The position numbers were made by a program, and so were the translations under genes. Source: Patescibacteria group bacterium (GTDB taxonomy: Bacteria; Patescibacteriota; Patescibacteriia; WFTA01; S139-112). Taken from it: 54,700 nt of DNA. Below, piece by piece: positions 1 to 54,700 of this stretch (within the stretch, counting starts at the first letter, position 1; each line of letters opens with the position of its first letter). The notes beneath the pieces are model-generated. The model did no database searches, had not been told where the DNA came from, and saw only the letters and a list, made by a program, of their open reading frames with translations. The stretch spans positions 1 through 54,700 of the forward strand of contig WFTB01000015.1 in assembly GCA_015485695.1 (NCBI GenBank), read 5' to 3'.

Positions 1-89
1 GCATATATGTATTGTCGCTTTAAGTTGGAAATTAGTTTTGCTTATATTAGCCAAATATACATTGTGACATGGTGTTTTGTCTGTTCTGA

Positions 90-118
90 TTGACAATAAT
101 CATAACAAAAACTATTAT
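90..118 (+). promoter_or_regulatory. Sigma70-type promoter of the TrmB-like gene
   Basis: TTGACA at 90-95 and TATTAT at 113-118 are separated by 17 bp, a near-consensus vegetative promoter. The predicted start of transcription is near 125, leaving a leader of about 28 nt before the ATG at 153. This also argues against any start codon upstream of 153. Confidence 0.7.
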
Positions 119-152
119 ACAAACACATATACAAACGATTGAAAGTGGCAAT

Positions 153-941
153 ATGATCGACCGCAACACAATAAAAGAACAACTGGGATTGAGCGACAAG
201 GAGGCGCGCGTGTATTACGCTCTTTTGCGGGAGGGGTCCGGGTATGCTTCCGTTATTGCCGTGGAGTCCGGAGTTAAACGCTCCACCGCGTATCAAATAC
301 TTGATAAGCTGCATTCCTACGGACTGGTGCACAAATACATAAAGGGCAACAAATTTTATTACACTCGATCAAAGTCCGATGATGTGTTGCAATTCCTAAA
401 AGACAGAGAGAGTATGGCGAAAAAGCGAATCTCTCAATTTGAGAAAATGCTTCCAGAGTTGCAAATATATTATTCTGACAGAGAAAAAAAGCCGAAACTC
501 GAGCATTATGATAATAAAAAACAGGTGGAAGACCTGCTTATTAAAACATTGCGTGTTCCCGAGTCCGACGGGGTATTTGGATTTTTGTCGGTCGAATCGT
601 TTATTAGGCATGTTGGAAGCGGTGTGCTTGTAAAATTCGCGGAAGAGATTGCTTCACGGGAATTGTCTGTTAAACTGCTGAATTTTAACGAAACCGGAAA
701 AGCAAAGAAAGAATCGCGTTTATGGGTGAAAAAACATTTCGGCGCGTTGCCTAAAAATCTTCAGCCCAAGATAAAAGGAATAGACAGCAATCAAGAGCTT
801 TCCGCATTTACTTTGATATCCGGAAACAGTGTTTTTCTTATAGACATCACACCGCCCGAATACATGGGAACGGTCATATCAAACAAAGACATGGTTCAAG
901 GAATACGAACGGTGTTTGACAATCTTTGGAGGCGATTGTAG
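153..941 (+). CDS. TrmB-like winged-helix transcriptional regulator
   Basis: A 262-residue protein whose first 75 residues form a winged helix typical of the TrmB/HTH family: an LGLSDKEARVYYALL helix, then a recognition segment with VKRSTAYQILDKL, followed by a basic wing. A short helical linker (about 90-115) joins a C-terminal half that resembles the alpha/beta effector domain of this group. TrmB-type proteins respond to sugars or other small ligands in archaea; in these bacteria the ligand is unknown. The open frame extends upstream to 90, but those codons overlap the promoter, and the ATG at 153 is preceded by a weak purine stretch (gaaagtgg). The gene stands alone, 131 bp before the CsoR operon, and its target cannot be read from the sequence. 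Confidence 0.8.
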   Translation: MIDRNTIKEQLGLSDKEARVYYALLREGSGYASVIAVESGVKRSTAYQILDKLHSYGLVHKYIKGNKFYYTRSKSDDVLQFLKDRESMAKKRISQFEKMLPELQIYYSDREKKPKLEHYDNKKQVEDLLIKTLRVPESDGVFGFLSVESFIRHVGSGVLVKFAEEIASRELSVKLLNFNETGKAKKESRLWVKKHFGALPKNLQPKIKGIDSNQELSAFTLISGNSVFLIDITPPEYMGTVISNKDMVQGIRTVFDNLWRRL

Positions 942-1035
942 GTGTAAAGTGAAAACCGTGCACACATGACGGCGTATGCCAATTCTTGTGGCGCGGTCTT
1001 TTTGTGTCGGTTCAAAAGATTTAACATTGTCACTC

Positions 1036-1064
1036 TTGACACCCCGTGGGGGTGTGTGTATAAT
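1036..1064 (+). promoter_or_regulatory. CsoR-type promoter with embedded operator palindrome
   Basis: TTGACA at 1036-1041 and TATAAT at 1059-1064 are both perfect consensus with the optimal 17-bp spacer. The spacer is largely filled by a perfect inverted repeat at 1039-1055, ACACCCC-GTG-GGGGTGT. AT-flanked G-tract palindromes of this kind are the usual operators of CsoR/RcnR-family repressors, and the next gene is such a repressor, so autoregulation by blocking RNA polymerase is likely. The expected transcription start (about 1071) is 2 nt from the ATG at 1073, so the mRNA would be leaderless or nearly so. Confidence 0.85.
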
Positions 1065-1072
1065 GTATTCGT

Positions 1073-1342
1073 ATGAGTAAACATTCGCAACAGACAATCA
1101 ATGAGCAAGTTATAAGACGCATCAATAATGTGAACGGGCAATTGTCCGGCATCGTTCGCATGATAGAGCGTGGCGATGATTGTGTGTCGGTTTTGGTGCA
1201 GTTTAAAGCCGCAAAATCAGGTATCGGCAGAGCTCTTTCCTTGTTTTTGAAGGAAAACATGAAGCAGTGTGTTGGAGCGGAGAAAATGAGTGAAAAGAAA
1301 GAAAAAGACCTGGAAAAAATGCTGGACGAATTGGCAAAATAA
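1073..1342 (+). CDS. csoR: CsoR/RcnR-family repressor with a Cys-Asn-Cys site
   Basis: An 89-residue all-helical protein of the DUF156 (CsoR/RcnR/CstR) family. The first helix carries the conserved RRINNVNGQLSGI motif and the second IERGDDCVSVL. In copper-sensing CsoR the ligands are Cys, His, Cys; here the aligned positions are Cys37, Asn62 and Cys66, so the histidine is missing and two cysteines remain. In this family that pattern is closer to the persulfide-sensing CstR branch than to copper sensors, although other inducers are possible. It is the first gene of a four-gene operon with an inner-membrane DUF2892-type protein, an HlyD-type adaptor and an RND permease (gaps of 30, 31 and 14 bp), so it probably represses that efflux system and itself. 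Confidence 0.9.
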   Translation: MSKHSQQTINEQVIRRINNVNGQLSGIVRMIERGDDCVSVLVQFKAAKSGIGRALSLFLKENMKQCVGAEKMSEKKEKDLEKMLDELAK

Positions 1343-1372
1343 TTTTTAATTTATAAGTTTAATATTATTTAT

Positions 1373-1597
1373 ATGAGTGTATTCAAACTCGAAACAAACA
1401 GATGGCACATAGTCAGGGTCGTATTTTTATTAGCTTCCGTTTTGACTTTCGCTTCGGTGTGCTTGACGGTATATACCGGATCTTTGTGGTGGCTCGCATT
1501 GGCGGGATTTGTCGCGATAATGCAATTTATATTTGCAATAACCGGATACTGTCCGTCTGCCATCATACTCGACAAGTTGGGTGTACCCAGAAAGTAG
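1373..1597 (+). CDS. Small DUF2892/YgaP-like membrane protein
   Basis: A 74-residue protein with two hydrophobic segments (about 14-32 and 36-56) followed by the motif TGYCPSAIILDKLG. This matches the layout of the DUF2892 family, the transmembrane module of rhodanese protein YgaP, which typically has a Gly-x-Cys-Pro motif after the second helix. DUF2892 genes are common beside CsoR/CstR regulators and sulfur-handling proteins, which fits the Cys-only sensor site of the gene upstream. No rhodanese domain is fused here. Its molecular role is not established. The call rests on size, topology and the GYCP motif. Confidence 0.7.
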   Translation: MSVFKLETNRWHIVRVVFLLASVLTFASVCLTVYTGSLWWLALAGFVAIMQFIFAITGYCPSAIILDKLGVPRK

Positions 1598-1628
1598 AGG
1601 GAGTTCGTTTTTTCAGTAAGTGCTTATT

Positions 1629-3293
1629 ATGAAGAACAAGAAGACGCTATTTTTGATTTTATTGTTTGTCGTTTCCGCGATACTCGTCTATGCGTTTGCG
1701 TATGGAAAACGTGGAGATGTAGATTATGCTTTAACAAGCAAAAAAAAATTAAGCGAAGGTAATCTTAGCGGCGCGTTTACTCTAGGGTCGGCCTCAAAGT
1801 CGGTACCGGAAATTTCCGTAACGGGAACGCTTTTGCCGGTTGAGCGCGCGGATGTTTTTGCCGTTGTTTCCGGAACGATAACTTCGTTTAACGCGGTGGC
1901 GGGCAAATTCGTGCGACGTGGCGATGTTATAGCGCGTATTGATTCTCCGTCTTTGCGTTCTTCGTTGTCTGTTGCCAATGCGACGTATGAAAAGGCGCTT
2001 GCGGATTATGAATATCAACGAATCATGAGTGAGACGTCCGGAATCCGTTCGGACGTGGATGTCAAAAGCGCGGAGATAGACAAAGAAAATCAAATAAAAT
2101 CGGCGCAACAACAGCTGAACGAAGCGTATGTTGGAGCGTTTAGCGCGATAAGACAATCTTTTGATGATGCGATCTCCGCTCTTGCAACCATGATTGACGG
2201 TAAATCGCTTGCATACGGAAACGCAAGCATGAGAGACACTTTATCCGGCGTGGAATACGAACAACTCCGCGCAGGGAAAATATTATTGGGAGCGTCAAGC
2301 GATACGGCGCGATGGGAAAGCGAATTCGTGCTAGGACTTAACGGAGGGTTGCGAGAAAAAATTTCCGCGATAAATACGGTCGCTGGAAGCACAAAAGAAA
2401 TAGATAATATACGGTCGGAACTTTCGGAAGCTCTTGAATATGTGTCCGTTGGGCTTGGTTATTCGAGAGAGATAGCGTCATCGTTTGGCGATAAAAATCA
2501 AATAGAGAATGTCGATCAGATGATAACCAGAATAAATTCAGCGATTGCGCGCATTCAAGGCGCGGAACAAAACATAAAAACGGCTAAGATATATCTTGAT
2601 TCCGTTATGTCTCAAAAAGACGTCGCGCTTGAGAAAAACATTGCGATACAGAGTGACACAAAAGAGAGGTACGACGCGCTTTTGGAGTCAACGGCTCGCG
2701 CGGTTGAGTCTGCCAGAGTTTCCGTGTCTCGCGCGAAGTCGCTTTTGGAAGATACCGTTGTTCGAGCCCCGTTTGACGGTGTAATCGAGGACGTGTTCGC
2801 TTCAGTAGGCGATGTTGTTATGCCGGGCGCGCCATTGGTGTCTGTTTCCACTTCCGACAAATGGAAAGTTGAATTTACGGTATCGGACAGGTTCAATGAA
2901 TATATAAAAACAGGGACTCCGGTTAAGCTGTATATAGGGGGCGACTCGGGTTCATTTGAAGCCTCTATAGACAAGATAGTTCCGGCGGTGGATTTTAATT
3001 CAAAGAAAATTCGTTTTGAGACTTATTTGAACAGTTCTCCGGAGTCGGCTCGATCGGGTCTTGTGGTGAAGGGGAACATATCTCCTTCTTATAAAGAAAA
3101 GTCTGAAGAGAGTTCATCTACCGTGTTTTCAATCCCGAACAAATATGTGGGATACGGGTATAACGGAACGTATGTGGTTTCAAAAGACGAAAAAAACATT
3201 CCAATAACCATAATATCTCGCAACAAAAACGAGTCACAGATATCCGGACAGGGTTTGTTTGAGGGACTTGAAATAATCGTTCCGATATTTTGA
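1629..3293 (+). CDS. HlyD/RND periplasmic-adaptor-type membrane fusion protein
   Basis: A protein of 554 residues with an N-terminal membrane anchor (about 5-27), a lipoyl-like half near residues 70-100 (ADVFAVVSGTITSF, then GDVIARIDSP), a long coiled-coil region (about 105-370), and the second lipoyl half (VRAPFDGVIEDVF, GDVVMPGAPL), followed by a beta-barrel region. This is the standard order of membrane-fusion adaptors of tripartite pumps, with an unusually long coiled coil. The ATG at 1629 was chosen over the in-frame GTG at 1620, which directly follows a stop. It lies 14 bp before the RND permease, its expected partner. If the cell lacks an outer membrane, as most CPR bacteria do, the adaptor would act in the cell envelope without a TolC-like channel; none is present here. 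Confidence 0.85.
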   Translation: MKNKKTLFLILLFVVSAILVYAFAYGKRGDVDYALTSKKKLSEGNLSGAFTLGSASKSVPEISVTGTLLPVERADVFAVVSGTITSFNAVAGKFVRRGDVIARIDSPSLRSSLSVANATYEKALADYEYQRIMSETSGIRSDVDVKSAEIDKENQIKSAQQQLNEAYVGAFSAIRQSFDDAISALATMIDGKSLAYGNASMRDTLSGVEYEQLRAGKILLGASSDTARWESEFVLGLNGGLREKISAINTVAGSTKEIDNIRSELSEALEYVSVGLGYSREIASSFGDKNQIENVDQMITRINSAIARIQGAEQNIKTAKIYLDSVMSQKDVALEKNIAIQSDTKERYDALLESTARAVESARVSVSRAKSLLEDTVVRAPFDGVIEDVFASVGDVVMPGAPLVSVSTSDKWKVEFTVSDRFNEYIKTGTPVKLYIGGDSGSFEASIDKIVPAVDFNSKKIRFETYLNSSPESARSGLVVKGNISPSYKEKSEESSSTVFSIPNKYVGYGYNGTYVVSKDEKNIPITIISRNKNESQISGQGLFEGLEIIVPIF

Positions 3294-3307
3294 TAATACG
3301 GCATACT

Positions 3308-6300
3308 ATGTCTCATTTGCACATAAAAGAAGGATTGGCTTCAAAAATAGTAAAAGCGTTCACGTTTAACAGACCGCTTTCTTTTATTATCCTTATAGGA
3401 GTTTTGGCGTTCGGAGCGCTTTCTTATCTGATGACGCCAAAACAATATAATCCGGAAATCATCAGACCCGCGTTTTCCGTGGTTACGGAATATCCCAACG
3501 CGAACGCAGAAGAAGTTAACCTGTTCATAACAAATGAGCTCGCCGAAAAAATAAACGACATACGAGGTGTTGACGAAATAGTAGCGCGGTCATACGACGG
3601 AGGCCTGTCTGAGATTACGGTCATATTTGACGTTGGGGAAAACTTGGAAGACGCCAAGGTTCGTTTGTACACCCGATTGATGAGATTTGAACCGTTCGCA
3701 AGCGGTAAAATTCGAGAACCGTCAATACTTGCCATAAGTCCCGATGATGTCCCTATAGTTACAGTGGCTCTTTATTCTGACACAATGTCCCAAAACGACG
3801 TGCGTGAACGCGCCATTGGCATAATGAATAAAATCAAAGAAGTCGATAATGTTGCCAATGTGTCGATTCATGGAGGGGAAAGCAGGGCTCTTTCCGTTCG
3901 TGTCGATATTGGGGCGATGCGTGAGCGCGGTATTTCGGTTGAGGACGTGCAACGAGCGATACTGAGGAGCAATGTAAAAAACAATTCAGGTTCATTTAGA
4001 GACGGAAACGAGCTAATCGTTATAGACTTGGACAATACCATATCGTCCGCAGACGATATTCGTTCGGTGGTTATCTCGCCGGGAGTTGAGCTTGCGGACA
4101 TTGCCACGGTGGAAGACGGTTGGCAAGAAAAACAATCCTTTGTTTTGTTTTATGCAAAGGAAGGTCCGCCAAAAAAAGCCGTGTATTTGTCTGTTGCGAA
4201 AAGACCGGGATCCAACGCCCCTTCAGTATCCGCCGATGTGCGCGCAAAACTTGATGGTGTGATGCGGGACGGTGAATATTCGGAAATAAAAAGCGTCATA
4301 GTGCGAGACGACGGACTCGTCGCGCAAAAAGAAATAAATCGTCTGGGACTTAACTTGCTTCAGAGTATATTGATAGTGGGCGTTGTTCTTGTGTTTTTCT
4401 TGTCTTTAAGACCGGCATTGGTGGTTATGACCGCAATACCGCTTACATTGCTTCTTGTGTTTGCCGTTGCCTTTGTCGCGGGTGAAACCATAAACAGAAT
4501 TACTCTATTTGCTCTTATTCTGTCTTTGGGTTTGCTGGTGGACTCCGCAACGGTTGTGGTGGAAAACGTTCACAGGCACATGAAAAAATCCGATAATCGC
4601 GAAGCGTCTGTTGTGCGCGCGGTGCAACAAGTGGCTATGGGGTTGGTGCTTTCCACCGTGACTTCGGTTGTGGTGTTTTTGCCGATAAAATATATAACCG
4701 GCATGATGGGACCGTATATGGGACCGCTTTCGTTCTTTGTTCCGGTTGCGTTAATTATGGCGCTGGTGGTTGCTTTTATAATAACTCCGTTTTTAACGTA
4801 TACCATTTTGAGGTCGGACAAAGAAGATTCCGGAATTGTCGGCGCCGAAAAAGCGGAAAGCGGAATATTCGAAAAGATAACAGCCATATATGCAAGAGTG
4901 TTGCGTTTTTTGCTTTATAGCACGAAGCGCCAGAATAAACTTATTGTTCTGGCTGTGATAATGCTTGTTGTTTCTATTGCTTTGCCCGCAACGGGTCTTG
5001 TGCATTTTCAAATGCTCCCGAAGGCGGACAAAGAACAATATTATGTTTATATAGACATGCCTGTCGGTACCGACATAGTACGAACAAAGAAAACCGCTGA
5101 TTCGATAGCGGAAGTTGTGCGAGGAGAAACATACACCAAGTCTTTGCAAGTGTTCGTTGGCGAACCGCCGGTTGTGGATTTTAACGGCATGTTCAAAGGC
5201 GTCATGGGTCGTGTCGGGGCAAATCAGGCGACAATACGGGTGAATATAACCGAACCGGAATCGAGAAATGTCGCTTCTTCGGAAATCGTTTCCAAGGCGC
5301 GGACGGCCATACTTGAAAAAGCGGATATCGATGTCGGAACATCGGTAAAAGTTCTCGAAGACCCGCCCGGTCCTCCGGTTGTCGCCACGTTTGTAGCGAA
5401 AGTTTTCGGTCCGAATATTGACAAGCGAGAATCAATAGCAAGATCAATTCAAGAGACCGTACGCTCAATCGACGGCGCGGTTGATATTGACACAAGCATA
5501 GAGGAAGCGGGCCCGAGAATACGCATTGACATAGATTCGGACCTTGCCCGAGCATACGGTGTCACCGCCGAATCGGTATCAAGGACAATTTCGTTTCTTT
5601 TTGGGCCGGTTAATGTCGGGCAATATCATGCGAACGGATTGAGCGAATACGCTCCGATAGAATTGGCACTCCCTAAATCACTTCGTGAAAACCCTGAAAT
5701 TTTGGACGACATTGACGTTAGGACAATTAACGGTTCTCTTATACCTCTGTCGTCAATTGCCACATATAAGTGGTCGAGAACCGTTCCATCTATTGTAGAA
5801 GAATCTCAGAAAGAGGTTTCATACGTTACCGCCGAAGTTGATGGCAGGTCGATAGTGTACGTGATGATAGACACAATCAAAAGCCTTCTTGACAATGGTG
5901 ATTATTCCGAATATATAAGCGACTGGAACTTGTTTGGCATGACATATACGTTTCCGGACGGAGAAACCTACACCGTTCGTTGGGGAGGTGAGTGGGAAAT
6001 GACATTGGAAAACTTCAGAGATCTGGGAATAGCCATGCTGGTGGCGTTGTTCCTTGTGTACGGAATATTGGTTGCTCAGTACAGCTCTTTCAGGGTGCCG
6101 GCGCTTATAATGAGCACCGTTCCGTTCGGATTGGTTGGAATACTGCCGGGGTTTTTTGTGCTCGATTCCACAGCCGGTATTTATCTTACGGCGACGGCGC
6201 TTATAGGGTTTATCGCTCTTATAGGTATTGTGGTGAACAATGCGATATTGTTTATGGAATATTTTGAAGAGATAAAAGAAAAAACACCGGACATGGACAA

Positions 6301-6514
6301 TCGCGACGCTCTTATACAAGCGGGGAGCACGCGACTTCGTCCTATTTTGCTCACGTCTCTTACCACCGTGCTTGGAAGCATTACAATTGCGTCGGATCCA
6401 GTTTGGTCGGGACTTGCGTGGTCGATTGTGTTTGGATTGTCATTGTCAACCATATTGACTCTTGTTATATTTCCGGTGCTTTATATACGAACACAAAAAA
6501 GGACCGACGCATAA
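3308..6514 (+). CDS. RND-family efflux permease (AcrB/HAE1-like)
   Basis: At 1068 residues this has full length for an RND permease. It shows TM1 near residues 18-38, a large pore domain, TM2-TM6 clustered around 340-500, a second pore domain, and TM8-TM12 around 890-1060. The TM4 proton-relay motif is GLLVDSATVVVENV: the first acidic residue (Asp412) is present but the second Asp of AcrB is replaced by Ser. In TM10 the AcrB lysine position reads VVNNAIL (Asn977/Asn978), as in several divergent RND pumps. The protein should exchange protons for an exported substrate, which cannot be identified from sequence. The frame is open from a TTG at 3290 overlapping the adaptor stop; ATG 3308 is the likelier start. 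It ends the CsoR-controlled operon. Confidence 0.93.
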   Translation: MSHLHIKEGLASKIVKAFTFNRPLSFIILIGVLAFGALSYLMTPKQYNPEIIRPAFSVVTEYPNANAEEVNLFITNELAEKINDIRGVDEIVARSYDGGLSEITVIFDVGENLEDAKVRLYTRLMRFEPFASGKIREPSILAISPDDVPIVTVALYSDTMSQNDVRERAIGIMNKIKEVDNVANVSIHGGESRALSVRVDIGAMRERGISVEDVQRAILRSNVKNNSGSFRDGNELIVIDLDNTISSADDIRSVVISPGVELADIATVEDGWQEKQSFVLFYAKEGPPKKAVYLSVAKRPGSNAPSVSADVRAKLDGVMRDGEYSEIKSVIVRDDGLVAQKEINRLGLNLLQSILIVGVVLVFFLSLRPALVVMTAIPLTLLLVFAVAFVAGETINRITLFALILSLGLLVDSATVVVENVHRHMKKSDNREASVVRAVQQVAMGLVLSTVTSVVVFLPIKYITGMMGPYMGPLSFFVPVALIMALVVAFIITPFLTYTILRSDKEDSGIVGAEKAESGIFEKITAIYARVLRFLLYSTKRQNKLIVLAVIMLVVSIALPATGLVHFQMLPKADKEQYYVYIDMPVGTDIVRTKKTADSIAEVVRGETYTKSLQVFVGEPPVVDFNGMFKGVMGRVGANQATIRVNITEPESRNVASSEIVSKARTAILEKADIDVGTSVKVLEDPPGPPVVATFVAKVFGPNIDKRESIARSIQETVRSIDGAVDIDTSIEEAGPRIRIDIDSDLARAYGVTAESVSRTISFLFGPVNVGQYHANGLSEYAPIELALPKSLRENPEILDDIDVRTINGSLIPLSSIATYKWSRTVPSIVEESQKEVSYVTAEVDGRSIVYVMIDTIKSLLDNGDYSEYISDWNLFGMTYTFPDGETYTVRWGGEWEMTLENFRDLGIAMLVALFLVYGILVAQYSSFRVPALIMSTVPFGLVGILPGFFVLDSTAGIYLTATALIGFIALIGIVVNNAILFMEYFEEIKEKTPDMDNRDALIQAGSTRLRPILLTSLTTVLGSITIASDPVWSGLAWSIVFGLSLSTILTLVIFPVLYIRTQKRTDA

Positions 6515-6621
6515 TCTTTTGTTGTTTGTTAAAAACCACACTGAAATTATGCTACCAAGCTGACGGTCATTCGTTATGTTTCTCATCTTAATCATGTAAC
6601 TCTACTTGTCTTGATTGATAC

Positions 6622-7545
6622 TCAGTCATTGGTACGTTGATTTATTTGGTGTATTTTATCGTACCATGATATATATTTTTTTAGACCATCACGCAATGTT
6701 GTTGTTGGATAAAATCCAAGTTTTTTAGCTTTTGATATATTGCCTCGTATCTTCATTATCTCGTTCGGGCGAGGGTCAGTATATTCTAACGATAAGTCGC
6801 TATTCATTATCGATAATATTTTTCGAGCTAGCTCATTGATTGATACGTCGGTTCCGGTGCCTATGTTGACAGGGTCACATGTATCATATAGCGTCATGAG
6901 CTCATATCCTTTTAATGTGTCATCTATATACATAAAATCCCTCGTTTGCTTTCCGTCACCCGTGATAATTGGAGGTAGTCCGTCAGATATTCGCCTAACA
7001 AATATCGGTATCACAGAACCGTATTGTCCGTTGTTTTGGAATGGTCCGTATGTGTTGAAGTTTCTTAATACTGATACGTTCGTGCCGTATCTACCACTAA
7101 AGTGTGCACACAATTTCTCGGCTTCCCATTTGCTCTCAGCGTATGGGTTTTGAGGGTGTATTCTGTGTTCTTCTGACATCGACTCTTCTTGTGATGTACC
7201 GTACACCTCAACACTACTTGGGAACACGACTTTCGAGTTGTGTTTTGTGCACAGCTCAAGAATTATTTTTGTTCCTTCAACATTGACGTCGAAAGTTAGT
7301 TGCCTTTCTACGTATGATCTGTCTACATGAATTTGTGCTGCCAAATGATACACGATATCGCAACCCGCAATTAATTCGTCCATTAGAGAGCGATTAAGGA
7401 TATCTCCTTTTACGCATTGTATGGGTGCTCCACACGGATGATCAAAGTTATCAACCCCGATAACGCTGTGTCCTTTACGGATCAGTTTATTGTGAAGATG
7501 ATATCCGATGAATCCAGCGACACCGGTGATGAGTATTTTTTTCAT
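6622..7545 (-). CDS. NAD-dependent sugar-nucleotide epimerase/dehydratase (extended SDR)
   Basis: A 307-residue extended short-chain dehydrogenase. The N-terminal Rossmann motif is ITGVAGFIGYHL, with the acidic ribose-binding residue in GVDNFDHP, and the catalytic triad is visible as Ser-Ser-Val followed by YAESK (Tyr and Lys). The length and the RDFMYIDDTLKGYELM segment resemble UDP-glucose 4-epimerase and dTDP-glucose 4,6-dehydratase relatives. The exact nucleotide sugar cannot be assigned. It is on the strand opposite the RND operon and 53 bp downstream of the 2H phosphoesterase gene. A TATACT box lies 4 nt before the ATG. It could feed the glycan locus at 26-45 kb, which is inference only. 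Confidence 0.85.
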   Translation of the reverse strand: MKKILITGVAGFIGYHLHNKLIRKGHSVIGVDNFDHPCGAPIQCVKGDILNRSLMDELIAGCDIVYHLAAQIHVDRSYVERQLTFDVNVEGTKIILELCTKHNSKVVFPSSVEVYGTSQEESMSEEHRIHPQNPYAESKWEAEKLCAHFSGRYGTNVSVLRNFNTYGPFQNNGQYGSVIPIFVRRISDGLPPIITGDGKQTRDFMYIDDTLKGYELMTLYDTCDPVNIGTGTDVSINELARKILSIMNSDLSLEYTDPRPNEIMKIRGNISKAKKLGFYPTTTLRDGLKKYISWYDKIHQINQRTND

Positions 7546-7598
7546 ATTAAGTATAGATGTGAGATTGTAGTAAGATTATTTTTCATTAAAGTGATTTT

Positions 7599-8249
7599 TT
7601 AACTAAAATTTATGTATCGCTTTTCCACATCTTCAACAAACGTCTTTTTATGATTGTCGTACAAGAAAAGACAGACTGTCAGATTAGTTATGTTAAACTT
7701 TGTCCCAATCAGTGGAGCGTACGCGCTTCTGATTTTATCGTCAACGCGTTCGTCCGTATTGTCCGTAACCCCGAGTGTTATGTGCGGATGAAAGTTATCA
7801 AGCACTCTGTATGAGCCGTATCGTTTGAGGTATGACATCTCTTTCGCGTTCAACTTTCCCTCAGATTGGCGTATTATGTCTTTTTCTCTCAATAAGTCGC
7901 CTCGCAGATTATTCGCGACTTTTAGAACACGTTCATGAAGTTTGAGCACCGGTTCCGGATTGGCGAGGCGCATGGTATAGAAAACTTTATCGCGCGAATC
8001 TGAATAATGACCGCAAATTTCTCCAAGCGTAACTTTAAAAGGTTCGATATTATGGAGCTCCAGATTGCGTACCAGAGTCGAAAACTTGTCCGGATTGAAT
8101 TTTGAGTAATACAAAGTGATGTGTGGCTCAAGTTCGCCACTTGGATGCGATATGCCAAAATCGCGCGATACGGATTTGATGGCGTCGGAAACTTTTCTTG
8201 GAACATCAATGTGAATGCCGATTTGGTGTTCTGTGCTCATGTCATGCAT
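7599..8249 (-). CDS. 2H phosphoesterase superfamily protein (LigT/2'-5' RNA ligase-like)
   Basis: A 216-residue protein with the two hallmark HxT motifs of the 2H superfamily: PHITLYY near residue 43 and PHITLGV near residue 153. Each half of the fold contributes one histidine-threonine pair to a site that opens or forms 2'-5' or cyclic phosphodiester bonds in RNA or nucleotides. Family members include LigT, ThpR and cyclic phosphodiesterases. The substrate here is unknown. ATGs at 8249 and 8240 are both plausible; the second gives a more typical N-terminus. It is transcribed toward the epimerase gene 53 bp downstream. Confidence 0.75.
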   Translation of the reverse strand: MHDMSTEHQIGIHIDVPRKVSDAIKSVSRDFGISHPSGELEPHITLYYSKFNPDKFSTLVRNLELHNIEPFKVTLGEICGHYSDSRDKVFYTMRLANPEPVLKLHERVLKVANNLRGDLLREKDIIRQSEGKLNAKEMSYLKRYGSYRVLDNFHPHITLGVTDNTDERVDDKIRSAYAPLIGTKFNITNLTVCLFLYDNHKKTFVEDVEKRYINFS

Positions 8250-8334
8250 AGCGTACGGACAAATTTGAGATAGGCGTGTAGAGGTTGTGAATCAGGCACG
8301 AACTTACTTGTTAAATTTTACACATGGGACAATA

Positions 8335-8354
8335 AAAAACAACCCTGTCGGGTT
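8335..8354 (-). terminator. Rho-independent-type terminator, minus strand
   Basis: Read on the minus strand, AACCC-GACA-GGGTT is followed by a T-rich run (GTTTTTTATT). The stem is short, but the position, after the island and the detached tRNA-end repeat, fits the end of minus-strand transcripts from the tRNA-Gly side. Confidence 0.5.
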
Positions 8355-8397
8355 TTTGGGTAATCGTATTGAATAAGATTTTGACCGAACTCAAGCC

Positions 8398-8461
8398 CGC
8401 TTGCCACCGGCAACCGTCCTCGCTTGTTCGATTCCATTATTGTACTGAGCGGGTAGGGGGA
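8398..8461 (-). repeat. Detached copy of tRNA-Gly 3' end plus trailer (64-bp direct repeat)
   Basis: This 64-bp segment matches 10812-10875 with only two mismatches (cgctt versus cgccc). Read on the minus strand it contains the last 14 nt of tRNA-Gly (CCCCCTACCCGCT with one upstream base), the start of its trailer, the T-arm antisense segment, and the GGTTGCC-GGT-GGCAA hairpin. The full tRNA is absent, so this is either an att-like end of an island inserted at the tRNA or a displaced copy of the trailer element. Confidence 0.85.
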
Positions 8462-8589
8462 CGTTAGAAATGCTATATCACAAATGGGAGAGACTTGATT
8501 CTAGTGCGCCGGTATTATACGAATATATTCACACAAGTTGTTTGTATTTATGTGATTTTTTTAGAATCCGATTGCTTGGGTTTGATTAG

Positions 8590-9000
8590 CTAAATTAAAG
8601 GATTCAAAGCAACAATTCCAGCTGTGACGAAGGCAATCGTGCGGGAAAACCATTGACGAGCCAAAAGATACACGAGCGCCACAATGCCAAATCCAAACAA
8701 TGCATACGAAAGCCGCAACGCCCACACATTCGCTCCGCCGATCAGCAGAAACACGTGCTGGATGAGAAATACAAGCGGCGGATGGTCATGGAAAGAAAGG
8801 TACGCCCACCACGGAATATTCGGATCCGGCAGCTGCCATGTGCTTGGTTGCGCAAGGGCAAAATCAAAATCCATCAAGCCGATTGACCGAAACCCGTAGA
8901 GCGCCTCGTCTGATATCACATCATCCCTCCCGAGCTGAAACAAACGAAGAAAAAGCGCAACCCACCGACGCCGTCCATATGTAAACCCTATGTCGCTGTT
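8590..9000 (-). pseudogene. Truncated GT39/ArnT-like glycosyltransferase remnant
   Basis: The open frame from 9000 down to 8590 encodes about 136 residues resembling the start of dolichyl-phosphate-mannose-type (GT39/PMT_2) transferases: an arginine-rich entry to TM1, then SDEALYGFRS (acidic loop), then the family landmark FHDHPPLVFLIQH and two further hydrophobic segments. Normal members have 450-600 residues and about 11 membrane helices. This one stops after the third helix, and no good start codon precedes the conserved part (only a TTG at 8943 inside it). It lies inside the stretch bounded by the tRNA-Gly direct repeats, consistent with a decayed passenger gene. Confidence 0.7.
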
Positions 9001-9096
9001 TTATCATATGGTATCCATTTAAAATAAAAATAACAGCTGAAATATGCCACTGTTATTCTATCACAAATATTACTCACTGTTTTTGCCAACGCGCGA

Positions 9097-10572
9097 TTAC
9101 TGGTGCAGAAACCGACGATACAAGAAATTGAGACGGTCCGCTTCTTTTCTGTCGCCTCTGCCAATCGCTTCCTGAAACCTCACTTTAAGATTCTCCTTCA
9201 CTTTCGGCACATAAGAAATAAAATATACGCTTCCGTTCTCCGCGACTTGAGCCCCTCTTCTTACATCTCCACCATACTCATCTCTGACATGCCGCACTTC
9301 TTTAATTTGTTCCATTAAATACTTCCGTTTTTGTTCAAGAGACCAGCCGTCTTCCGGATAATACGCATCGTCTTGAAAATCTTCTACAAACCCATTAAAT
9401 GTTTGGATTAAATCATACATATCTACTATGGTAATCAACTTTGTCTTATCATGAATCATGGCAAAAAATACGGTAATATTTGCTTTTTCTGCCTCCTGTG
9501 TCATCTGTTCCAGATTGCTGATATCAAAATCATTCACCCCTTCATCAGAAAGCACAAGCACGGCAGCAGGAGGTTCTTTGTCGCTGTTCCCTCGCCTGCT
9601 TTGAGTTAATCGGTCTATTGCGCTTTGAGCGACATGAAGCTGCCTTTCCTTACTTCCTTTAAACCTCATGCCGTCGACGAATGAACGCACATCATCCGGA
9701 CTCTGTATTCCCTTTTCTCTCGGATCAATTTCATAACTAAACGACGCCATTGTGCAATCATGAGTATTAAAAAAACCGCTATCATTCATAATCTTTTCAA
9801 TCAACTTATCGCGCAATAAAGCAGAATCATCACTCATTGACCCGCTGCGGTCTATCAAAATCCGCAACACGGGAAAGCGGGATATATATTCAACCAATTC
9901 CTCGTATTGCTTTTCTCGTTGCTGTTTTCTGTCGTTCTCAGAAGGTTGGACAATGTCCAAAGAAACAAATCTGCATTTGCCAAACAATTCCTCCCTAATC
10001 TCTTTGGGTAATTTCTCCGCCTCTTCTTCTCTGTAACGCTCTTTTGTATCCGGGTTTATTAAATCTGTAATCGCGGTAACCCCTTTTCCGTAGCGTGGAT
10101 TAACGGGAATATTGGTAATCACTCCAGCATTAAAAAAATCCTTCAGTGAAGGGTTTTTTTGGATAAACAACTCAACCACCTCATGGTAAATCCTTCTCAC
10201 TTCAGCAACCCTCGCTTGCGCTAATCCTTTATTCCCTTCTTCCCAGGTAATTGTTTGTCGCTCATCTGCAGAGGCCGATACGTTCACCCGCAAATGAGAA
10301 AGGGCGTCTTTATCCATCTTCGCAACCTCTTTCTCTAAAAAATAAAACAGTTCTGTTTTGAGTTTTTCTTCTTTCTCAGGGTTCATTTTTGCTTCATTCG
10401 TTGGAAAAGCGTCTGTCATGTCAAAATGAAACAAAAGTTTCTCTCCACTCTCCTTTTCAACATCTCCCTGTTCTGGACCGCACCCAAGCCCAAAACCAAA
10501 AGCAACAGCGCCAAACCCCAACGTCTTCATAAAATCTCTCCTGCTCCACCCTCTTCCTTCGTGATTATTCAT
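9097..10572 (-). CDS. Tat-exported von Willebrand factor A domain protein
   Basis: A 491-residue protein with a twin-arginine signal: SRRDFMK at residues 10-16, a weakly hydrophobic segment, then Gly-Leu-Gly-Cys at 28-31, suggesting a Tat-exported lipoprotein (the residue three before Cys is Gly rather than Leu, so lipidation is uncertain). Residues 45-230 form a charged domain I do not recognise. A VWA domain starts near 235, with MIDAS residues DRSGS at 241-245 and a later LVLSDEGVND strand. VWA domains bind metal and protein partners and commonly serve adhesion or complex assembly. The C-terminal 100 residues are basic and helical. It sits alone between the tRNA-Gly repeat array and the GT39 remnant. 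No tat genes are in the window. Confidence 0.8.
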   Translation of the reverse strand: MNNHEGRGWSRRDFMKTLGFGAVAFGFGLGCGPEQGDVEKESGEKLLFHFDMTDAFPTNEAKMNPEKEEKLKTELFYFLEKEVAKMDKDALSHLRVNVSASADERQTITWEEGNKGLAQARVAEVRRIYHEVVELFIQKNPSLKDFFNAGVITNIPVNPRYGKGVTAITDLINPDTKERYREEEAEKLPKEIREELFGKCRFVSLDIVQPSENDRKQQREKQYEELVEYISRFPVLRILIDRSGSMSDDSALLRDKLIEKIMNDSGFFNTHDCTMASFSYEIDPREKGIQSPDDVRSFVDGMRFKGSKERQLHVAQSAIDRLTQSRRGNSDKEPPAAVLVLSDEGVNDFDISNLEQMTQEAEKANITVFFAMIHDKTKLITIVDMYDLIQTFNGFVEDFQDDAYYPEDGWSLEQKRKYLMEQIKEVRHVRDEYGGDVRRGAQVAENGSVYFISYVPKVKENLKVRFQEAIGRGDRKEADRLNFLYRRFLHQ

Positions 10573-10627
10573 ACTGCTTGTGTTAAGCTAAACCCGGCAC
10601 TGAAAAAACTCTAAAAAAAATCTCTTC

Positions 10628-10656
10628 AAAAATTTGGTGGGCAATCACTTGCCACC
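10628..10656 (-). terminator. Terminator ending the tRNA-Gly trailer array
   Basis: On the minus strand GGTGGCAA-GTGA-TTGCCCACC forms a stem with one bulge, followed by AAATTTTTG. It uses the last copy of the repeat hairpin as its left arm and would stop tRNA-Gly transcription before the VWA gene. Confidence 0.55.
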
Positions 10657-10861
10657 GGCAACCGTCCTCGCCCGTTCGATTCCCTCATTAGTACTGAGCG
10701 GAAAGAAGAAATCACCTGGGCTTGCGGTCGCTTGCCACCGGCAACCGTCCTCGCCCGTTCGATTCCCTCATTAGTACTGAGCGGAAAGAAGAAATCACCT
10801 GGGCTTGCGGTCGCTTGCCACCGGCAACCGTCCTCGCCCGTTCGATTCCATTATTGTACTG
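10648..10861 (-). repeat. 83-bp tandem repeats in the tRNA-Gly trailer
   Basis: Two identical 83-bp units (10648-10730 and 10731-10813) are followed by a third, partial unit (10814-10861) running into tRNA-Gly. Read with the tRNA (minus strand), each unit starts at CCGCT-CAGTAC, identical to the tRNA's last five bases plus trailer. It continues with GGAATCGAAC, the exact reverse complement of the tRNA-Gly T-arm segment, then GGGCGAGGA, a hairpin (TTGCC-GGT-GGCAA) and CCGCAAGCCCAGGT. There are no variable spacers, so this is not CRISPR. Confidence 0.9.
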
Positions 10862-10934
10862 AGCGGGTAGGGGGAATCGAACCCCCATCGCCAGCTTGGA
10901 AGGCTGGAGTAATAAGCCATTATACCATACCCGC
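10862..10934 (-). tRNA. tRNA-Gly(TCC)
   Basis: A complete 73-nt cloverleaf on the minus strand: acceptor GCGGGTA/TACCCGC, anticodon stem CCAGC/GCTGG with loop CTTCCAA giving anticodon TCC, T-arm GGGGG-TTCGATT-CCCCC, discriminator T. CCA is not encoded; the trailer begins CAGTAC. The trailer holds the 83-bp repeat array. Confidence 0.97.
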
Positions 10935-11178
10935 ATGGGATTTTTATTGTCGCGATGAAGTGTTTTGCACCGCGTTTCGCCCAAAACGACTTTTACAGCA
11001 GGAAGGCTTCGGATAAATGGTAACGGACTAAAGCGTCGATGTCAATACATTTTAAGCGTTTTAAGGTTGTTTTTGCCGTGTCTTTATTGTTCAGTTTGTT
11101 GTAAATCGTTATTTTTTATTTGAATATTGACGTTTTTAGGTCATGACGTGAAATTATTGGATATTGTTCTTCGTTTTG

Positions 11179-11187
11179 TGGTATAAT
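11179..11187 (+). promoter_or_regulatory. Extended -10 promoter of the CBS/secreted-enzyme operon
   Basis: TGG followed by TATAAT (11182-11187) is an extended -10 element. The best -35 candidate, TTGGAT at 11157-11162, has a long 19-bp spacer, as tolerated with extended -10 boxes. The predicted leader is about 28 nt before ATG 11222. Confidence 0.6.
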
Positions 11188-11221
11188 TGCGTGGTAAGTT
11201 TTTCTTGTATGGTGTGCGTTT

Positions 11222-11680
11222 ATGAAGGTTGAAGACGTGATGACAAAAGACGTGATTTCGGTTCAAGAAGACATGTCTGTTTTGCGCGTGGCGGATCTTA
11301 TGATGGAATCGGAAATTTCAGGTGTACCTGTTGTTGATTCCGAAAAAAAAATTATAGGCGCCGTGATTGAAGATGATTTGATTGTTGGAGGGGCTCATAT
11401 TCACTTGCCCACTTATATGAGTTTGTTGGAGCGTCTGCGTATATCGGAAAAGACCGGAGAAGGAATACGTGCGCATGTTGAACACATAGAAAACCTGAAC
11501 GCGAAAGACATAATGCGATCAGGTTTTGAGACGGTGTCAAAGAAAGATGATATACAAAAAGTAATAGAAATATTCGCGAACGGCACAACTCCTTCCGTGT
11601 TTGTCGTTGGAGATGACAAACGTATTGAGGGAGTTGTTTCGAAAACGGATATAATAAAATTATTCGCGGAGAATCGATAA
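11222..11680 (+). CDS. Stand-alone tandem CBS-domain protein
   Basis: A 152-residue protein consisting of two CBS domains: the first begins VEDVMTKDVISVQ and ends in the GVPVVDSEKKIIGAV strand; the second begins AKDIMRSGFETVS and ends FVVGDDKRIEGVVSKTDIIK. CBS pairs form Bateman modules that bind adenine nucleotides and usually regulate an attached or partner protein. No catalytic domain is present. It is 11 bp upstream of the membrane-anchored dockerin protein and shares its operon, although a cytosolic nucleotide sensor has no evident link to the exported enzymes. It is similar in layout to the CBS proteins at 47.3 and 53.2 kb. Confidence 0.9.
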   Translation: MKVEDVMTKDVISVQEDMSVLRVADLMMESEISGVPVVDSEKKIIGAVIEDDLIVGGAHIHLPTYMSLLERLRISEKTGEGIRAHVEHIENLNAKDIMRSGFETVSKKDDIQKVIEIFANGTTPSVFVVGDDKRIEGVVSKTDIIKLFAENR

Positions 11681-11691
11681 AACAGATTTAA

Positions 11692-12225
11692 ATGAAAAAA
11701 GATTCGCAAAAAAACAATAAAAAACAAAATCGATCCGTAGATAAGATGGTGGACCAATCTTTGCGTGAACTCGGTACGATGCGTTTTGTTACATTGCAGT
11801 TTTGGCTATCTTGGAAGTCTTTGTTGGTCGTTATGTTTTTGGCGGGCATGGCTTCGACCGTTTTGCTTGTTACGGATTGGTTTCCGATTTCTTCCGGTCA
11901 ACAACAGGCAAGAACAATAGAAAACACATCAAGGCATCAATTTGAATCCGAATCCGGACAAACATTCGGCCCTTTCAATTCAAACAATGTTTCTGTTCGC
12001 GTAATAAGTTCTTCAGACGCGCAACCGACTCCCAATCCAACCGGACCTCCGGATACGACACCGGCCCCGCCCGGTCAATGCATTGGCGGCAGTCCGGGTC
12101 TTGGAGGCGCCGGATTTCCGGATATTAATTCCGATGGCTGTGTGGATTTGTTGGATTTGTCCATGGTTTTGGCGTGTTGGGGGTATGGAGAAGGCGAGTG
12201 TTTTGCAAATATGGGGACTTATTAA
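11692..12225 (+). CDS. Membrane-anchored protein with C-terminal dockerin-like motif
   Basis: A 177-residue protein. Residues 1-40 are cytosolic, rich in Lys, Gln and Asn; a single membrane helix follows (about 43-62); then comes a Ser/Gln-rich extracellular stretch and a Pro/Thr linker with PPDTTPAPPG. The C-terminus carries one dockerin/EF-hand-like repeat, DINSDGCVDLLDLS (about 144-157), with Asp, Asn, Asp and Asp at calcium-binding positions. Type I dockerins normally have two such repeats, so this is a half-dockerin. The same linker style and half-dockerin occur in the GH30 protein 16 bp downstream. The protein could anchor or recruit exported enzymes. No cohesin domain is recognisable in the window. 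Confidence 0.65.
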   Translation: MKKDSQKNNKKQNRSVDKMVDQSLRELGTMRFVTLQFWLSWKSLLVVMFLAGMASTVLLVTDWFPISSGQQQARTIENTSRHQFESESGQTFGPFNSNNVSVRVISSSDAQPTPNPTGPPDTTPAPPGQCIGGSPGLGGAGFPDINSDGCVDLLDLSMVLACWGYGEGECFANMGTY

Positions 12226-12240
12226 TCAATACCGACTTGT

Positions 12241-14223
12241 ATGTTTCATGGCAATACAACAAAAGAGAATGCGATTAAAAAAACAAATAAGCGTTTTTGG
12301 GGTCGGTTATTTTGGGCGGTGTCCGTTCCGGCTTTGATTGCAGGATATGTCGCGATGTCGTCTTCGGGAATTCCGCTTGTTACGGATACGCCCGCTATAG
12401 CTCAACAAATTCCTCCTATTGTTGTTGATGGTAACCAACCAAGACAGCCAATAGACGGATTTGGGGCGACAATAGCCGACGGACACGTTGATTGGACGGG
12501 GAACAGCAAACAAGAACTTGCAGATTTTGTGGTAAACGAACTGGGAATGACTGTCGCGCGTATAGGGTTCCCGGACACGATAGAACAAACTCGACAGTGG
12601 CCGGATTATGTTTTTGTCAAAAACAACGACAATGACGATCCGTTCGATACCGATATTTTAAAATTCACCCAATGGATAGAAGACGGTGGAGATAATCAGC
12701 CTGACGTAGAATTGATGAGAGCGTTTAAGAATGCCGGGCTTAACCGATTTCAGTTGTCAATGTGGAATCCGGCGTTTTGGCTCAAGACGACAAACTCGGA
12801 CAGAACGGCGCCATGCGCGGTTCCAACCGAATACAGGGGTGGGCATTTGTGCATGAGAGAGAAAGATGAATTGGGCGAGCATGTCAGCGGATTTATACAG
12901 GCTCTCAGCATGCAAGGATTGAACGTAGAATGGTTTTCTCCTGTTAATGAAGCCGATTGGGGTCCCACGGAAGAGTATCCGGAGTCTATGCGAGATATAG
13001 TGGAACTGTTTCAAGACAGGTTCGCATTGGATAATTTGACAACTAAGGTGGTCGCTCCGGAGCTAACGCGCACGTTTAAACCGTATTGGGTAGACACGAT
13101 TAACAGCGGTCCTCGTGGAAGAATATTGGATTACGCGAGTTTCCACCAGTATCCTGACAGTTTCAGCGACCCTGAAAACCCAAATTATGTAAGCAATCTT
13201 GAAAGCGTCGGAAAATTATGGACGGACCAGGGAATCAAATTGATGCAGACGGAGATGTCTAATTTTTACGGAGCGGGTGGCGATCAAGCGATACAAGATA
13301 CGTATGAAGAAGGATTTTTAACCGCTTGGCACATGTATCAAGGGCTAACAAAAGCGAATTTCAGCATTTGGATGTATTGGGTGTTGCAAAGCGGTTGGCA
13401 CAGGGATGGAGTTCCCCCGGGAACCGAAGGTCAAACTTGCAGAAACAACACTCCTCCCAAACCGCCAAATCCAGCTCCGAATTATTATCATTGCGGACCG
13501 GGTCAACGATTGATAAGGACAATGCCCAATGGTGGAGGTTTTGTGAAAACTCCGAAATACTGGGCGTTTAGAATGTATTCGCGTTTCGTGCGTCCCGGAA
13601 TGACTCGATATGAGGTTACCGGAGCCCCGAATGATTTGAAAGTGTCTGCGTACAGCAATGACAGTGGAGAGGTTACTGTTGTCGTGCTTAATACAAGCTC
13701 GGAAGCGAGAGCCATGCCGGACATAAGTTTTAACGGCATAAGTCCTTCGAACGGATTTTTCAAATATCAGTATTCCTCGACCGATTACGCATCCAAATCA
13801 CAACAAAGAATCGCGGTTCAAAACAACATCGTCAGCGATTCGGAGTGGCTTCCAGGACGTTCGGTGACCACATATTCGACGATAGATGTCGCGGATGCCG
13901 TGGCGGACATACCAAACACACCTCCTCCGACCACACCTCCGCCGGACACGACATCACCGCCGGACACGACATCACCTCCGGACACCACAACACCGCCGTC
14001 GAACCTTCCAGAATTGAGGATGAACAAGGCAGACTTTGATTGTAGCGGTATGGTTGATGTCATTGACTTGGGTATATTTTTGTCGCGTCAAGGAGAATAT
14101 CCGCACAGCACAAGAGGGTTTTGGCCACCGTGCGGAGGGGGTCCGATACCAACAGCGATAGTTCCTCCGGAATGTCCCCCTGGTAATTCCATTTGTATAG
14201 GTGATGGCGGAGCCCTTGAGTGA
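12241..14223 (+). CDS. Exported GH30-family glycoside hydrolase with dockerin-like tail
   Basis: A 660-residue protein with an N-terminal membrane anchor or signal segment (about 20-45, preceded by KKTNKRF). The catalytic barrel (about 55-430) opens with QPIDGFGATIADG, typical of GH30. The acid/base glutamate is Glu237 in VNEADW and the nucleophile is Glu338 in MQTEMSN. A beta-sandwich characteristic of GH30 follows (about 440-540). GH30 enzymes cleave beta-xylans, beta-1,6-glucans or related glycans; the substrate here is not determinable. A linker of PPDTTSPPDTTS repeats (about 555-585) leads to a half-dockerin, DFDCSGMVDVIDLG. No Shine-Dalgarno sequence precedes the ATG. It is co-oriented with the dockerin protein and the giant lyase-like protein. 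Confidence 0.85.
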   Translation: MFHGNTTKENAIKKTNKRFWGRLFWAVSVPALIAGYVAMSSSGIPLVTDTPAIAQQIPPIVVDGNQPRQPIDGFGATIADGHVDWTGNSKQELADFVVNELGMTVARIGFPDTIEQTRQWPDYVFVKNNDNDDPFDTDILKFTQWIEDGGDNQPDVELMRAFKNAGLNRFQLSMWNPAFWLKTTNSDRTAPCAVPTEYRGGHLCMREKDELGEHVSGFIQALSMQGLNVEWFSPVNEADWGPTEEYPESMRDIVELFQDRFALDNLTTKVVAPELTRTFKPYWVDTINSGPRGRILDYASFHQYPDSFSDPENPNYVSNLESVGKLWTDQGIKLMQTEMSNFYGAGGDQAIQDTYEEGFLTAWHMYQGLTKANFSIWMYWVLQSGWHRDGVPPGTEGQTCRNNTPPKPPNPAPNYYHCGPGQRLIRTMPNGGGFVKTPKYWAFRMYSRFVRPGMTRYEVTGAPNDLKVSAYSNDSGEVTVVVLNTSSEARAMPDISFNGISPSNGFFKYQYSSTDYASKSQQRIAVQNNIVSDSEWLPGRSVTTYSTIDVADAVADIPNTPPPTTPPPDTTSPPDTTSPPDTTTPPSNLPELRMNKADFDCSGMVDVIDLGIFLSRQGEYPHSTRGFWPPCGGGPIPTAIVPPECPPGNSICIGDGGALE

Positions 14224-14282
14224 GTTTGTTTATTGAATTTTGCATAACGTTAAAAGCGCGATATTTCTCTAAGATTTGTATT

Positions 14283-17200
14283 ATGTTAAATCCGAATCGT
14301 AAAAAAACCTGGTTGTTGCTTACCGCACTATCGACAATAGCCGTAGGCGCGGTCATGGCTTACGGTCCGTACGATGAACGAGCGAGCGCTCAGGTGTCAG
14401 GTTCATGGCAACCGCCTCAAGGGTCACCTTTGTCTAACAAAGAACATCCAAGACTGTTTTTTACGGCCGATTCAAAGCAAAAAATAATAGATAAAATAAA
14501 AACGTATTATCAAACCGATTTCAGAGATTTCGTGAACACTTTGGATGCGGATTACGGTACTTCGTTCTCGGGTTATGAGACTCAAAATCTTGGAATTAAC
14601 GCCGTCAGAAACTACGCGCTTTTGTGCCAAATCGAACCGTCTTCGGTTGGAGTATCCGGGTCTTACAGCAGACAAGAATATTGCGATGAATCCGTCCGTT
14701 TGGCAAAACAAATGGCTAGCGCTTTGCCGGACTACAGAGACAGCATACATTGCGCTCAAACTTGGGACGGGAAAAACTGCGGATTGTTTAACGTATCGTT
14801 GGCTGTGGCTTATGATTGGGCATACAATGACATGTCGGTTGCGGACAGACAATCTTTGCAAGGTTACATAGAGTCATCATTTGACCGGTGCAATGAAGAC
14901 TGCAAAGGTGAAAGGCCACTGATTATGAATGTCGCAACCACGGCGGCGTTTCATGGTGTCTTCCCTTTCTTGGCATTGTACGGAGACGGGTCTTCGAGAG
15001 AAGCTGAGATGACGGACTGGTATAAGAAAAATTTTCTGGACGGAATGCTGGCGGTGTCGGATTCTCTGTACGAGGGTTCGGCTTATCACAATGAAGGGGA
15101 TTCTTATTCTTTGGACGTGGTTTTGCCAATAGTTATGATGAGTAGCGCGTCATCACCCGCCCTTAACACAAATTTATTCGAAAAGCACGCATATTTGAGG
15201 TATATGCCGGATTATTTTTATTACACCACCATACCTCAGAAAACACCTTATGGAAGCGGAGGATACGCTGGAGAAAGAAACAATACGCACAGATACGGAG
15301 TGCAATGGATGCCGGATGAAACACCTTATATAGTGCTAAACGCGTCGGCGGCGGAGCTTGACGATGTGGACAGCGCTCAAGCCGGATTTGCAAAATGGCT
15401 TTCCGACGGACCGGGACCTTACGCTTTGGGAGGGATTGAAAACGTAAAGCGATACGACAGAAGACTGTATGATTTGTTCACCAAATTCATTTGGGGAACT
15501 CGACAAGTCCAGGTTCTGGATGCCGATTCCGCAAATAAAAATCTAATGCAAAATTTGGGTGGTCAAATCGTTATGCGTTCCAGTCACGATTCTGAGTCGG
15601 CGACAAGGGCCGTGTTTCATGCTTATGATTGGTTTTACGCTTCAAGTCATGACGATACGGAACAAGGCGCCATAGGAATATGGAAATACGGCCCTCTTAT
15701 ACTCGATAGTGTCGGAAATTCCAAAAACTCATCCAACATGAGAAGATGGACTACCAATAAAGGCCCCGCTCTTAACAGTTTGATGGGCGTGTTTAAACCG
15801 GGCGAAACTGACAAGGATGGATATAATTTTATGGAGTTTGACATAACTTGGCCAGGAGCGAGCACGATAAACGACCCGAGCCAATACTATGAAGGAAGTC
15901 AGATGGACAGAGGGGACAAAGTCATGGACAGAAAAGTAGATTTGTATGACTATGTGAATTATGATTACGGCAAAATGTATACCGACAAAGCGTCTTCGGC
16001 GAGGAGACAATACGTATATTTGAGGGGTCCGGAAAACAAAGAATATGTTGTGGTTTACGATCAGGTCGATTCCGCGTACGAGAAACGAGCGCTTTTTCAC
16101 AGCGGTGTCGATTGGCAGGCGATTGGAGGTTCGTGGGGTACGGAAGGAGTTTTCGACAGATTGATAGGAACAAGGACTGTAAAAATAGACAACAGTTCAT
16201 TGCCGTCGGGAAAAGGCGCGTTGTTTTTGAAAGTTTTAACTCAAAACGCGAATATATACAAACAAGGAGGACAGGCATATCCTTTGACGGACGTTGAGGG
16301 GCGCAACATATCGTACGGAGGCTCGGGGGATTATGAATATGAATGTTTTTCCATCGGTTGTTGGAGGATACAAGTCAGAACAAACGAGTCAAATCTCTTG
16401 ACGGCAATGCAAATAGGAGCATCGCAGACAATCGGACCGAATATGGTATCGACCGTTGCCGTTGATGGAGGGAACAGTGAAGGAGTGATGATTGGCGACA
16501 GGGTCGTGATGTTTTCAAGAACGAGCGGACAGCAAATGAGCTCGACCGGATACACCGTGTCAACAAGCGAACCGGTTACTCATATAATTGCGAATATGAC
16601 GCCCGATACGGAATTCGAAGTCGTGATAAACGGAGCGTCGCAAAACATAATTTCAAGCTCCGCGGGAGTACTCACTTTCCGAGATGACGGTACCGGGAAC
16701 AGGTCGGTTTCTATAGGTGGCGGCGTAAGCGTTCCACAGGATACCGAACCTCCGAGAGTGACGGTGTTTGCTGTAAATCCGGAAGCTCCTCAAGAAACCT
16801 CAAATACCGTGGAAATAAGTTGGACCGCATCTGACAACAAGTCTTTGGACAGGATTGAAATATGGAGGGCGGATTTTAACGGTACCGATTGTTCTGATTC
16901 CGATAAATCGGGATGTTCTTGGCGGAAAGTCCAATCAGTAAACGCTTATGGCTCAAAGCACTCGGGCTCTGCAACGGACAATCCTCCGGTTGGGACGTTT
17001 TGGTACGGCATACACGCAATCGACTCTTCCGGAAATATCGGATATGAGCCTAATCCGCCGGGGTCGCTTAAAGTTATAAAAATCGAATCGACGGATCCGG
17101 GAAACGGTGGCAACGACGGTGGTGGTAACGGAGGAAACGGAGATAACGGAGGTGGAAACACACCTTCAAACAACCCTCCCGATGCTGTGATATCGGCAAG

Positions 17201-20200
17201 CCCGACCGCCGGAAGCGCTCCGTTGGTTGTTGATTTCACGGGGACGAATTCGTCTGATTCGGATGGCACAATAGTTTCTTACTCTTGGGATTTTGGAGAT
17301 GGCTCGGGGTCAAGTATCGCGAATCCGACATACACATATCAGAGCCCGGGAACATTTACCGCAAGATTGACGGTTACGGACAATCAAGGAGCGATAGGGC
17401 AATCTTCGGTAATAATAACGGTCACCGAGCCAGCGTCCGGGAACGTGATATATGTAGACAACAGAGCCACTCAGGCGGGCGACGGTTCTCAAGCTAGCCC
17501 GTACCAATCAATCGCAAAGGGCATTGAGGCGATACAACCCGGGCAAACGATGATAATAGTCGGGGATGCGTCCGGAATAGGCAGGGTGTATGCGGAAGAC
17601 ATAGATTTATCCAAAAACGGTTCAGCGACCGCAATGTACACAATGAAATCTCAAGACGGAGAAACGGTTATCGTTCAACATTCAAACACCATTACTCCCG
17701 GCGATTATTGGGTGGTTAGAGGCATTGTTTTCGACCATCAGAATACTTCAAGTGACGCAATTCGAATATCCGGTTCGAATACGACGTTTGACGGAGTCAC
17801 TCTAAAAAACGGCAAAAGAGACGGATTCGAAATAGACGGGTCGGCAAGAGACATAACGATAAAAAATTCAAATATATATAATTTTGTTTGGCAACCCGGT
17901 TCGGACGCTCATTGTATAGTAATAGACCCGGGAGCCGGAGGAATAAACATAGATTCCAACACAATATACGATTGCGGAGGCGATGGTGTTCAGATTTTCG
18001 CAAATAGCGGAGACGAACCGTCAACTTACGCTAAAAACGTAACTATATCGAACAATACAATATATACAACACGCGGAACAGGAAGTGAAAACGCGCTCGA
18101 CATCAAAGGCGCCGTCGGATTAACCATTGACGGGAACACGATATACGGATTCGAAAACAAAGCTATTGTTATACAAAAGGGTCCGCAGAATGTTTCTTTC
18201 ACAAGAAACACGGTATATGATTCTTTGCAGGGGCTTGAGGTCAGGGGTGAGGGAGGATTTAATCCTATAAACGTAGATATAATCAATAACGTTTTTTATA
18301 ACATAACGGGAGAGTACGCTCTTAAATTCGACAATGTCGAAAACCTGAAAGCTCAACACAATACCCTGGTATCCATATCCGGTAATCCGTTTAGAATTGA
18401 ATTGGGAGGAGTGGTGTCGGGATATATACAAAACAATCTGATAAGTTCATCCGGCCAGAACAGTGTTTCCGGGACTCAGAACGCTATCGTGTCGCACAAC
18501 GGATGGTTTGACGGCGCGACATCTGGAAGTCTCGGAGGAACGAATGAGGTTGCTGGAGATGACGCGCAGTTCGTGGACGCGTCCGCTTTTGATTACAGAT
18601 TAAAGTCAAATTCCCTCGCAAAAGATTCGGGAAGAACTCTTTCACATGTTGCGACGGATTTTGACGGAACATCAAGACCGCAAGGTTCGGGATATGACTT
18701 AGGTGCGTATGAGGTTGCATCATCAAGCGGAAACCCAGAGGTGTATATAGACATGATATCCGACAAGACTGAAGTGTATGTTGGAGACAGCATAACTTAT
18801 ACATTAACTTACAGGAACAACTCGGATTATCCGGCTGTGAATTTAAGAATATACAACGACATACCTCCCGGAACAGAACTCATTCCCGGTTCAATAACCG
18901 GTGGAGGCATTGTCAATTCGGGAACAATAGAGTGGGTTCTGTCCAGAGTCGAAGCGCGTCAGTTTGGAGATTTGTCTTTTTCTGTCACCGTTTTGGAGGA
19001 AACACCGAACAATCCGAACGACCCTCCGCCTGACACCACGGACCCCGACAACCCTAATGACCCGAACAATCCGCCACCGGATACAACTGACCCTGACAAT
19101 CCGAACAATCCGAACGACCCTCCGCCTGACACCACGGACCCCGACAACCCTAATGACCCGAACAATCCGCCACCGGACAACGGCATTGTAGGTTCGTGCG
19201 TTGCTCCCGGGCAACGCGGTGGTGCGGTTGTGGTTTCCGGCGCGAATATCCCTTCATCCCTTGTCGGAAAACCGATAGATTCGGTGTATGGATACAGTTA
19301 CAAAAACAATGAATGGACCGCAGAGCCGATACAAATAGACGAGCGACGGCCGGCTCCGTCTCCAACAATCGCAACCGTATATGTGACTCCGTCGTCTCTT
19401 ACGGACACAGTACCCGAAAACGATTGGGCGGGAACAGATACCGAGCCTGGTATAGATAACGGTCAATATAGCGATGAAATAGTATTCGACTATTCATCTC
19501 TGGGACCAAGAGCTCCGGGTGGTGTGCCAAACCCCGAAGGAGCCAAGGGTACAAGGTATGAAGTGGCGGTGACCGATACGCTAACCGACACGACAAAATA
19601 CTTCTATTTATTCCAGACTAACAATTCATTGCAAAGGTCAACGGTAGATTTTGTGTCATACGATTATAACGTATCGGATTGTAACGGATATGCGTCCACA
19701 TGCGAAGACACAACCGCGCAATCGGCTTGTTATAGCACGCATTTCTCTTTAAGGTGGGTTCAAGACGAAATACGAATAAAACCCGAGGCGGGAGGAGATA
19801 ACACGGACATAATAGACAGGGTCATGGGCGCGGCCTATGCGACGTCTCCCGATGCTCCGTTCAGGGCGAGTGTCGGAGAAAACGAAGACCATAAAATGAA
19901 CGCGGCTATAGCATGTGGCGGGTGGTCGGTGTATGACCCTATTCATTACTATCTAGGGCATATCGATGGGCCCGTAAGAGCCATACGACAAATAAAAGGA
20001 GCTTGTTCATTCGAAGATTTGATAAGAATATGGAAATTCTCCGGCGCGCAGGTTGACGAAACGCTATCAATGCAGGGGCACTCGTTTGGCGTTAATAGTG
20101 GGGGCTACGGAATGAGAACAAACTACAGCAAAGACGCGGTTCCATTGACATACTACAGTGAATCTTTCCCCGACGGGATTAAGTTTGACGGAGAACCCGA

Positions 20201-20579
20201 TTTCGGAAGCGCGGTAAACATATCCGAGATAAACGAGGCGGAACACATGAGAGGGATATGGAGTCAAATTGACAGCGCTAGAGGGGGTCTCGTCAAATTC
20301 AGCAAACAGATAACACCATACGCCGATCCGTCAGTGAGCAGTTATTGGCTGTATATGCACGACGACGCGCAATTTACCGATGCGACCGGAGATCGCATGG
20401 GAATGTACGGTGGTGAAGGATTCAGATTGAGGAGTTTTGAGAACGCCAATGAAAGACCGATACTGTATGAGACCTCATACAGACCGACAGCCGCAAGCAT
20501 AGGAGTATCGGGGAACCAATTCGGAAATCTCATGAGAAACCCGCTACAAATAAACGTAACTCAGCAAACGGGATTATAA
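14283..20579 (+). CDS. Giant exported heparinase II/III-like and beta-helix protein
   Basis: A 2098-residue protein. The signal peptide (1-37, ending ASA) favours ATG 14283 over the upstream GTG 14220. Domains in order: alpha/alpha-toroid lyase-like region (about 45-430, EHPRLFFTAD and GSAYHNEGDSY); heparinase II/III-like beta region (about 440-810, YASSHDDTEQGAIGIW); an Fn3-like domain (820-930); a Gly/Asn linker; a PKD domain (963-1050, YSWDFGDGS); a right-handed parallel beta-helix (1053-1480, many NNTIY/NTVYD turns); a DUF11-like domain (1486-1572); a Pro/Asp/Thr linker (1574-1632); and a C-terminal 460 residues I do not recognise. The heparinase-like part probably eliminates uronic-acid-containing polysaccharide, and the beta-helix may be a second polysaccharide-binding or lyase module. 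A strong bidirectional terminator follows. Confidence 0.8.
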   Translation: MLNPNRKKTWLLLTALSTIAVGAVMAYGPYDERASAQVSGSWQPPQGSPLSNKEHPRLFFTADSKQKIIDKIKTYYQTDFRDFVNTLDADYGTSFSGYETQNLGINAVRNYALLCQIEPSSVGVSGSYSRQEYCDESVRLAKQMASALPDYRDSIHCAQTWDGKNCGLFNVSLAVAYDWAYNDMSVADRQSLQGYIESSFDRCNEDCKGERPLIMNVATTAAFHGVFPFLALYGDGSSREAEMTDWYKKNFLDGMLAVSDSLYEGSAYHNEGDSYSLDVVLPIVMMSSASSPALNTNLFEKHAYLRYMPDYFYYTTIPQKTPYGSGGYAGERNNTHRYGVQWMPDETPYIVLNASAAELDDVDSAQAGFAKWLSDGPGPYALGGIENVKRYDRRLYDLFTKFIWGTRQVQVLDADSANKNLMQNLGGQIVMRSSHDSESATRAVFHAYDWFYASSHDDTEQGAIGIWKYGPLILDSVGNSKNSSNMRRWTTNKGPALNSLMGVFKPGETDKDGYNFMEFDITWPGASTINDPSQYYEGSQMDRGDKVMDRKVDLYDYVNYDYGKMYTDKASSARRQYVYLRGPENKEYVVVYDQVDSAYEKRALFHSGVDWQAIGGSWGTEGVFDRLIGTRTVKIDNSSLPSGKGALFLKVLTQNANIYKQGGQAYPLTDVEGRNISYGGSGDYEYECFSIGCWRIQVRTNESNLLTAMQIGASQTIGPNMVSTVAVDGGNSEGVMIGDRVVMFSRTSGQQMSSTGYTVSTSEPVTHIIANMTPDTEFEVVINGASQNIISSSAGVLTFRDDGTGNRSVSIGGGVSVPQDTEPPRVTVFAVNPEAPQETSNTVEISWTASDNKSLDRIEIWRADFNGTDCSDSDKSGCSWRKVQSVNAYGSKHSGSATDNPPVGTFWYGIHAIDSSGNIGYEPNPPGSLKVIKIESTDPGNGGNDGGGNGGNGDNGGGNTPSNNPPDAVISASPTAGSAPLVVDFTGTNSSDSDGTIVSYSWDFGDGSGSSIANPTYTYQSPGTFTARLTVTDNQGAIGQSSVIITVTEPASGNVIYVDNRATQAGDGSQASPYQSIAKGIEAIQPGQTMIIVGDASGIGRVYAEDIDLSKNGSATAMYTMKSQDGETVIVQHSNTITPGDYWVVRGIVFDHQNTSSDAIRISGSNTTFDGVTLKNGKRDGFEIDGSARDITIKNSNIYNFVWQPGSDAHCIVIDPGAGGINIDSNTIYDCGGDGVQIFANSGDEPSTYAKNVTISNNTIYTTRGTGSENALDIKGAVGLTIDGNTIYGFENKAIVIQKGPQNVSFTRNTVYDSLQGLEVRGEGGFNPINVDIINNVFYNITGEYALKFDNVENLKAQHNTLVSISGNPFRIELGGVVSGYIQNNLISSSGQNSVSGTQNAIVSHNGWFDGATSGSLGGTNEVAGDDAQFVDASAFDYRLKSNSLAKDSGRTLSHVATDFDGTSRPQGSGYDLGAYEVASSSGNPEVYIDMISDKTEVYVGDSITYTLTYRNNSDYPAVNLRIYNDIPPGTELIPGSITGGGIVNSGTIEWVLSRVEARQFGDLSFSVTVLEETPNNPNDPPPDTTDPDNPNDPNNPPPDTTDPDNPNNPNDPPPDTTDPDNPNDPNNPPPDNGIVGSCVAPGQRGGAVVVSGANIPSSLVGKPIDSVYGYSYKNNEWTAEPIQIDERRPAPSPTIATVYVTPSSLTDTVPENDWAGTDTEPGIDNGQYSDEIVFDYSSLGPRAPGGVPNPEGAKGTRYEVAVTDTLTDTTKYFYLFQTNNSLQRSTVDFVSYDYNVSDCNGYASTCEDTTAQSACYSTHFSLRWVQDEIRIKPEAGGDNTDIIDRVMGAAYATSPDAPFRASVGENEDHKMNAAIACGGWSVYDPIHYYLGHIDGPVRAIRQIKGACSFEDLIRIWKFSGAQVDETLSMQGHSFGVNSGGYGMRTNYSKDAVPLTYYSESFPDGIKFDGEPDFGSAVNISEINEAEHMRGIWSQIDSARGGLVKFSKQITPYADPSVSSYWLYMHDDAQFTDATGDRMGMYGGEGFRLRSFENANERPILYETSYRPTAASIGVSGNQFGNLMRNPLQINVTQQTGL
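19012..19178 (+). repeat. 96-bp coding tandem repeat in the linker
   Basis: A 96-bp unit (19012-19107) is repeated from 19108 to 19178 without mismatch, encoding a Pro/Asp/Asn/Thr-rich linker of the giant exported protein. The perfect match implies recent duplication or homogenisation. Shorter related motifs are nested within each unit. Confidence 0.85.
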
Positions 20580-20607
20580 TATTTAGAGTAGTTTTATAAT
20601 CGATTTC

Positions 20608-20639
20608 AAAATCCCCCGGTCAACGGATTGGGGGATTTT
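20608..20639. terminator. Bidirectional terminator
   Basis: A perfect 10-bp stem AAAATCCCCC / GGGGGATTTT with a 12-nt loop lies between the convergent giant exported protein gene and the ATL gene. The A/T ends give a U-run in both directions. Confidence 0.85.
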
Positions 20640-20678
20640 GGTTTTCACATTGTTGATGTTGGAATCGAGCTTGGAAGC

Positions 20679-21002
20679 TCATGATAATTTCCATTGATAA
20701 GTAATCATATCGACTTTGAAAAGTTTATTTTTATTGTCCGCAGTTACCGTGACACCTTCGCTCTCAAGGAGAAGCTTTTGCGATTCGGCGGAAACATCGG
20801 GATGCGCGATGGTCAAATGCCCGCTTGACGACACTACTCTATGCCAGGGTATGTCTGAGTCAGGTACGGCGCGCAACGCCCAACCAACCGATCTTGCTGA
20901 CATGGGATTTCCGAGCAATGTCGCTATTTGCCCGTATGACGCGACATTTCCTTTCGGGATTTTTTTGACCGTCGCATACACTTTTTGATAAAAATCGGAC
21001 AT
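20679..21002 (-). CDS. atl: Alkyltransferase-like protein (ATL, PWHR type)
   Basis: A 107-residue protein equivalent to the DNA-binding domain of O6-methylguanine methyltransferase, beginning YQKVYATVKKIPKG and with the helix-turn-helix SARSVGWALR including the arginine finger. The active-site motif PCHR is replaced by Pro52-Trp53-His54-Arg55. Proteins with PWHR lack the acceptor cysteine; they bind O6-alkylguanine and hand it to nucleotide excision repair instead of repairing it. The length is normal for ATLs. It converges on the giant exported protein gene through a shared terminator and is divergent from the TyrA-PheA gene, whose start is about 30 bp away. Confidence 0.9.
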   Translation of the reverse strand: MSDFYQKVYATVKKIPKGNVASYGQIATLLGNPMSARSVGWALRAVPDSDIPWHRVVSSSGHLTIAHPDVSAESQKLLLESEGVTVTADNKNKLFKVDMITYQWKLS

Positions 21003-21034
21003 TTTGCGTTATCTTAACTATATGATACGCTGTC

Positions 21035-22384
21035 ATGGTATCATTAAACAACACTATGGGAAAACCTACGGTAAGCATTATAGGATTTGGGCGGTTCGGA
21101 CAGCTCTGGGCGCGCGTTTTGAAAAATCACGCGGATATTCGAGTATATGACCAAGGAAACAAACTCTCTATCGCAGAGAAATTTGGCATAAGGCTCGCGA
21201 ACCTTGAAGAAGCGTGCGCGTCAGAGCATGTGTTTTATGCCGTGCCAATTTCGCAACTCGAATCCGTGGTGGAAAAGACAAAAAGATATTTCGCGTCCGG
21301 ACAAACCGTACTCGATGTATGTTCGGTAAAAGCGCACAGTCGTCGTGTGTTCGAAAAACACCTTTTAAACAGTGGGGCAAACCTAATCCTAACGCACCCG
21401 ATGTTCGGTCCGGACAGCGCGAGAAGCGGTTTAAACGGGCTTCCGATTATGATGTGTAATTTGCAATCAAGTGAAGATGCTTATGAGTTCTGGAAACGAT
21501 TATTTGCAAGCTTGGAGCTTGATGTTCAAGAAATGACACCGGAAGAACATGATTATCAGGCCGCGTTTTCGCAAGGAGTGACACACACAATCGGACGAGT
21601 GCTCGATGAAATGAAACTCAAACACACTTCAATCGACTCAAAAGGATTTAAAGCTCTAATGGAAGTCGCGGAGCAGACATGTCACGATTCGTGGGAATTG
21701 TTTCGTGATTTGCAGGTGTTTAATCCGTATACCAAAGAAATGCGAATGAAGTTGGAACAAGCGTTCGCAACCGTCAACAAAGCTCTGATTCCGGCATGCG
21801 AAGACCAAACGATAATTATAGGCATTCAAGGGGGCAAGGGAAGTTTTAACGAAGAGGCGTGCAAAGAACATTGCGCGCGAATAGGTCTGAAGGATTATCG
21901 TATAGAATACCTATACACTTCGGAGCGAGTGCTTACCGCCCTTGAGAACGGGGATATCGATCGAGGTCAGTGCGCGACCCAAAATTCCATAGGAGGAGTG
22001 GTAAGAGAGACGATTCACGCATTAAGCGAGCATAGAAGTTCGATTGTGGATGAGTTTGAGTTTATCGTGAATCACGCTCTTCTCGCAAGACCCGGCGTTA
22101 CGCTGGATCGAGTATCAACAATCATGTCTCACCCTCAAGCATTGGCTCAGTGTCAATCGACTCTTCCGGCGATGTTCCCGGACAAGAAACTCGTTCCGGG
22201 AACGGGCGATTTTGTTGACCAGGCAAACGCCGCGAAGAGTCTAAGTTGCGGGGACTTGCCTGATTCGACCGCGGTTCTAGCGTCTCGAGTTTGCGCAAAT
22301 TTGTACAATCTTGATATTTTGGCCGATAATTTGCAGGATAGACGGGATAATTACACGTCATTTATATGGTTGGAGAGAGTATGA
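21035..22384 (+). CDS. Prephenate/arogenate dehydrogenase fused to prephenate dehydratase (TyrA-PheA)
   Basis: A 449-residue fusion. Residues 1-245 are a TyrA dehydrogenase: Rossmann motif IIGFGRFGQLW, catalytic-region HPMFGPDS and the second histidine in GVTHTIGRVL; the HPMFGP and THTIGRVL forms recall plant-type arogenate dehydrogenases. Residues 255-449 are a prephenate dehydratase-type domain starting IGIQGGKGSFNEEA and ending in a region where the usual TRF motif reads Thr-Ser-Phe (DNYTSFI). No ACT regulatory domain follows. Together they would send prephenate or arogenate to both tyrosine and phenylalanine. The start is either ATG 21035, 8 nt after a TATGAT box, or ATG 21056, which gives the more usual N-terminus. 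Confidence 0.8.
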   Translation: MVSLNNTMGKPTVSIIGFGRFGQLWARVLKNHADIRVYDQGNKLSIAEKFGIRLANLEEACASEHVFYAVPISQLESVVEKTKRYFASGQTVLDVCSVKAHSRRVFEKHLLNSGANLILTHPMFGPDSARSGLNGLPIMMCNLQSSEDAYEFWKRLFASLELDVQEMTPEEHDYQAAFSQGVTHTIGRVLDEMKLKHTSIDSKGFKALMEVAEQTCHDSWELFRDLQVFNPYTKEMRMKLEQAFATVNKALIPACEDQTIIIGIQGGKGSFNEEACKEHCARIGLKDYRIEYLYTSERVLTALENGDIDRGQCATQNSIGGVVRETIHALSEHRSSIVDEFEFIVNHALLARPGVTLDRVSTIMSHPQALAQCQSTLPAMFPDKKLVPGTGDFVDQANAAKSLSCGDLPDSTAVLASRVCANLYNLDILADNLQDRRDNYTSFIWLERV

Positions 22385-22480
22385 GTGTCACGCGTTTGGC
22401 ATATCCTTTCCAATGGTTGTTTCTCGCGCGCATTAATCGATTTTTGGGTTGGTTTATCGAGTCGTCAAAATCAATTTGTA

Positions 22481-22508
22481 TTGCATTCAGGCGAATACGC
22501 TCTATAAT
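22481..22508 (+). promoter_or_regulatory. Promoter of dihydroorotate dehydrogenase gene
   Basis: TTGCAT at 22481-22486 and TATAAT at 22503-22508 with a 16-bp spacer. The predicted leader is about 60 nt before ATG 22577, longer than at most other genes of the window. I see no clear riboswitch or attenuator in it. Confidence 0.6.
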
Positions 22509-22576
22509 ACATTTGGAGACCGTATAAAACACATGTTGTTTACCTTGCAAAGACTTTTTGGGCAGTCTATTTGATT

Positions 22577-23692
22577 ATGAATTTGATTATAAAAATTCGA
22601 AATATTATTCTCGGCGGTTTGTATCGACAGATACTTAAAAGAGCGCTGTTCATGATCAATCCGGAAAAAGTTCATGACAGATTTATAAAAGTCGGCAGTT
22701 ACATTGGAGCGTCCAAATCATTTCGTTTGGCAACTAAAGCTCTTTATGGATATTCGCACCCAAGCCTTTCTCAGACAATACTCGGCATCACGTTTGAAAA
22801 CCCGATAGGGTTGTCTGCTGGCTTTGATAAGAATGCGGTTTTGACAGATATTATTCCGTCCGTAGGTTTCGGTTTCGAAGAAATAGGTTCAATTACGGCG
22901 CGTCCCTACGAAGGCAATCCCGGAATACGTCTTTGGAGATTACCCAAAAGCAAATCGCTTGCGGTGTATTATGGATTGATGAACGATGGAGCCGATGCAA
23001 TCTCCGCAAAATTAAAAGACAAAAGATTCAACATACCGACAGGAATAAGCGTAGCCAAGACAAATTGCAAAGAAAATTGTGATGTGGATGAAGGAGTGAG
23101 GGATTATGTATACACTTATCGTTCTTTTTCCGGAATAGGGCATTATGACACCATAAACATTTCGTGCCCGAACGTATTTGGCGGTCAACCGTTCCATGAC
23201 TCGGACAGCCTCAAGAAGTTATTGGAAGGGTTGTCATCGGTTCCGAAAACAAAACCGATGTTTATCAAAATTTCACCGGATTTGTCCGCTGACGAGGTTG
23301 ATGGGATTATAAAAACATCAAAAATGTTTGACGTTGATGGATTTATAATAAGTAATTTAACAAAGCCGAGAAATAACCCGAATATAAAAGACGTCAATGT
23401 GCCCGATGTCGGAGGGTTAAGCGGAAAAGTCGTGGAACATCTTGCAAATAATCTTATAAAATACGTGCATTCTCGCGTTAAAGGCGAATTTATAATAATC
23501 GGTTGCGGAGGGGTGTTCAGCGCGGAAGATGCGTACAAAAAAATACGACTCGGGGCGTCGCTTGTCCAGCTCATTACCGGCATGATCTATCAAGGTCCGC
23601 AAGTTGTTTCCGAGATTAACCAAGGGCTTGTAAGGCTTCTTGAGAGAGACGGGTTTAAAAATATATCAGAAGCGGTTGGGGTTGATGTTTAG
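22577..23692 (+). CDS. pyrD: Dihydroorotate dehydrogenase, class 2-like with a Cys catalytic position
   Basis: A 371-residue flavoprotein that oxidises dihydroorotate to orotate in pyrimidine synthesis. Residues 1-70 form the helical N-terminal extension of membrane-bound, quinone-using class 2 enzymes (ALFMINPEKVHDRFI), and FENPIGLSAGFDKNA begins the barrel. FMN-binding segments include IGCGGVFSAEDAY and VQLITGMIYQGP. In class 2 enzymes the catalytic base is Ser in NISSPN; here the motif is NISCPN with Cys197, as in class 1 enzymes. The ATG at 22577 is two codons inside an open frame from TTG 22571. The gene has its own promoter. No other pyrimidine genes are nearby. Confidence 0.88.
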   Translation: MNLIIKIRNIILGGLYRQILKRALFMINPEKVHDRFIKVGSYIGASKSFRLATKALYGYSHPSLSQTILGITFENPIGLSAGFDKNAVLTDIIPSVGFGFEEIGSITARPYEGNPGIRLWRLPKSKSLAVYYGLMNDGADAISAKLKDKRFNIPTGISVAKTNCKENCDVDEGVRDYVYTYRSFSGIGHYDTINISCPNVFGGQPFHDSDSLKKLLEGLSSVPKTKPMFIKISPDLSADEVDGIIKTSKMFDVDGFIISNLTKPRNNPNIKDVNVPDVGGLSGKVVEHLANNLIKYVHSRVKGEFIIIGCGGVFSAEDAYKKIRLGASLVQLITGMIYQGPQVVSEINQGLVRLLERDGFKNISEAVGVDV

Positions 23693-23783
23693 AGCGTTGT
23701 CGCGCTCTTATGATTTTTTATTGAGCTTGGTTTTCAGTATTTAGTTCGTAGATGCGCTTGATAAATATGTCCTTTGAGACTTT

Positions 23784-24572
23784 TTATTTTGCTTCGGTGT
23801 TTTGTTCTTCTTGCTTTGCGCTTTCCACCAAATCTTTCAGCACTTCGCGAAATATTGCTTCGGGCAGAAGCCCTGAAACCTTTTCTCCGTTTATGAAAAA
23901 AGTTGGAGTGCCCGCCGCTCCCGCCTTGACCGCCGTTTCAAAATCATCCATAACTTCCTTTGCGTATTTTCCGGTATCAAGACAAAGGTTGAATTGCCTT
24001 GTATTAAGTCCGACCTCCGCGGCGTATCTTTTAAGGTCGGGAGTAAACAGAGCTCTCTGGTTTATGAAAAGTTTATCGTGATATTCCCAGAATTTACCTT
24101 GTTCGTTCGCGCATTCCCCGGCCTCCGCGGCTTTTATCGCGTATGGGTGAATGTCATACAGAGGAAAATCGCGCCATATAAACAGCACGTCGTCTTTGAA
24201 TTCTTGCGCGAGTTTTCTGACAGTAACAAACGCTTGACGCGTAAATGGGCACTCAAAATCACCAAACTCAACAACAACCACTTTTGCGTCGGGGTTGCCA
24301 AACCATGGATCGCTTTTTGTTTCAAGTTCTTCTCTTGAAAGTGGTGTAGAGGTGTCTATAGCTCCTGAAAATTGAGTGAATCCACCAGCATCGTCTGCAA
24401 AAGAATCTATATTGCCGGTTCTGTAATCCTCCGTGATTTGATATACTTTGAATACAAACACGATTGCGAATATGACGATAATCGCGACAACAATTCGAGA
24501 GAACACCAAAAGAACCCGCTTATACCACGGCTCGATATAATTTGGTTCGGTGAATGTCGGGTATCTGTCCAT
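23784..24572 (-). CDS. Membrane-anchored DsbA-like thioredoxin-fold protein with CPFT motif
   Basis: A 262-residue protein with one N-terminal membrane helix (about 20-42), an extracytoplasmic spacer and a DsbA-type thioredoxin domain (about 90-250). The active site normally reads CPFC after VEFGDFE; here it is Cys108-Pro-Phe-Thr111, so the second cysteine is missing. Two other cysteines (ECANEQ and NLCLDTG) match the additional pair often seen in this subfamily. The cis-proline loop is present (AGTPTFFING). It may act as a monothiol isomerase, reductase or thiol-holding protein rather than a classical oxidase. ATG 24572 is chosen because the alternative ATG 24581 overlaps a TATAAT box at 24580-24585. 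Confidence 0.85.
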   Translation of the reverse strand: MDRYPTFTEPNYIEPWYKRVLLVFSRIVVAIIVIFAIVFVFKVYQITEDYRTGNIDSFADDAGGFTQFSGAIDTSTPLSREELETKSDPWFGNPDAKVVVVEFGDFECPFTRQAFVTVRKLAQEFKDDVLFIWRDFPLYDIHPYAIKAAEAGECANEQGKFWEYHDKLFINQRALFTPDLKRYAAEVGLNTRQFNLCLDTGKYAKEVMDDFETAVKAGAAGTPTFFINGEKVSGLLPEAIFREVLKDLVESAKQEEQNTEAK

Positions 24573-24579
24573 ATTCACC

Positions 24580-24585
24580 ATTATA
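24580..24585 (-). promoter_or_regulatory. -10 box of the DsbA-like gene
   Basis: A perfect TATAAT on the minus strand ends 7 nt before ATG 24572, implying a leaderless or nearly leaderless transcript. The -35 region is poor (TTTCAA with an 18-bp spacer). Confidence 0.55.
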
Positions 24586-24671
24586 ACAGAATTAAGCGAC
24601 CTCTTGAAATGTTCTTTGTATATGATATACTCCAGCCGTTGTTATGGTTTTCAGTATTTTGAGATTCATAA

Positions 24672-24745
24672 GCGCCCGTAGCTCAATTGGATAGAGCGTC
24701 TGGCTTCGGACCAGAAGGTTAGGGGTTCGAGTCCCTTCGGGCGTA
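24672..24745 (+). tRNA. tRNA-Arg(TCG)
   Basis: A 74-nt cloverleaf: acceptor GCGCCCG/CGGGCGT with one G-U pair, anticodon stem TCTGG/CCAGA with loop CTTCGGA giving anticodon TCG, T-arm AGGGG-TTCGAGT-CCCTT, discriminator A. CCA is not encoded. It is followed at once by the 103-bp repeat array, whose units each contain a copy of its 3' end. Confidence 0.96.
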
Positions 24746-24947
24746 CAAGGCACAGCCTTGCTCTTATTGGACTCGAACGGGCGAGGAGTCTTGTTGGGGA
24801 CAAGACACCGCAAGCCCAGGTCCGGAACGGCGAGTCCCTTCGGGCGTACAAGGCACAGCCTTGCTCTTATTGGACTCGAACGGGCGAGGAGTCTTGTTGG
24901 GGACAAGACACCGCAAGCCCAGGTCCGGAACGGCGAGTCCCTTCGGG
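24728..24947 (+). repeat. 103-bp tandem repeats downstream of tRNA-Arg
   Basis: Two identical 103-bp units begin at 24728 (inside the tRNA) and 24831, with a truncated third at 24934-24947. Each starts with the last 18 nt of tRNA-Arg (CGAGTCCCTTCGGGCGTA), then a hairpin CAAGGC-ACA-GCCTTG, then GGACTCGAAC, the exact reverse complement of the tRNA-Arg T-arm, GGGCGAGGA, a hairpin GTCTTG-TTGGGGA-CAAGAC and CCGCAAGCCCAGGT. The T-arm antisense and flanking core match the tRNA-Gly array; the hairpin stems differ in sequence but keep pairing. Confidence 0.92.
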
Positions 24948-25011
24948 TTGTTTTTGTTCGGTATTAGGGATTTGTCGGTTCACAAAACTGTTGTCAATTT
25001 AGATCTATCAT

Positions 25012-25084
25012 GCCCCTATAGCTCAGTTGGTAGAGCAGGAGACTCTTAATCTCTGTGTCCATGGTTCGAGTCCATGTGGGGGCA
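25012..25084 (+). tRNA. tRNA-Lys(CTT)
   Basis: A 73-nt cloverleaf: acceptor GCCCCTA/TGGGGGC, D-arm GCTCAGTTGGTAGAGC, anticodon stem GGAGA/TCTCT with loop CTCTTAA giving CTT, T-arm ATGG-TTCGAGT-CCAT, discriminator A. CCA is not encoded. Its trailer lacks the repeat element found after tRNA-Arg. Confidence 0.95.
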
Positions 25085-25092
25085 CAAACTTG

Positions 25093-25111
25093 CGCACGAT
25101 TGTTATGTGCG
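25093..25111 (+). terminator. Weak terminator after tRNA-Lys
   Basis: CGCAC-gattgttat-GTGCG followed by GTTTTGG. The stem is short and the T-run is only four, so this is a tentative call. Confidence 0.35.
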
Positions 25112-25220
25112 GTTTTGGAGTGAACGGTTTTCGGTATTTATATTATCTGATTGACGCATAACCATACTGCCTGGACTATTAGTTTGCGATTAAGTTTGTC
25201 GCGACATTTGTAGAATTTAT

Positions 25221-25478
25221 ATGCGCGTATTAATAGGTTTAATTGTGGCCGGAATAGGTTTTTTAATGGTTTGGAAGACGGACTGGATTGTTCGCAATTT
25301 CGGTTATATGGCATGGGCGGAGCGTTCCATGGGCATATTTGGAGGTACGAGAACAGTCATAAAGGTTATCGCGGTTATCGGAATTTTTTTTGGATTTCTC
25401 TATATGACAAACCAGTTGGACGGGTTTTTGGATTTTGTTTTCGGGTGGATATTGCCTGAAGCGTTGAAAAATAATTAA
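25221..25478 (+). CDS. Small two-helix membrane protein of unknown function
   Basis: An 85-residue protein with two hydrophobic segments (about 1-19 and 44-64), a short loop rich in Trp and Gly (MAWAERSMGIFGG) and a final amphipathic segment. I do not recognise a family. A TAGAAT box ends 4 nt before the ATG, consistent with a very short leader. It sits within the tRNA cluster between tRNA-Lys and tRNA-Ala, followed after 18 bp by a perfect hairpin. Coding is supported by length, regular codon use and its placement between RNA genes with no competing frame. Confidence 0.65.
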   Translation: MRVLIGLIVAGIGFLMVWKTDWIVRNFGYMAWAERSMGIFGGTRTVIKVIAVIGIFFGFLYMTNQLDGFLDFVFGWILPEALKNN

Positions 25479-25496
25479 TTCCGTGCTAGAGTTGAT

Positions 25497-25520
25497 TTCG
25501 TACCGTTTGAGCGGTACGAA
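25497..25520 (+). terminator. Perfect 9-bp hairpin after the small membrane protein
   Basis: TTCGTACCG-TTTGAG-CGGTACGAA, a perfect stem with a 6-nt loop, starts 18 bp after the stop codon. No T-run follows (agagttt), so it may be a 3'-end stabilising or processing hairpin upstream of tRNA-Ala rather than a classical terminator. Confidence 0.45.
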
Positions 25521-25554
25521 AGAGTTTAACCAAAATAATCGGCAATCTCTATAA

Positions 25555-25628
25555 GGGCCTGTAGCTCAGCTGGCTAGAGCACCTGCTTTGCAAGCAGGGG
25601 GTCAAGGGTTCGAATCCCTTCAGGTCCA
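25555..25628 (+). tRNA. tRNA-Ala(TGC)
   Basis: A 74-nt cloverleaf: acceptor GGGCCTG/CAGGTCC with one wobble pair, anticodon stem CCTGC/GCAGG with loop TTTGCAA giving TGC, T-arm AAGGG-TTCGAAT-CCCTT, discriminator A, no encoded CCA. Confidence 0.96.
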
Positions 25629-25652
25629 CAAACGCAATATGTTCTCAGTCTT

Positions 25653-25719
25653 GCGCGCAATCTGATTATGTGTAAACCGTGTATTGCGCGTTATGTTACA
25701 TAATCGGTTGCGAGCGCGC
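25653..25719. other. Long imperfect inverted repeat between tRNA-Ala and tRNA-Phe
   Basis: The arms 25653-25675 and 25696-25719 share GCGCGC at the outside and ATTATGT/ACATAAT at the inside, with mismatches between, around a 20-nt loop. It has no adjacent T-run. Function unknown. Confidence 0.45.
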
Positions 25720-25775
25720 GTAACAATCGGAGTTAGTGGTTTTGAGGATTGTATTTTGCGATGTGTTCCTGATTA

Positions 25776-25847
25776 GCCTGGGTAGCTCAGTGGTAGAGCA
25801 CTGGCCTGAAAAGCCAGGTGTCGACAGTTCGATCCTGTCCCCAGGCA
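25776..25847 (+). tRNA. tRNA-Phe(GAA)
   Basis: A 72-nt cloverleaf: acceptor GCCTGGG/CCCAGGC, D-arm GCTCAGTGGTAGAGC, anticodon stem CTGGC/GCCAG with loop CTGAAAA giving GAA, T-arm GACAG-TTCGATC-CTGTC, discriminator A, no encoded CCA. Last gene of the tRNA cluster. Confidence 0.96.
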
Positions 25848-25864
25848 CAGTCAGAATGGTATAG

Positions 25865-25890
25865 AAAACTCCGCATCCACGGAGTTTTTT
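25865..25890 (+). terminator. Strong rho-independent terminator after tRNA-Phe
   Basis: AAAACTCCG-CATCCA-CGGAGTTTT is a perfect 9-bp stem ending in a run of six T, 17 bp after the tRNA. It closes the tRNA cluster before the glycan locus. Confidence 0.9.
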
Positions 25891-26052
25891 GTTTGCTATT
25901 ACTTTGGTATTTCTATATTATTATCGTATCGTAAACAGGTTGAAATCTCATTTTTAATCCGCGATAATTCCCAGATTCCTATTTTCGCGTAAAAACGAGT
26001 CAATAATAAGCGATTTTTGTTAGCGATAAATTTCCGGCGATTTTTGGAATAT

Positions 26053-26991
26053 ATGTTTTTTGTTCGACGGTTAAAGCACGAGTTGTTTAATATAAGGAAA
26101 GCTTTTTTGGATTTCGGAATAGGGTGGGAGTATTTATATTATAAGAACATAATATCTCGAAGAGTTGATTATTTTAAAGAGCCGATAGAGCGTCCGGTAA
26201 CTTGTGGCGATTTTTCCATGCATGTTTTGTTCGGGCATCGGTATGTTCACATGGCTTTATGGTCGCTTTTCAGTTTTTATTCGACTTCATCATGCATAGG
26301 TCTTCTTTATATACACAGCGATGGAACTCTTACGGACGCTGATTTGAGTTTGTTGAAACGTTTTTTCCCGAATGCGAAATTCATTAATCCGAAAACGGTA
26401 ATCGAAGACAACAAGAAAAAATTCGAAGAACACCCGATTATAAAAAAATTTCGCGAGAAACACGAGGACAGTTTCTTCGTAACGCAGTTAATCGACCCAT
26501 ACATGGTTTCGCAATCTCGGAATGTTCTTTTTTTTGATGTCGATATTTTGTGGTTTGCGGATTCGCGCGTCATTCGAGAAGCGGTTGAACATGGATGCCC
26601 CAACTCCTATCTTATGGATGCGGGTCGCGTATATGATTCGTGTCGATTGGAAAATACCGTAACATTTAAAGATGGCTCCGTGCTCAATCCGCTATATTCG
26701 AGATTCAACAGCGGTATTGTGCTTTTTAACAAGAAAAATTTCAACTTGGAGCGATTGTCGGATTTTGTTGACCGTATTGATATGATGAGACCGGAGAGCA
26801 GGCATTGGGTAGAACAGTCCGGATACGCCTACAGCCTTGAGAATCTGAAAACGTTCCCGATATCAAAATATATAATAAAAGGAGAAGTTAAAGATGGTAC
26901 GGTCGTAAAACACTACACCGGTCCCAGAAGAGTTGAGTTTTTCGCGAAGGGAATTCCAATTTTAATGAATTTGACATCAGATATCACATAG
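26053..26991 (+). CDS. GT-A-fold glycosyltransferase-like protein
   Basis: A 312-residue protein from ATG 26053 (the frame is open from TTG 26017). The central motif FFDVDILWF contains a DxD metal and nucleotide-sugar binding signature, and NSGIVLFNKK further on is the pattern seen in GT8/GT32-like and nucleotide-diphospho-sugar transferase families. A late conserved-looking HYTGPRR may contribute the metal-binding histidine. It probably transfers a sugar in surface glycan synthesis; donor and acceptor are unknown. It is the first gene of the plus-strand arm of the glycan locus, 56 bp before the GtrA-GT4 fusion. Confidence 0.65.
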   Translation: MFFVRRLKHELFNIRKAFLDFGIGWEYLYYKNIISRRVDYFKEPIERPVTCGDFSMHVLFGHRYVHMALWSLFSFYSTSSCIGLLYIHSDGTLTDADLSLLKRFFPNAKFINPKTVIEDNKKKFEEHPIIKKFREKHEDSFFVTQLIDPYMVSQSRNVLFFDVDILWFADSRVIREAVEHGCPNSYLMDAGRVYDSCRLENTVTFKDGSVLNPLYSRFNSGIVLFNKKNFNLERLSDFVDRIDMMRPESRHWVEQSGYAYSLENLKTFPISKYIIKGEVKDGTVVKHYTGPRRVEFFAKGIPILMNLTSDIT

Positions 26992-27012
26992 AGTCGGTTG
27001 CTTTTGTTGATT

Positions 27013-27040
27013 TTGAATTGTTTTAAATTTTACAGATAAT
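27013..27040 (+). promoter_or_regulatory. Putative promoter of the GtrA-GT4 gene
   Basis: TTGAAT at 27013-27018 and GATAAT at 27035-27040 with a 16-bp spacer. The -10 box ends 7 nt before ATG 27048, so the transcript would be leaderless. Confidence 0.5.
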
Positions 27041-27047
27041 TTATCGC

Positions 27048-28610
27048 ATGTTTCATAAAAAATATAAGCTCATAAGCGATTATTTTTTTCGACACCAATT
27101 CGCTCGTTTTGCGGTTGTCGGGAGTGTTTCCGCGATTGTTGACTTTGGAATACTTGCGTTATTGACCGAATTGTTCGGTGTGCACTACCTTGTTTCAGCG
27201 ACAATTTCGTTTGTTATTGCAAATGCCGTCAATTTTGTTCTGAGTAAATATTGGACATTTGCCGGAAATGACAATCGAATATCCAGACAATATCCGATAT
27301 TTTTTGCAGTTAGTGTTGCCGGTCTTTTGATAAATAACGGGATTCTTTTTATCGGTGTCGAGATTTTCTCGATTTATTATATTTTCAGCAAAGCAATAGC
27401 CACCGTCATCGTCATGTTTTGGAATTTCTTTATGAACAAGCACATAACATTCTCGGACAGCGAAAGAGTCGTGAAAGGAATGCGTATTTGTTTTTTCAAC
27501 ACCGGATTTTTACCAAGTATTGGCGGAGTAGCGACGTTTAGCCATGAATGGGCCATGGCAACGGTGGCGCACCCCGACGTTGAAAGCGTAAAGGTTATAG
27601 CGTTCGGAAACCCGAGCCCGAGAATAGAGAAGCGCAAGAACAATATGGAAATACGGACGTACAAGACAAGGTCGCCATTAGCGACCGGCGCGCTTGTTCT
27701 GAATCACATGATTAGAAATATTTCGCATGACGTATTTCACTCAACCAATCTTTTCCCGGTTGGTTTTTGGGTCGTGTTTTGGTCTAAGATTTTGAGAAAA
27801 AAAAGCGCAATAACATTTCATGGCACGGACGCTTGCACCGTTTCGGGTTCTCGAATCACAAAATTATTAAAGCGTTGGGCAATAGTTAGAGCGAACTATT
27901 CGTTTGCGGTAAGCGAATCAACGCGAGAAAAAGCGAAGCAAGCGCTTGGATATTCGAACGCCTCGGTCCATGTCGTGTACTCGGGAATACCGGTAAATAC
28001 TCTGAAATCAAACGCCTCGTACGAAAACACAAAGTGCATCATGGAAAAAGCGGGTATTTCGAACTCGGATTTTGTTGTTATGTGCGTAAACCAGCTAATC
28101 AATAGAAAAGGCGTGGATTATTTAATAAAAGCGATAGATTCGATTGACGATTTGAGCGTAAAACTGATTGTAATAGGAGATGGTCCCGAGAAGAATCGAT
28201 TGAGAGATTTGGTGTCGATTCTAAACCTCGAATCGCGTGTTGTGTTTCTCGGTAAAGTACCGAGCGTATTGCCATATTATAGAATCGCTCATGTGTGCGC
28301 GCTTGCGTCTTTTTCGATCGAAGAAGACGGAGATTATGAAGGCCTTGGTCTTTCATTGCTGGAAGCTCAATACATGGGAATTCCGGTTATCGGTACAAAT
28401 TCCGGAGGTATTCCGGAAGCGGTGCTTGACGGATTGTCCGGGTTTATCGTTCCGGAAAAAAACAGCAAAGCAATAGCCGAAAAAATAACACAACTGAAAA
28501 ACGACATGAATCTTTATAAAAAAATGAGTGACAAAGCAAAGGAATTCATATTAGAAGTATTCGACCCCCAACGAAACATTGATAAATATATAAAAATACT
28601 GTTAAATTAA
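27048..28610 (+). CDS. GtrA-like membrane domain fused to GT4 glycosyltransferase
   Basis: A 520-residue protein. Residues 8-138 are a GtrA-type four-helix membrane domain (FRHQFARFAVVGSVSAIVDFG, NFVLSKYWTF, FFMNKHITF), a family thought to help move or present lipid-linked sugars. Residues 146-520 form a complete GT-B-fold GT4 transferase: GGVATFSHEW at the donor/acceptor cleft, FHGTDA, VYSGIPV, INRKGVDYL and the EX7E-type region EEDGDYEGLGLSLLEA. GtrA and the transferase are usually separate proteins, so the fusion suggests a membrane-tethered enzyme acting on a lipid-linked glycan. An internal ATG (27481) could start the transferase alone. The downstream neighbour is gmd1. Confidence 0.88.
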   Translation: MFHKKYKLISDYFFRHQFARFAVVGSVSAIVDFGILALLTELFGVHYLVSATISFVIANAVNFVLSKYWTFAGNDNRISRQYPIFFAVSVAGLLINNGILFIGVEIFSIYYIFSKAIATVIVMFWNFFMNKHITFSDSERVVKGMRICFFNTGFLPSIGGVATFSHEWAMATVAHPDVESVKVIAFGNPSPRIEKRKNNMEIRTYKTRSPLATGALVLNHMIRNISHDVFHSTNLFPVGFWVVFWSKILRKKSAITFHGTDACTVSGSRITKLLKRWAIVRANYSFAVSESTREKAKQALGYSNASVHVVYSGIPVNTLKSNASYENTKCIMEKAGISNSDFVVMCVNQLINRKGVDYLIKAIDSIDDLSVKLIVIGDGPEKNRLRDLVSILNLESRVVFLGKVPSVLPYYRIAHVCALASFSIEEDGDYEGLGLSLLEAQYMGIPVIGTNSGGIPEAVLDGLSGFIVPEKNSKAIAEKITQLKNDMNLYKKMSDKAKEFILEVFDPQRNIDKYIKILLN

Positions 28611-28650
28611 TATAGCGTGAAATTAAACTTCAAATAACATAATTTAAATT

Positions 28651-29685
28651 ATGAAAAAAGCTCTTATCACAGGAATAACCGGTCAAGACGGTTTTTTTCT
28701 TTCCAAACAGCTCCTTGAAAAAGGGTACGAAGTACATGGTCTTGTCCGCAATGATTCGCGGCAGTGTCTTGGTTCACTCAGGTGTTTGCCACGCGAATTG
28801 AGTGATGAATTGTCACTTCATAAGTGCGATATTACGGACCATGAAACGGTAATGGTTATTCTAAAGGATGAGCAGTTTGACGAAATCTATCATTTGTCGG
28901 CGCAAAGTTTTGTGGGACATAGCTTTGACCAGCCACGTATTACGAACAACACAAACATTGGCGGTACGCAAAATGTCGTTGACGCCATCAGGCTTTTCTA
29001 TCCCCATACTAAGTTGTATTTCGCCGCTACGTCGGAACTCTTTGGTAGAGCGGTTGAGTCGCCACAAAACGAGAATACTCCATTTTACCCTAGGAGCCCA
29101 TACGGGATTAGCAAGCTCGCGGGATATTGGATAGTTAAAAACAACAGAGAAGGGTATGGTCTGTGGGGAGTTAATGGAATATTATTTAATCATGAATCAG
29201 AGTTGCGGGGAGAAAAATTTGTCACTCGCAAAATTACAAAATCGATTGCGTCGATTGTAACTGGCGCGCAAGATGAGCTTAGAATCGGAAACTTGAATAT
29301 AAAGCGTGACTGGGGGTTTTCCGGCGATTATGTAGACGCAATGTGGCGCATGTTGCAACACGATATTCCCGATGATTATGTTATTGCTACAGGGGAAAAT
29401 TACAGTTTGCGTGAATTTACGGAACGTGCGTTCAAAGTGGTTGATGTTGATATTGTTTGGGAGGGTGAGGGAGTAAATGAGGTGGGAAGAGATGCAAGCA
29501 CGGGCAGGGTGTTGGTCAGAGTTGACCCGGAATTTTTCCGTCCGGCCGAAAATGAATGTGTCTTGGGAGATTGCACGAAAGCGCGCAAGGTGCTTGGTTG
29601 GAAACCAACACTGGGCTTTGATCGATTAATCGAACGGATGGTAAAAGCCGATTTGAAATTTATGAAAAAAACATCATATGTTTAG
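28651..29685 (+). CDS. gmd: GDP-mannose 4,6-dehydratase paralog 1
   Basis: A 344-residue extended SDR with [17 protein letters not shown] at the NADP site, ATSELFG at the catalytic Ser/Thr-Glu region, YGISK (Tyr/Lys) and the Gmd landmarks NHESELRGEKFVTRKI and KRDWGFSGDYVDAMW. Gmd converts GDP-D-mannose into GDP-4-keto-6-deoxymannose, precursor of GDP-fucose, GDP-rhamnose, GDP-perosamine and related sugars. The second paralog at 44.2 kb has the standard SSSEMFG; here it is ATSELFG and the N-terminal third diverges, so this copy may serve a different GDP-sugar branch or be a Gmd-like reductase. A CATAAT box ends 7 nt before the ATG. Confidence 0.85.
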   Translation: MKKALITGITGQDGFFLSKQLLEKGYEVHGLVRNDSRQCLGSLRCLPRELSDELSLHKCDITDHETVMVILKDEQFDEIYHLSAQSFVGHSFDQPRITNNTNIGGTQNVVDAIRLFYPHTKLYFAATSELFGRAVESPQNENTPFYPRSPYGISKLAGYWIVKNNREGYGLWGVNGILFNHESELRGEKFVTRKITKSIASIVTGAQDELRIGNLNIKRDWGFSGDYVDAMWRMLQHDIPDDYVIATGENYSLREFTERAFKVVDVDIVWEGEGVNEVGRDASTGRVLVRVDPEFFRPAENECVLGDCTKARKVLGWKPTLGFDRLIERMVKADLKFMKKTSYV

Positions 29686-29773
29686 ACTTGGAAAATATAC
29701 TCAATGGAGCGAACTGTTTTTTAAACACATGACAGTTGAAGAGGCGATTTTGCGATTGATTATTTTTTTGTAA
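29678..29773 (+). CDS. 31-codon ORF overlapping the end of gmd1
   Basis: An ATG inside the last codons of gmd1 opens a 31-codon frame with a charged start (MFRLGKYTQWSELFF) and a hydrophobic end (ILRLIIFL). It could be the remaining N-terminus of a lost glycan gene or a small peptide; it may also be chance. It ends 15 bp before the next glycosyltransferase. No homology is recognised. Confidence 0.25.
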   Translation: MFRLGKYTQWSELFFKHMTVEEAILRLIIFL

Positions 29774-29788
29774 CGTATAAAATTATTT

Positions 29789-30904
29789 ATGGGAAAACAA
29801 AAAAAATATCGCGTACTGGCTCTTTCGAATAATCTTGACGAACACGCAGGATGGGGCAGATATTCATGGAATATTATCAAAAGACTTATCGATAATCGGG
29901 ACGTTGAAATACGCGTACTCGTAGCAAGAGGAAGTGATAAGGCGGTGGAAGAAGTGTGTTTGCCCGGGAGTTTCAACTTTTTGTCCATGCTTCGCGCGGT
30001 TAAGGACATTCGTCGCGCCGTTAAGTCGGTTGATATCGTCCACGCTTTTGACGGATTTCCTTACGGCGTGTTGGCTTATCTTGGCATTATGGGTATGCGC
30101 AACAAGCGACTCATTATCAATGGAGTCGGCACATACTCGGTACGACCGTTACTGAGTCCGGTGAAGGGGTGGCTTCTGAAAAAAGCGTATCGTCGCGCCG
30201 ACCATATTTTGTGCATTAGCAATTACACTTTGTCGCGTATAAAAAAATACGTACCCGAACTTTCAAATTTATCGGTGGTGCATCTTGGCGTTGACGCCAA
30301 TGTATTCACAGGCAATAAATCAAAAAAGAAAAAGAACAATAGTCCGCATTTGCTGGTTACGGGCGAAATTAAAAGTCGAAAAGGTCAATACTACACGGTT
30401 CGGGCGGTTGATATTTTGAAGAAAAAGTATCCCGACGTTAAACTTACCATTATAGGGTATATCGGATCCGGCGCATATTATAAAAAAATTCAAGACTATA
30501 TCGCAGAGCGTGATTTAAGCGGTAATATTCGTTTTTTGCGTGGGATTACGGACGAAGAATTGGCAAAAGAGTATCAGAGCGCGGATATCTATGTGATGCC
30601 ATCGCTTTCGCGCGGAGAGAATTTTGAAGGATTTGGTTTGGTGTACTTGGAAGCCGGTTTATACGGGGTTCCATCCATAGGCAGTCGCAACTCCGGCGCC
30701 GAAGACGCAATAATTGACGGCAAAACGGGGTATTTAATCGAGCAAGAATCCGCGGAAGAAATAGCGCGAGCCGTTGAGAAGATATTTTCGCGTGATAATT
30801 ACGACGCTTTGTCACAACAAGCGCGATTGTTTGCTCAAAAATTCACCTGGGATAAAACCGTTGCCGGATGTATTCAAGCCTATGAACATAGTAATAGCAA
30901 GTGA
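29789..30904 (+). CDS. GT4-family glycosyltransferase
   Basis: A 371-residue GT-B enzyme: N-terminal NLDEHAGWGRYSWNII (glycine-rich acceptor-domain loop), HAFDGFPYGVLAY, ISNYTLSRIKKYVP, VVHLGVD at the domain junction, and the C-terminal donor site SRGENFEGFGLVYLEAGLYG (EX7E pattern) with GTP-sugar-type VTGEIKSRKGQ. It transfers a nucleotide-activated sugar with retention of configuration in surface glycan synthesis; donor unknown. A TATAAA box ends 7 nt before the ATG. It overlaps the next gene by 23 bp, which indicates translational coupling. Confidence 0.9.
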   Translation: MGKQKKYRVLALSNNLDEHAGWGRYSWNIIKRLIDNRDVEIRVLVARGSDKAVEEVCLPGSFNFLSMLRAVKDIRRAVKSVDIVHAFDGFPYGVLAYLGIMGMRNKRLIINGVGTYSVRPLLSPVKGWLLKKAYRRADHILCISNYTLSRIKKYVPELSNLSVVHLGVDANVFTGNKSKKKKNNSPHLLVTGEIKSRKGQYYTVRAVDILKKKYPDVKLTIIGYIGSGAYYKKIQDYIAERDLSGNIRFLRGITDEELAKEYQSADIYVMPSLSRGENFEGFGLVYLEAGLYGVPSIGSRNSGAEDAIIDGKTGYLIEQESAEEIARAVEKIFSRDNYDALSQQARLFAQKFTWDKTVAGCIQAYEHSNSK

Positions 30905-32117
30905 CCAATTTCCGACCGAACAGTGTGGCGGAGCTGCAAGTGTTGCCGGTATGCACGCAAAAGAATTGGCTCGTCGAGGGTTAAATGTGCGCATATTCAC
31001 GACAACACAAAACAAATCTGACGTTGGAGTCGTTCGTTTTGACGGTATGGATGTTTTTCGCGCGTATTCCAAATATCCCGAACGTTGGCGCGCTTGGAGA
31101 AGTGTAAATAACCCTTCGGTCGTGAATAAATTCAAAGATATCCTTGATGACATGAAACCGGATATTGTTCACTTTCACAATGTTCACCATCACATATCTT
31201 ACGCTTCAATCAAATCCGCCAAGACGAGAAGTCCGAAAGTGTTTTTGACTCTGCACGATGTCATGAGTTTCCATTTTGGAAAATTGTGCGAAAAATCGTT
31301 TATTCGACCGGAAGATACGTCGGTAAGAGACGTGTTCGATTATAAGATAAGCGCTCTGGATAATATTCGCCTGTCCAAAAAACGATACAATCCGTTTAGA
31401 AACATGGCTATTAAAAAATATCTTGGCTTTGCGGACAAACTGATAGCGGTTAGCCGAGCGCTAAAAGACGCGGTTGGGCAAAACGGCATATCAAATGTTG
31501 AAGTTATTCGCAACGGCATAGATGCGGAAAATTGGGTAATTGACGAATCTGAAGCCACAAACCTAAAACAACAACTCAATATACGCGAAAGACCGACAAT
31601 CCTGTTCGTTGGTCGTCTGACCGGAGCAAAGGGTGGAGATGTTATGTTAAAGGCTCTCGATATGATAATCAGAAAAGTCCCAAAAGCGGTATTGCTGGTT
31701 GTCGGTGATGGTGGTCGCGCGTATAAGAATCGCTTTCAGGGCAAAATTGATTATGTGCGTTTCGTTCCGTCGGTTGCTTATTCGGAAATCAAAAAATACT
31801 ATCACTGCTCCGACGTCGTGGTTGTGCCTTCATTATGTTTTGATTCGTTCCCGACGGTCAATTTGGAGGCCATGGCATGCGCGAAACCGGTGGTTGCGAC
31901 TCACTTTGGCGGGAGCCCCGAAGCGGTTGAACACGAAAATACCGGATATGTGGTTAATCCTTTGAATATTGAAAGTCTGTCGAGTTGCGTAATTGATTTG
32001 CTTTTGGATACTGAAAAAGCCAAAAGGTTTGGGGAGGCCGGGCGACAAAAAGTTCTAGGGGAGCTTAATTTGGTTTCGCACGTTGATTCGCTTTACAACT
32101 TGTATAAATCCGTTTAG
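30882..32117 (+). CDS. GT4-family glycosyltransferase
   Basis: A 411-residue GT-B enzyme starting MNIVIASDQFPTEQCGGAA; the frame is open further upstream but this start matches the family. Motifs: HFHNVHHHISYAS, LTLHDVMSFHFGKLC, IRNGIDAENW, FVGRLTGAKGGDVML and the donor site DSFPTVNLEAMACAKPV, with EX7E. The segment after LTLHD contains an extended Cys-containing loop often seen in transferases of capsule loci. It is the last gene of the plus arm. Its final 53 bp overlap, tail to tail, the last gene of the minus arm. Confidence 0.88.
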   Translation: MNIVIASDQFPTEQCGGAASVAGMHAKELARRGLNVRIFTTTQNKSDVGVVRFDGMDVFRAYSKYPERWRAWRSVNNPSVVNKFKDILDDMKPDIVHFHNVHHHISYASIKSAKTRSPKVFLTLHDVMSFHFGKLCEKSFIRPEDTSVRDVFDYKISALDNIRLSKKRYNPFRNMAIKKYLGFADKLIAVSRALKDAVGQNGISNVEVIRNGIDAENWVIDESEATNLKQQLNIRERPTILFVGRLTGAKGGDVMLKALDMIIRKVPKAVLLVVGDGGRAYKNRFQGKIDYVRFVPSVAYSEIKKYYHCSDVVVVPSLCFDSFPTVNLEAMACAKPVVATHFGGSPEAVEHENTGYVVNPLNIESLSSCVIDLLLDTEKAKRFGEAGRQKVLGELNLVSHVDSLYNLYKSV

Positions 32118-33057
32118 CCATTGCGTACGCGGACGGGAACGTTGACTTTATAATCCATCGCGCTTTTTTTACAAGCGAATTATTTACCCTGAATACGATT
32201 TTCATTGTTTTTGAATCGGCGCGCTTGTTGACGCAAATATCATTTGGGTGGCGAAGAGGAATGTCGATTGGAATCGATGGTTTGTTTGCAAGTTTGCTGG
32301 TTTTTGACGTTGAATGAGTGGCGTCGTCGCCAAATCCTATATTGGTAACCAGATTGGAAGACGGATTTATCGAGTATCCTTGATTGTACATACAGGTAAA
32401 CACCCATTGCGTGTCCCATGCCATTTTATGTATATTTTTACGGTAAGTGTTTTCGAACAAATATTTCCAATATTCGGCAGTTGGTGATTTACCGAACATG
32501 TTGCCGAGCATGTTTTGTTCTTTTGCTTTTGGCCACATTGACATTGACGCGTCGTACAAATTCCACGATCGGCGCCATGTCGCCCAGCCCCATATCTGGG
32601 GAATGCGAGAAAAATAATACGACTCGTTTATCGGTGTGTCGGAAAAATTAACCCCCGATATGTGCATAATGCGCGTTTCGTCTTCGTATTTTTTTAACAG
32701 TTCATCACAATACGCGAAAAACGTCGAATCCGGAACCGTGTCGTCTTCCAGTATGATTGCTCGATCGACATAATCAAACGCCCACGATATTCCGGAAGAC
32801 ACACTCTTGCGACATCCAATGTTTTGGTCGCGAAATATGGTTGATACATCACATTCCCAATTTACATTGGATACTATTTCTCGCACAGAATCGCATTTTT
32901 TTTTATCGTAATCGCCACGCGGTCCGTCGGCGATTATAAACAATCGATTCGGTTGAACATTTGATATGGCGTCAAACACTCGTTTGGTGTGCTCCGGTCT
33001 GTTGAATACCAAAAAAACTACAGGATTTAAGCACTTGTAATTTATATTTTTTTCCAT
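32065..33057 (-). CDS. GT-A glycosyltransferase (HlpA-like)
   Basis: A 330-residue protein of the family once called hemolytic protein HlpA, a GT2-related GT-A glycosyltransferase: PVVFLVFNRPEHTKRVFDAI at the nucleotide site, LFIIADGPRGD, the DxD-type AIILEDDTVPD and IWGWATWRRSW. It should transfer a sugar in the cytosol to a glycan. The start overlaps the upstream FkbM gene by 16 bp. It is the last gene of the minus arm and its 3' end overlaps the opposite-strand GT4 gene by 53 bp, leaving no room for a terminator between the two arms. Confidence 0.8.
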   Translation of the reverse strand: MEKNINYKCLNPVVFLVFNRPEHTKRVFDAISNVQPNRLFIIADGPRGDYDKKKCDSVREIVSNVNWECDVSTIFRDQNIGCRKSVSSGISWAFDYVDRAIILEDDTVPDSTFFAYCDELLKKYEDETRIMHISGVNFSDTPINESYYFSRIPQIWGWATWRRSWNLYDASMSMWPKAKEQNMLGNMFGKSPTAEYWKYLFENTYRKNIHKMAWDTQWVFTCMYNQGYSINPSSNLVTNIGFGDDATHSTSKTSKLANKPSIPIDIPLRHPNDICVNKRADSKTMKIVFRVNNSLVKKARWIIKSTFPSAYAMAKRIYTSCKANQRAKPN

Positions 33058-33917
33058 GATGCGTACAGATTAGTGTGAAAATCGTCAGATTTCGAAACAG
33101 GCCCAAAGAAGCTTCTTGTTTTCGAATCATACCTATAGACGCAATATCCGTATGAATTAAGCAGGCGTATCACTTCATCCGATGAAATTCCGGCTCCGCG
33201 AAGAGGTATCTGTGATATCTCGAACGATATGAAATTTATTTTTTTATTCTTTAGCATATCGGAAGATCCGGTCAGTACGTGTTTTTCGAATCCTTCGACA
33301 TCAATTTTTAAAAAGTCAATGCGGGATATGTTATTCGTCATGCAATAATCATCGAGAGTATCAACTTTTACATCGCAAGTCTCAATCGGTTTTATTCCGC
33401 CGAAATCCGGTTTCCCGAACGTATTCCACTCGTGCAAATGCCTGTCAAATATTTGCATTGTTTTTGTGCCTTGTTCGTTTGACAGAGCGATGTTTTCGGT
33501 TATTACGTTTTTACATTTATTGAGATGAATAGTCGCTTTCAGTTCTTGGAATGTTCGAAGGACGGGTTCGAACGCTCGCACTTTTCCATTATTGCCCGCA
33601 AGTCTGCTCATATATACTGAATGAATTCCCATATTCGCTCCGACATCAAACACTATATCGCCCGGGTTGATTAAGTTTTTAATCGCCGAAAACTCTTGCC
33701 TGTAATTTTCTCGGGGGATAAGCTTGTTAAATGTCGAACGGTCCCATGAATAATACCTGAATCGTATTCCATACGCGTCGCGAAGCACTCGGAACCCGTC
33801 TTTCCCGAAATATATGTTTCGCAGAGGTCCGTGAACCGCACTAAACCAAAATTTTCTCCACATGATTCGTGGCCATTTTATGAATATTTTATACGGTGTT
33901 ATGTTTCCGGTTTTCAT
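33042..33917 (-). CDS. FkbM-family methyltransferase
   Basis: A 291-residue SAM-dependent methyltransferase of the FkbM family: the SAM site VFDVGANMGIHSVYMSRLAG (about 92-111), then AFEPVLRTFQELKATI, the acidic TLDDYC, and the catalytic-region IDFLKIDVEGFEKHVLTG. FkbM enzymes O-methylate sugars or polyketide hydroxyls; in a glycan locus sugar O-methylation is likely. Residues 1-80 form an unrelated basic region. It is followed by a short overlap with the HlpA-like transferase, consistent with one polycistronic unit. Confidence 0.9.
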   Translation of the reverse strand: MKTGNITPYKIFIKWPRIMWRKFWFSAVHGPLRNIYFGKDGFRVLRDAYGIRFRYYSWDRSTFNKLIPRENYRQEFSAIKNLINPGDIVFDVGANMGIHSVYMSRLAGNNGKVRAFEPVLRTFQELKATIHLNKCKNVITENIALSNEQGTKTMQIFDRHLHEWNTFGKPDFGGIKPIETCDVKVDTLDDYCMTNNISRIDFLKIDVEGFEKHVLTGSSDMLKNKKINFISFEISQIPLRGAGISSDEVIRLLNSYGYCVYRYDSKTRSFFGPVSKSDDFHTNLYASWKKI

Positions 33918-33987
33918 CGGTGTCGTTTTGATTGTTTTGAAAATTCGTATTGTTTGCCAGAGTCAATATATGACATTATTGCCATAT

Positions 33988-34956
33988 TTAATTTTCTTTT
34001 ACCGTTTTTCCGAGAGACTTAACCTTAATTATCGCGTGTTTTTTGAACATAAGTTTTTTTCGCCTCGCGTAATATGGTAGAAGGACAGATTTATCTTCGC
34101 TATGTATTCGAAGATACGAGTGAAACAGTTCTTTGTGAAGCGAATGAGCGCGAACAATTTCTTTTACCGTCAAAATTCGACTTGGTTTTTTGATTATAAA
34201 CGCGTTTAGGAATATCTCATATTCTTCGTCAGACATTCTTTTGTACCGTGATATCATTTTTTTGATTATCGCGATGGCGTTTGCGTGAACCACTTTTTGA
34301 GACTCGGATGAAGATACTATTGATTTGGGGTTTATGCGGTATCGTATTAGGGCTTCCGGAATATTGGCAAGTTTATGTGTATCTCTAAGTCGTGAAAGCA
34401 GTTCATAGTCTTGAGCATGCTTGAAACTTTCATCGTATCCTCCGATATCGAGTATGGCGCTTTTTCGAAACATCAACGCGCTGTGATAAAAATTGTTTCC
34501 GAATATGAGCTCATAACGTATAACCCTCGAATCTGTCGGTGTTTTTCGCATACGCATGAATTTTCCGTTTTGATCTATATATTCCGCCCAGCTTCCGACA
34601 AGAGCGATGTCCTTGTTTTTGTTCAGGAATTTGCGTTGTTTTTCTAATCGTTCCGGCAATGCCATGTCATCGTCGTCCAGTCGAGCTATATATTCGCCAC
34701 GCGCTTTTTTGAGTCCTTTGTTGAGTGATTTTGTTATACCGATGTTGCATTCATTATCTATCACCCTAATCCTATCGTCATTATATGAACGTATGATATC
34801 CGGCGTTGAATCCGTTGAGCCGTCATTTATGATAAGCAATTCAAAATCGGAAAACGTCTGAGCGAGAACACTGTCAATGGCGGTACGAATATATCGTTCG
34901 CCGTTATGTGTCGGCATGAGAACGGTAATCATCTTTTTATGTTGTGAAATTATCAT
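33988..34956 (-). CDS. GT2-family glycosyltransferase
   Basis: A 322-residue GT-A inverting transferase: ITVLMPTHNGERYIRTAIDSVLAQT at the start, IINDGSTDSTPDII, ECNIGITKSLNKGL and the metal-binding IARLDDDDMALPERL, with a C-terminal helical region. The ATG at 34956 directly abuts the AsnB stop (TAAATG); an ATG nine codons in (34932) gives the more usual N-terminus. Donor sugar unknown. Part of the minus-strand glycan operon. Confidence 0.9.
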   Translation of the reverse strand: MIISQHKKMITVLMPTHNGERYIRTAIDSVLAQTFSDFELLIINDGSTDSTPDIIRSYNDDRIRVIDNECNIGITKSLNKGLKKARGEYIARLDDDDMALPERLEKQRKFLNKNKDIALVGSWAEYIDQNGKFMRMRKTPTDSRVIRYELIFGNNFYHSALMFRKSAILDIGGYDESFKHAQDYELLSRLRDTHKLANIPEALIRYRINPKSIVSSSESQKVVHANAIAIIKKMISRYKRMSDEEYEIFLNAFIIKKPSRILTVKEIVRAHSLHKELFHSYLRIHSEDKSVLLPYYARRKKLMFKKHAIIKVKSLGKTVKEN

Positions 34957-36732
34957 TTATTTATGGTAAATAGAATATTTTTCTAGCCATAATTCCAATA
35001 CAAGTAATATCCATATTCGGTAAGCTGTTTGGTGGTTAGGGTGTTTTCCGTATTGTTTTATAATACTCCTAATTTCTGATTTATTAAACAGAGCATATAA
35101 TTGTGTTGTCTCTCCCGTAAGCGTGTCACGAGCCAATGAATAGCAGTCCGGCGTTTTAAGCCATTCATGAACGGGGGCTCCAAAACCTTGTTTTTTCCTC
35201 CCAATAATATCTTTAGGTATAATGTCTCGAAATGCGTCTTTAATGATTCGTTTGCCGATTCGTTTGGTTTGTTTATATTTCACGGGTATATTGTATGCGA
35301 ATTCACATAATTGCCAGTCCAAAAATGGACTGCGAACTTCAAGAGACGCCATCATGGACGCACGGTCTACTTTGGTTAATATGTCACCTACAAGATAATT
35401 ATTTATATCATAATCGTTAATTTTTCTAATGGGATTATGCGATTCGGTAAAGATATCTTCCCCGGGTATATATGGTAACATGTCTTTATTCCACAGACGT
35501 TTACGATTTATAGGTGATAAATATGGTATTGTTGACAGATATTCATTGTAAGGATTAGACGATATTTTTTTCCAAATTCGTTCCATGCGTGGAATGTGAT
35601 GATGTCTTCGATACCATTTATATCCCATAAAAAATTCATCCGCCCCATCTCCGCTAAGCGCGACTGTAACATGCGATTTTGTTTCTTTTGATAACAGATA
35701 TGTGGGAACGCTGGACGAATCCGCGAACGGTTCGTCAAAGTACTGCGCCACGCGTATGATCGTATCTGTTAAATTGTGTTCGACATTAAGTATTACATGT
35801 TCCACTTCGTATTGCTTTGCCGCGGATTTTGCATAAGGTAATTCATTTATCGAATCTCCGAAACCAACTGAAAACGATTTTATGGGGTGGCCAATATTTT
35901 GTTTAGCCAAACCCGTAACCAGAGTTGAGTCAAGCCCGCCACTAAGGAAAGTTCCAATGGGAACATCTGAAACTAGACGTTTAGTCACTGCTTTAGTCAT
36001 TAGTTGTTTTAGTTGTGTTTGCGCTTCTTCATATGATATGTTAATCGGTCGGTATTTTAACTTCCAGTAGCGCGATATCGTAAAAGAAGATTCGCGCACC
36101 TGCATATAATGGGCAGGCGGAAGAGAGTGTATATTATTATATATATTTTGCGATGGTGGAACATATAGCAGTGTCAAATAGGCATCGATGGCTTTATGAT
36201 TTACCAGCCCTTTGACCGCGCCGGAAATCAGAAGTGATTTTATTTCTGATGCAAAGAATATGGTTTTATTATTATCGGGCGATGAGTAATATAATGGCTT
36301 TTGACCAAACCTGTCACGCGCCAGTGTTAGAATTTTTTTGGTATTGTCCCATATAGCGCATGCGAACATGCCGTCTAGTTCGTTAAATGCCTTTGTCCCC
36401 TTATCCGCAAATAAATATACTATTACTTCAGTATCTGAATTCGTTTTGAATTTATAGCCTTTGTTTAGCAGTCTTTTTTTAAGTTCTTGATAATTATATA
36501 CTTCTCCGTTGTATACTATTGTGTATCTTCCGGTAATATCGCTCATCGGCTGATTGCCGGAAAGTAAATCTATAACGGATAAGCGTGTATGCCCAAGAAC
36601 GCATTCTGAATTAGTGTAAACACCATTAGAATCGGGTCCTCTGAATTTGAGCTCTCTTATCATGTCGTTTATAATCTCGGATTTTACATGATGTTGTATG
36701 TTTTTTCCTGTAAATCCCGCTATTCCACACAT
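34957..36732 (-). CDS. asnB: Glutamine-hydrolysing asparagine synthetase-like amidotransferase
   Basis: A 591-residue enzyme with the N-terminal nucleophile amidotransferase domain starting MCGIAGF (Cys2 exposed after Met removal), which fixes the start at 36732 although the frame is open further upstream. The synthetase domain has the ATP pyrophosphate loop FLSGGLDSTLVTG near residue 262 and the VALSGDGADEFFMGY segment. It uses glutamine ammonia and ATP to amidate a carboxylate. Inside glycan clusters such enzymes (WbpS/AsnB-like) often amidate uronic acid sugars rather than make free asparagine, which seems likely here; asparagine synthesis remains possible. It starts 7 bp after the fucosyltransferase stop. 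Confidence 0.9.
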   Translation of the reverse strand: MCGIAGFTGKNIQHHVKSEIINDMIRELKFRGPDSNGVYTNSECVLGHTRLSVIDLLSGNQPMSDITGRYTIVYNGEVYNYQELKKRLLNKGYKFKTNSDTEVIVYLFADKGTKAFNELDGMFACAIWDNTKKILTLARDRFGQKPLYYSSPDNNKTIFFASEIKSLLISGAVKGLVNHKAIDAYLTLLYVPPSQNIYNNIHSLPPAHYMQVRESSFTISRYWKLKYRPINISYEEAQTQLKQLMTKAVTKRLVSDVPIGTFLSGGLDSTLVTGLAKQNIGHPIKSFSVGFGDSINELPYAKSAAKQYEVEHVILNVEHNLTDTIIRVAQYFDEPFADSSSVPTYLLSKETKSHVTVALSGDGADEFFMGYKWYRRHHHIPRMERIWKKISSNPYNEYLSTIPYLSPINRKRLWNKDMLPYIPGEDIFTESHNPIRKINDYDINNYLVGDILTKVDRASMMASLEVRSPFLDWQLCEFAYNIPVKYKQTKRIGKRIIKDAFRDIIPKDIIGRKKQGFGAPVHEWLKTPDCYSLARDTLTGETTQLYALFNKSEIRSIIKQYGKHPNHQTAYRIWILLVLELWLEKYSIYHK

Positions 36733-36739
36733 AAAATTA

Positions 36740-37606
36740 CTATAATATTTTCCATGACGGAGGTATGATGCTAATTGAAGTTTGACCACTATTACTTCTA
36801 AACCATTTTTTCGGGGCTATGACAATCTTTTCCGGATTTGTGTTTAACCACGCGCCCCACCAGCTAAAGGAACTGTTGGCGATAATGTTGTGTTTGCATT
36901 TACTCATCAATATCATTTCTTCGAAGTCACGCATCCCGTCTCCGATTATATATGTTGTCGGGTATTCAAAAGATAAGTTTTGTTTCGCCCATTCAATATC
37001 ATCGGAAAACACGAATATTTCCAAGTTGGTGAGTTTTTGTTTTATAATGGATATGGCGTCTTTGTAATATTTCGAGTCCAGTTCTTCGTATGTTTTTTTG
37101 TATCGCGGATTATTGACATAATCCGATCGTCTTATATGCATGGAAACTGCGTTTGTTTGCCGTATTCTGTCCGCGATTTTCGCGGCTTTTTCCGACATGG
37201 GTTTTTTAAGTTTGAAATCGGAGATGATTATATCTCGAATGTCTTTGAAGTACTCTGCACTTTGCCAATTTCCGACAAGATACGCTCGTTTGCCTATTCG
37301 TAAGAAGTTCGGATCAAACTTATTGTATTCTTTGATAAGAGTTTTTTTGTAATACGGCTTGAACTTATTAAACAGACGTTCGATTTTGTTTTCTCTATAG
37401 CGATAAATTTCTTTGTCTGTCGCAAATGTTTCGTCTATATTGAACACGCCAAGACCGTACTCTCGCTTTGTGTCGTCGTTTGATATTTCTTCGTACCACT
37501 TGGTGTCCAGTTTTAATTTTGTTTCATTGCTGATGGCGGTTCGTCGTCCCATTGCGTATTGAAACATTTGATTCCCAAGCCCGCCGGTGAGTTTGGTGAT
37601 TATCAT
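36740..37606 (-). CDS. GT11 alpha-1,2-fucosyltransferase-like protein
   Basis: A 288-residue protein with the GT11 hallmarks: start MIITKLTGGLGNQMFQYA, the motif HIRRSDYV (the family consensus is HxRRxDY, binding GDP-fucose phosphates) near residue 157, and NSSFSWWGAWLN near 243. It transfers L-fucose from GDP-fucose onto a galactose-type acceptor. The pathway to its donor, Gmd and GDP-fucose synthase, is encoded at the head of the same operon (44.2-45.2 and 43.2-44.2 kb), so the surface glycan is probably fucosylated. It is 18 bp downstream of a GT2-like gene. Confidence 0.92.
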   Translation of the reverse strand: MIITKLTGGLGNQMFQYAMGRRTAISNETKLKLDTKWYEEISNDDTKREYGLGVFNIDETFATDKEIYRYRENKIERLFNKFKPYYKKTLIKEYNKFDPNFLRIGKRAYLVGNWQSAEYFKDIRDIIISDFKLKKPMSEKAAKIADRIRQTNAVSMHIRRSDYVNNPRYKKTYEELDSKYYKDAISIIKQKLTNLEIFVFSDDIEWAKQNLSFEYPTTYIIGDGMRDFEEMILMSKCKHNIIANSSFSWWGAWLNTNPEKIVIAPKKWFRSNSGQTSISIIPPSWKIL

Positions 37607-37624
37607 ATTAAAACAATTTCTTTA

Positions 37625-38662
37625 TTATTTTTTCATTTTTAATTTTCTTTTGATAAGTTTTTTGATTCCGAATTTTTTGATTTCTTCTTCAGTGACAATG
37701 TTTGCTTTTGATATTGTTTTCTTTATCCCTTCCTTTATTTTTGCCGTGTGTTTTCCGATTACGGCTCTCGCGGTTTTCGGATTGTATCGTATCGGAAAAT
37801 ACATGTGAGACATTTTTGTACCGCGGTCTTTGACATAATCCACTTCGTTCTCGTTGATTTTTATGTCTTCGCTGTGCTTTATGTTTTGTCGCAAGTATTC
37901 TCTGTGATCACGGGCAAGTTGTTCGCAGTTTTTTCTGTTATTGATATCCCAAGACATTGTGGAATCCGATGAACGCGTTTTTCCAAGTTCTATGGGCGAA
38001 TAATAATCAATCCAGAATGAGCCAACGCGCCATTTATGCGACTCCCAAGCTCGCAACGACAAATCCGCCTCATCCAGCCATGCCGGCGCGTAGTTTTCGT
38101 TCAAATAATTCAGATTTTTAAGATACTCCACCCGAAATGCGACGGGTCCGCGATTTATTATGTCTCGAACGGCGAATATGTCTCTTGACAGAGTGCCTTT
38201 TTCTCTTGACGCCATGTTAACATAATCTTCCACTCCCGCTCCTATTTTTCGTATGTCATGCGCGCTTCTCGAAGTGACGGCCAAAACATCGTCAAATTTT
38301 CTGAGCGGATACGTAAGCCTTCTTTCCCAGCCCATTTCTTTTATAATCATGTCGTCCTGTAGCGTAATCATGTATTCTTCTTTTGAAAGTTTAAACCCGA
38401 TATTGTTCGCTTTTGTTTCATATACATTGTCGGCTTTTTCGACCGTCGTTGATATCAGGTTTTTGGGCTTGGTTTTTTTGATGTACGACAATGCCCTTTG
38501 TTCGGATTTGTCAGTGCATCCGTCAAATACGAGTATAAGGTTAAACGGAGTCGTGGTGTTTCGGAATATTCCAAACAAAACACGCTCAATAATGTGCTCC
38601 TGGTTAAACACGCTCATGACAATATCCAGTTTGTTTAATGGTTTGGTTGAATTTGTTTTCAT
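37625..38662 (-). CDS. GT2-like glycosyltransferase
   Basis: A 345-residue GT-A-like protein: LDIVMSVFNQEHIIERVLFGI, LILVFDGCTDKSEQRAL, ANNIGFKLSKEEYMITLQDDMII (QDD as metal site) and a later AWLDEADLSLRAW that resembles the acceptor/base region of GT2 enzymes. The C-terminal 40 residues are strongly basic. It probably adds one sugar to the glycan; donor unknown. It overlaps the stop of the upstream FkbM gene by 4 bp (ATGA-type), typical of translational coupling. Confidence 0.8.
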   Translation of the reverse strand: MKTNSTKPLNKLDIVMSVFNQEHIIERVLFGIFRNTTTPFNLILVFDGCTDKSEQRALSYIKKTKPKNLISTTVEKADNVYETKANNIGFKLSKEEYMITLQDDMIIKEMGWERRLTYPLRKFDDVLAVTSRSAHDIRKIGAGVEDYVNMASREKGTLSRDIFAVRDIINRGPVAFRVEYLKNLNYLNENYAPAWLDEADLSLRAWESHKWRVGSFWIDYYSPIELGKTRSSDSTMSWDINNRKNCEQLARDHREYLRQNIKHSEDIKINENEVDYVKDRGTKMSHMYFPIRYNPKTARAVIGKHTAKIKEGIKKTISKANIVTEEEIKKFGIKKLIKRKLKMKK

Positions 38663-39351
38663 ATTTGCTTTGAGTTATTTGTCTTACGTTCCCAATTATC
38701 CCAGACAAAGTCGTATGCGTACGTTGGCACATGTGTTCGTGATATTTTTTCCCGCGCAGTTTTCATTCGTTTTTGCGCGTTCGGAACAAAATCATGAAAC
38801 TGAATTTGTAAATTTTTTATTTTATGTATGAGTCCCGAATCAATGAAATGGTCGATAAGGTCGTATTCACTTCCTTCGCAATTGAGCGACATAAGGTCTA
38901 TCTCTTTTGTATCGGAGAAAAATTCACTGGCTTTGATAAACGGTAGTAATTTGCTTTCATCATACTTTTGAAACAGCGAAGAATGGTCTCCGTGTATCGC
39001 GAGTTTTAGCGATACATTGCTATTCCATAATCCATAGGGGTACACTTTTATTTTTGGATTATTTTGCACTTTTCGTTTTATCAATTCGTACTGATGGGGA
39101 ACAGGTTCAAATACGATTATATTAGGTTGGTGCATCGCAAATATCTCCGTGGCCCATTGACCTTTGTACCCGCCAACCTCAACTACCAGAGAATCTTGGT
39201 TCAAATCGTATTCATATCTCTTCCATTCGTTTTCTGGATTGGCGTGCCATTTCAAATTTGAAGGATTAGGTTTCTCAGAATATATAATTCGCGATATTCT
39301 GTCCAACACATAACTTCCTTTCTTAAATATCTTGTGTATTTTTTTTCTCAT
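38659..39351 (-). CDS. FkbM-like methyltransferase
   Basis: A 230-residue protein with the SAM-binding motif LVVEVGGYKGQWATEI (about 54-69), IVFEPVPHQYELIKRKV and IDLMSLNCEGSEYDLIDHF, the pattern of FkbM-type methyltransferases in which Asp-Val-Glu-Gly is here Asn-Cys-Glu-Gly. It is shorter than the FkbM at 33 kb. Likely an O-methyltransferase acting on a sugar of the locus, although the altered motif makes activity less certain. Its 3' end overlaps the next gene by 4 bp. Confidence 0.75.
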   Translation of the reverse strand: MRKKIHKIFKKGSYVLDRISRIIYSEKPNPSNLKWHANPENEWKRYEYDLNQDSLVVEVGGYKGQWATEIFAMHQPNIIVFEPVPHQYELIKRKVQNNPKIKVYPYGLWNSNVSLKLAIHGDHSSLFQKYDESKLLPFIKASEFFSDTKEIDLMSLNCEGSEYDLIDHFIDSGLIHKIKNLQIQFHDFVPNAQKRMKTAREKISRTHVPTYAYDFVWDNWERKTNNSKQI

Positions 39352-39386
39352 ATATTCGCGCGCAAATAATGTAGAGCATGTAATTA

Positions 39387-41399
39387 TTATATTGATTGTG
39401 AAAAATTTTCATTAAATGTACTCCAAGAGTGGTTTTTTACAATATACTCCCTCGCCTTTATACTCATCTTTTCCATCTTTTTTTTGTTTCGAACGAGGTC
39501 GATGATTCGTCTGCACACTCGCTCGGCATCGAATTCGCCCGCTTTTATCAATATTCCGTTTTCATTATTTTGTATCGGAATTCCGGATTCTTCCGTGATA
39601 ATCGGCACGCACCCGCAAGCCATTGCTTCGAGAACGCATCCGACTTGCCCTTCTTCAATGGAAAAATTTATAACTATTTGGCTCGATTGCAACAGAGTTT
39701 TGTATATTATATCAGATGAATCCACCCATCCCCAGTTTTTCACATTATCGTGCGTTTTCGCAAAACGTTCAATGTCGTCCGAGAATGATTTATTTCCTCC
39801 GATTATGGTTAATTCTATATTGTCATTTGATAATTTATTTATATAATTCCACACGTCGATTACGCGAAACAGCCCTTTTCGTATACCCATGTCACTTGCC
39901 GTGAAAATTATTTTTACCTTATCTTCAAAATAAAACTCTCTTTTCGGAGACAAATAATCCGTGTTTACTCCGCTGTTTATCAGTTTTATGTCATCCGTAT
40001 AGACTCCGTATGATTCGTAGCTTTGTTTGACGAACTCGTTTCCTATCATTATGGACTTGTCCGACACTTTCGATGCTCTCAGAAACGTGATCGGAGAAAC
40101 ATATTCACCCGGGGGTATCGGTTTTTTATGTGTTTTACTTTCTTTTAACAGCGCCTTTAGCCTATAGAGTGGATGGGAATTTACCAGGAATAAGATTTTC
40201 TTCGCTTTTGGGTTATTCTTTGCGTATTTGCGGTAGTTTTTGCATACAATTCCTATTATGGCGTCAAATTGTCCTTTATGTTTTTGGATATATTCGTTTT
40301 GATCCACATAAGTCACTTTTTTGCCCATATCAAGAAGCGTACGGTATATGTTCCTCGCCAGATTCGCCGCCGAACTGGCGGATAGCCTTCTTTGCGGGTT
40401 ATCGAATTTGGGGTCAAAATGATTTTTTGAGTAAATAAGCAAGACATTTTCTCCAATTCCATTTGAAAGAAATTTATTCTTATTTGTTTTTTGGGCCCTT
40501 TTGTAAAACGCCTTGATTGAGTTATAAAAAAAGTAAGCTAAAACATATCTGTATCTCCTCTTGAGAAATAGGTATGTCCATGTTTTTTTAGCGTACAACT
40601 TGAGACGTCTTATGACTTTTTGAACAAAAACTTTCGGTGTAAGTTTTACACTTTTGGCGTGCTGTCTTTCCTCGTATTTTTTTAGCAATTCTTTTTCATT
40701 GTGTTTTTTTAATACATATACATATTCTATTCCTCGAAGCGTTTTTCCGGTTATGTCTCCGGACGACATTTGATGCGGTCCGACGCGGTTTACCACATTT
40801 ATACTGCTTAGTATCTTCGGTTCACCGAATGTATCATAACACCTCTTATAATAGTCGCAGTCCATGAGCCAAATCAGGTTTTCATCAAAAAAAAGGGGAT
40901 TGCCATTCCGTATTGTCAAAACCGAAGGTGAGCTTATCGTATTTTTGCCGGTATGAATCTTGTCGTTATAGGATGGATAAAACGGTCTGTAGAAGTGCGC
41001 TCCATCTATCGTGTGTTCGCTCGCCGTTACCATCCAATTATCTTTTTTTATGTTAAAATTTTCCACTATGTCACGCAGAGAATTATTACCGTACAAAAAG
41101 TCGTCTTGAAACAATATCTTTATCAACGCGCCGTTCGCGTGACGAATCGCATTATTGATATTGGCCGAAGAGTTACCTCTGTTATTGTGGTTTCTGTAAT
41201 ACTGTATTGTTAATTTGTCTTTATATTCAGTACATACATTTTTTATCGCATCATCGCGAGAGTGGTCTGATATTACCACTTCAAAATCCTTGTATGTTTG
41301 ATTGACAAGCACATCAAAACTGTGCCTTAGGAATTTATACCCAAGACCATTCATCTCGTAAGTTGGAATACAGATTGATATGTGTGGTACGTGTTTCAT
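39387..41399 (-). CDS. Two-domain GT2-GT4 glycosyltransferase
   Basis: A 670-residue protein with two catalytic folds. Residues 5-240 are a GT2 (GT-A) domain: ISICIPTYEMNGLGYKFL, VVISDHSRDD, NRGNSSANINNAI and LFQDDFLYG (QDD). A basic, helical linker (about 240-310) may contact the membrane. Residues 320-670 are a GT4 (GT-B) domain: NPQRRLSASSAANLARNI, INSGVNTDYL, ASDMGIRKGLFRVIDVW and the EX7E-type EEGQVGCVLEAMACGCVP. Such bifunctional enzymes can add two sugars in sequence or build a repeat unit. It lies just downstream of the ABC exporter. Confidence 0.85.
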   Translation of the reverse strand: MKHVPHISICIPTYEMNGLGYKFLRHSFDVLVNQTYKDFEVVISDHSRDDAIKNVCTEYKDKLTIQYYRNHNNRGNSSANINNAIRHANGALIKILFQDDFLYGNNSLRDIVENFNIKKDNWMVTASEHTIDGAHFYRPFYPSYNDKIHTGKNTISSPSVLTIRNGNPLFFDENLIWLMDCDYYKRCYDTFGEPKILSSINVVNRVGPHQMSSGDITGKTLRGIEYVYVLKKHNEKELLKKYEERQHAKSVKLTPKVFVQKVIRRLKLYAKKTWTYLFLKRRYRYVLAYFFYNSIKAFYKRAQKTNKNKFLSNGIGENVLLIYSKNHFDPKFDNPQRRLSASSAANLARNIYRTLLDMGKKVTYVDQNEYIQKHKGQFDAIIGIVCKNYRKYAKNNPKAKKILFLVNSHPLYRLKALLKESKTHKKPIPPGEYVSPITFLRASKVSDKSIMIGNEFVKQSYESYGVYTDDIKLINSGVNTDYLSPKREFYFEDKVKIIFTASDMGIRKGLFRVIDVWNYINKLSNDNIELTIIGGNKSFSDDIERFAKTHDNVKNWGWVDSSDIIYKTLLQSSQIVINFSIEEGQVGCVLEAMACGCVPIITEESGIPIQNNENGILIKAGEFDAERVCRRIIDLVRNKKKMEKMSIKAREYIVKNHSWSTFNENFSQSI

Positions 41400-41427
41400 G
41401 GTGTATTATGTTGATTGCCCTCAAACA

Positions 41428-43218
41428 TCAATCAATATTAAGAATCGTGTGATAGTATGAATTTTTATCCTTCATAAGTTCGCGCGGAGAACCCTGTTCC
41501 GCTATACTTCCGTCGCACAGTACGAGCAACTGGTCGGCATTCGCCACCGTGCTTGGGCGATGAGCGATTATTATTACCGTTATCGAGCCTCTTAGAGATT
41601 CTATGGACTGTTGTATGAGAGCTTGGGACTCATTGTCGAGCGCGGATGTCGCTTCATCGAGTATTAGTATTGACGGATTGCGCGCGAGTACGCGAGCCAG
41701 AGCGATTCGTTGCCTTTGACCTCCCGATATCTCGGTGCCTCGTTCTCCGACAATTGTTTCGAGCTTGTCCGGTAGTTTGTTCGCAAAATCATAAACTCGA
41801 GCCGTTTTGGACGCTTTCATTATATCCTCGTCCGAGATTGACGGATCGTATAGTCTTATATTGTTCGCAATGGAATCGTTTACAAGAAATACGTCCTGGG
41901 GAACATATCCGACATTCTCGCGCCATTCGGAAAGTTTGATGTCATTTAAGTCAATATCGTCAATCCGCACCACACCGCCGGTTGGTTCTATGAGTCTAAG
42001 TAAAATATCGACCAATGTTGTTTTTCCTGACCCGCTTGGACCGATGATTCCCGTAATTTCGCCTTTTTTTATCGTTGCATTGATTTTAGATAGAGTTTCT
42101 TTTGCTTTCGGATATGCGAACGAGATGTCCGAAAATTTTATCTCTCTTTCCAAAGAGAACGGTTTTGTTCCATAGTCTTTCTCGCGATTCGCGATTGTGT
42201 CGTTTTCATGTTTTATGGCGGATTGTAAGAACGGATATAACGCCACCGCTTGATTGAGTTTTGATTGACCGGATTGCACGAAAGTGAACATTTTGTTTAT
42301 CGCATAGACCATGACAGCGAAAGACGCAAAATTGAATCCGGGACTTTTATAACTGAAAGCGAATATTCCAAGTATGACAACAATGCTTACGGGTTGCACC
42401 GCCGTGTATGTCAGGTTTTCTATGAATGCGAGCTTGACTATTATTTGCCTTAACTTTTCGAAATGATAAATCCCTCTTTGTATAACGTTTTTCTCCAGAT
42501 GCTCAGATTTTATTGTCTTCATTCCGATTAGGGTTTCGTTTATGTGGTGCGCGGTGTCTTTCATCAGATTTGTGCTGTTTTGCGCGATTTGTTTTGTTTT
42601 GTAAATCAGGGGTTTATATATCAAAAACATCAATCCGCCGAGTGCTAACGTTGATACCGTAATTATCGGAGAAATATTGAACGCGATTATGGTATATATG
42701 AGAACGTTTGTCGCTAGTATTATTGACGCGCTCATATGAGCTAGCAATCCTCCCCCCGCGTTTATGTCGGTCACTAGAACTTTTTCCAGATGACCGATTT
42801 TCTGTTTTGATAGAAACGGCCAATTTGTTTTCAGTGTTTCTTTGTATAGTCGTGAACGGGTATCATATATGTATTGAGCTTGTATTTTCGCGCTGATGTA
42901 TTTAGAAAAAAACAATGCGACCGCTTTGAGAAAAAACAACAATACGATAAAAACCAGTAAAAACTCCAACCGGTACTCTATATCAAGAGAAGCGAATATC
43001 CATTCGATGAATTTTGAAATCGGGTCTTGGGGCATGGCCGAGTCGCCCGAAACAAATGAAAAAAGAGGTATTATCGCGTTAATGCCAATACCTTCCAAAA
43101 TTCCGCTCAAAAAACCCATGCCAATCAGGGTTATAATCTGTCTTTTATAACCGCCGAACCCTTGGCGAGCCAGCCTCATCATGGATTTTATTCTTTGTCG
43201 CTCTCTTAAAAGATCCAT
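41428..43218 (-). CDS. ABC exporter, MsbA/PglK-like half-transporter
   Basis: A 596-residue half-transporter with six membrane helices in residues 25-310 and a C-terminal ATPase: Walker A GPSGSGKTTLVD near 393, signature SGGQRQRIAL near 496, Walker B SILILDEATSALD and the switch histidine in IIIAHRPST. Dimers of such proteins (MsbA, PglK) flip lipid-linked oligosaccharides or lipids across the membrane. In this operon, between GDP-fucose synthase (12 bp) and glycosyltransferases, the best guess is export of the lipid-linked glycan. Confidence 0.9.
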   Translation of the reverse strand: MDLLRERQRIKSMMRLARQGFGGYKRQIITLIGMGFLSGILEGIGINAIIPLFSFVSGDSAMPQDPISKFIEWIFASLDIEYRLEFLLVFIVLLFFLKAVALFFSKYISAKIQAQYIYDTRSRLYKETLKTNWPFLSKQKIGHLEKVLVTDINAGGGLLAHMSASIILATNVLIYTIIAFNISPIITVSTLALGGLMFLIYKPLIYKTKQIAQNSTNLMKDTAHHINETLIGMKTIKSEHLEKNVIQRGIYHFEKLRQIIVKLAFIENLTYTAVQPVSIVVILGIFAFSYKSPGFNFASFAVMVYAINKMFTFVQSGQSKLNQAVALYPFLQSAIKHENDTIANREKDYGTKPFSLEREIKFSDISFAYPKAKETLSKINATIKKGEITGIIGPSGSGKTTLVDILLRLIEPTGGVVRIDDIDLNDIKLSEWRENVGYVPQDVFLVNDSIANNIRLYDPSISDEDIMKASKTARVYDFANKLPDKLETIVGERGTEISGGQRQRIALARVLARNPSILILDEATSALDNESQALIQQSIESLRGSITVIIIAHRPSTVANADQLLVLCDGSIAEQGSPRELMKDKNSYYHTILNID

Positions 43219-43230
43219 TATGGTTTCAAA

Positions 43231-44193
43231 TTAAGCATTTGACCGCATGACCTCTTTATACCATTCGTATGTCTTGGCGATTCCTTCGTCAAGCGAAGTG
43301 GTGCTGTGCCATCCTAGTTTTTTTAATTTAGACACGTCAAGCAATTTTCTGGGGGTTCCGTTCGGTTTTGTGGCGTCCCATACAATATTTCCTTTGTATC
43401 CGATGGTGTTTTTTATCAATTCCGCAAGCTCTTTGATCGTTATATCGATTCCGGATCCGAGATTGACAAATACATCACCGGACTCATTTTGCTCTTTTGT
43501 AGGATTGAAGTGTTCCATTACGAACAGGCACCCTTCAGCCATGTCGTCGACGTACAGAAACTCGCGAAGCGGACTCCCGGTTCCCCATAAGGTCACTTGC
43601 TGATTGTTGTTTTCTTTTGCTTCGTGAAATTTGCGTATAAGCGCCGGAATCACATGCGATGTCTCAAGGTCAAAGTTATCTCTCGGGCCGTACAGATTGC
43701 ACGGCATAACACTTACAAAATTTGTTCCGTATTGTCTGTTGTAGCTTTGACACATTTTAATGCCGGATATTTTCGCCACCGCATACGGAAGATTTGTCGG
43801 TTCAAGTTCTCCGGTCAGCAAACTGTCTTCTTTAATCGGTTGCGGAGCGTATTTTGGGTAAATGCACGACGATCCGAGAAAGAGAAGCTTTTTCACGTTG
43901 TGCAGATAAGATTGATGTATTACATTGCTTTGTATCATCAAGTTTTCGTATATGAATTGAGCAGGGAATTTGTCATTGGCGTTTATACCGCCTACCTTTG
44001 CGCCGGCCAAAAACACATATTCCGGCCGTTCTTTTTCGAAGAAAAGAGCAACATCTCTTTGAACGGTTAAATCCAATTCATCATGAGTTCTGTAAACCAG
44101 ATTGACAAATCCGCGTTGCTCAAGAGCCTGTTTAATGGCCGAACCGACAAGTCCCCTGTGTCCAGCTATGTATATTTTTGAATTTTTTTTCAT
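43231..44193 (-). CDS. fcl: GDP-L-fucose synthase
   Basis: A 320-residue extended SDR with the NADP motif [13 protein letters not shown], the [22 protein letters not shown] segment typical of this enzyme, the catalytic region [11 protein letters not shown], and YAVAK (Tyr/Lys). It epimerises and reduces GDP-4-keto-6-deoxymannose to GDP-L-fucose, using the product of Gmd encoded just upstream (11 bp gap). GDP-fucose then serves the GT11 fucosyltransferase of the same operon. The length is normal for Fcl/WcaG. Confidence 0.95.
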
Positions 44194-44204
44194 AGATTCC
44201 GGAT

Positions 44205-45224
44205 TTATTGACGATGTGATTGCGATTTGACCTCTTGTTCGGCAAGTTTTAAATCGTGGTTTACCATGATTTCGACCAGCCTGTTAAACGATACCGAAGG
44301 TTTCCAATTAAGCAATCTGGATGCTTTTGTCGCATCGGCGCATAAATGTTCAACTTCAGTCGGTCTATAGTAGCGCGGGTCTATTTCAACGTAATCTTCC
44401 CACTCGTCAAAGCCCGCTGTTTTGAACGCAAGTTCCAAAAACTCTCGTACGGTGTGGACTTCTCCCGTGCCAATGACAAAGTCTTCGGGTTCATCGAGTT
44501 GCAACATTCGCCACATGGCATCCACATAGTCCGGCGCGTAGCCCCAGTCGCGCTTCGCGTCGAGATTTCCAAGATAGAGTTTTTTGTCAAGTCCGAACTT
44601 GATACGGGCGACACCCCTGCTTATTTTCCTCGTTACAAACGTTTCACCGCGTCTTTCGGATTCATGGTTGAAAAGTATTCCGTTGCAGGCGAAAATCCCA
44701 TACGCTTCTCGGTAGTTTATGGTTGTGTGATATGAATATAGTTTCGCACACGCATAAGGGCTTCTTGGGTGAAATGGCGTTTCTTCGTTTTGAGGCGCGG
44801 GAGTTGACCCAAACATTTCCGAGCTGGAAGCTTGGTAGAACTTAATACTTTTTCCGGTGTTTTCTTGGTAATCTTTGATTGTCTCGAGAATTCTCAGCGT
44901 CCCAAGACCGGTAACGTCACCGGTGTATTCCGGTATGTCAAACGATACACGCACATGCGATTGCGCGCCGAGATGGTATATTTCATCCGGTTGGATTTTG
45001 TAAATGTGTTTTCGTATGGTTTCGGCGTTCACCAAATCGCCATAATGAAGGAACAATCGAGCGTCGTTGGTGTGCGGATCTTGATAAATGTGGTCGATGC
45101 GTGACGTGTTGAACGTGCTGGAACGGCGGATAATTCCATGAACTTCGTATTCTTTTTTGAGAAGGAGTTCGGCAAGGTATGACCCGTCTTGTCCGGTGAT
45201 GCCGGTGATTAGCGCTTTTTTCAT
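44205..45224 (-). CDS. gmd: GDP-mannose 4,6-dehydratase paralog 2
   Basis: A 339-residue enzyme with all landmarks of canonical Gmd: [19 protein letters not shown], the [15 protein letters not shown] loop that contacts the neighbouring subunit's [32 protein letters not shown] and [15 protein letters not shown]. It makes GDP-4-keto-6-deoxymannose for Fcl. ATG 45224, 2 nt after the stop of the HTH gene, fits the family start; ATG 45233 overlaps that gene. The gene leads the glycan operon right after the regulator, so Gmd supply may be the controlled step. Confidence 0.95.
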
Positions 45225-45226
45225 AG

Positions 45227-45475
45227 TTACCATTTATTAATTTTGTTTACTACTTTTCCTTTGATTTTTTGATAAGTGTGTACCGCGCGTTGCTCGACTT
45301 CCGGAGAAATTAGACGCAGGATTTCTTTGCCGGCTATTCTGTAACGACCGCCGACCTTATTTGCTCGTATCAGTCCGCTTTTTATCCACCGTTTCATCGT
45401 GCTTTCGCTGATTTTAAGAAAATCACGAGTTTCCGCGGTGGTGTATAATTCATTTGTATGTATTTCCCGCTTCAT
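45227..45475 (-). CDS. Small excisionase/MerR-like HTH regulator
   Basis: An 82-residue protein with a winged helix of the excisionase/HTH_17 type: [45 protein letters not shown], i.e. a recognition helix STMKRWIK and a wing GGRYRI. The C-terminal 30 residues are basic. Such proteins bind direct repeats cooperatively. Four 7-bp repeats at 10-bp spacing lie directly upstream of its start. It is the first gene of the minus-strand glycan operon and so probably controls both itself and that operon. Excisionase-like proteins also act in DNA recombination, but no integrase is adjacent. Confidence 0.85.
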
Positions 45476-45483
45476 GCAAACAT

Positions 45484-45520
45484 GGTATCACAAAGTATCA
45501 AAAGGTGTCAAAAGGTGTCA
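45484..45520 (-). promoter_or_regulatory. Four direct repeats at 10-bp spacing over the HTH promoter
   Basis: On the plus strand the 7-mer RGTRTCA occurs at 45484-45490 (GGTATCA), 45494-45500 (AGTATCA), 45504-45510 and 45514-45520 (both GGTGTCA), with 3-bp spacers. On the transcribed minus strand one repeat supplies a TTGACA -35 box, and GATACC, 16 bp downstream and 8 nt before the ATG, is the -10 candidate. Helical phasing suggests cooperative binding of the HTH protein on one DNA face. Confidence 0.75.
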
Positions 45521-45999
45521 CGTAGTACGTCGGAAAGTAGTTAACAAGTGTTACCGCCGGATGTAACCGTATAAACCATTGACAAGGGCCGATAAAACGG
45601 GATTTTAAGATTGTGTATGATAAAAACTTTTTGAACGCTATAGGCTTAGGTTTCATCTGTAAAATTTTGAGAGTATATTTTGGAAAGGAAAGGCGTCTCG
45701 TGCAATAAAATGCGAACACCGGCACAACATAAAACCAAAAAAAAATCGAGAGAAACAAAAAACAAACCATTGCCTCAAAATACGACAATCGTGTTATTTT
45801 GAGGCAATGGTTTTTTGGTTCTTTGTTTTTAGTGATAGGATGAATGGTTGTGTTATGAAGGAAAAGAAGTTGTGATGTCGTTTTGCATTCTGGTGAATAT
45901 TGGGTGATAAGACAATTGGGGGGTTGTGATGCTTACCGAATTGTGTCATTTTGCATTGTAAATTATGAAGATGGAGATTCGGTTTTTCGAAGTACGCTA
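45521..45999. other. Gene-free stretch between the glycan operon and the transporter
   Basis: About 480 bp without a convincing gene. It contains a small GTTAC-cgccggat-GTAAC inverted repeat (45550-45567), an isolated TTGACA without a partner -10 box, and the strong hairpin at 45765-45812. Confidence 0.55.
45765..45812. terminator. 18-bp perfect hairpin, bidirectional terminator-like
   Basis: The arms 45765-45782 and 45795-45812 are perfectly complementary over 18 bp around a 12-nt loop. On the plus strand six T follow; on the minus strand the stem is followed by TTTGTTTTTTG. It lies about 190 bp after the ArsB/NhaD-like gene (minus strand) and is the likely end of that transcript. The stem is unusually long for a plain terminator. 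Confidence 0.7.
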
Positions 46000-47271
46000 T
46001 TACAAATACCTTACAAACAAATAAATTGTCGAAATAATCAGAGATATGACGGTCATGAGTAATCCGATTTTCATGTACTCGAAAAACGGTATTCCTCTTC
46101 CCTCGCGTTTTGCGATATCCGATACAACCACGTTCGCCGACGCGCCGACAAGAGTCGCGTTTCCTCCAAAATCCGCTCCCATGGCAAGAGCCCACCAAAG
46201 AGGTCCGGTCGGTATACCGGACTGCCCACCGATGTCTTTTATCAGCGGAATCATTGTCGCGACAAAAGGTATGTTGTCAACAACGGCCGAGAATATCGCA
46301 GACCCCCACAGTATCAGTGTTGAAAGCGCCTTGATGTTTCCTCCGGTGCTTTCAATCAAGTACGATGCGAGCATGCTTATCGCTCCTACGTGTTCAAGAC
46401 CCGTGACGAGTATAAACAATCCCACAAAAAAGAAAATCGTCGTCCATTCAACGTCTTTTAGGTGTTCTTCCGGATCATTCATAGTAAGCAACAAAAGCAA
46501 TGCGGCTCCGGCCAGAGCTATGGTTGCGCCTTCAAGATTTGTCATGCTGTGCGTAAAAAACCCCAACAAAACAATCCCTATAACAATCAGTGATTTGATG
46601 AGAAGTTTTACGTCGGTTATCGTGTCCATCGGATTGAATCTCATCACCGCCATTGTCGCGTCATCGGTTGTAACTAGTTTTTTTCTGTATATCAATAGAA
46701 ACACTCCCAACAACACAAGGGTTGTTACCACGGCGACAGGAGCCATGTTCGCGAGAAAATCTTGGAAACTCAGTCCCGCTGCCGATCCTATCAAAATATT
46801 GGGAGGGTCTCCGATGAGCGTAGCGGCTCCACCGGTGTTCGATAGAATAATGGTTCCAATCAAAAAAGGCTTTGGGTCAATCTTCAAATTGTTTGTTATA
46901 ACAAAAACGACCGGAGCTATGAGCAAAACGGTCGTTACATTATCCAAAAAAGCGGAGAACACGGCGGTAATCAATCCAAGTAGCACAAAAATACGAACAG
47001 GTTTGCCTTGACCTTTTTTGGCTGACCATATTGCGACATACTGGAACATGCCACTGTCTTTGGCGATTGCGACTATAATCATCATTCCGATAAGCAACCC
47101 CAGAGTGTTAAAATCAACGCCCTCGATGGCTTGTTCTTGGTTAATTATACCGAGCAGTATCATGAGTACCGCTCCAGCCAGCGCAACGACTGTTCTGTGG
47201 ACTTTTTCCGATACTATTATCAAGAATGCCAACAAAAACAATCCAACCGTCAAAAAAAATATCGCATCCAT
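46000..47271 (-). CDS. ArsB/NhaD-superfamily ion transporter
   Basis: A 423-residue membrane protein with about 11-12 helices and the two internally repeated motifs of the ArsB/NhaD (ion transporter) superfamily: FSAFLDNVTTVLLIAPV plus NTGGAATLIGDPPNILIG in the first half, and FSAVVDNIPFVATMIPL plus DFGGNATLVGASANVVV in the second. Members exchange sodium for protons, export arsenite, or transport organic anions; the substrate cannot be assigned. It is 38 bp downstream of a CBS-domain protein that may regulate it. Its transcript likely ends at the long hairpin near 45.8 kb. Confidence 0.88.
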   Translation of the reverse strand: MDAIFFLTVGLFLLAFLIIVSEKVHRTVVALAGAVLMILLGIINQEQAIEGVDFNTLGLLIGMMIIVAIAKDSGMFQYVAIWSAKKGQGKPVRIFVLLGLITAVFSAFLDNVTTVLLIAPVVFVITNNLKIDPKPFLIGTIILSNTGGAATLIGDPPNILIGSAAGLSFQDFLANMAPVAVVTTLVLLGVFLLIYRKKLVTTDDATMAVMRFNPMDTITDVKLLIKSLIVIGIVLLGFFTHSMTNLEGATIALAGAALLLLLTMNDPEEHLKDVEWTTIFFFVGLFILVTGLEHVGAISMLASYLIESTGGNIKALSTLILWGSAIFSAVVDNIPFVATMIPLIKDIGGQSGIPTGPLWWALAMGADFGGNATLVGASANVVVSDIAKREGRGIPFFEYMKIGLLMTVISLIISTIYLFVRYL

Positions 47272-47309
47272 ATATTTGTAATGCGTTATGCTTTATTTAC
47301 TGATACTAT

Positions 47310-47786
47310 TTATGTGCCATCGTTTAAAATATCTCCTATGGCGTTTTTAACATGTGTTCGGTTTATATACCCTATCAACTGGTCGTTATCGTCAATGACC
47401 GGTAGTAACCTGACGCTTTTTTCAGTTAGCAGTATCGCGGCTTCTATCAGCGTGTGTTCTTTTTTTATCGTATGAGCGCCTCCGCTCATTGCTTTTTTGA
47501 TTGAATCTTCCGCCACCTCTTTGACCCTCTTTTCGAACAACTCCTCCGACGCGAATGTTGCCAAATGCACGTCGTTTTCCAAGTAATCCGGTATTATGTG
47601 ACGTATGATATCCCAGCTTGACAACATGCCCAAGACTTTTTTGTCGTCGTCGACCACTATGAGTCGGTTCGTTTCGTGTTCGATAAGATGCTCGACGGCG
47701 TCTCGTATGGACGCGTCAAGCCCTATGGTTACGGGATTCGGTTGCATGTAGTCTTCCACCGTTTTGAATGTGGATTTCTTTTCCAT
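47310..47786 (-). CDS. CBS-domain pair protein
   Basis: A 158-residue protein with two CBS domains: VEDYMQPNPVTIGLDASIRDAVEHL ... RLIVVDDDKKVLGML and EHTLIEAAILLTEKSVRLLPVIDDNDQLIGYINRTHV. Between them lies a helical segment of about 45 residues. It probably senses adenine nucleotides. It is directly upstream of the ArsB/NhaD transporter in the same direction, suggesting ligand-dependent control of transport, by analogy with CBS-gated channels and transporters. Confidence 0.88.
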   Translation of the reverse strand: MEKKSTFKTVEDYMQPNPVTIGLDASIRDAVEHLIEHETNRLIVVDDDKKVLGMLSSWDIIRHIIPDYLENDVHLATFASEELFEKRVKEVAEDSIKKAMSGGAHTIKKEHTLIEAAILLTEKSVRLLPVIDDNDQLIGYINRTHVKNAIGDILNDGT

Positions 47787-48015
47787 GTGTAAAACAAAAG
47801 AATATACATCTCGAAGTTATCGTATCAGATAGCGAATATTTTGCAAGCGTTCTCGCATTATGAGGTTTGCTTGAATTGCCGGTTTGCTTTCGTGTTCGTT
47901 TTTGGGATTTGTTTCTTTTTTTCGACAAAAATCCGTATCGCGAGTAATCAGCGCCATTGTGATTCGGATATATGATTTTGGGATGTTATAACAACTCGGT
48001 TTTGCGGATTTGCAC

Positions 48016-48044
48016 TTTGCATGCATGTGTTTTTTTTGTATAAT
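48016..48044 (+). promoter_or_regulatory. Promoter of the Gld-type ABC operon
   Basis: TATAAT at 48039-48044 with TTTGCA at 48016-48021 (17-bp spacer). The -10 box ends 9 nt before ATG 48054, so the transcript begins at about the start codon. This supports 48054 rather than the in-frame ATG at 48021. Confidence 0.7.
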
Positions 48045-48053
48045 GTTGGCACT

Positions 48054-48980
48054 ATGCTGGAGATAAACAACATATCAAAAGAATTTTTCGGAAAGAAAGT
48101 GGTAAACGACGTGTCGTTTAGAGTTTCTTCCGGAGAGGTTGTAGGTTTTTTGGGGCCAAACGGAGCCGGAAAAACGACGACCATGCGAATGATAGCGACC
48201 CTGCTCGAAGCGGAGTCCGGGACTATTACATTCAATGATAAGAATATTCGAGACAATCCGATGTATATTCGCGAGCGTCTGGGTTATATGCCGGAAAACA
48301 ACCCTCTGTACGAAGGCATGCTTGTTTCCGAATATCTTGAATACGTTGCTGATTTGAAGGGTTTGAGGAAGATTGATAAAACACAAGCAATAAAGCGAGC
48401 GGTCGGCGAGGTTGAAATAGAAGATGTATATCACAAGCCGATTATCGAACTTTCAAAAGGGTATAAGCAACGAGTCGGATTGGCTCAGGCGATAATGCAC
48501 AAGCCGGACCTTTTGATACTCGATGAACCCACGGAAGGGCTCGACCCGAACCAAAGGGTGAGCATAAGGAATCTGATTAAAAATCTCGGCAAAAACCATA
48601 CTGTCATTATATCAACCCACGTTCTTCAAGAGGTTACCGCAACGTGTTCGAGAATAATCATTATCAATGATGGAAAAATCGTTGCAGACGGAAAAACGGA
48701 AGATCTGATTGCCGGCGCTCAAGGAAAGCGCACGATTCATTTGGAGGCGGAAGGAGTGAGTGTCGATGCGTTAATGACGCTAAAAGGCGTCGAAAACGTT
48801 AAAGAAAAAACGACTGGACAAAAGACTTTTTTTGATATTTCGGTTGCGGGCGATTTGGATATAAGGGCGGACATATTTGACACGGTTAAAGGTTGTGGCG
48901 GACGTATTTGGGAATTGCGTCAAGAACGAGGGAGTCTCGAAGACGTGTTTCGAGAATTGACAAAAGAATCCGAATCTTGA
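48054..48980 (+). CDS. ABC transporter ATP-binding protein (GldA-like)
   Basis: A 308-residue ATPase: Walker A GPNGAGKTTTM near residue 34, Q-loop region YMPENNPLYEGM, signature LSKGYKQRVGLAQ near 132, Walker B LLILDEPTEGLDP and switch histidine STHVLQEV. A C-terminal domain of about 90 residues follows, as in GldA/NatA-type proteins. It should energise the permease encoded 37 bp downstream. The substrate of such systems is not known; in Bacteroidetes GldA-F-G are linked to gliding, but homologs occur widely in non-gliding bacteria. Confidence 0.92.
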   Translation: MLEINNISKEFFGKKVVNDVSFRVSSGEVVGFLGPNGAGKTTTMRMIATLLEAESGTITFNDKNIRDNPMYIRERLGYMPENNPLYEGMLVSEYLEYVADLKGLRKIDKTQAIKRAVGEVEIEDVYHKPIIELSKGYKQRVGLAQAIMHKPDLLILDEPTEGLDPNQRVSIRNLIKNLGKNHTVIISTHVLQEVTATCSRIIIINDGKIVADGKTEDLIAGAQGKRTIHLEAEGVSVDALMTLKGVENVKEKTTGQKTFFDISVAGDLDIRADIFDTVKGCGGRIWELRQERGSLEDVFRELTKESES

Positions 48981-49017
48981 CATCCGAGAAAGATTTTAGA
49001 ATTACGGGCAATTTTCT

Positions 49018-51237
49018 ATGTTTTCAATAATCAAAAAAGAGTTAAAACAATATTTTGATCACCCGACAGCTTATATTTTGCTCGTTGTGTTTTTGGTGAT
49101 TAATAATTTTTTCTATTTTCGCGGGATTTTGGTTCAAAACATAGCTGACATGAGACCGATGTTTGAGTTTTTGCCTTGGCTTTTGCTGTTTTTCATTCCG
49201 GCGATAACCATGAAAATGCTTGCCGAGGAAAAGCGTTCCGGAACTCTTGAATTGGAATTGGTTCAGCCGGTTGCGCCATGGAAAATTTTGACCGGAAAGC
49301 TTATATCAAGTGTCTTGTTTGTTGAGATTGGACTTGTGATAACGATGTTTGTGCCTATTATGCTGTCGACCGCGGGCTCTTTTGACTTTGGGCAGGTGAT
49401 AGCTCAATACATAGGCGCCGGTTTTTTGGCTCTAGGTCTGGCGAGTATAGGCATATTTTCATCATCGATAACGCGCAGTCAAGCGACTTCATTTATACTG
49501 TCTCTCGGTGTCGGATTTTTCTTCATTATGTCCGGAACCGAGATTGTAACGGTTGAGTTTACCGGAATGACACGCACGATTCTGGCTCAACTTTCGTTGC
49601 TGTCTCATTATCGAAACATGATTCGGGGAGTCGTCGATGTTCGCGATGTTTTGTACTTTGTAACGATATCTTTGAGTTTCGTGAGTATAAGTTATGTGTT
49701 GCTGGTGCGACCTTTGGTAAACGTCACGCGACGAGAGTTCCGTCAATTAAAAGCCGGAGTTGCCGGTATAGTTGTCATATCGCTGTTGTTGAACGCTTTG
49801 GGGTCGGGAATACCTGGAAGGCTAGACTTAACTCGAGGAAATATATACACACTCGATTCCGAGACGGTAAACGTGCTCGAAAATCTAAATGACATAGTTA
49901 CGATTAAGGTTTTTGAATCGGACAATCTTCCCCCGCAGATTACCCTGGCTCAACGCGATGTCAGGGACATGGTTCGTGATTTTGAACGAGTTTCGAACGG
50001 AAACGTGCGAGTCGAGTACATAATAGCCGGGGACGCGGAAGACGCCGATTTATTGCGGGAGGCGCAATCTTTGGGAATAGCTCCCGTTCAGTTTAACGTC
50101 GTAAGCCAGCAGGAGCTTAGCGTAAAACAAGGTTTTTTCGGATTATCGGTATTGTACGCGGGGGAATATGAATCCATACCGTTCATAGACAACACGGCAT
50201 CTCTCGAATACCAGCTCATAAGCTTCATCAAAAAACTCACATCGGACGAAAAACAGGTCGTTGGGTTCTTGGTTGGTCACGGAGAAAAGTCGCAGGCGTC
50301 GGATTTGCGGACTTTCGCTTTATCTTTGCAAGAGAGGTATGAAACAAGAGACGTAAGTCTCGTCGATGACGACATATCAAGCGTGGATGTTTTGGTTATT
50401 CCCGGACCTCAAGAAAAAATTCCCGAGTCGGAACAGGACGTACTGCGCGAGTTTATAGATAACGGAGGTTCCGTATTGTTCTTGATAGATGAAATTTTAA
50501 TCGACCCCCAAACTCTTAGGGCCTCGCCGAATTTGAGCGGTGTTTCGGATTTTGTCAGCGAATACGGCGTAAGAATCAGACCGGACGTGGTTTTTGATAT
50601 AAGGTCCAATGAAAGCGTTACATTCGGTGGGGGATTCGTGTCGTATGTGTTGCCGTATCCGTTCTGGCCGAGAATACCGACGGTTAAAAACAATCCAATC
50701 TCCGGAGATGTTCCTCATGTTGTAATGCCGTGGGCGAGTTCTTTGGAGCGTTCGGGAGAGTTTGGTGAAGCGTTTGATTTGCTTGTCACGACTCAATTCG
50801 CGGGGTCTCAGGAAGGTCAATTCAATTTGGCTCCCGATCAGAGGATTTCGGTCAGTGAAGATAATTTTGGTTCTCGCATCATGGCGATAGCGGTTAATCT
50901 TTATGACGAAGGCAACAAAGAAACGGACAATACGGATAATGGGCGTTTGATAGTTGTCGGTGATTCGGATTTTCTGACCGAACAGTTCGCTCGAGGAGCC
51001 GGCGCGGGGAATAATTTGATATTCGGGATAAACATGGTTGATTGGTTGGCGCAAGATGAAGCTTTGATAAACATCAGGTCAAAAAACCGTCAGCCGTCAC
51101 CGCTTGTTTTTGACAGTGAAAGTTCGATGTCCAGGATAAGAATTTTCAATGTGGTCGGTATACCTTTGCTTGTCGCGCTCTTCGGTGTCGCGCATCTTTA
51201 CAGGAGGAAGAAAAAATCAATGCGCACGGAACCGTGA
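49018..51237 (+). CDS. GldF-GldG fusion: ABC-2 permease plus GldG domain
   Basis: A 739-residue protein. Residues 1-235 form an ABC-2-type permease with six membrane helices (AEEKRSGTLELELVQPV is the characteristic cytosolic loop). A seventh hydrophobic segment (about 243-262) leads into a GldG-like extracytoplasmic region (about 270-700), opening LDLTRGNIYTLDSETVNVL and including GFLVGHGEKSQASDL and VLFLIDEIL, and a last membrane helix (about 708-726) with a basic tail. GldF and GldG are separate in Bacteroidetes; here they are one polypeptide. It is followed by a DUF4340 gene, its usual neighbour. Substrate and physiological role are unknown. Confidence 0.85.
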   Translation: MFSIIKKELKQYFDHPTAYILLVVFLVINNFFYFRGILVQNIADMRPMFEFLPWLLLFFIPAITMKMLAEEKRSGTLELELVQPVAPWKILTGKLISSVLFVEIGLVITMFVPIMLSTAGSFDFGQVIAQYIGAGFLALGLASIGIFSSSITRSQATSFILSLGVGFFFIMSGTEIVTVEFTGMTRTILAQLSLLSHYRNMIRGVVDVRDVLYFVTISLSFVSISYVLLVRPLVNVTRREFRQLKAGVAGIVVISLLLNALGSGIPGRLDLTRGNIYTLDSETVNVLENLNDIVTIKVFESDNLPPQITLAQRDVRDMVRDFERVSNGNVRVEYIIAGDAEDADLLREAQSLGIAPVQFNVVSQQELSVKQGFFGLSVLYAGEYESIPFIDNTASLEYQLISFIKKLTSDEKQVVGFLVGHGEKSQASDLRTFALSLQERYETRDVSLVDDDISSVDVLVIPGPQEKIPESEQDVLREFIDNGGSVLFLIDEILIDPQTLRASPNLSGVSDFVSEYGVRIRPDVVFDIRSNESVTFGGGFVSYVLPYPFWPRIPTVKNNPISGDVPHVVMPWASSLERSGEFGEAFDLLVTTQFAGSQEGQFNLAPDQRISVSEDNFGSRIMAIAVNLYDEGNKETDNTDNGRLIVVGDSDFLTEQFARGAGAGNNLIFGINMVDWLAQDEALINIRSKNRQPSPLVFDSESSMSRIRIFNVVGIPLLVALFGVAHLYRRKKKSMRTEP

Positions 51238-51374
51238 TTAAAACCGACGTGGGAAAGTTATTCGGGCTACAAACAAAAGCGTTCCGTATATCGGGATACG
51301 TTAAAAGAGTCGCTACCGAAAATGAGTCATAACCGATAACGATATTACAGACTTTTTCATCTTAAAGCAGTTGT

Positions 51375-52340
51375 ATGAATTCGAAAATATTTATAAGTAT
51401 AATAGGAATTTTGATTATATTGTCCGCCGTATGGGCCGGCGCGAAATGGGGTATAAAAGACGAAAGTCGCATGGATCTTTCCGTTATAGACATAGGGCCC
51501 ATCACAGAAGACCATGTTGATACCATTGTCATAGAAAAAGACGACATAAGAATAGAGTTGAGCAAACGCTCGGGAGAGTGGAAAGTCGGAGATCGCCCTG
51601 TCGACCCGGACAAAATAGAACTGATATGGGAAACGTTCAAAGGCATGACCATATCGGGACCGGTATCGAAAAACAAATCCAATTTCGATCGCTTCGGAGT
51701 CGGAGATTCCGACATGAGTGTCGTTTTCAGAAAAAGCGATCACGAACGTCGAATGAGGATAGGACTTAGAGCAACCACGTTCGACACGACTTACATACGC
51801 AATGCTGAGCAAAATGAAGTATACGTCGCGAATGCGAATTTAAGTTCTCTGTTTTCCACTCAAGTTGACGACTGGCGCGATAAAACAGTCATGCGAGTCA
51901 ATCCGCTTTCGGTTTTTGCGGTGGAAATAGAAAACGAAGGCGACATAATTCGTCTGAAGAAAGACGCGGAAGGCGCATGGTTTCTCGTGAATGGCGATGA
52001 GCGCGTGAAAGTTGAGCAATCAAAAGTAAGTGATATGTTGGCAAACCTAAACCCTCTAACGGCGCGCGCGATTGTCGGAGGTTCTGGGGCTCGTGAGTTT
52101 TCGAACAGGCAAGTAAGAAATGGAGTACGCTTGTATGGAGAAGACGACGTCCTTTTGCGTCAGCTTGATTTGGTGAAAGAAGGAGATTATTGGTGGGCGA
52201 GAGCGTCAGGAGACGATACCGTATTTGATTTGCAAAAATACAAATTGGCGAATGTGTTCGTATCAAAAGACGTTTTAATTGGCGATAACCCGGGCGAATC
52301 GGATAATGCGCCCGAAGGCGACTCGCAGGCAAATCAATAA
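51375..52340 (+). CDS. DUF4340-domain membrane-anchored protein
   Basis: A 321-residue protein with one N-terminal membrane helix (about 5-24) and an extracytoplasmic beta-rich region of two related halves: first ITIEKDDIRIELSKRSGEWKV-type strands (written from residues 45-75), then VEIENEGDIIRLKKDAEGAWFL. This repeated pattern is that of DUF4340, found next to GldF/GldG-like genes in many bacteria, so it is probably the third component of the ABC system. The C-terminal tail is acidic and disordered-looking. It starts 137 bp after the permease gene. Confidence 0.8.
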   Translation: MNSKIFISIIGILIILSAVWAGAKWGIKDESRMDLSVIDIGPITEDHVDTIVIEKDDIRIELSKRSGEWKVGDRPVDPDKIELIWETFKGMTISGPVSKNKSNFDRFGVGDSDMSVVFRKSDHERRMRIGLRATTFDTTYIRNAEQNEVYVANANLSSLFSTQVDDWRDKTVMRVNPLSVFAVEIENEGDIIRLKKDAEGAWFLVNGDERVKVEQSKVSDMLANLNPLTARAIVGGSGAREFSNRQVRNGVRLYGEDDVLLRQLDLVKEGDYWWARASGDDTVFDLQKYKLANVFVSKDVLIGDNPGESDNAPEGDSQANQ

Positions 52341-52529
52341 AAACGACGTCCAACATAATCCTTTCAATTACCGGTGGTTCGTTCGTACCGTAATCATCGC
52401 TAGATTCAAGTCACGGGATTCACCGACGACCCCACCACATTTGCAATCATATTTTTAATCTTGGTTTAGTAAAAACGAACAGTTGAAAATAATTTGAAAT
52501 TGTGATAGTTTGATGTAGTCATTTTATGA

Positions 52530-52605
52530 CGGAGCGTGGCCTAATGGCTAGGGCACTTGGTTTGGGACCAAGGGATTCCGAGTTCGAGTCTCGGCGCTCC
52601 GACCA
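52530..52605 (+). tRNA. tRNA-Pro(TGG)
   Basis: A cloverleaf with acceptor CGGAGCG/CGCTCCG, anticodon stem CTTGG/CCAAG with loop TTTGGGA giving TGG, T-arm CCGAG-TTCGAGT-CTCGG, discriminator A. Unlike the other five tRNAs here, CCA follows at 52603-52605, either encoded or by chance. Confidence 0.95.
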
Positions 52606-52646
52606 TTCAATGCTTTATGAAAATTTGAAAGCGACCGATTGCTCGC

Positions 52647-52666
52647 CTCGCCCGTTCCGGGCGGAG
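52647..52666 (+). terminator. GC-rich terminator after tRNA-Pro
   Basis: CTCGCCCG-TTC-CGGGCGGAG forms a stem of at least six strong pairs, followed by TTTGTC and, after a short interval, six T. It contains cctcgcccgttc, also present in the tRNA-Gly array, but the rest of the element is absent. Confidence 0.6.
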
Positions 52667-52805
52667 TTTGTCTTATTGCGTTTTTTCGGACTTGTTAACG
52701 CGTTTTCGCCAATGATCTCTTGGTATTGGGTTGGGTTTTGGCTTTTCGCGTGACGTTTGCTTTAGATTTGGAAATTTGCAATACTGATGTTACGGAGGTC
52801 GTCAA

Positions 52806-53090
52806 TTGGGCGACATAAGTTTTACTTGTATGGGAATATTTTCTTCTTCAAAAGGAATAAGCGAACGTGAAATCGATAAATTGCTCAAAGGAATCAAGAC
52901 GCTTAATTCTGTTCAGCGCGCTTACATAAAAGGGCTTTTTGTGCAGTATCGTTCGGGAGGAATAACAGAACAAGAAATAGAAAAAGCGATAAGAGAGCTA
53001 AAGTCCAACAGCGGTGACGGCATAGACCGTAGAACGGCGGAAACGGTTCGTGGCATACTCGGCGATTATTTGCAGAAAAAATACAAATAA
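52806..53090 (+). CDS. Small helical protein of unknown function
   Basis: A 94-residue, all-helical, charged protein containing ISEREIDKLLKGIKTLNSVQRAYIKGLF and a related second segment, GITEQEIEKAIRELKSN, which look like two similar helix pairs. No family recognised. A GGAGG at 52794-52798 lies 7 nt before a TTG at 52806, ideal spacing and the clearest Shine-Dalgarno sequence of the window, so TTG is chosen; the alternative is ATG 52830 (MGIFSSS), giving 86 residues. It sits between tRNA-Pro and a CBS gene. Confidence 0.6.
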   Translation: MGDISFTCMGIFSSSKGISEREIDKLLKGIKTLNSVQRAYIKGLFVQYRSGGITEQEIEKAIRELKSNSGDGIDRRTAETVRGILGDYLQKKYK

Positions 53091-53202
53091 CACAATAAGT
53101 ATTTTTCCGGCGCGTGATGCGCTGGATTTTTTTCTCTCTTGTCGTATACTGATTAGAGAGAGACAAGCAAAGGTCGAGCATGTTTATAAACCACCAACGC
53201 TT

Positions 53203-53661
53203 ATGAATATGAAAGTCAAAGACGTAATGAGCACCGAAGTTATAACGATAACTCCGGACACCACATACGAGGATGCTGCTAAGATGCTATACGAGAACAG
53301 GCACAGCGGATTTCCGGTTGTGGACTCCGGGGGGAATATCGTTGGCATGCTTTCAGAGAAAAACTTGTTCAGGGGAATGTACCCGTCGTATGAAGATTTT
53401 ATGGCGGATCTTGAAGGACATTTCTTAAGTCCGGAGAGCAGGGAAGAGCGCATAACGGAAATACGCACTCGTCCGGTAGCCGAATTCATGCTAAAGGACG
53501 TTGTAACGATACATCCGGACGCTCCGATTATGAGAGCCGGAGGAATTATGCTTGCCCGCGGTTTTTATCGCTTGCCTGTCGTGGAAGACGGTTCGATTGT
53601 CGGAATGGTAACTCGAGATAAGATATTCAGCAATATACTGAAGACGTATCTGCACTTCTAG
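53203..53661 (+). CDS. CBS-domain pair protein
   Basis: A 152-residue protein of two CBS domains: VKDVMSTEVITITPDTTYEDAAKML ... GFPVVDSGGNIVGMLSEKNL and AEFMLKDVVTIHPDAPIMRAG ... RLPVVEDGSIVGMVTRDKI. ATG 53203 fits the domain start; the open frame continues further upstream to 53050 but overlaps the preceding gene. Likely a nucleotide-sensing regulator; its partner is unknown. It resembles in length and layout the CBS protein at 11.2 kb. Confidence 0.88.
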   Translation: MNMKVKDVMSTEVITITPDTTYEDAAKMLYENRHSGFPVVDSGGNIVGMLSEKNLFRGMYPSYEDFMADLEGHFLSPESREERITEIRTRPVAEFMLKDVVTIHPDAPIMRAGGIMLARGFYRLPVVEDGSIVGMVTRDKIFSNILKTYLHF

Positions 53662-53783
53662 TATATTTTGCGCACGAGCGTCAAGAGTAATAATGTTTTG
53701 CGCGAACAAAACGGAATAAGGTTTTTTGCGGGCAAAAATTTATTACACGGAAACACCACTCACGATTTCGCGAACCCGTACAA

Positions 53784-54596
53784 TCACAAAGGGCTTTTAA
53801 TGTTTTTTAGTTTTGGATTCGTCACTTGAGTATAAATCTGTGTCGTGCGGATATTCGAGTGCCCCAATAATGCCTGCACATACCGCACGTCTATCCCGTT
53901 TTCGAGCAAGTGCGTTGCAAAAGAGTGTCGCAAGGAGTGGAAAGTTGCGTCTTTTTTAACGCCACTTTTTTTCAGTGCGTTTTGAAAAACTTTTTGAGCT
54001 GTGGAAGCGGTTAATTTTCCACCGCGATTGCTTTCAAAAACAAGACAATTGTTTTTCTTTCCGGCCATTAAATTTTGAAAATCAATTTTTAATTTTTCCG
54101 GGAAAACGGTTATCCTGTCTTTTTTACCTTTGGTGTTTTTAATATGAATTGTCAATTCTTCCAAATTTATATCTTTTACTTTAAGATTAATAATCTCACC
54201 AACTCTCAATCCGGCAGCGTATCCCAAAGAAATCATTAATTTATGCTTGGAATTTTCCATTTGAGAAATAATTTTTTCTATTTCTTTTCTTGATAAAATA
54301 ACTGGCAGTTTTTTGTTCCTCTTGGCGAATTTCAAATCAATTTTTTTAGATGATTTCAAAACTTCTCTGTATAAAAACTTTATGGAATTTAAGGCCAAAT
54401 TAATTGTCTGAGAAGATTGTTTTTTACCTTGTTTCTCCAGAAGATATTTTTCAATCGCCTCGTCTCTGTTTTTTAGATTTTTCTTTTTAGCAAAAACAAG
54501 ATACTCATTCGCATAGTGCAAATAACTTTTTACGGTTCTGGGACTATAACCCTTCAACTTCATTATGTTTTCCATTTTCTTCAAAATTGATTGCAT
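53784..54596 (-). CDS. Tyrosine recombinase/integrase (XerC/XerD-like)
   Basis: A 270-residue tyrosine recombinase. Residues 1-85 form the core-binding SAM-like domain (YSPRTVKSYLHYANEYLV). The catalytic domain shows Arg in AAGLRVGEI, Lys in NTKGKKDRI, the HxxR box FHSLRHSFATHLLE, the second histidine in LLGHSNIRTT and the nucleophile Tyr in TTQIYTQV, so it should be active. It cuts and rejoins DNA through a 3'-phosphotyrosine. The gene is notably AT-rich compared with its neighbours, suggesting acquisition. Housekeeping Xer, integrative-element integrase and integron-type roles are all possible; it is a candidate for moving elements at tRNA ends such as those at 8.4-10.9 and 24.7 kb, which is inference only. 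Confidence 0.92.
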   Translation of the reverse strand: MQSILKKMENIMKLKGYSPRTVKSYLHYANEYLVFAKKKNLKNRDEAIEKYLLEKQGKKQSSQTINLALNSIKFLYREVLKSSKKIDLKFAKRNKKLPVILSRKEIEKIISQMENSKHKLMISLGYAAGLRVGEIINLKVKDINLEELTIHIKNTKGKKDRITVFPEKLKIDFQNLMAGKKNNCLVFESNRGGKLTASTAQKVFQNALKKSGVKKDATFHSLRHSFATHLLENGIDVRYVQALLGHSNIRTTQIYTQVTNPKLKNIKSPL

Positions 54597-54700
54597 ATTT
54601 TTATATAGTTTGTTACTTTGGAAGTAGATTCCTAGATAACATCATAATTCCGTATAACATACAAATTCCCTCTATTATCAACCACCTACTCCGCATAAAA

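Follow-up and report, generated by a model that had tools for sequence, protein, structure and literature searches.

The 3′ end of a tRNA-Gly gene occurs twice in the stretch of DNA analysed here (the window; 54,700 nucleotides, contig C15 of the 984-kb, 47-contig assembly G000), which raises the question of whether the DNA between the two copies is an island integrated at the tRNA gene and, if so, what the repeated sequence at its ends represents. The 64-bp repeat itself holds up, its copies at 8398-8461 and 10812-10875 being identical at 62 of 64 positions (E = 4.6e-25 within its own genome). Both mismatches are adjacent (8424, 8425) and fall within one stem strand of a folded unit. The repeat belongs to something larger: the trailer element that the first-pass annotation described at both ends is a structured unit of about 65 nt. 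Four copies of this unit lie 3′ of tRNA-Gly(TCC), three of them adjacent in tandem and one at 8359-8435, and two tandem repeats of 83 bp (10645-10727 and 10728-10810) had been missed. The locus contains the following features.

10861-10934, minus strand: intact tRNA-Gly(TCC), called by ARAGORN and Rfam RF00005
10850-10862, minus strand: trailer type A, TCAGTACAATAAT, from tRNA-Gly to unit 1, its first two bases overlapping the tRNA-Gly end as called by ARAGORN; the same trailer stands at 8436-8448
10783-10849, minus strand: unit 1, with 5′ arm GGAATCGAAC (10840-10849), hairpin A and a degenerate tRNA tail (10781-10796); R1 and R2 models
10700-10766, minus strand: unit 2, with trailer type B (10767-10780) and a degenerate tail (10698-10713)
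10616-10683, minus strand: unit 3, truncated and degenerate, at the end of the tandem array; R2, E = 1.5e-7
9097-10572, minus strand: VWA-domain protein of 491 aa with a Tat signal and a lipobox-like motif; PF00092 (E = 2.1e-7), TIGR01409
8590-8943, minus strand: N-terminal fragment of a GT39/PMT_2 gene, a pseudogene; PF13231 (E = 6.8e-10)
8449-8460, minus strand: displaced tRNA-Gly 3′ fragment, CCCCCTACCCGC
8436-8448, minus strand: trailer type A of the displaced unit 4
8359-8435, minus strand: unit 4, the displaced distal copy, with stem strand AAGC in place of GGGC; R2, E = 9.6e-8

The displaced tRNA-Gly 3′ fragment in the distal repeat copy is 12 nt long (8449-8460). The trailer of the distal unit, type A, is found elsewhere only directly 3′ of the two tRNA-Gly genes, while the inner units of the array carry a different trailer. 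An identical block, with a fifth unit, stands 3′ of tRNA-Gly(GCC) on contig C31, and the two tRNA-Gly genes share their 3′ ends. Further along the window, at 14220-20579, lies a 2119-aa open reading frame with long Pro/Asp/Thr linker repeats, whose N-terminal part resembles the heparinase/alginate-lyase type; a probable glycoside hydrolase at 12241-14223 adjoins it.

Read in the direction of the tRNA, a unit consists of a trailer, often a terminator-like hairpin, followed by a 5′ arm, hairpin A, the motif AGGY, a small hairpin B and a copy of a tRNA tail. The 5′ arm, GGANTCGAAC, is the reverse complement of the tRNA T-loop, GTTCGANTCC, and the conserved hairpin A has the form GGGCGAGGA...GCC-RGT-GGC...CCGCAAGCCC. 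The tail reads CGANTCC plus the 3′ strand of the acceptor stem, thereby copying the 3′ strand of the T-arm and the acceptor end of the cognate tRNA. Among the 22 units that have a tRNA in front of them, the tail matches the 3′ end of that tRNA in 17 (at most 2 of 17 positions mismatched), as against 6 of 454 comparisons with swapped partners. In 19 of the same 22, the arm agrees with the cognate T-loop at position 4, a result that none of 20,000 shuffles equalled. The fold covaries: a model-fitted alignment of 29 distinct sequences has double-sided changes at every one of its 24 pairs. Paired cells amount to 92.9%, compared with 74.8% after shuffling and about 50% when the partner is slid by one column; this alignment (A2) was fitted to the structure of the model and so favours pairing, with an effect size far beyond the controls. 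GU/UG cells outnumber AC/CA cells by 32 to 7, and the tRNA-sense strand is therefore the folding strand. Comparison with the covariance models of Rfam 15 returned only tRNA and chance matches.

The units are not peculiar to tRNA-Gly. Within the window, a second set stands behind tRNA-Arg:

24672-24746, plus strand: tRNA-Arg(TCG)
24769-24838, plus strand: first copy of the tRNA-Arg unit, with an exact tRNA-Arg tail at 24832-24849
24872-24941, plus strand: second copy, identical, with a truncated tail

These repeats are 103 bp apart, each with the folded core, and the first ends in the last 18 nt of the tRNA. Another tRNA, tRNA-Gln on contig C6, has one unit behind it. A model search in which 97.6% of the genome was read base by base placed exactly nine units in G000, all nine 3′ of a tRNA and on its strand, two of them at a distance of 2.4 kb. 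These two are the distal copy in the window and a unit behind tRNA-Ser on contig C33. On the latter contig (L082:3480-6099), a second cargo segment follows tRNA-Ser(CGA) and is itself followed by a degenerate unit; it encodes a truncated HTH protein, a DNA-alkylation-repair enzyme, an HxlR regulator and a monooxygenase-like protein. At five of the 45 tRNA 3′ ends in the genome, the contig stops no more than 4 nt away (contigs C3, C46, C37, C2 and C31; P about 5e-11), as expected if the DNA behind tRNAs repeats or varies. Strain variation or repeats 3′ of these five tRNAs probably broke the assembly.

Beyond this genome, the distribution of the units is patchy. Of the 285 genomes examined in the class, 14 contain the unit by the R1 covariance model. 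Nearly all placed matches follow closely on a tRNA (Glu, Gln, Gly, Lys, Leu, Ser, Arg, Pro or His), and one unit stands behind tRNA-Ser in a genome outside the class. The distance from the tRNA in further patescibacterial genomes is nearly always 10-60 nt. Absence of units is weakly supported, because searches of many genomes with these models score few candidates and have low sensitivity; the phylum-wide R2 search is accordingly weakly informative. In G138, a near copy of the tRNA's own end lies within 450 nt at nine of 47 tRNAs. The sister genus (G001) has a copy of the tRNA's own 3′ end within 400 nt downstream at 11 of 34 tRNAs, against 0.24 expected from swapped ends. The downstream tRNA-end repeats of this genome (L009, L048, L058, L063 and others) have different hairpins, of the GCCCTGTCGAATGACAGGGC type, set into the T-loop, and constitute a second, different family of units. 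Some genomes contain an anticodon-loop version, and in G209 a unit has a displaced tRNA-Pro 5′ half on one side and the intact tRNA-Pro gene on the other. Motif matches in viral contigs (IMG/VR) were rejected as chance: they fail to fit the model, the single weak match resembles coding sequence, and no phage-borne unit was found in that collection. Searches of open-licence papers yielded no description of such units.

Whether the segment between the units is inserted DNA can be judged from its content and its ends. As the first-pass annotation had it, the segment contains a VWA gene with a Tat signal and a broken GT39 gene, and no integrase: these two genes are all it holds, and no integrase gene lies within 8449-10860. 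No remainder matching the GT39 fragment was found in the same genome. The VWA protein has one weak match across 57 relatives and none in the wider genome set (pattern-based search), in viral contigs or in plasmids; a role in defence was rejected, as PADLOC returned no match. The proposed integration at the tRNA-Gly 3′ end is partly sustained. A displaced 12-nt fragment is present on the tRNA-Gly strand, correctly oriented and accompanied by a trailer of the tRNA-adjacent type, but the repeat goes beyond a simple att duplication: it is a structured unit that stands behind many tRNAs without any island. The nearest genome compared, G001, belongs to another genus and was discarded as an empty-site reference, no synteny having been found.

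We consider it likely, though not proven, that the 2.35-kb VWA/GT39 segment was inserted at tRNA-Gly, since it lies between tRNA-attached and displaced units and a relative (G061) shows the same layout; the VWA gene is probably inserted cargo. In the simplest order of events, unit 4 would once have been attached to tRNA-Gly. DNA with a new tRNA end, units 1-3, VWA and GT39 would then have entered, and 12 nt of the old tRNA end would survive at 8449-8460. The segment would thus have arrived, or been left behind, by insertion at tRNA-Gly, displacing the formerly attached unit to its present position (8359-8460). That the segment is instead native and never inserted, the four Gly units having arisen by duplication, seems very unlikely to us. 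The G+C content of the VWA gene is ordinary (0.421, against 0.428 for the genome) and would suit a native gene, but the lack of a close homologue across those relatives, the plasmids and, by pattern, the wider genome set would not, nor would the broken state of GT39. A native origin also fits poorly with a distal trailer otherwise confined to the neighbourhood of tRNA-Gly, and with the recurrence of the layout at tRNA-Ser with its cargo genes and at tRNA-Lys of G061.

The relatives provide further views of such loci. The tRNA-Lys of G061 is separated from its unit by a 9.1-kb island that encodes a large serine recombinase (PF00239 and PF07508, next to the tRNA); the window has this layout. In G192 the unit immediately follows tRNA-Lys and the genes further downstream are shared, so that this genome shows the locus without the island. 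A link between the unit and the serine recombinase was rejected, as the island is bounded in G061 by a short repeat that does not include the unit; a tblastn search for a relative of this recombinase in G000 found none. The recombinase gene (L283:657-2477) reads into tRNA-Lys, so that its last residues, GTRTQNPRLKRPLLYH, are encoded by the opposite strand of the tRNA, and tRNA-coded protein tails of this kind may be common in annotations. In f52, the tRNA-Lys unit is 95% identical between genera and its flanking genes about 67%, which suggests selection on the unit itself. At tRNA-Gln(TTG), relatives have the upstream ftsX neighbourhood in common: G176 carries a unit there, G061 and G138 lack one, and in G192 its place is taken by a displaced fragment of an older tRNA-Gln. 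On contig C54 of G192 (L264), tRNA-Gln(TTG) is flanked by a 13-bp inverted repeat and stands ahead of the 3′ part, from the anticodon arm onward, of what resembles an older tRNA-Gln, an arrangement that would follow from insertion of an entire tRNA gene at the anticodon loop. An encoded CCA gave a mixed result as a marker of the original tRNA end, with three loci pointing one way and two the other.

Several known systems share features with these units. By the Islander definition (PMC4383910), an island integrated in a tRNA or tmRNA gene is bounded on one side by the intact tRNA and on the other by a displaced 3′ fragment of the cognate tRNA, oriented the same way. The units share the intact tRNA and the similarly oriented fragment, but they measure about 80-150 bp, lack an integrase, have a structured end of their own and form arrays, and their fragment is preceded by a hairpin element complementary to the T-loop. 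Islands of large serine recombinases are likewise comparable in that the G061 island displaces the tRNA-Lys unit; they differ in that the recombinase belongs to the island and is not known to act on the unit.

The 178-bp repeats of Escherichia coli tyrT, associated with rtT RNA, are tandem repeats behind a tRNA, each with a tRNA 3′ end; to our knowledge they occupy a single locus in that species. The tRNA-Arg repeats of the window resemble them, with their spacing of 103 bp and exact 18-nt tail, whereas the present units occur at many isotypes, have a common covarying core and tRNA-matched arms, and match no Rfam family. Integron attC sites fold as one strand, carry RYYYAAC and GTTRRRY boxes, and form arrays behind an anchor site, attI. 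Folding single-strand sites, arrays behind an anchor and integron-integrase-like recombinases in the genome are points of likeness, while the absence of intI and attI, the tRNA specificity and the lack of a gene in most units are points of difference. The attC boxes were not found on direct reading, the arm and T-loop being GGANTCGAAC and GTTCGANTCC and the tRNA sequence GTTCGAA differing from GTTRRRY. The covarying fold exists on the tRNA-sense strand only.

G000 encodes three tyrosine recombinases, two of them XerA/integron-integrase-like and below the NCBIfam cut-offs; no IntI was found at an attI beside an array, and these two IntI-like enzymes are not beside units. One of the two is in the window and is a candidate trans-acting enzyme:

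53784-54596, minus strand: tyrosine recombinase, XerA/integron-integrase-like; NF040815 (218.1 bits, cut-off 220), TIGR02249 (217.6, cut-off 265), PF00589

The occurrence of the unit behind many tRNAs, usually with a copy of the tail of the tRNA concerned, suggests a little-known type of tRNA-inserting element. The explanation we prefer, to which we give close to an even chance, is that the units are small, structured and non-autonomous elements that mark a tRNA 3′-end integration site and act as a folded attachment site. They would be integrative elements of about 80-150 bp entering tRNA genes near the T-loop, each incoming unit bringing a replacement tRNA 3′ end and pushing the old one outward. 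Folding restores the T-arm half-site in the form of a short duplex; recombination therefore probably involves the folded single strand of the unit, as with integron attC sites, and a recombinase supplied in trans. A folded attachment site would also explain why the 5′ arm must match the tRNA T-loop. The terminator-like trailers, the absence of units at neighbours of shared context and the distant units speak for this reading. Against it count the tails, which are perfect over the acceptor part, beyond the need of a short recombination site; the lack of a recombinase linked to any small unit, the serine recombinase of G061 having moved the island and not the unit; the conservation of the tRNA-Lys unit between genera; and a displaced tRNA fragment in the window of only 12 nt. 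A broader version, which we regard as rather unlikely, is that Patescibacteria host a tRNA-anchored cassette system in which tRNA-matched folded units insert, stack and occasionally carry genes, the tRNA taking the role of attI and the recombinase acting in trans.

The conservation of the tRNA-Lys unit and the perfect tails speak for some selected function, and the unit could work as an RNA element within the tRNA transcript, its arm pairing with the tRNA T-arm or the copied tail to control folding, processing or stability of the precursor. This is possible but unlikely in our estimation. The constant position on the tRNA strand and usually close behind the tRNA, the folding of the sense strand, the strong covariation with conserved apical and internal loops, and a unit more conserved than its flanks between genera would all be natural for an RNA. 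Set against them are the terminator-like hairpins between tRNA and unit (L108-L110, L116, L124 and L127), with a T run at some of these loci, the patchiness among tRNAs, including absence at loci with the same upstream neighbour, an acceptor part of the tail that has no role in the predicted fold, and units that lie 2.4-9 kb from the tRNA. Quite unlikely, in our view, is that the units are plain remnants of integrase islands deleted to their ends and multiplied by tandem slippage, with hairpins that are now functionless. Such an origin agrees with the identical tandem copies, with the presence in relatives of a genuine serine-recombinase island and a displaced piece of tRNA-Gln at tRNA loci, and with assembly breaks coinciding with tRNA 3′ ends. 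Independent remnants would not be expected to share, across families and with one genome outside the class, a hairpin A that is conserved and covaries and whose arms are specific to the tRNA.

The known mobile elements of these very small and mostly uncultured bacteria are few. The units may account for the contigs of this genome that break off at tRNA ends, and their consensus is open to testing in genome mining. A structured unit whose ends adapt to each tRNA would reveal either an integron-like route of gene capture that is new or a new RNA element attached to tRNA genes.
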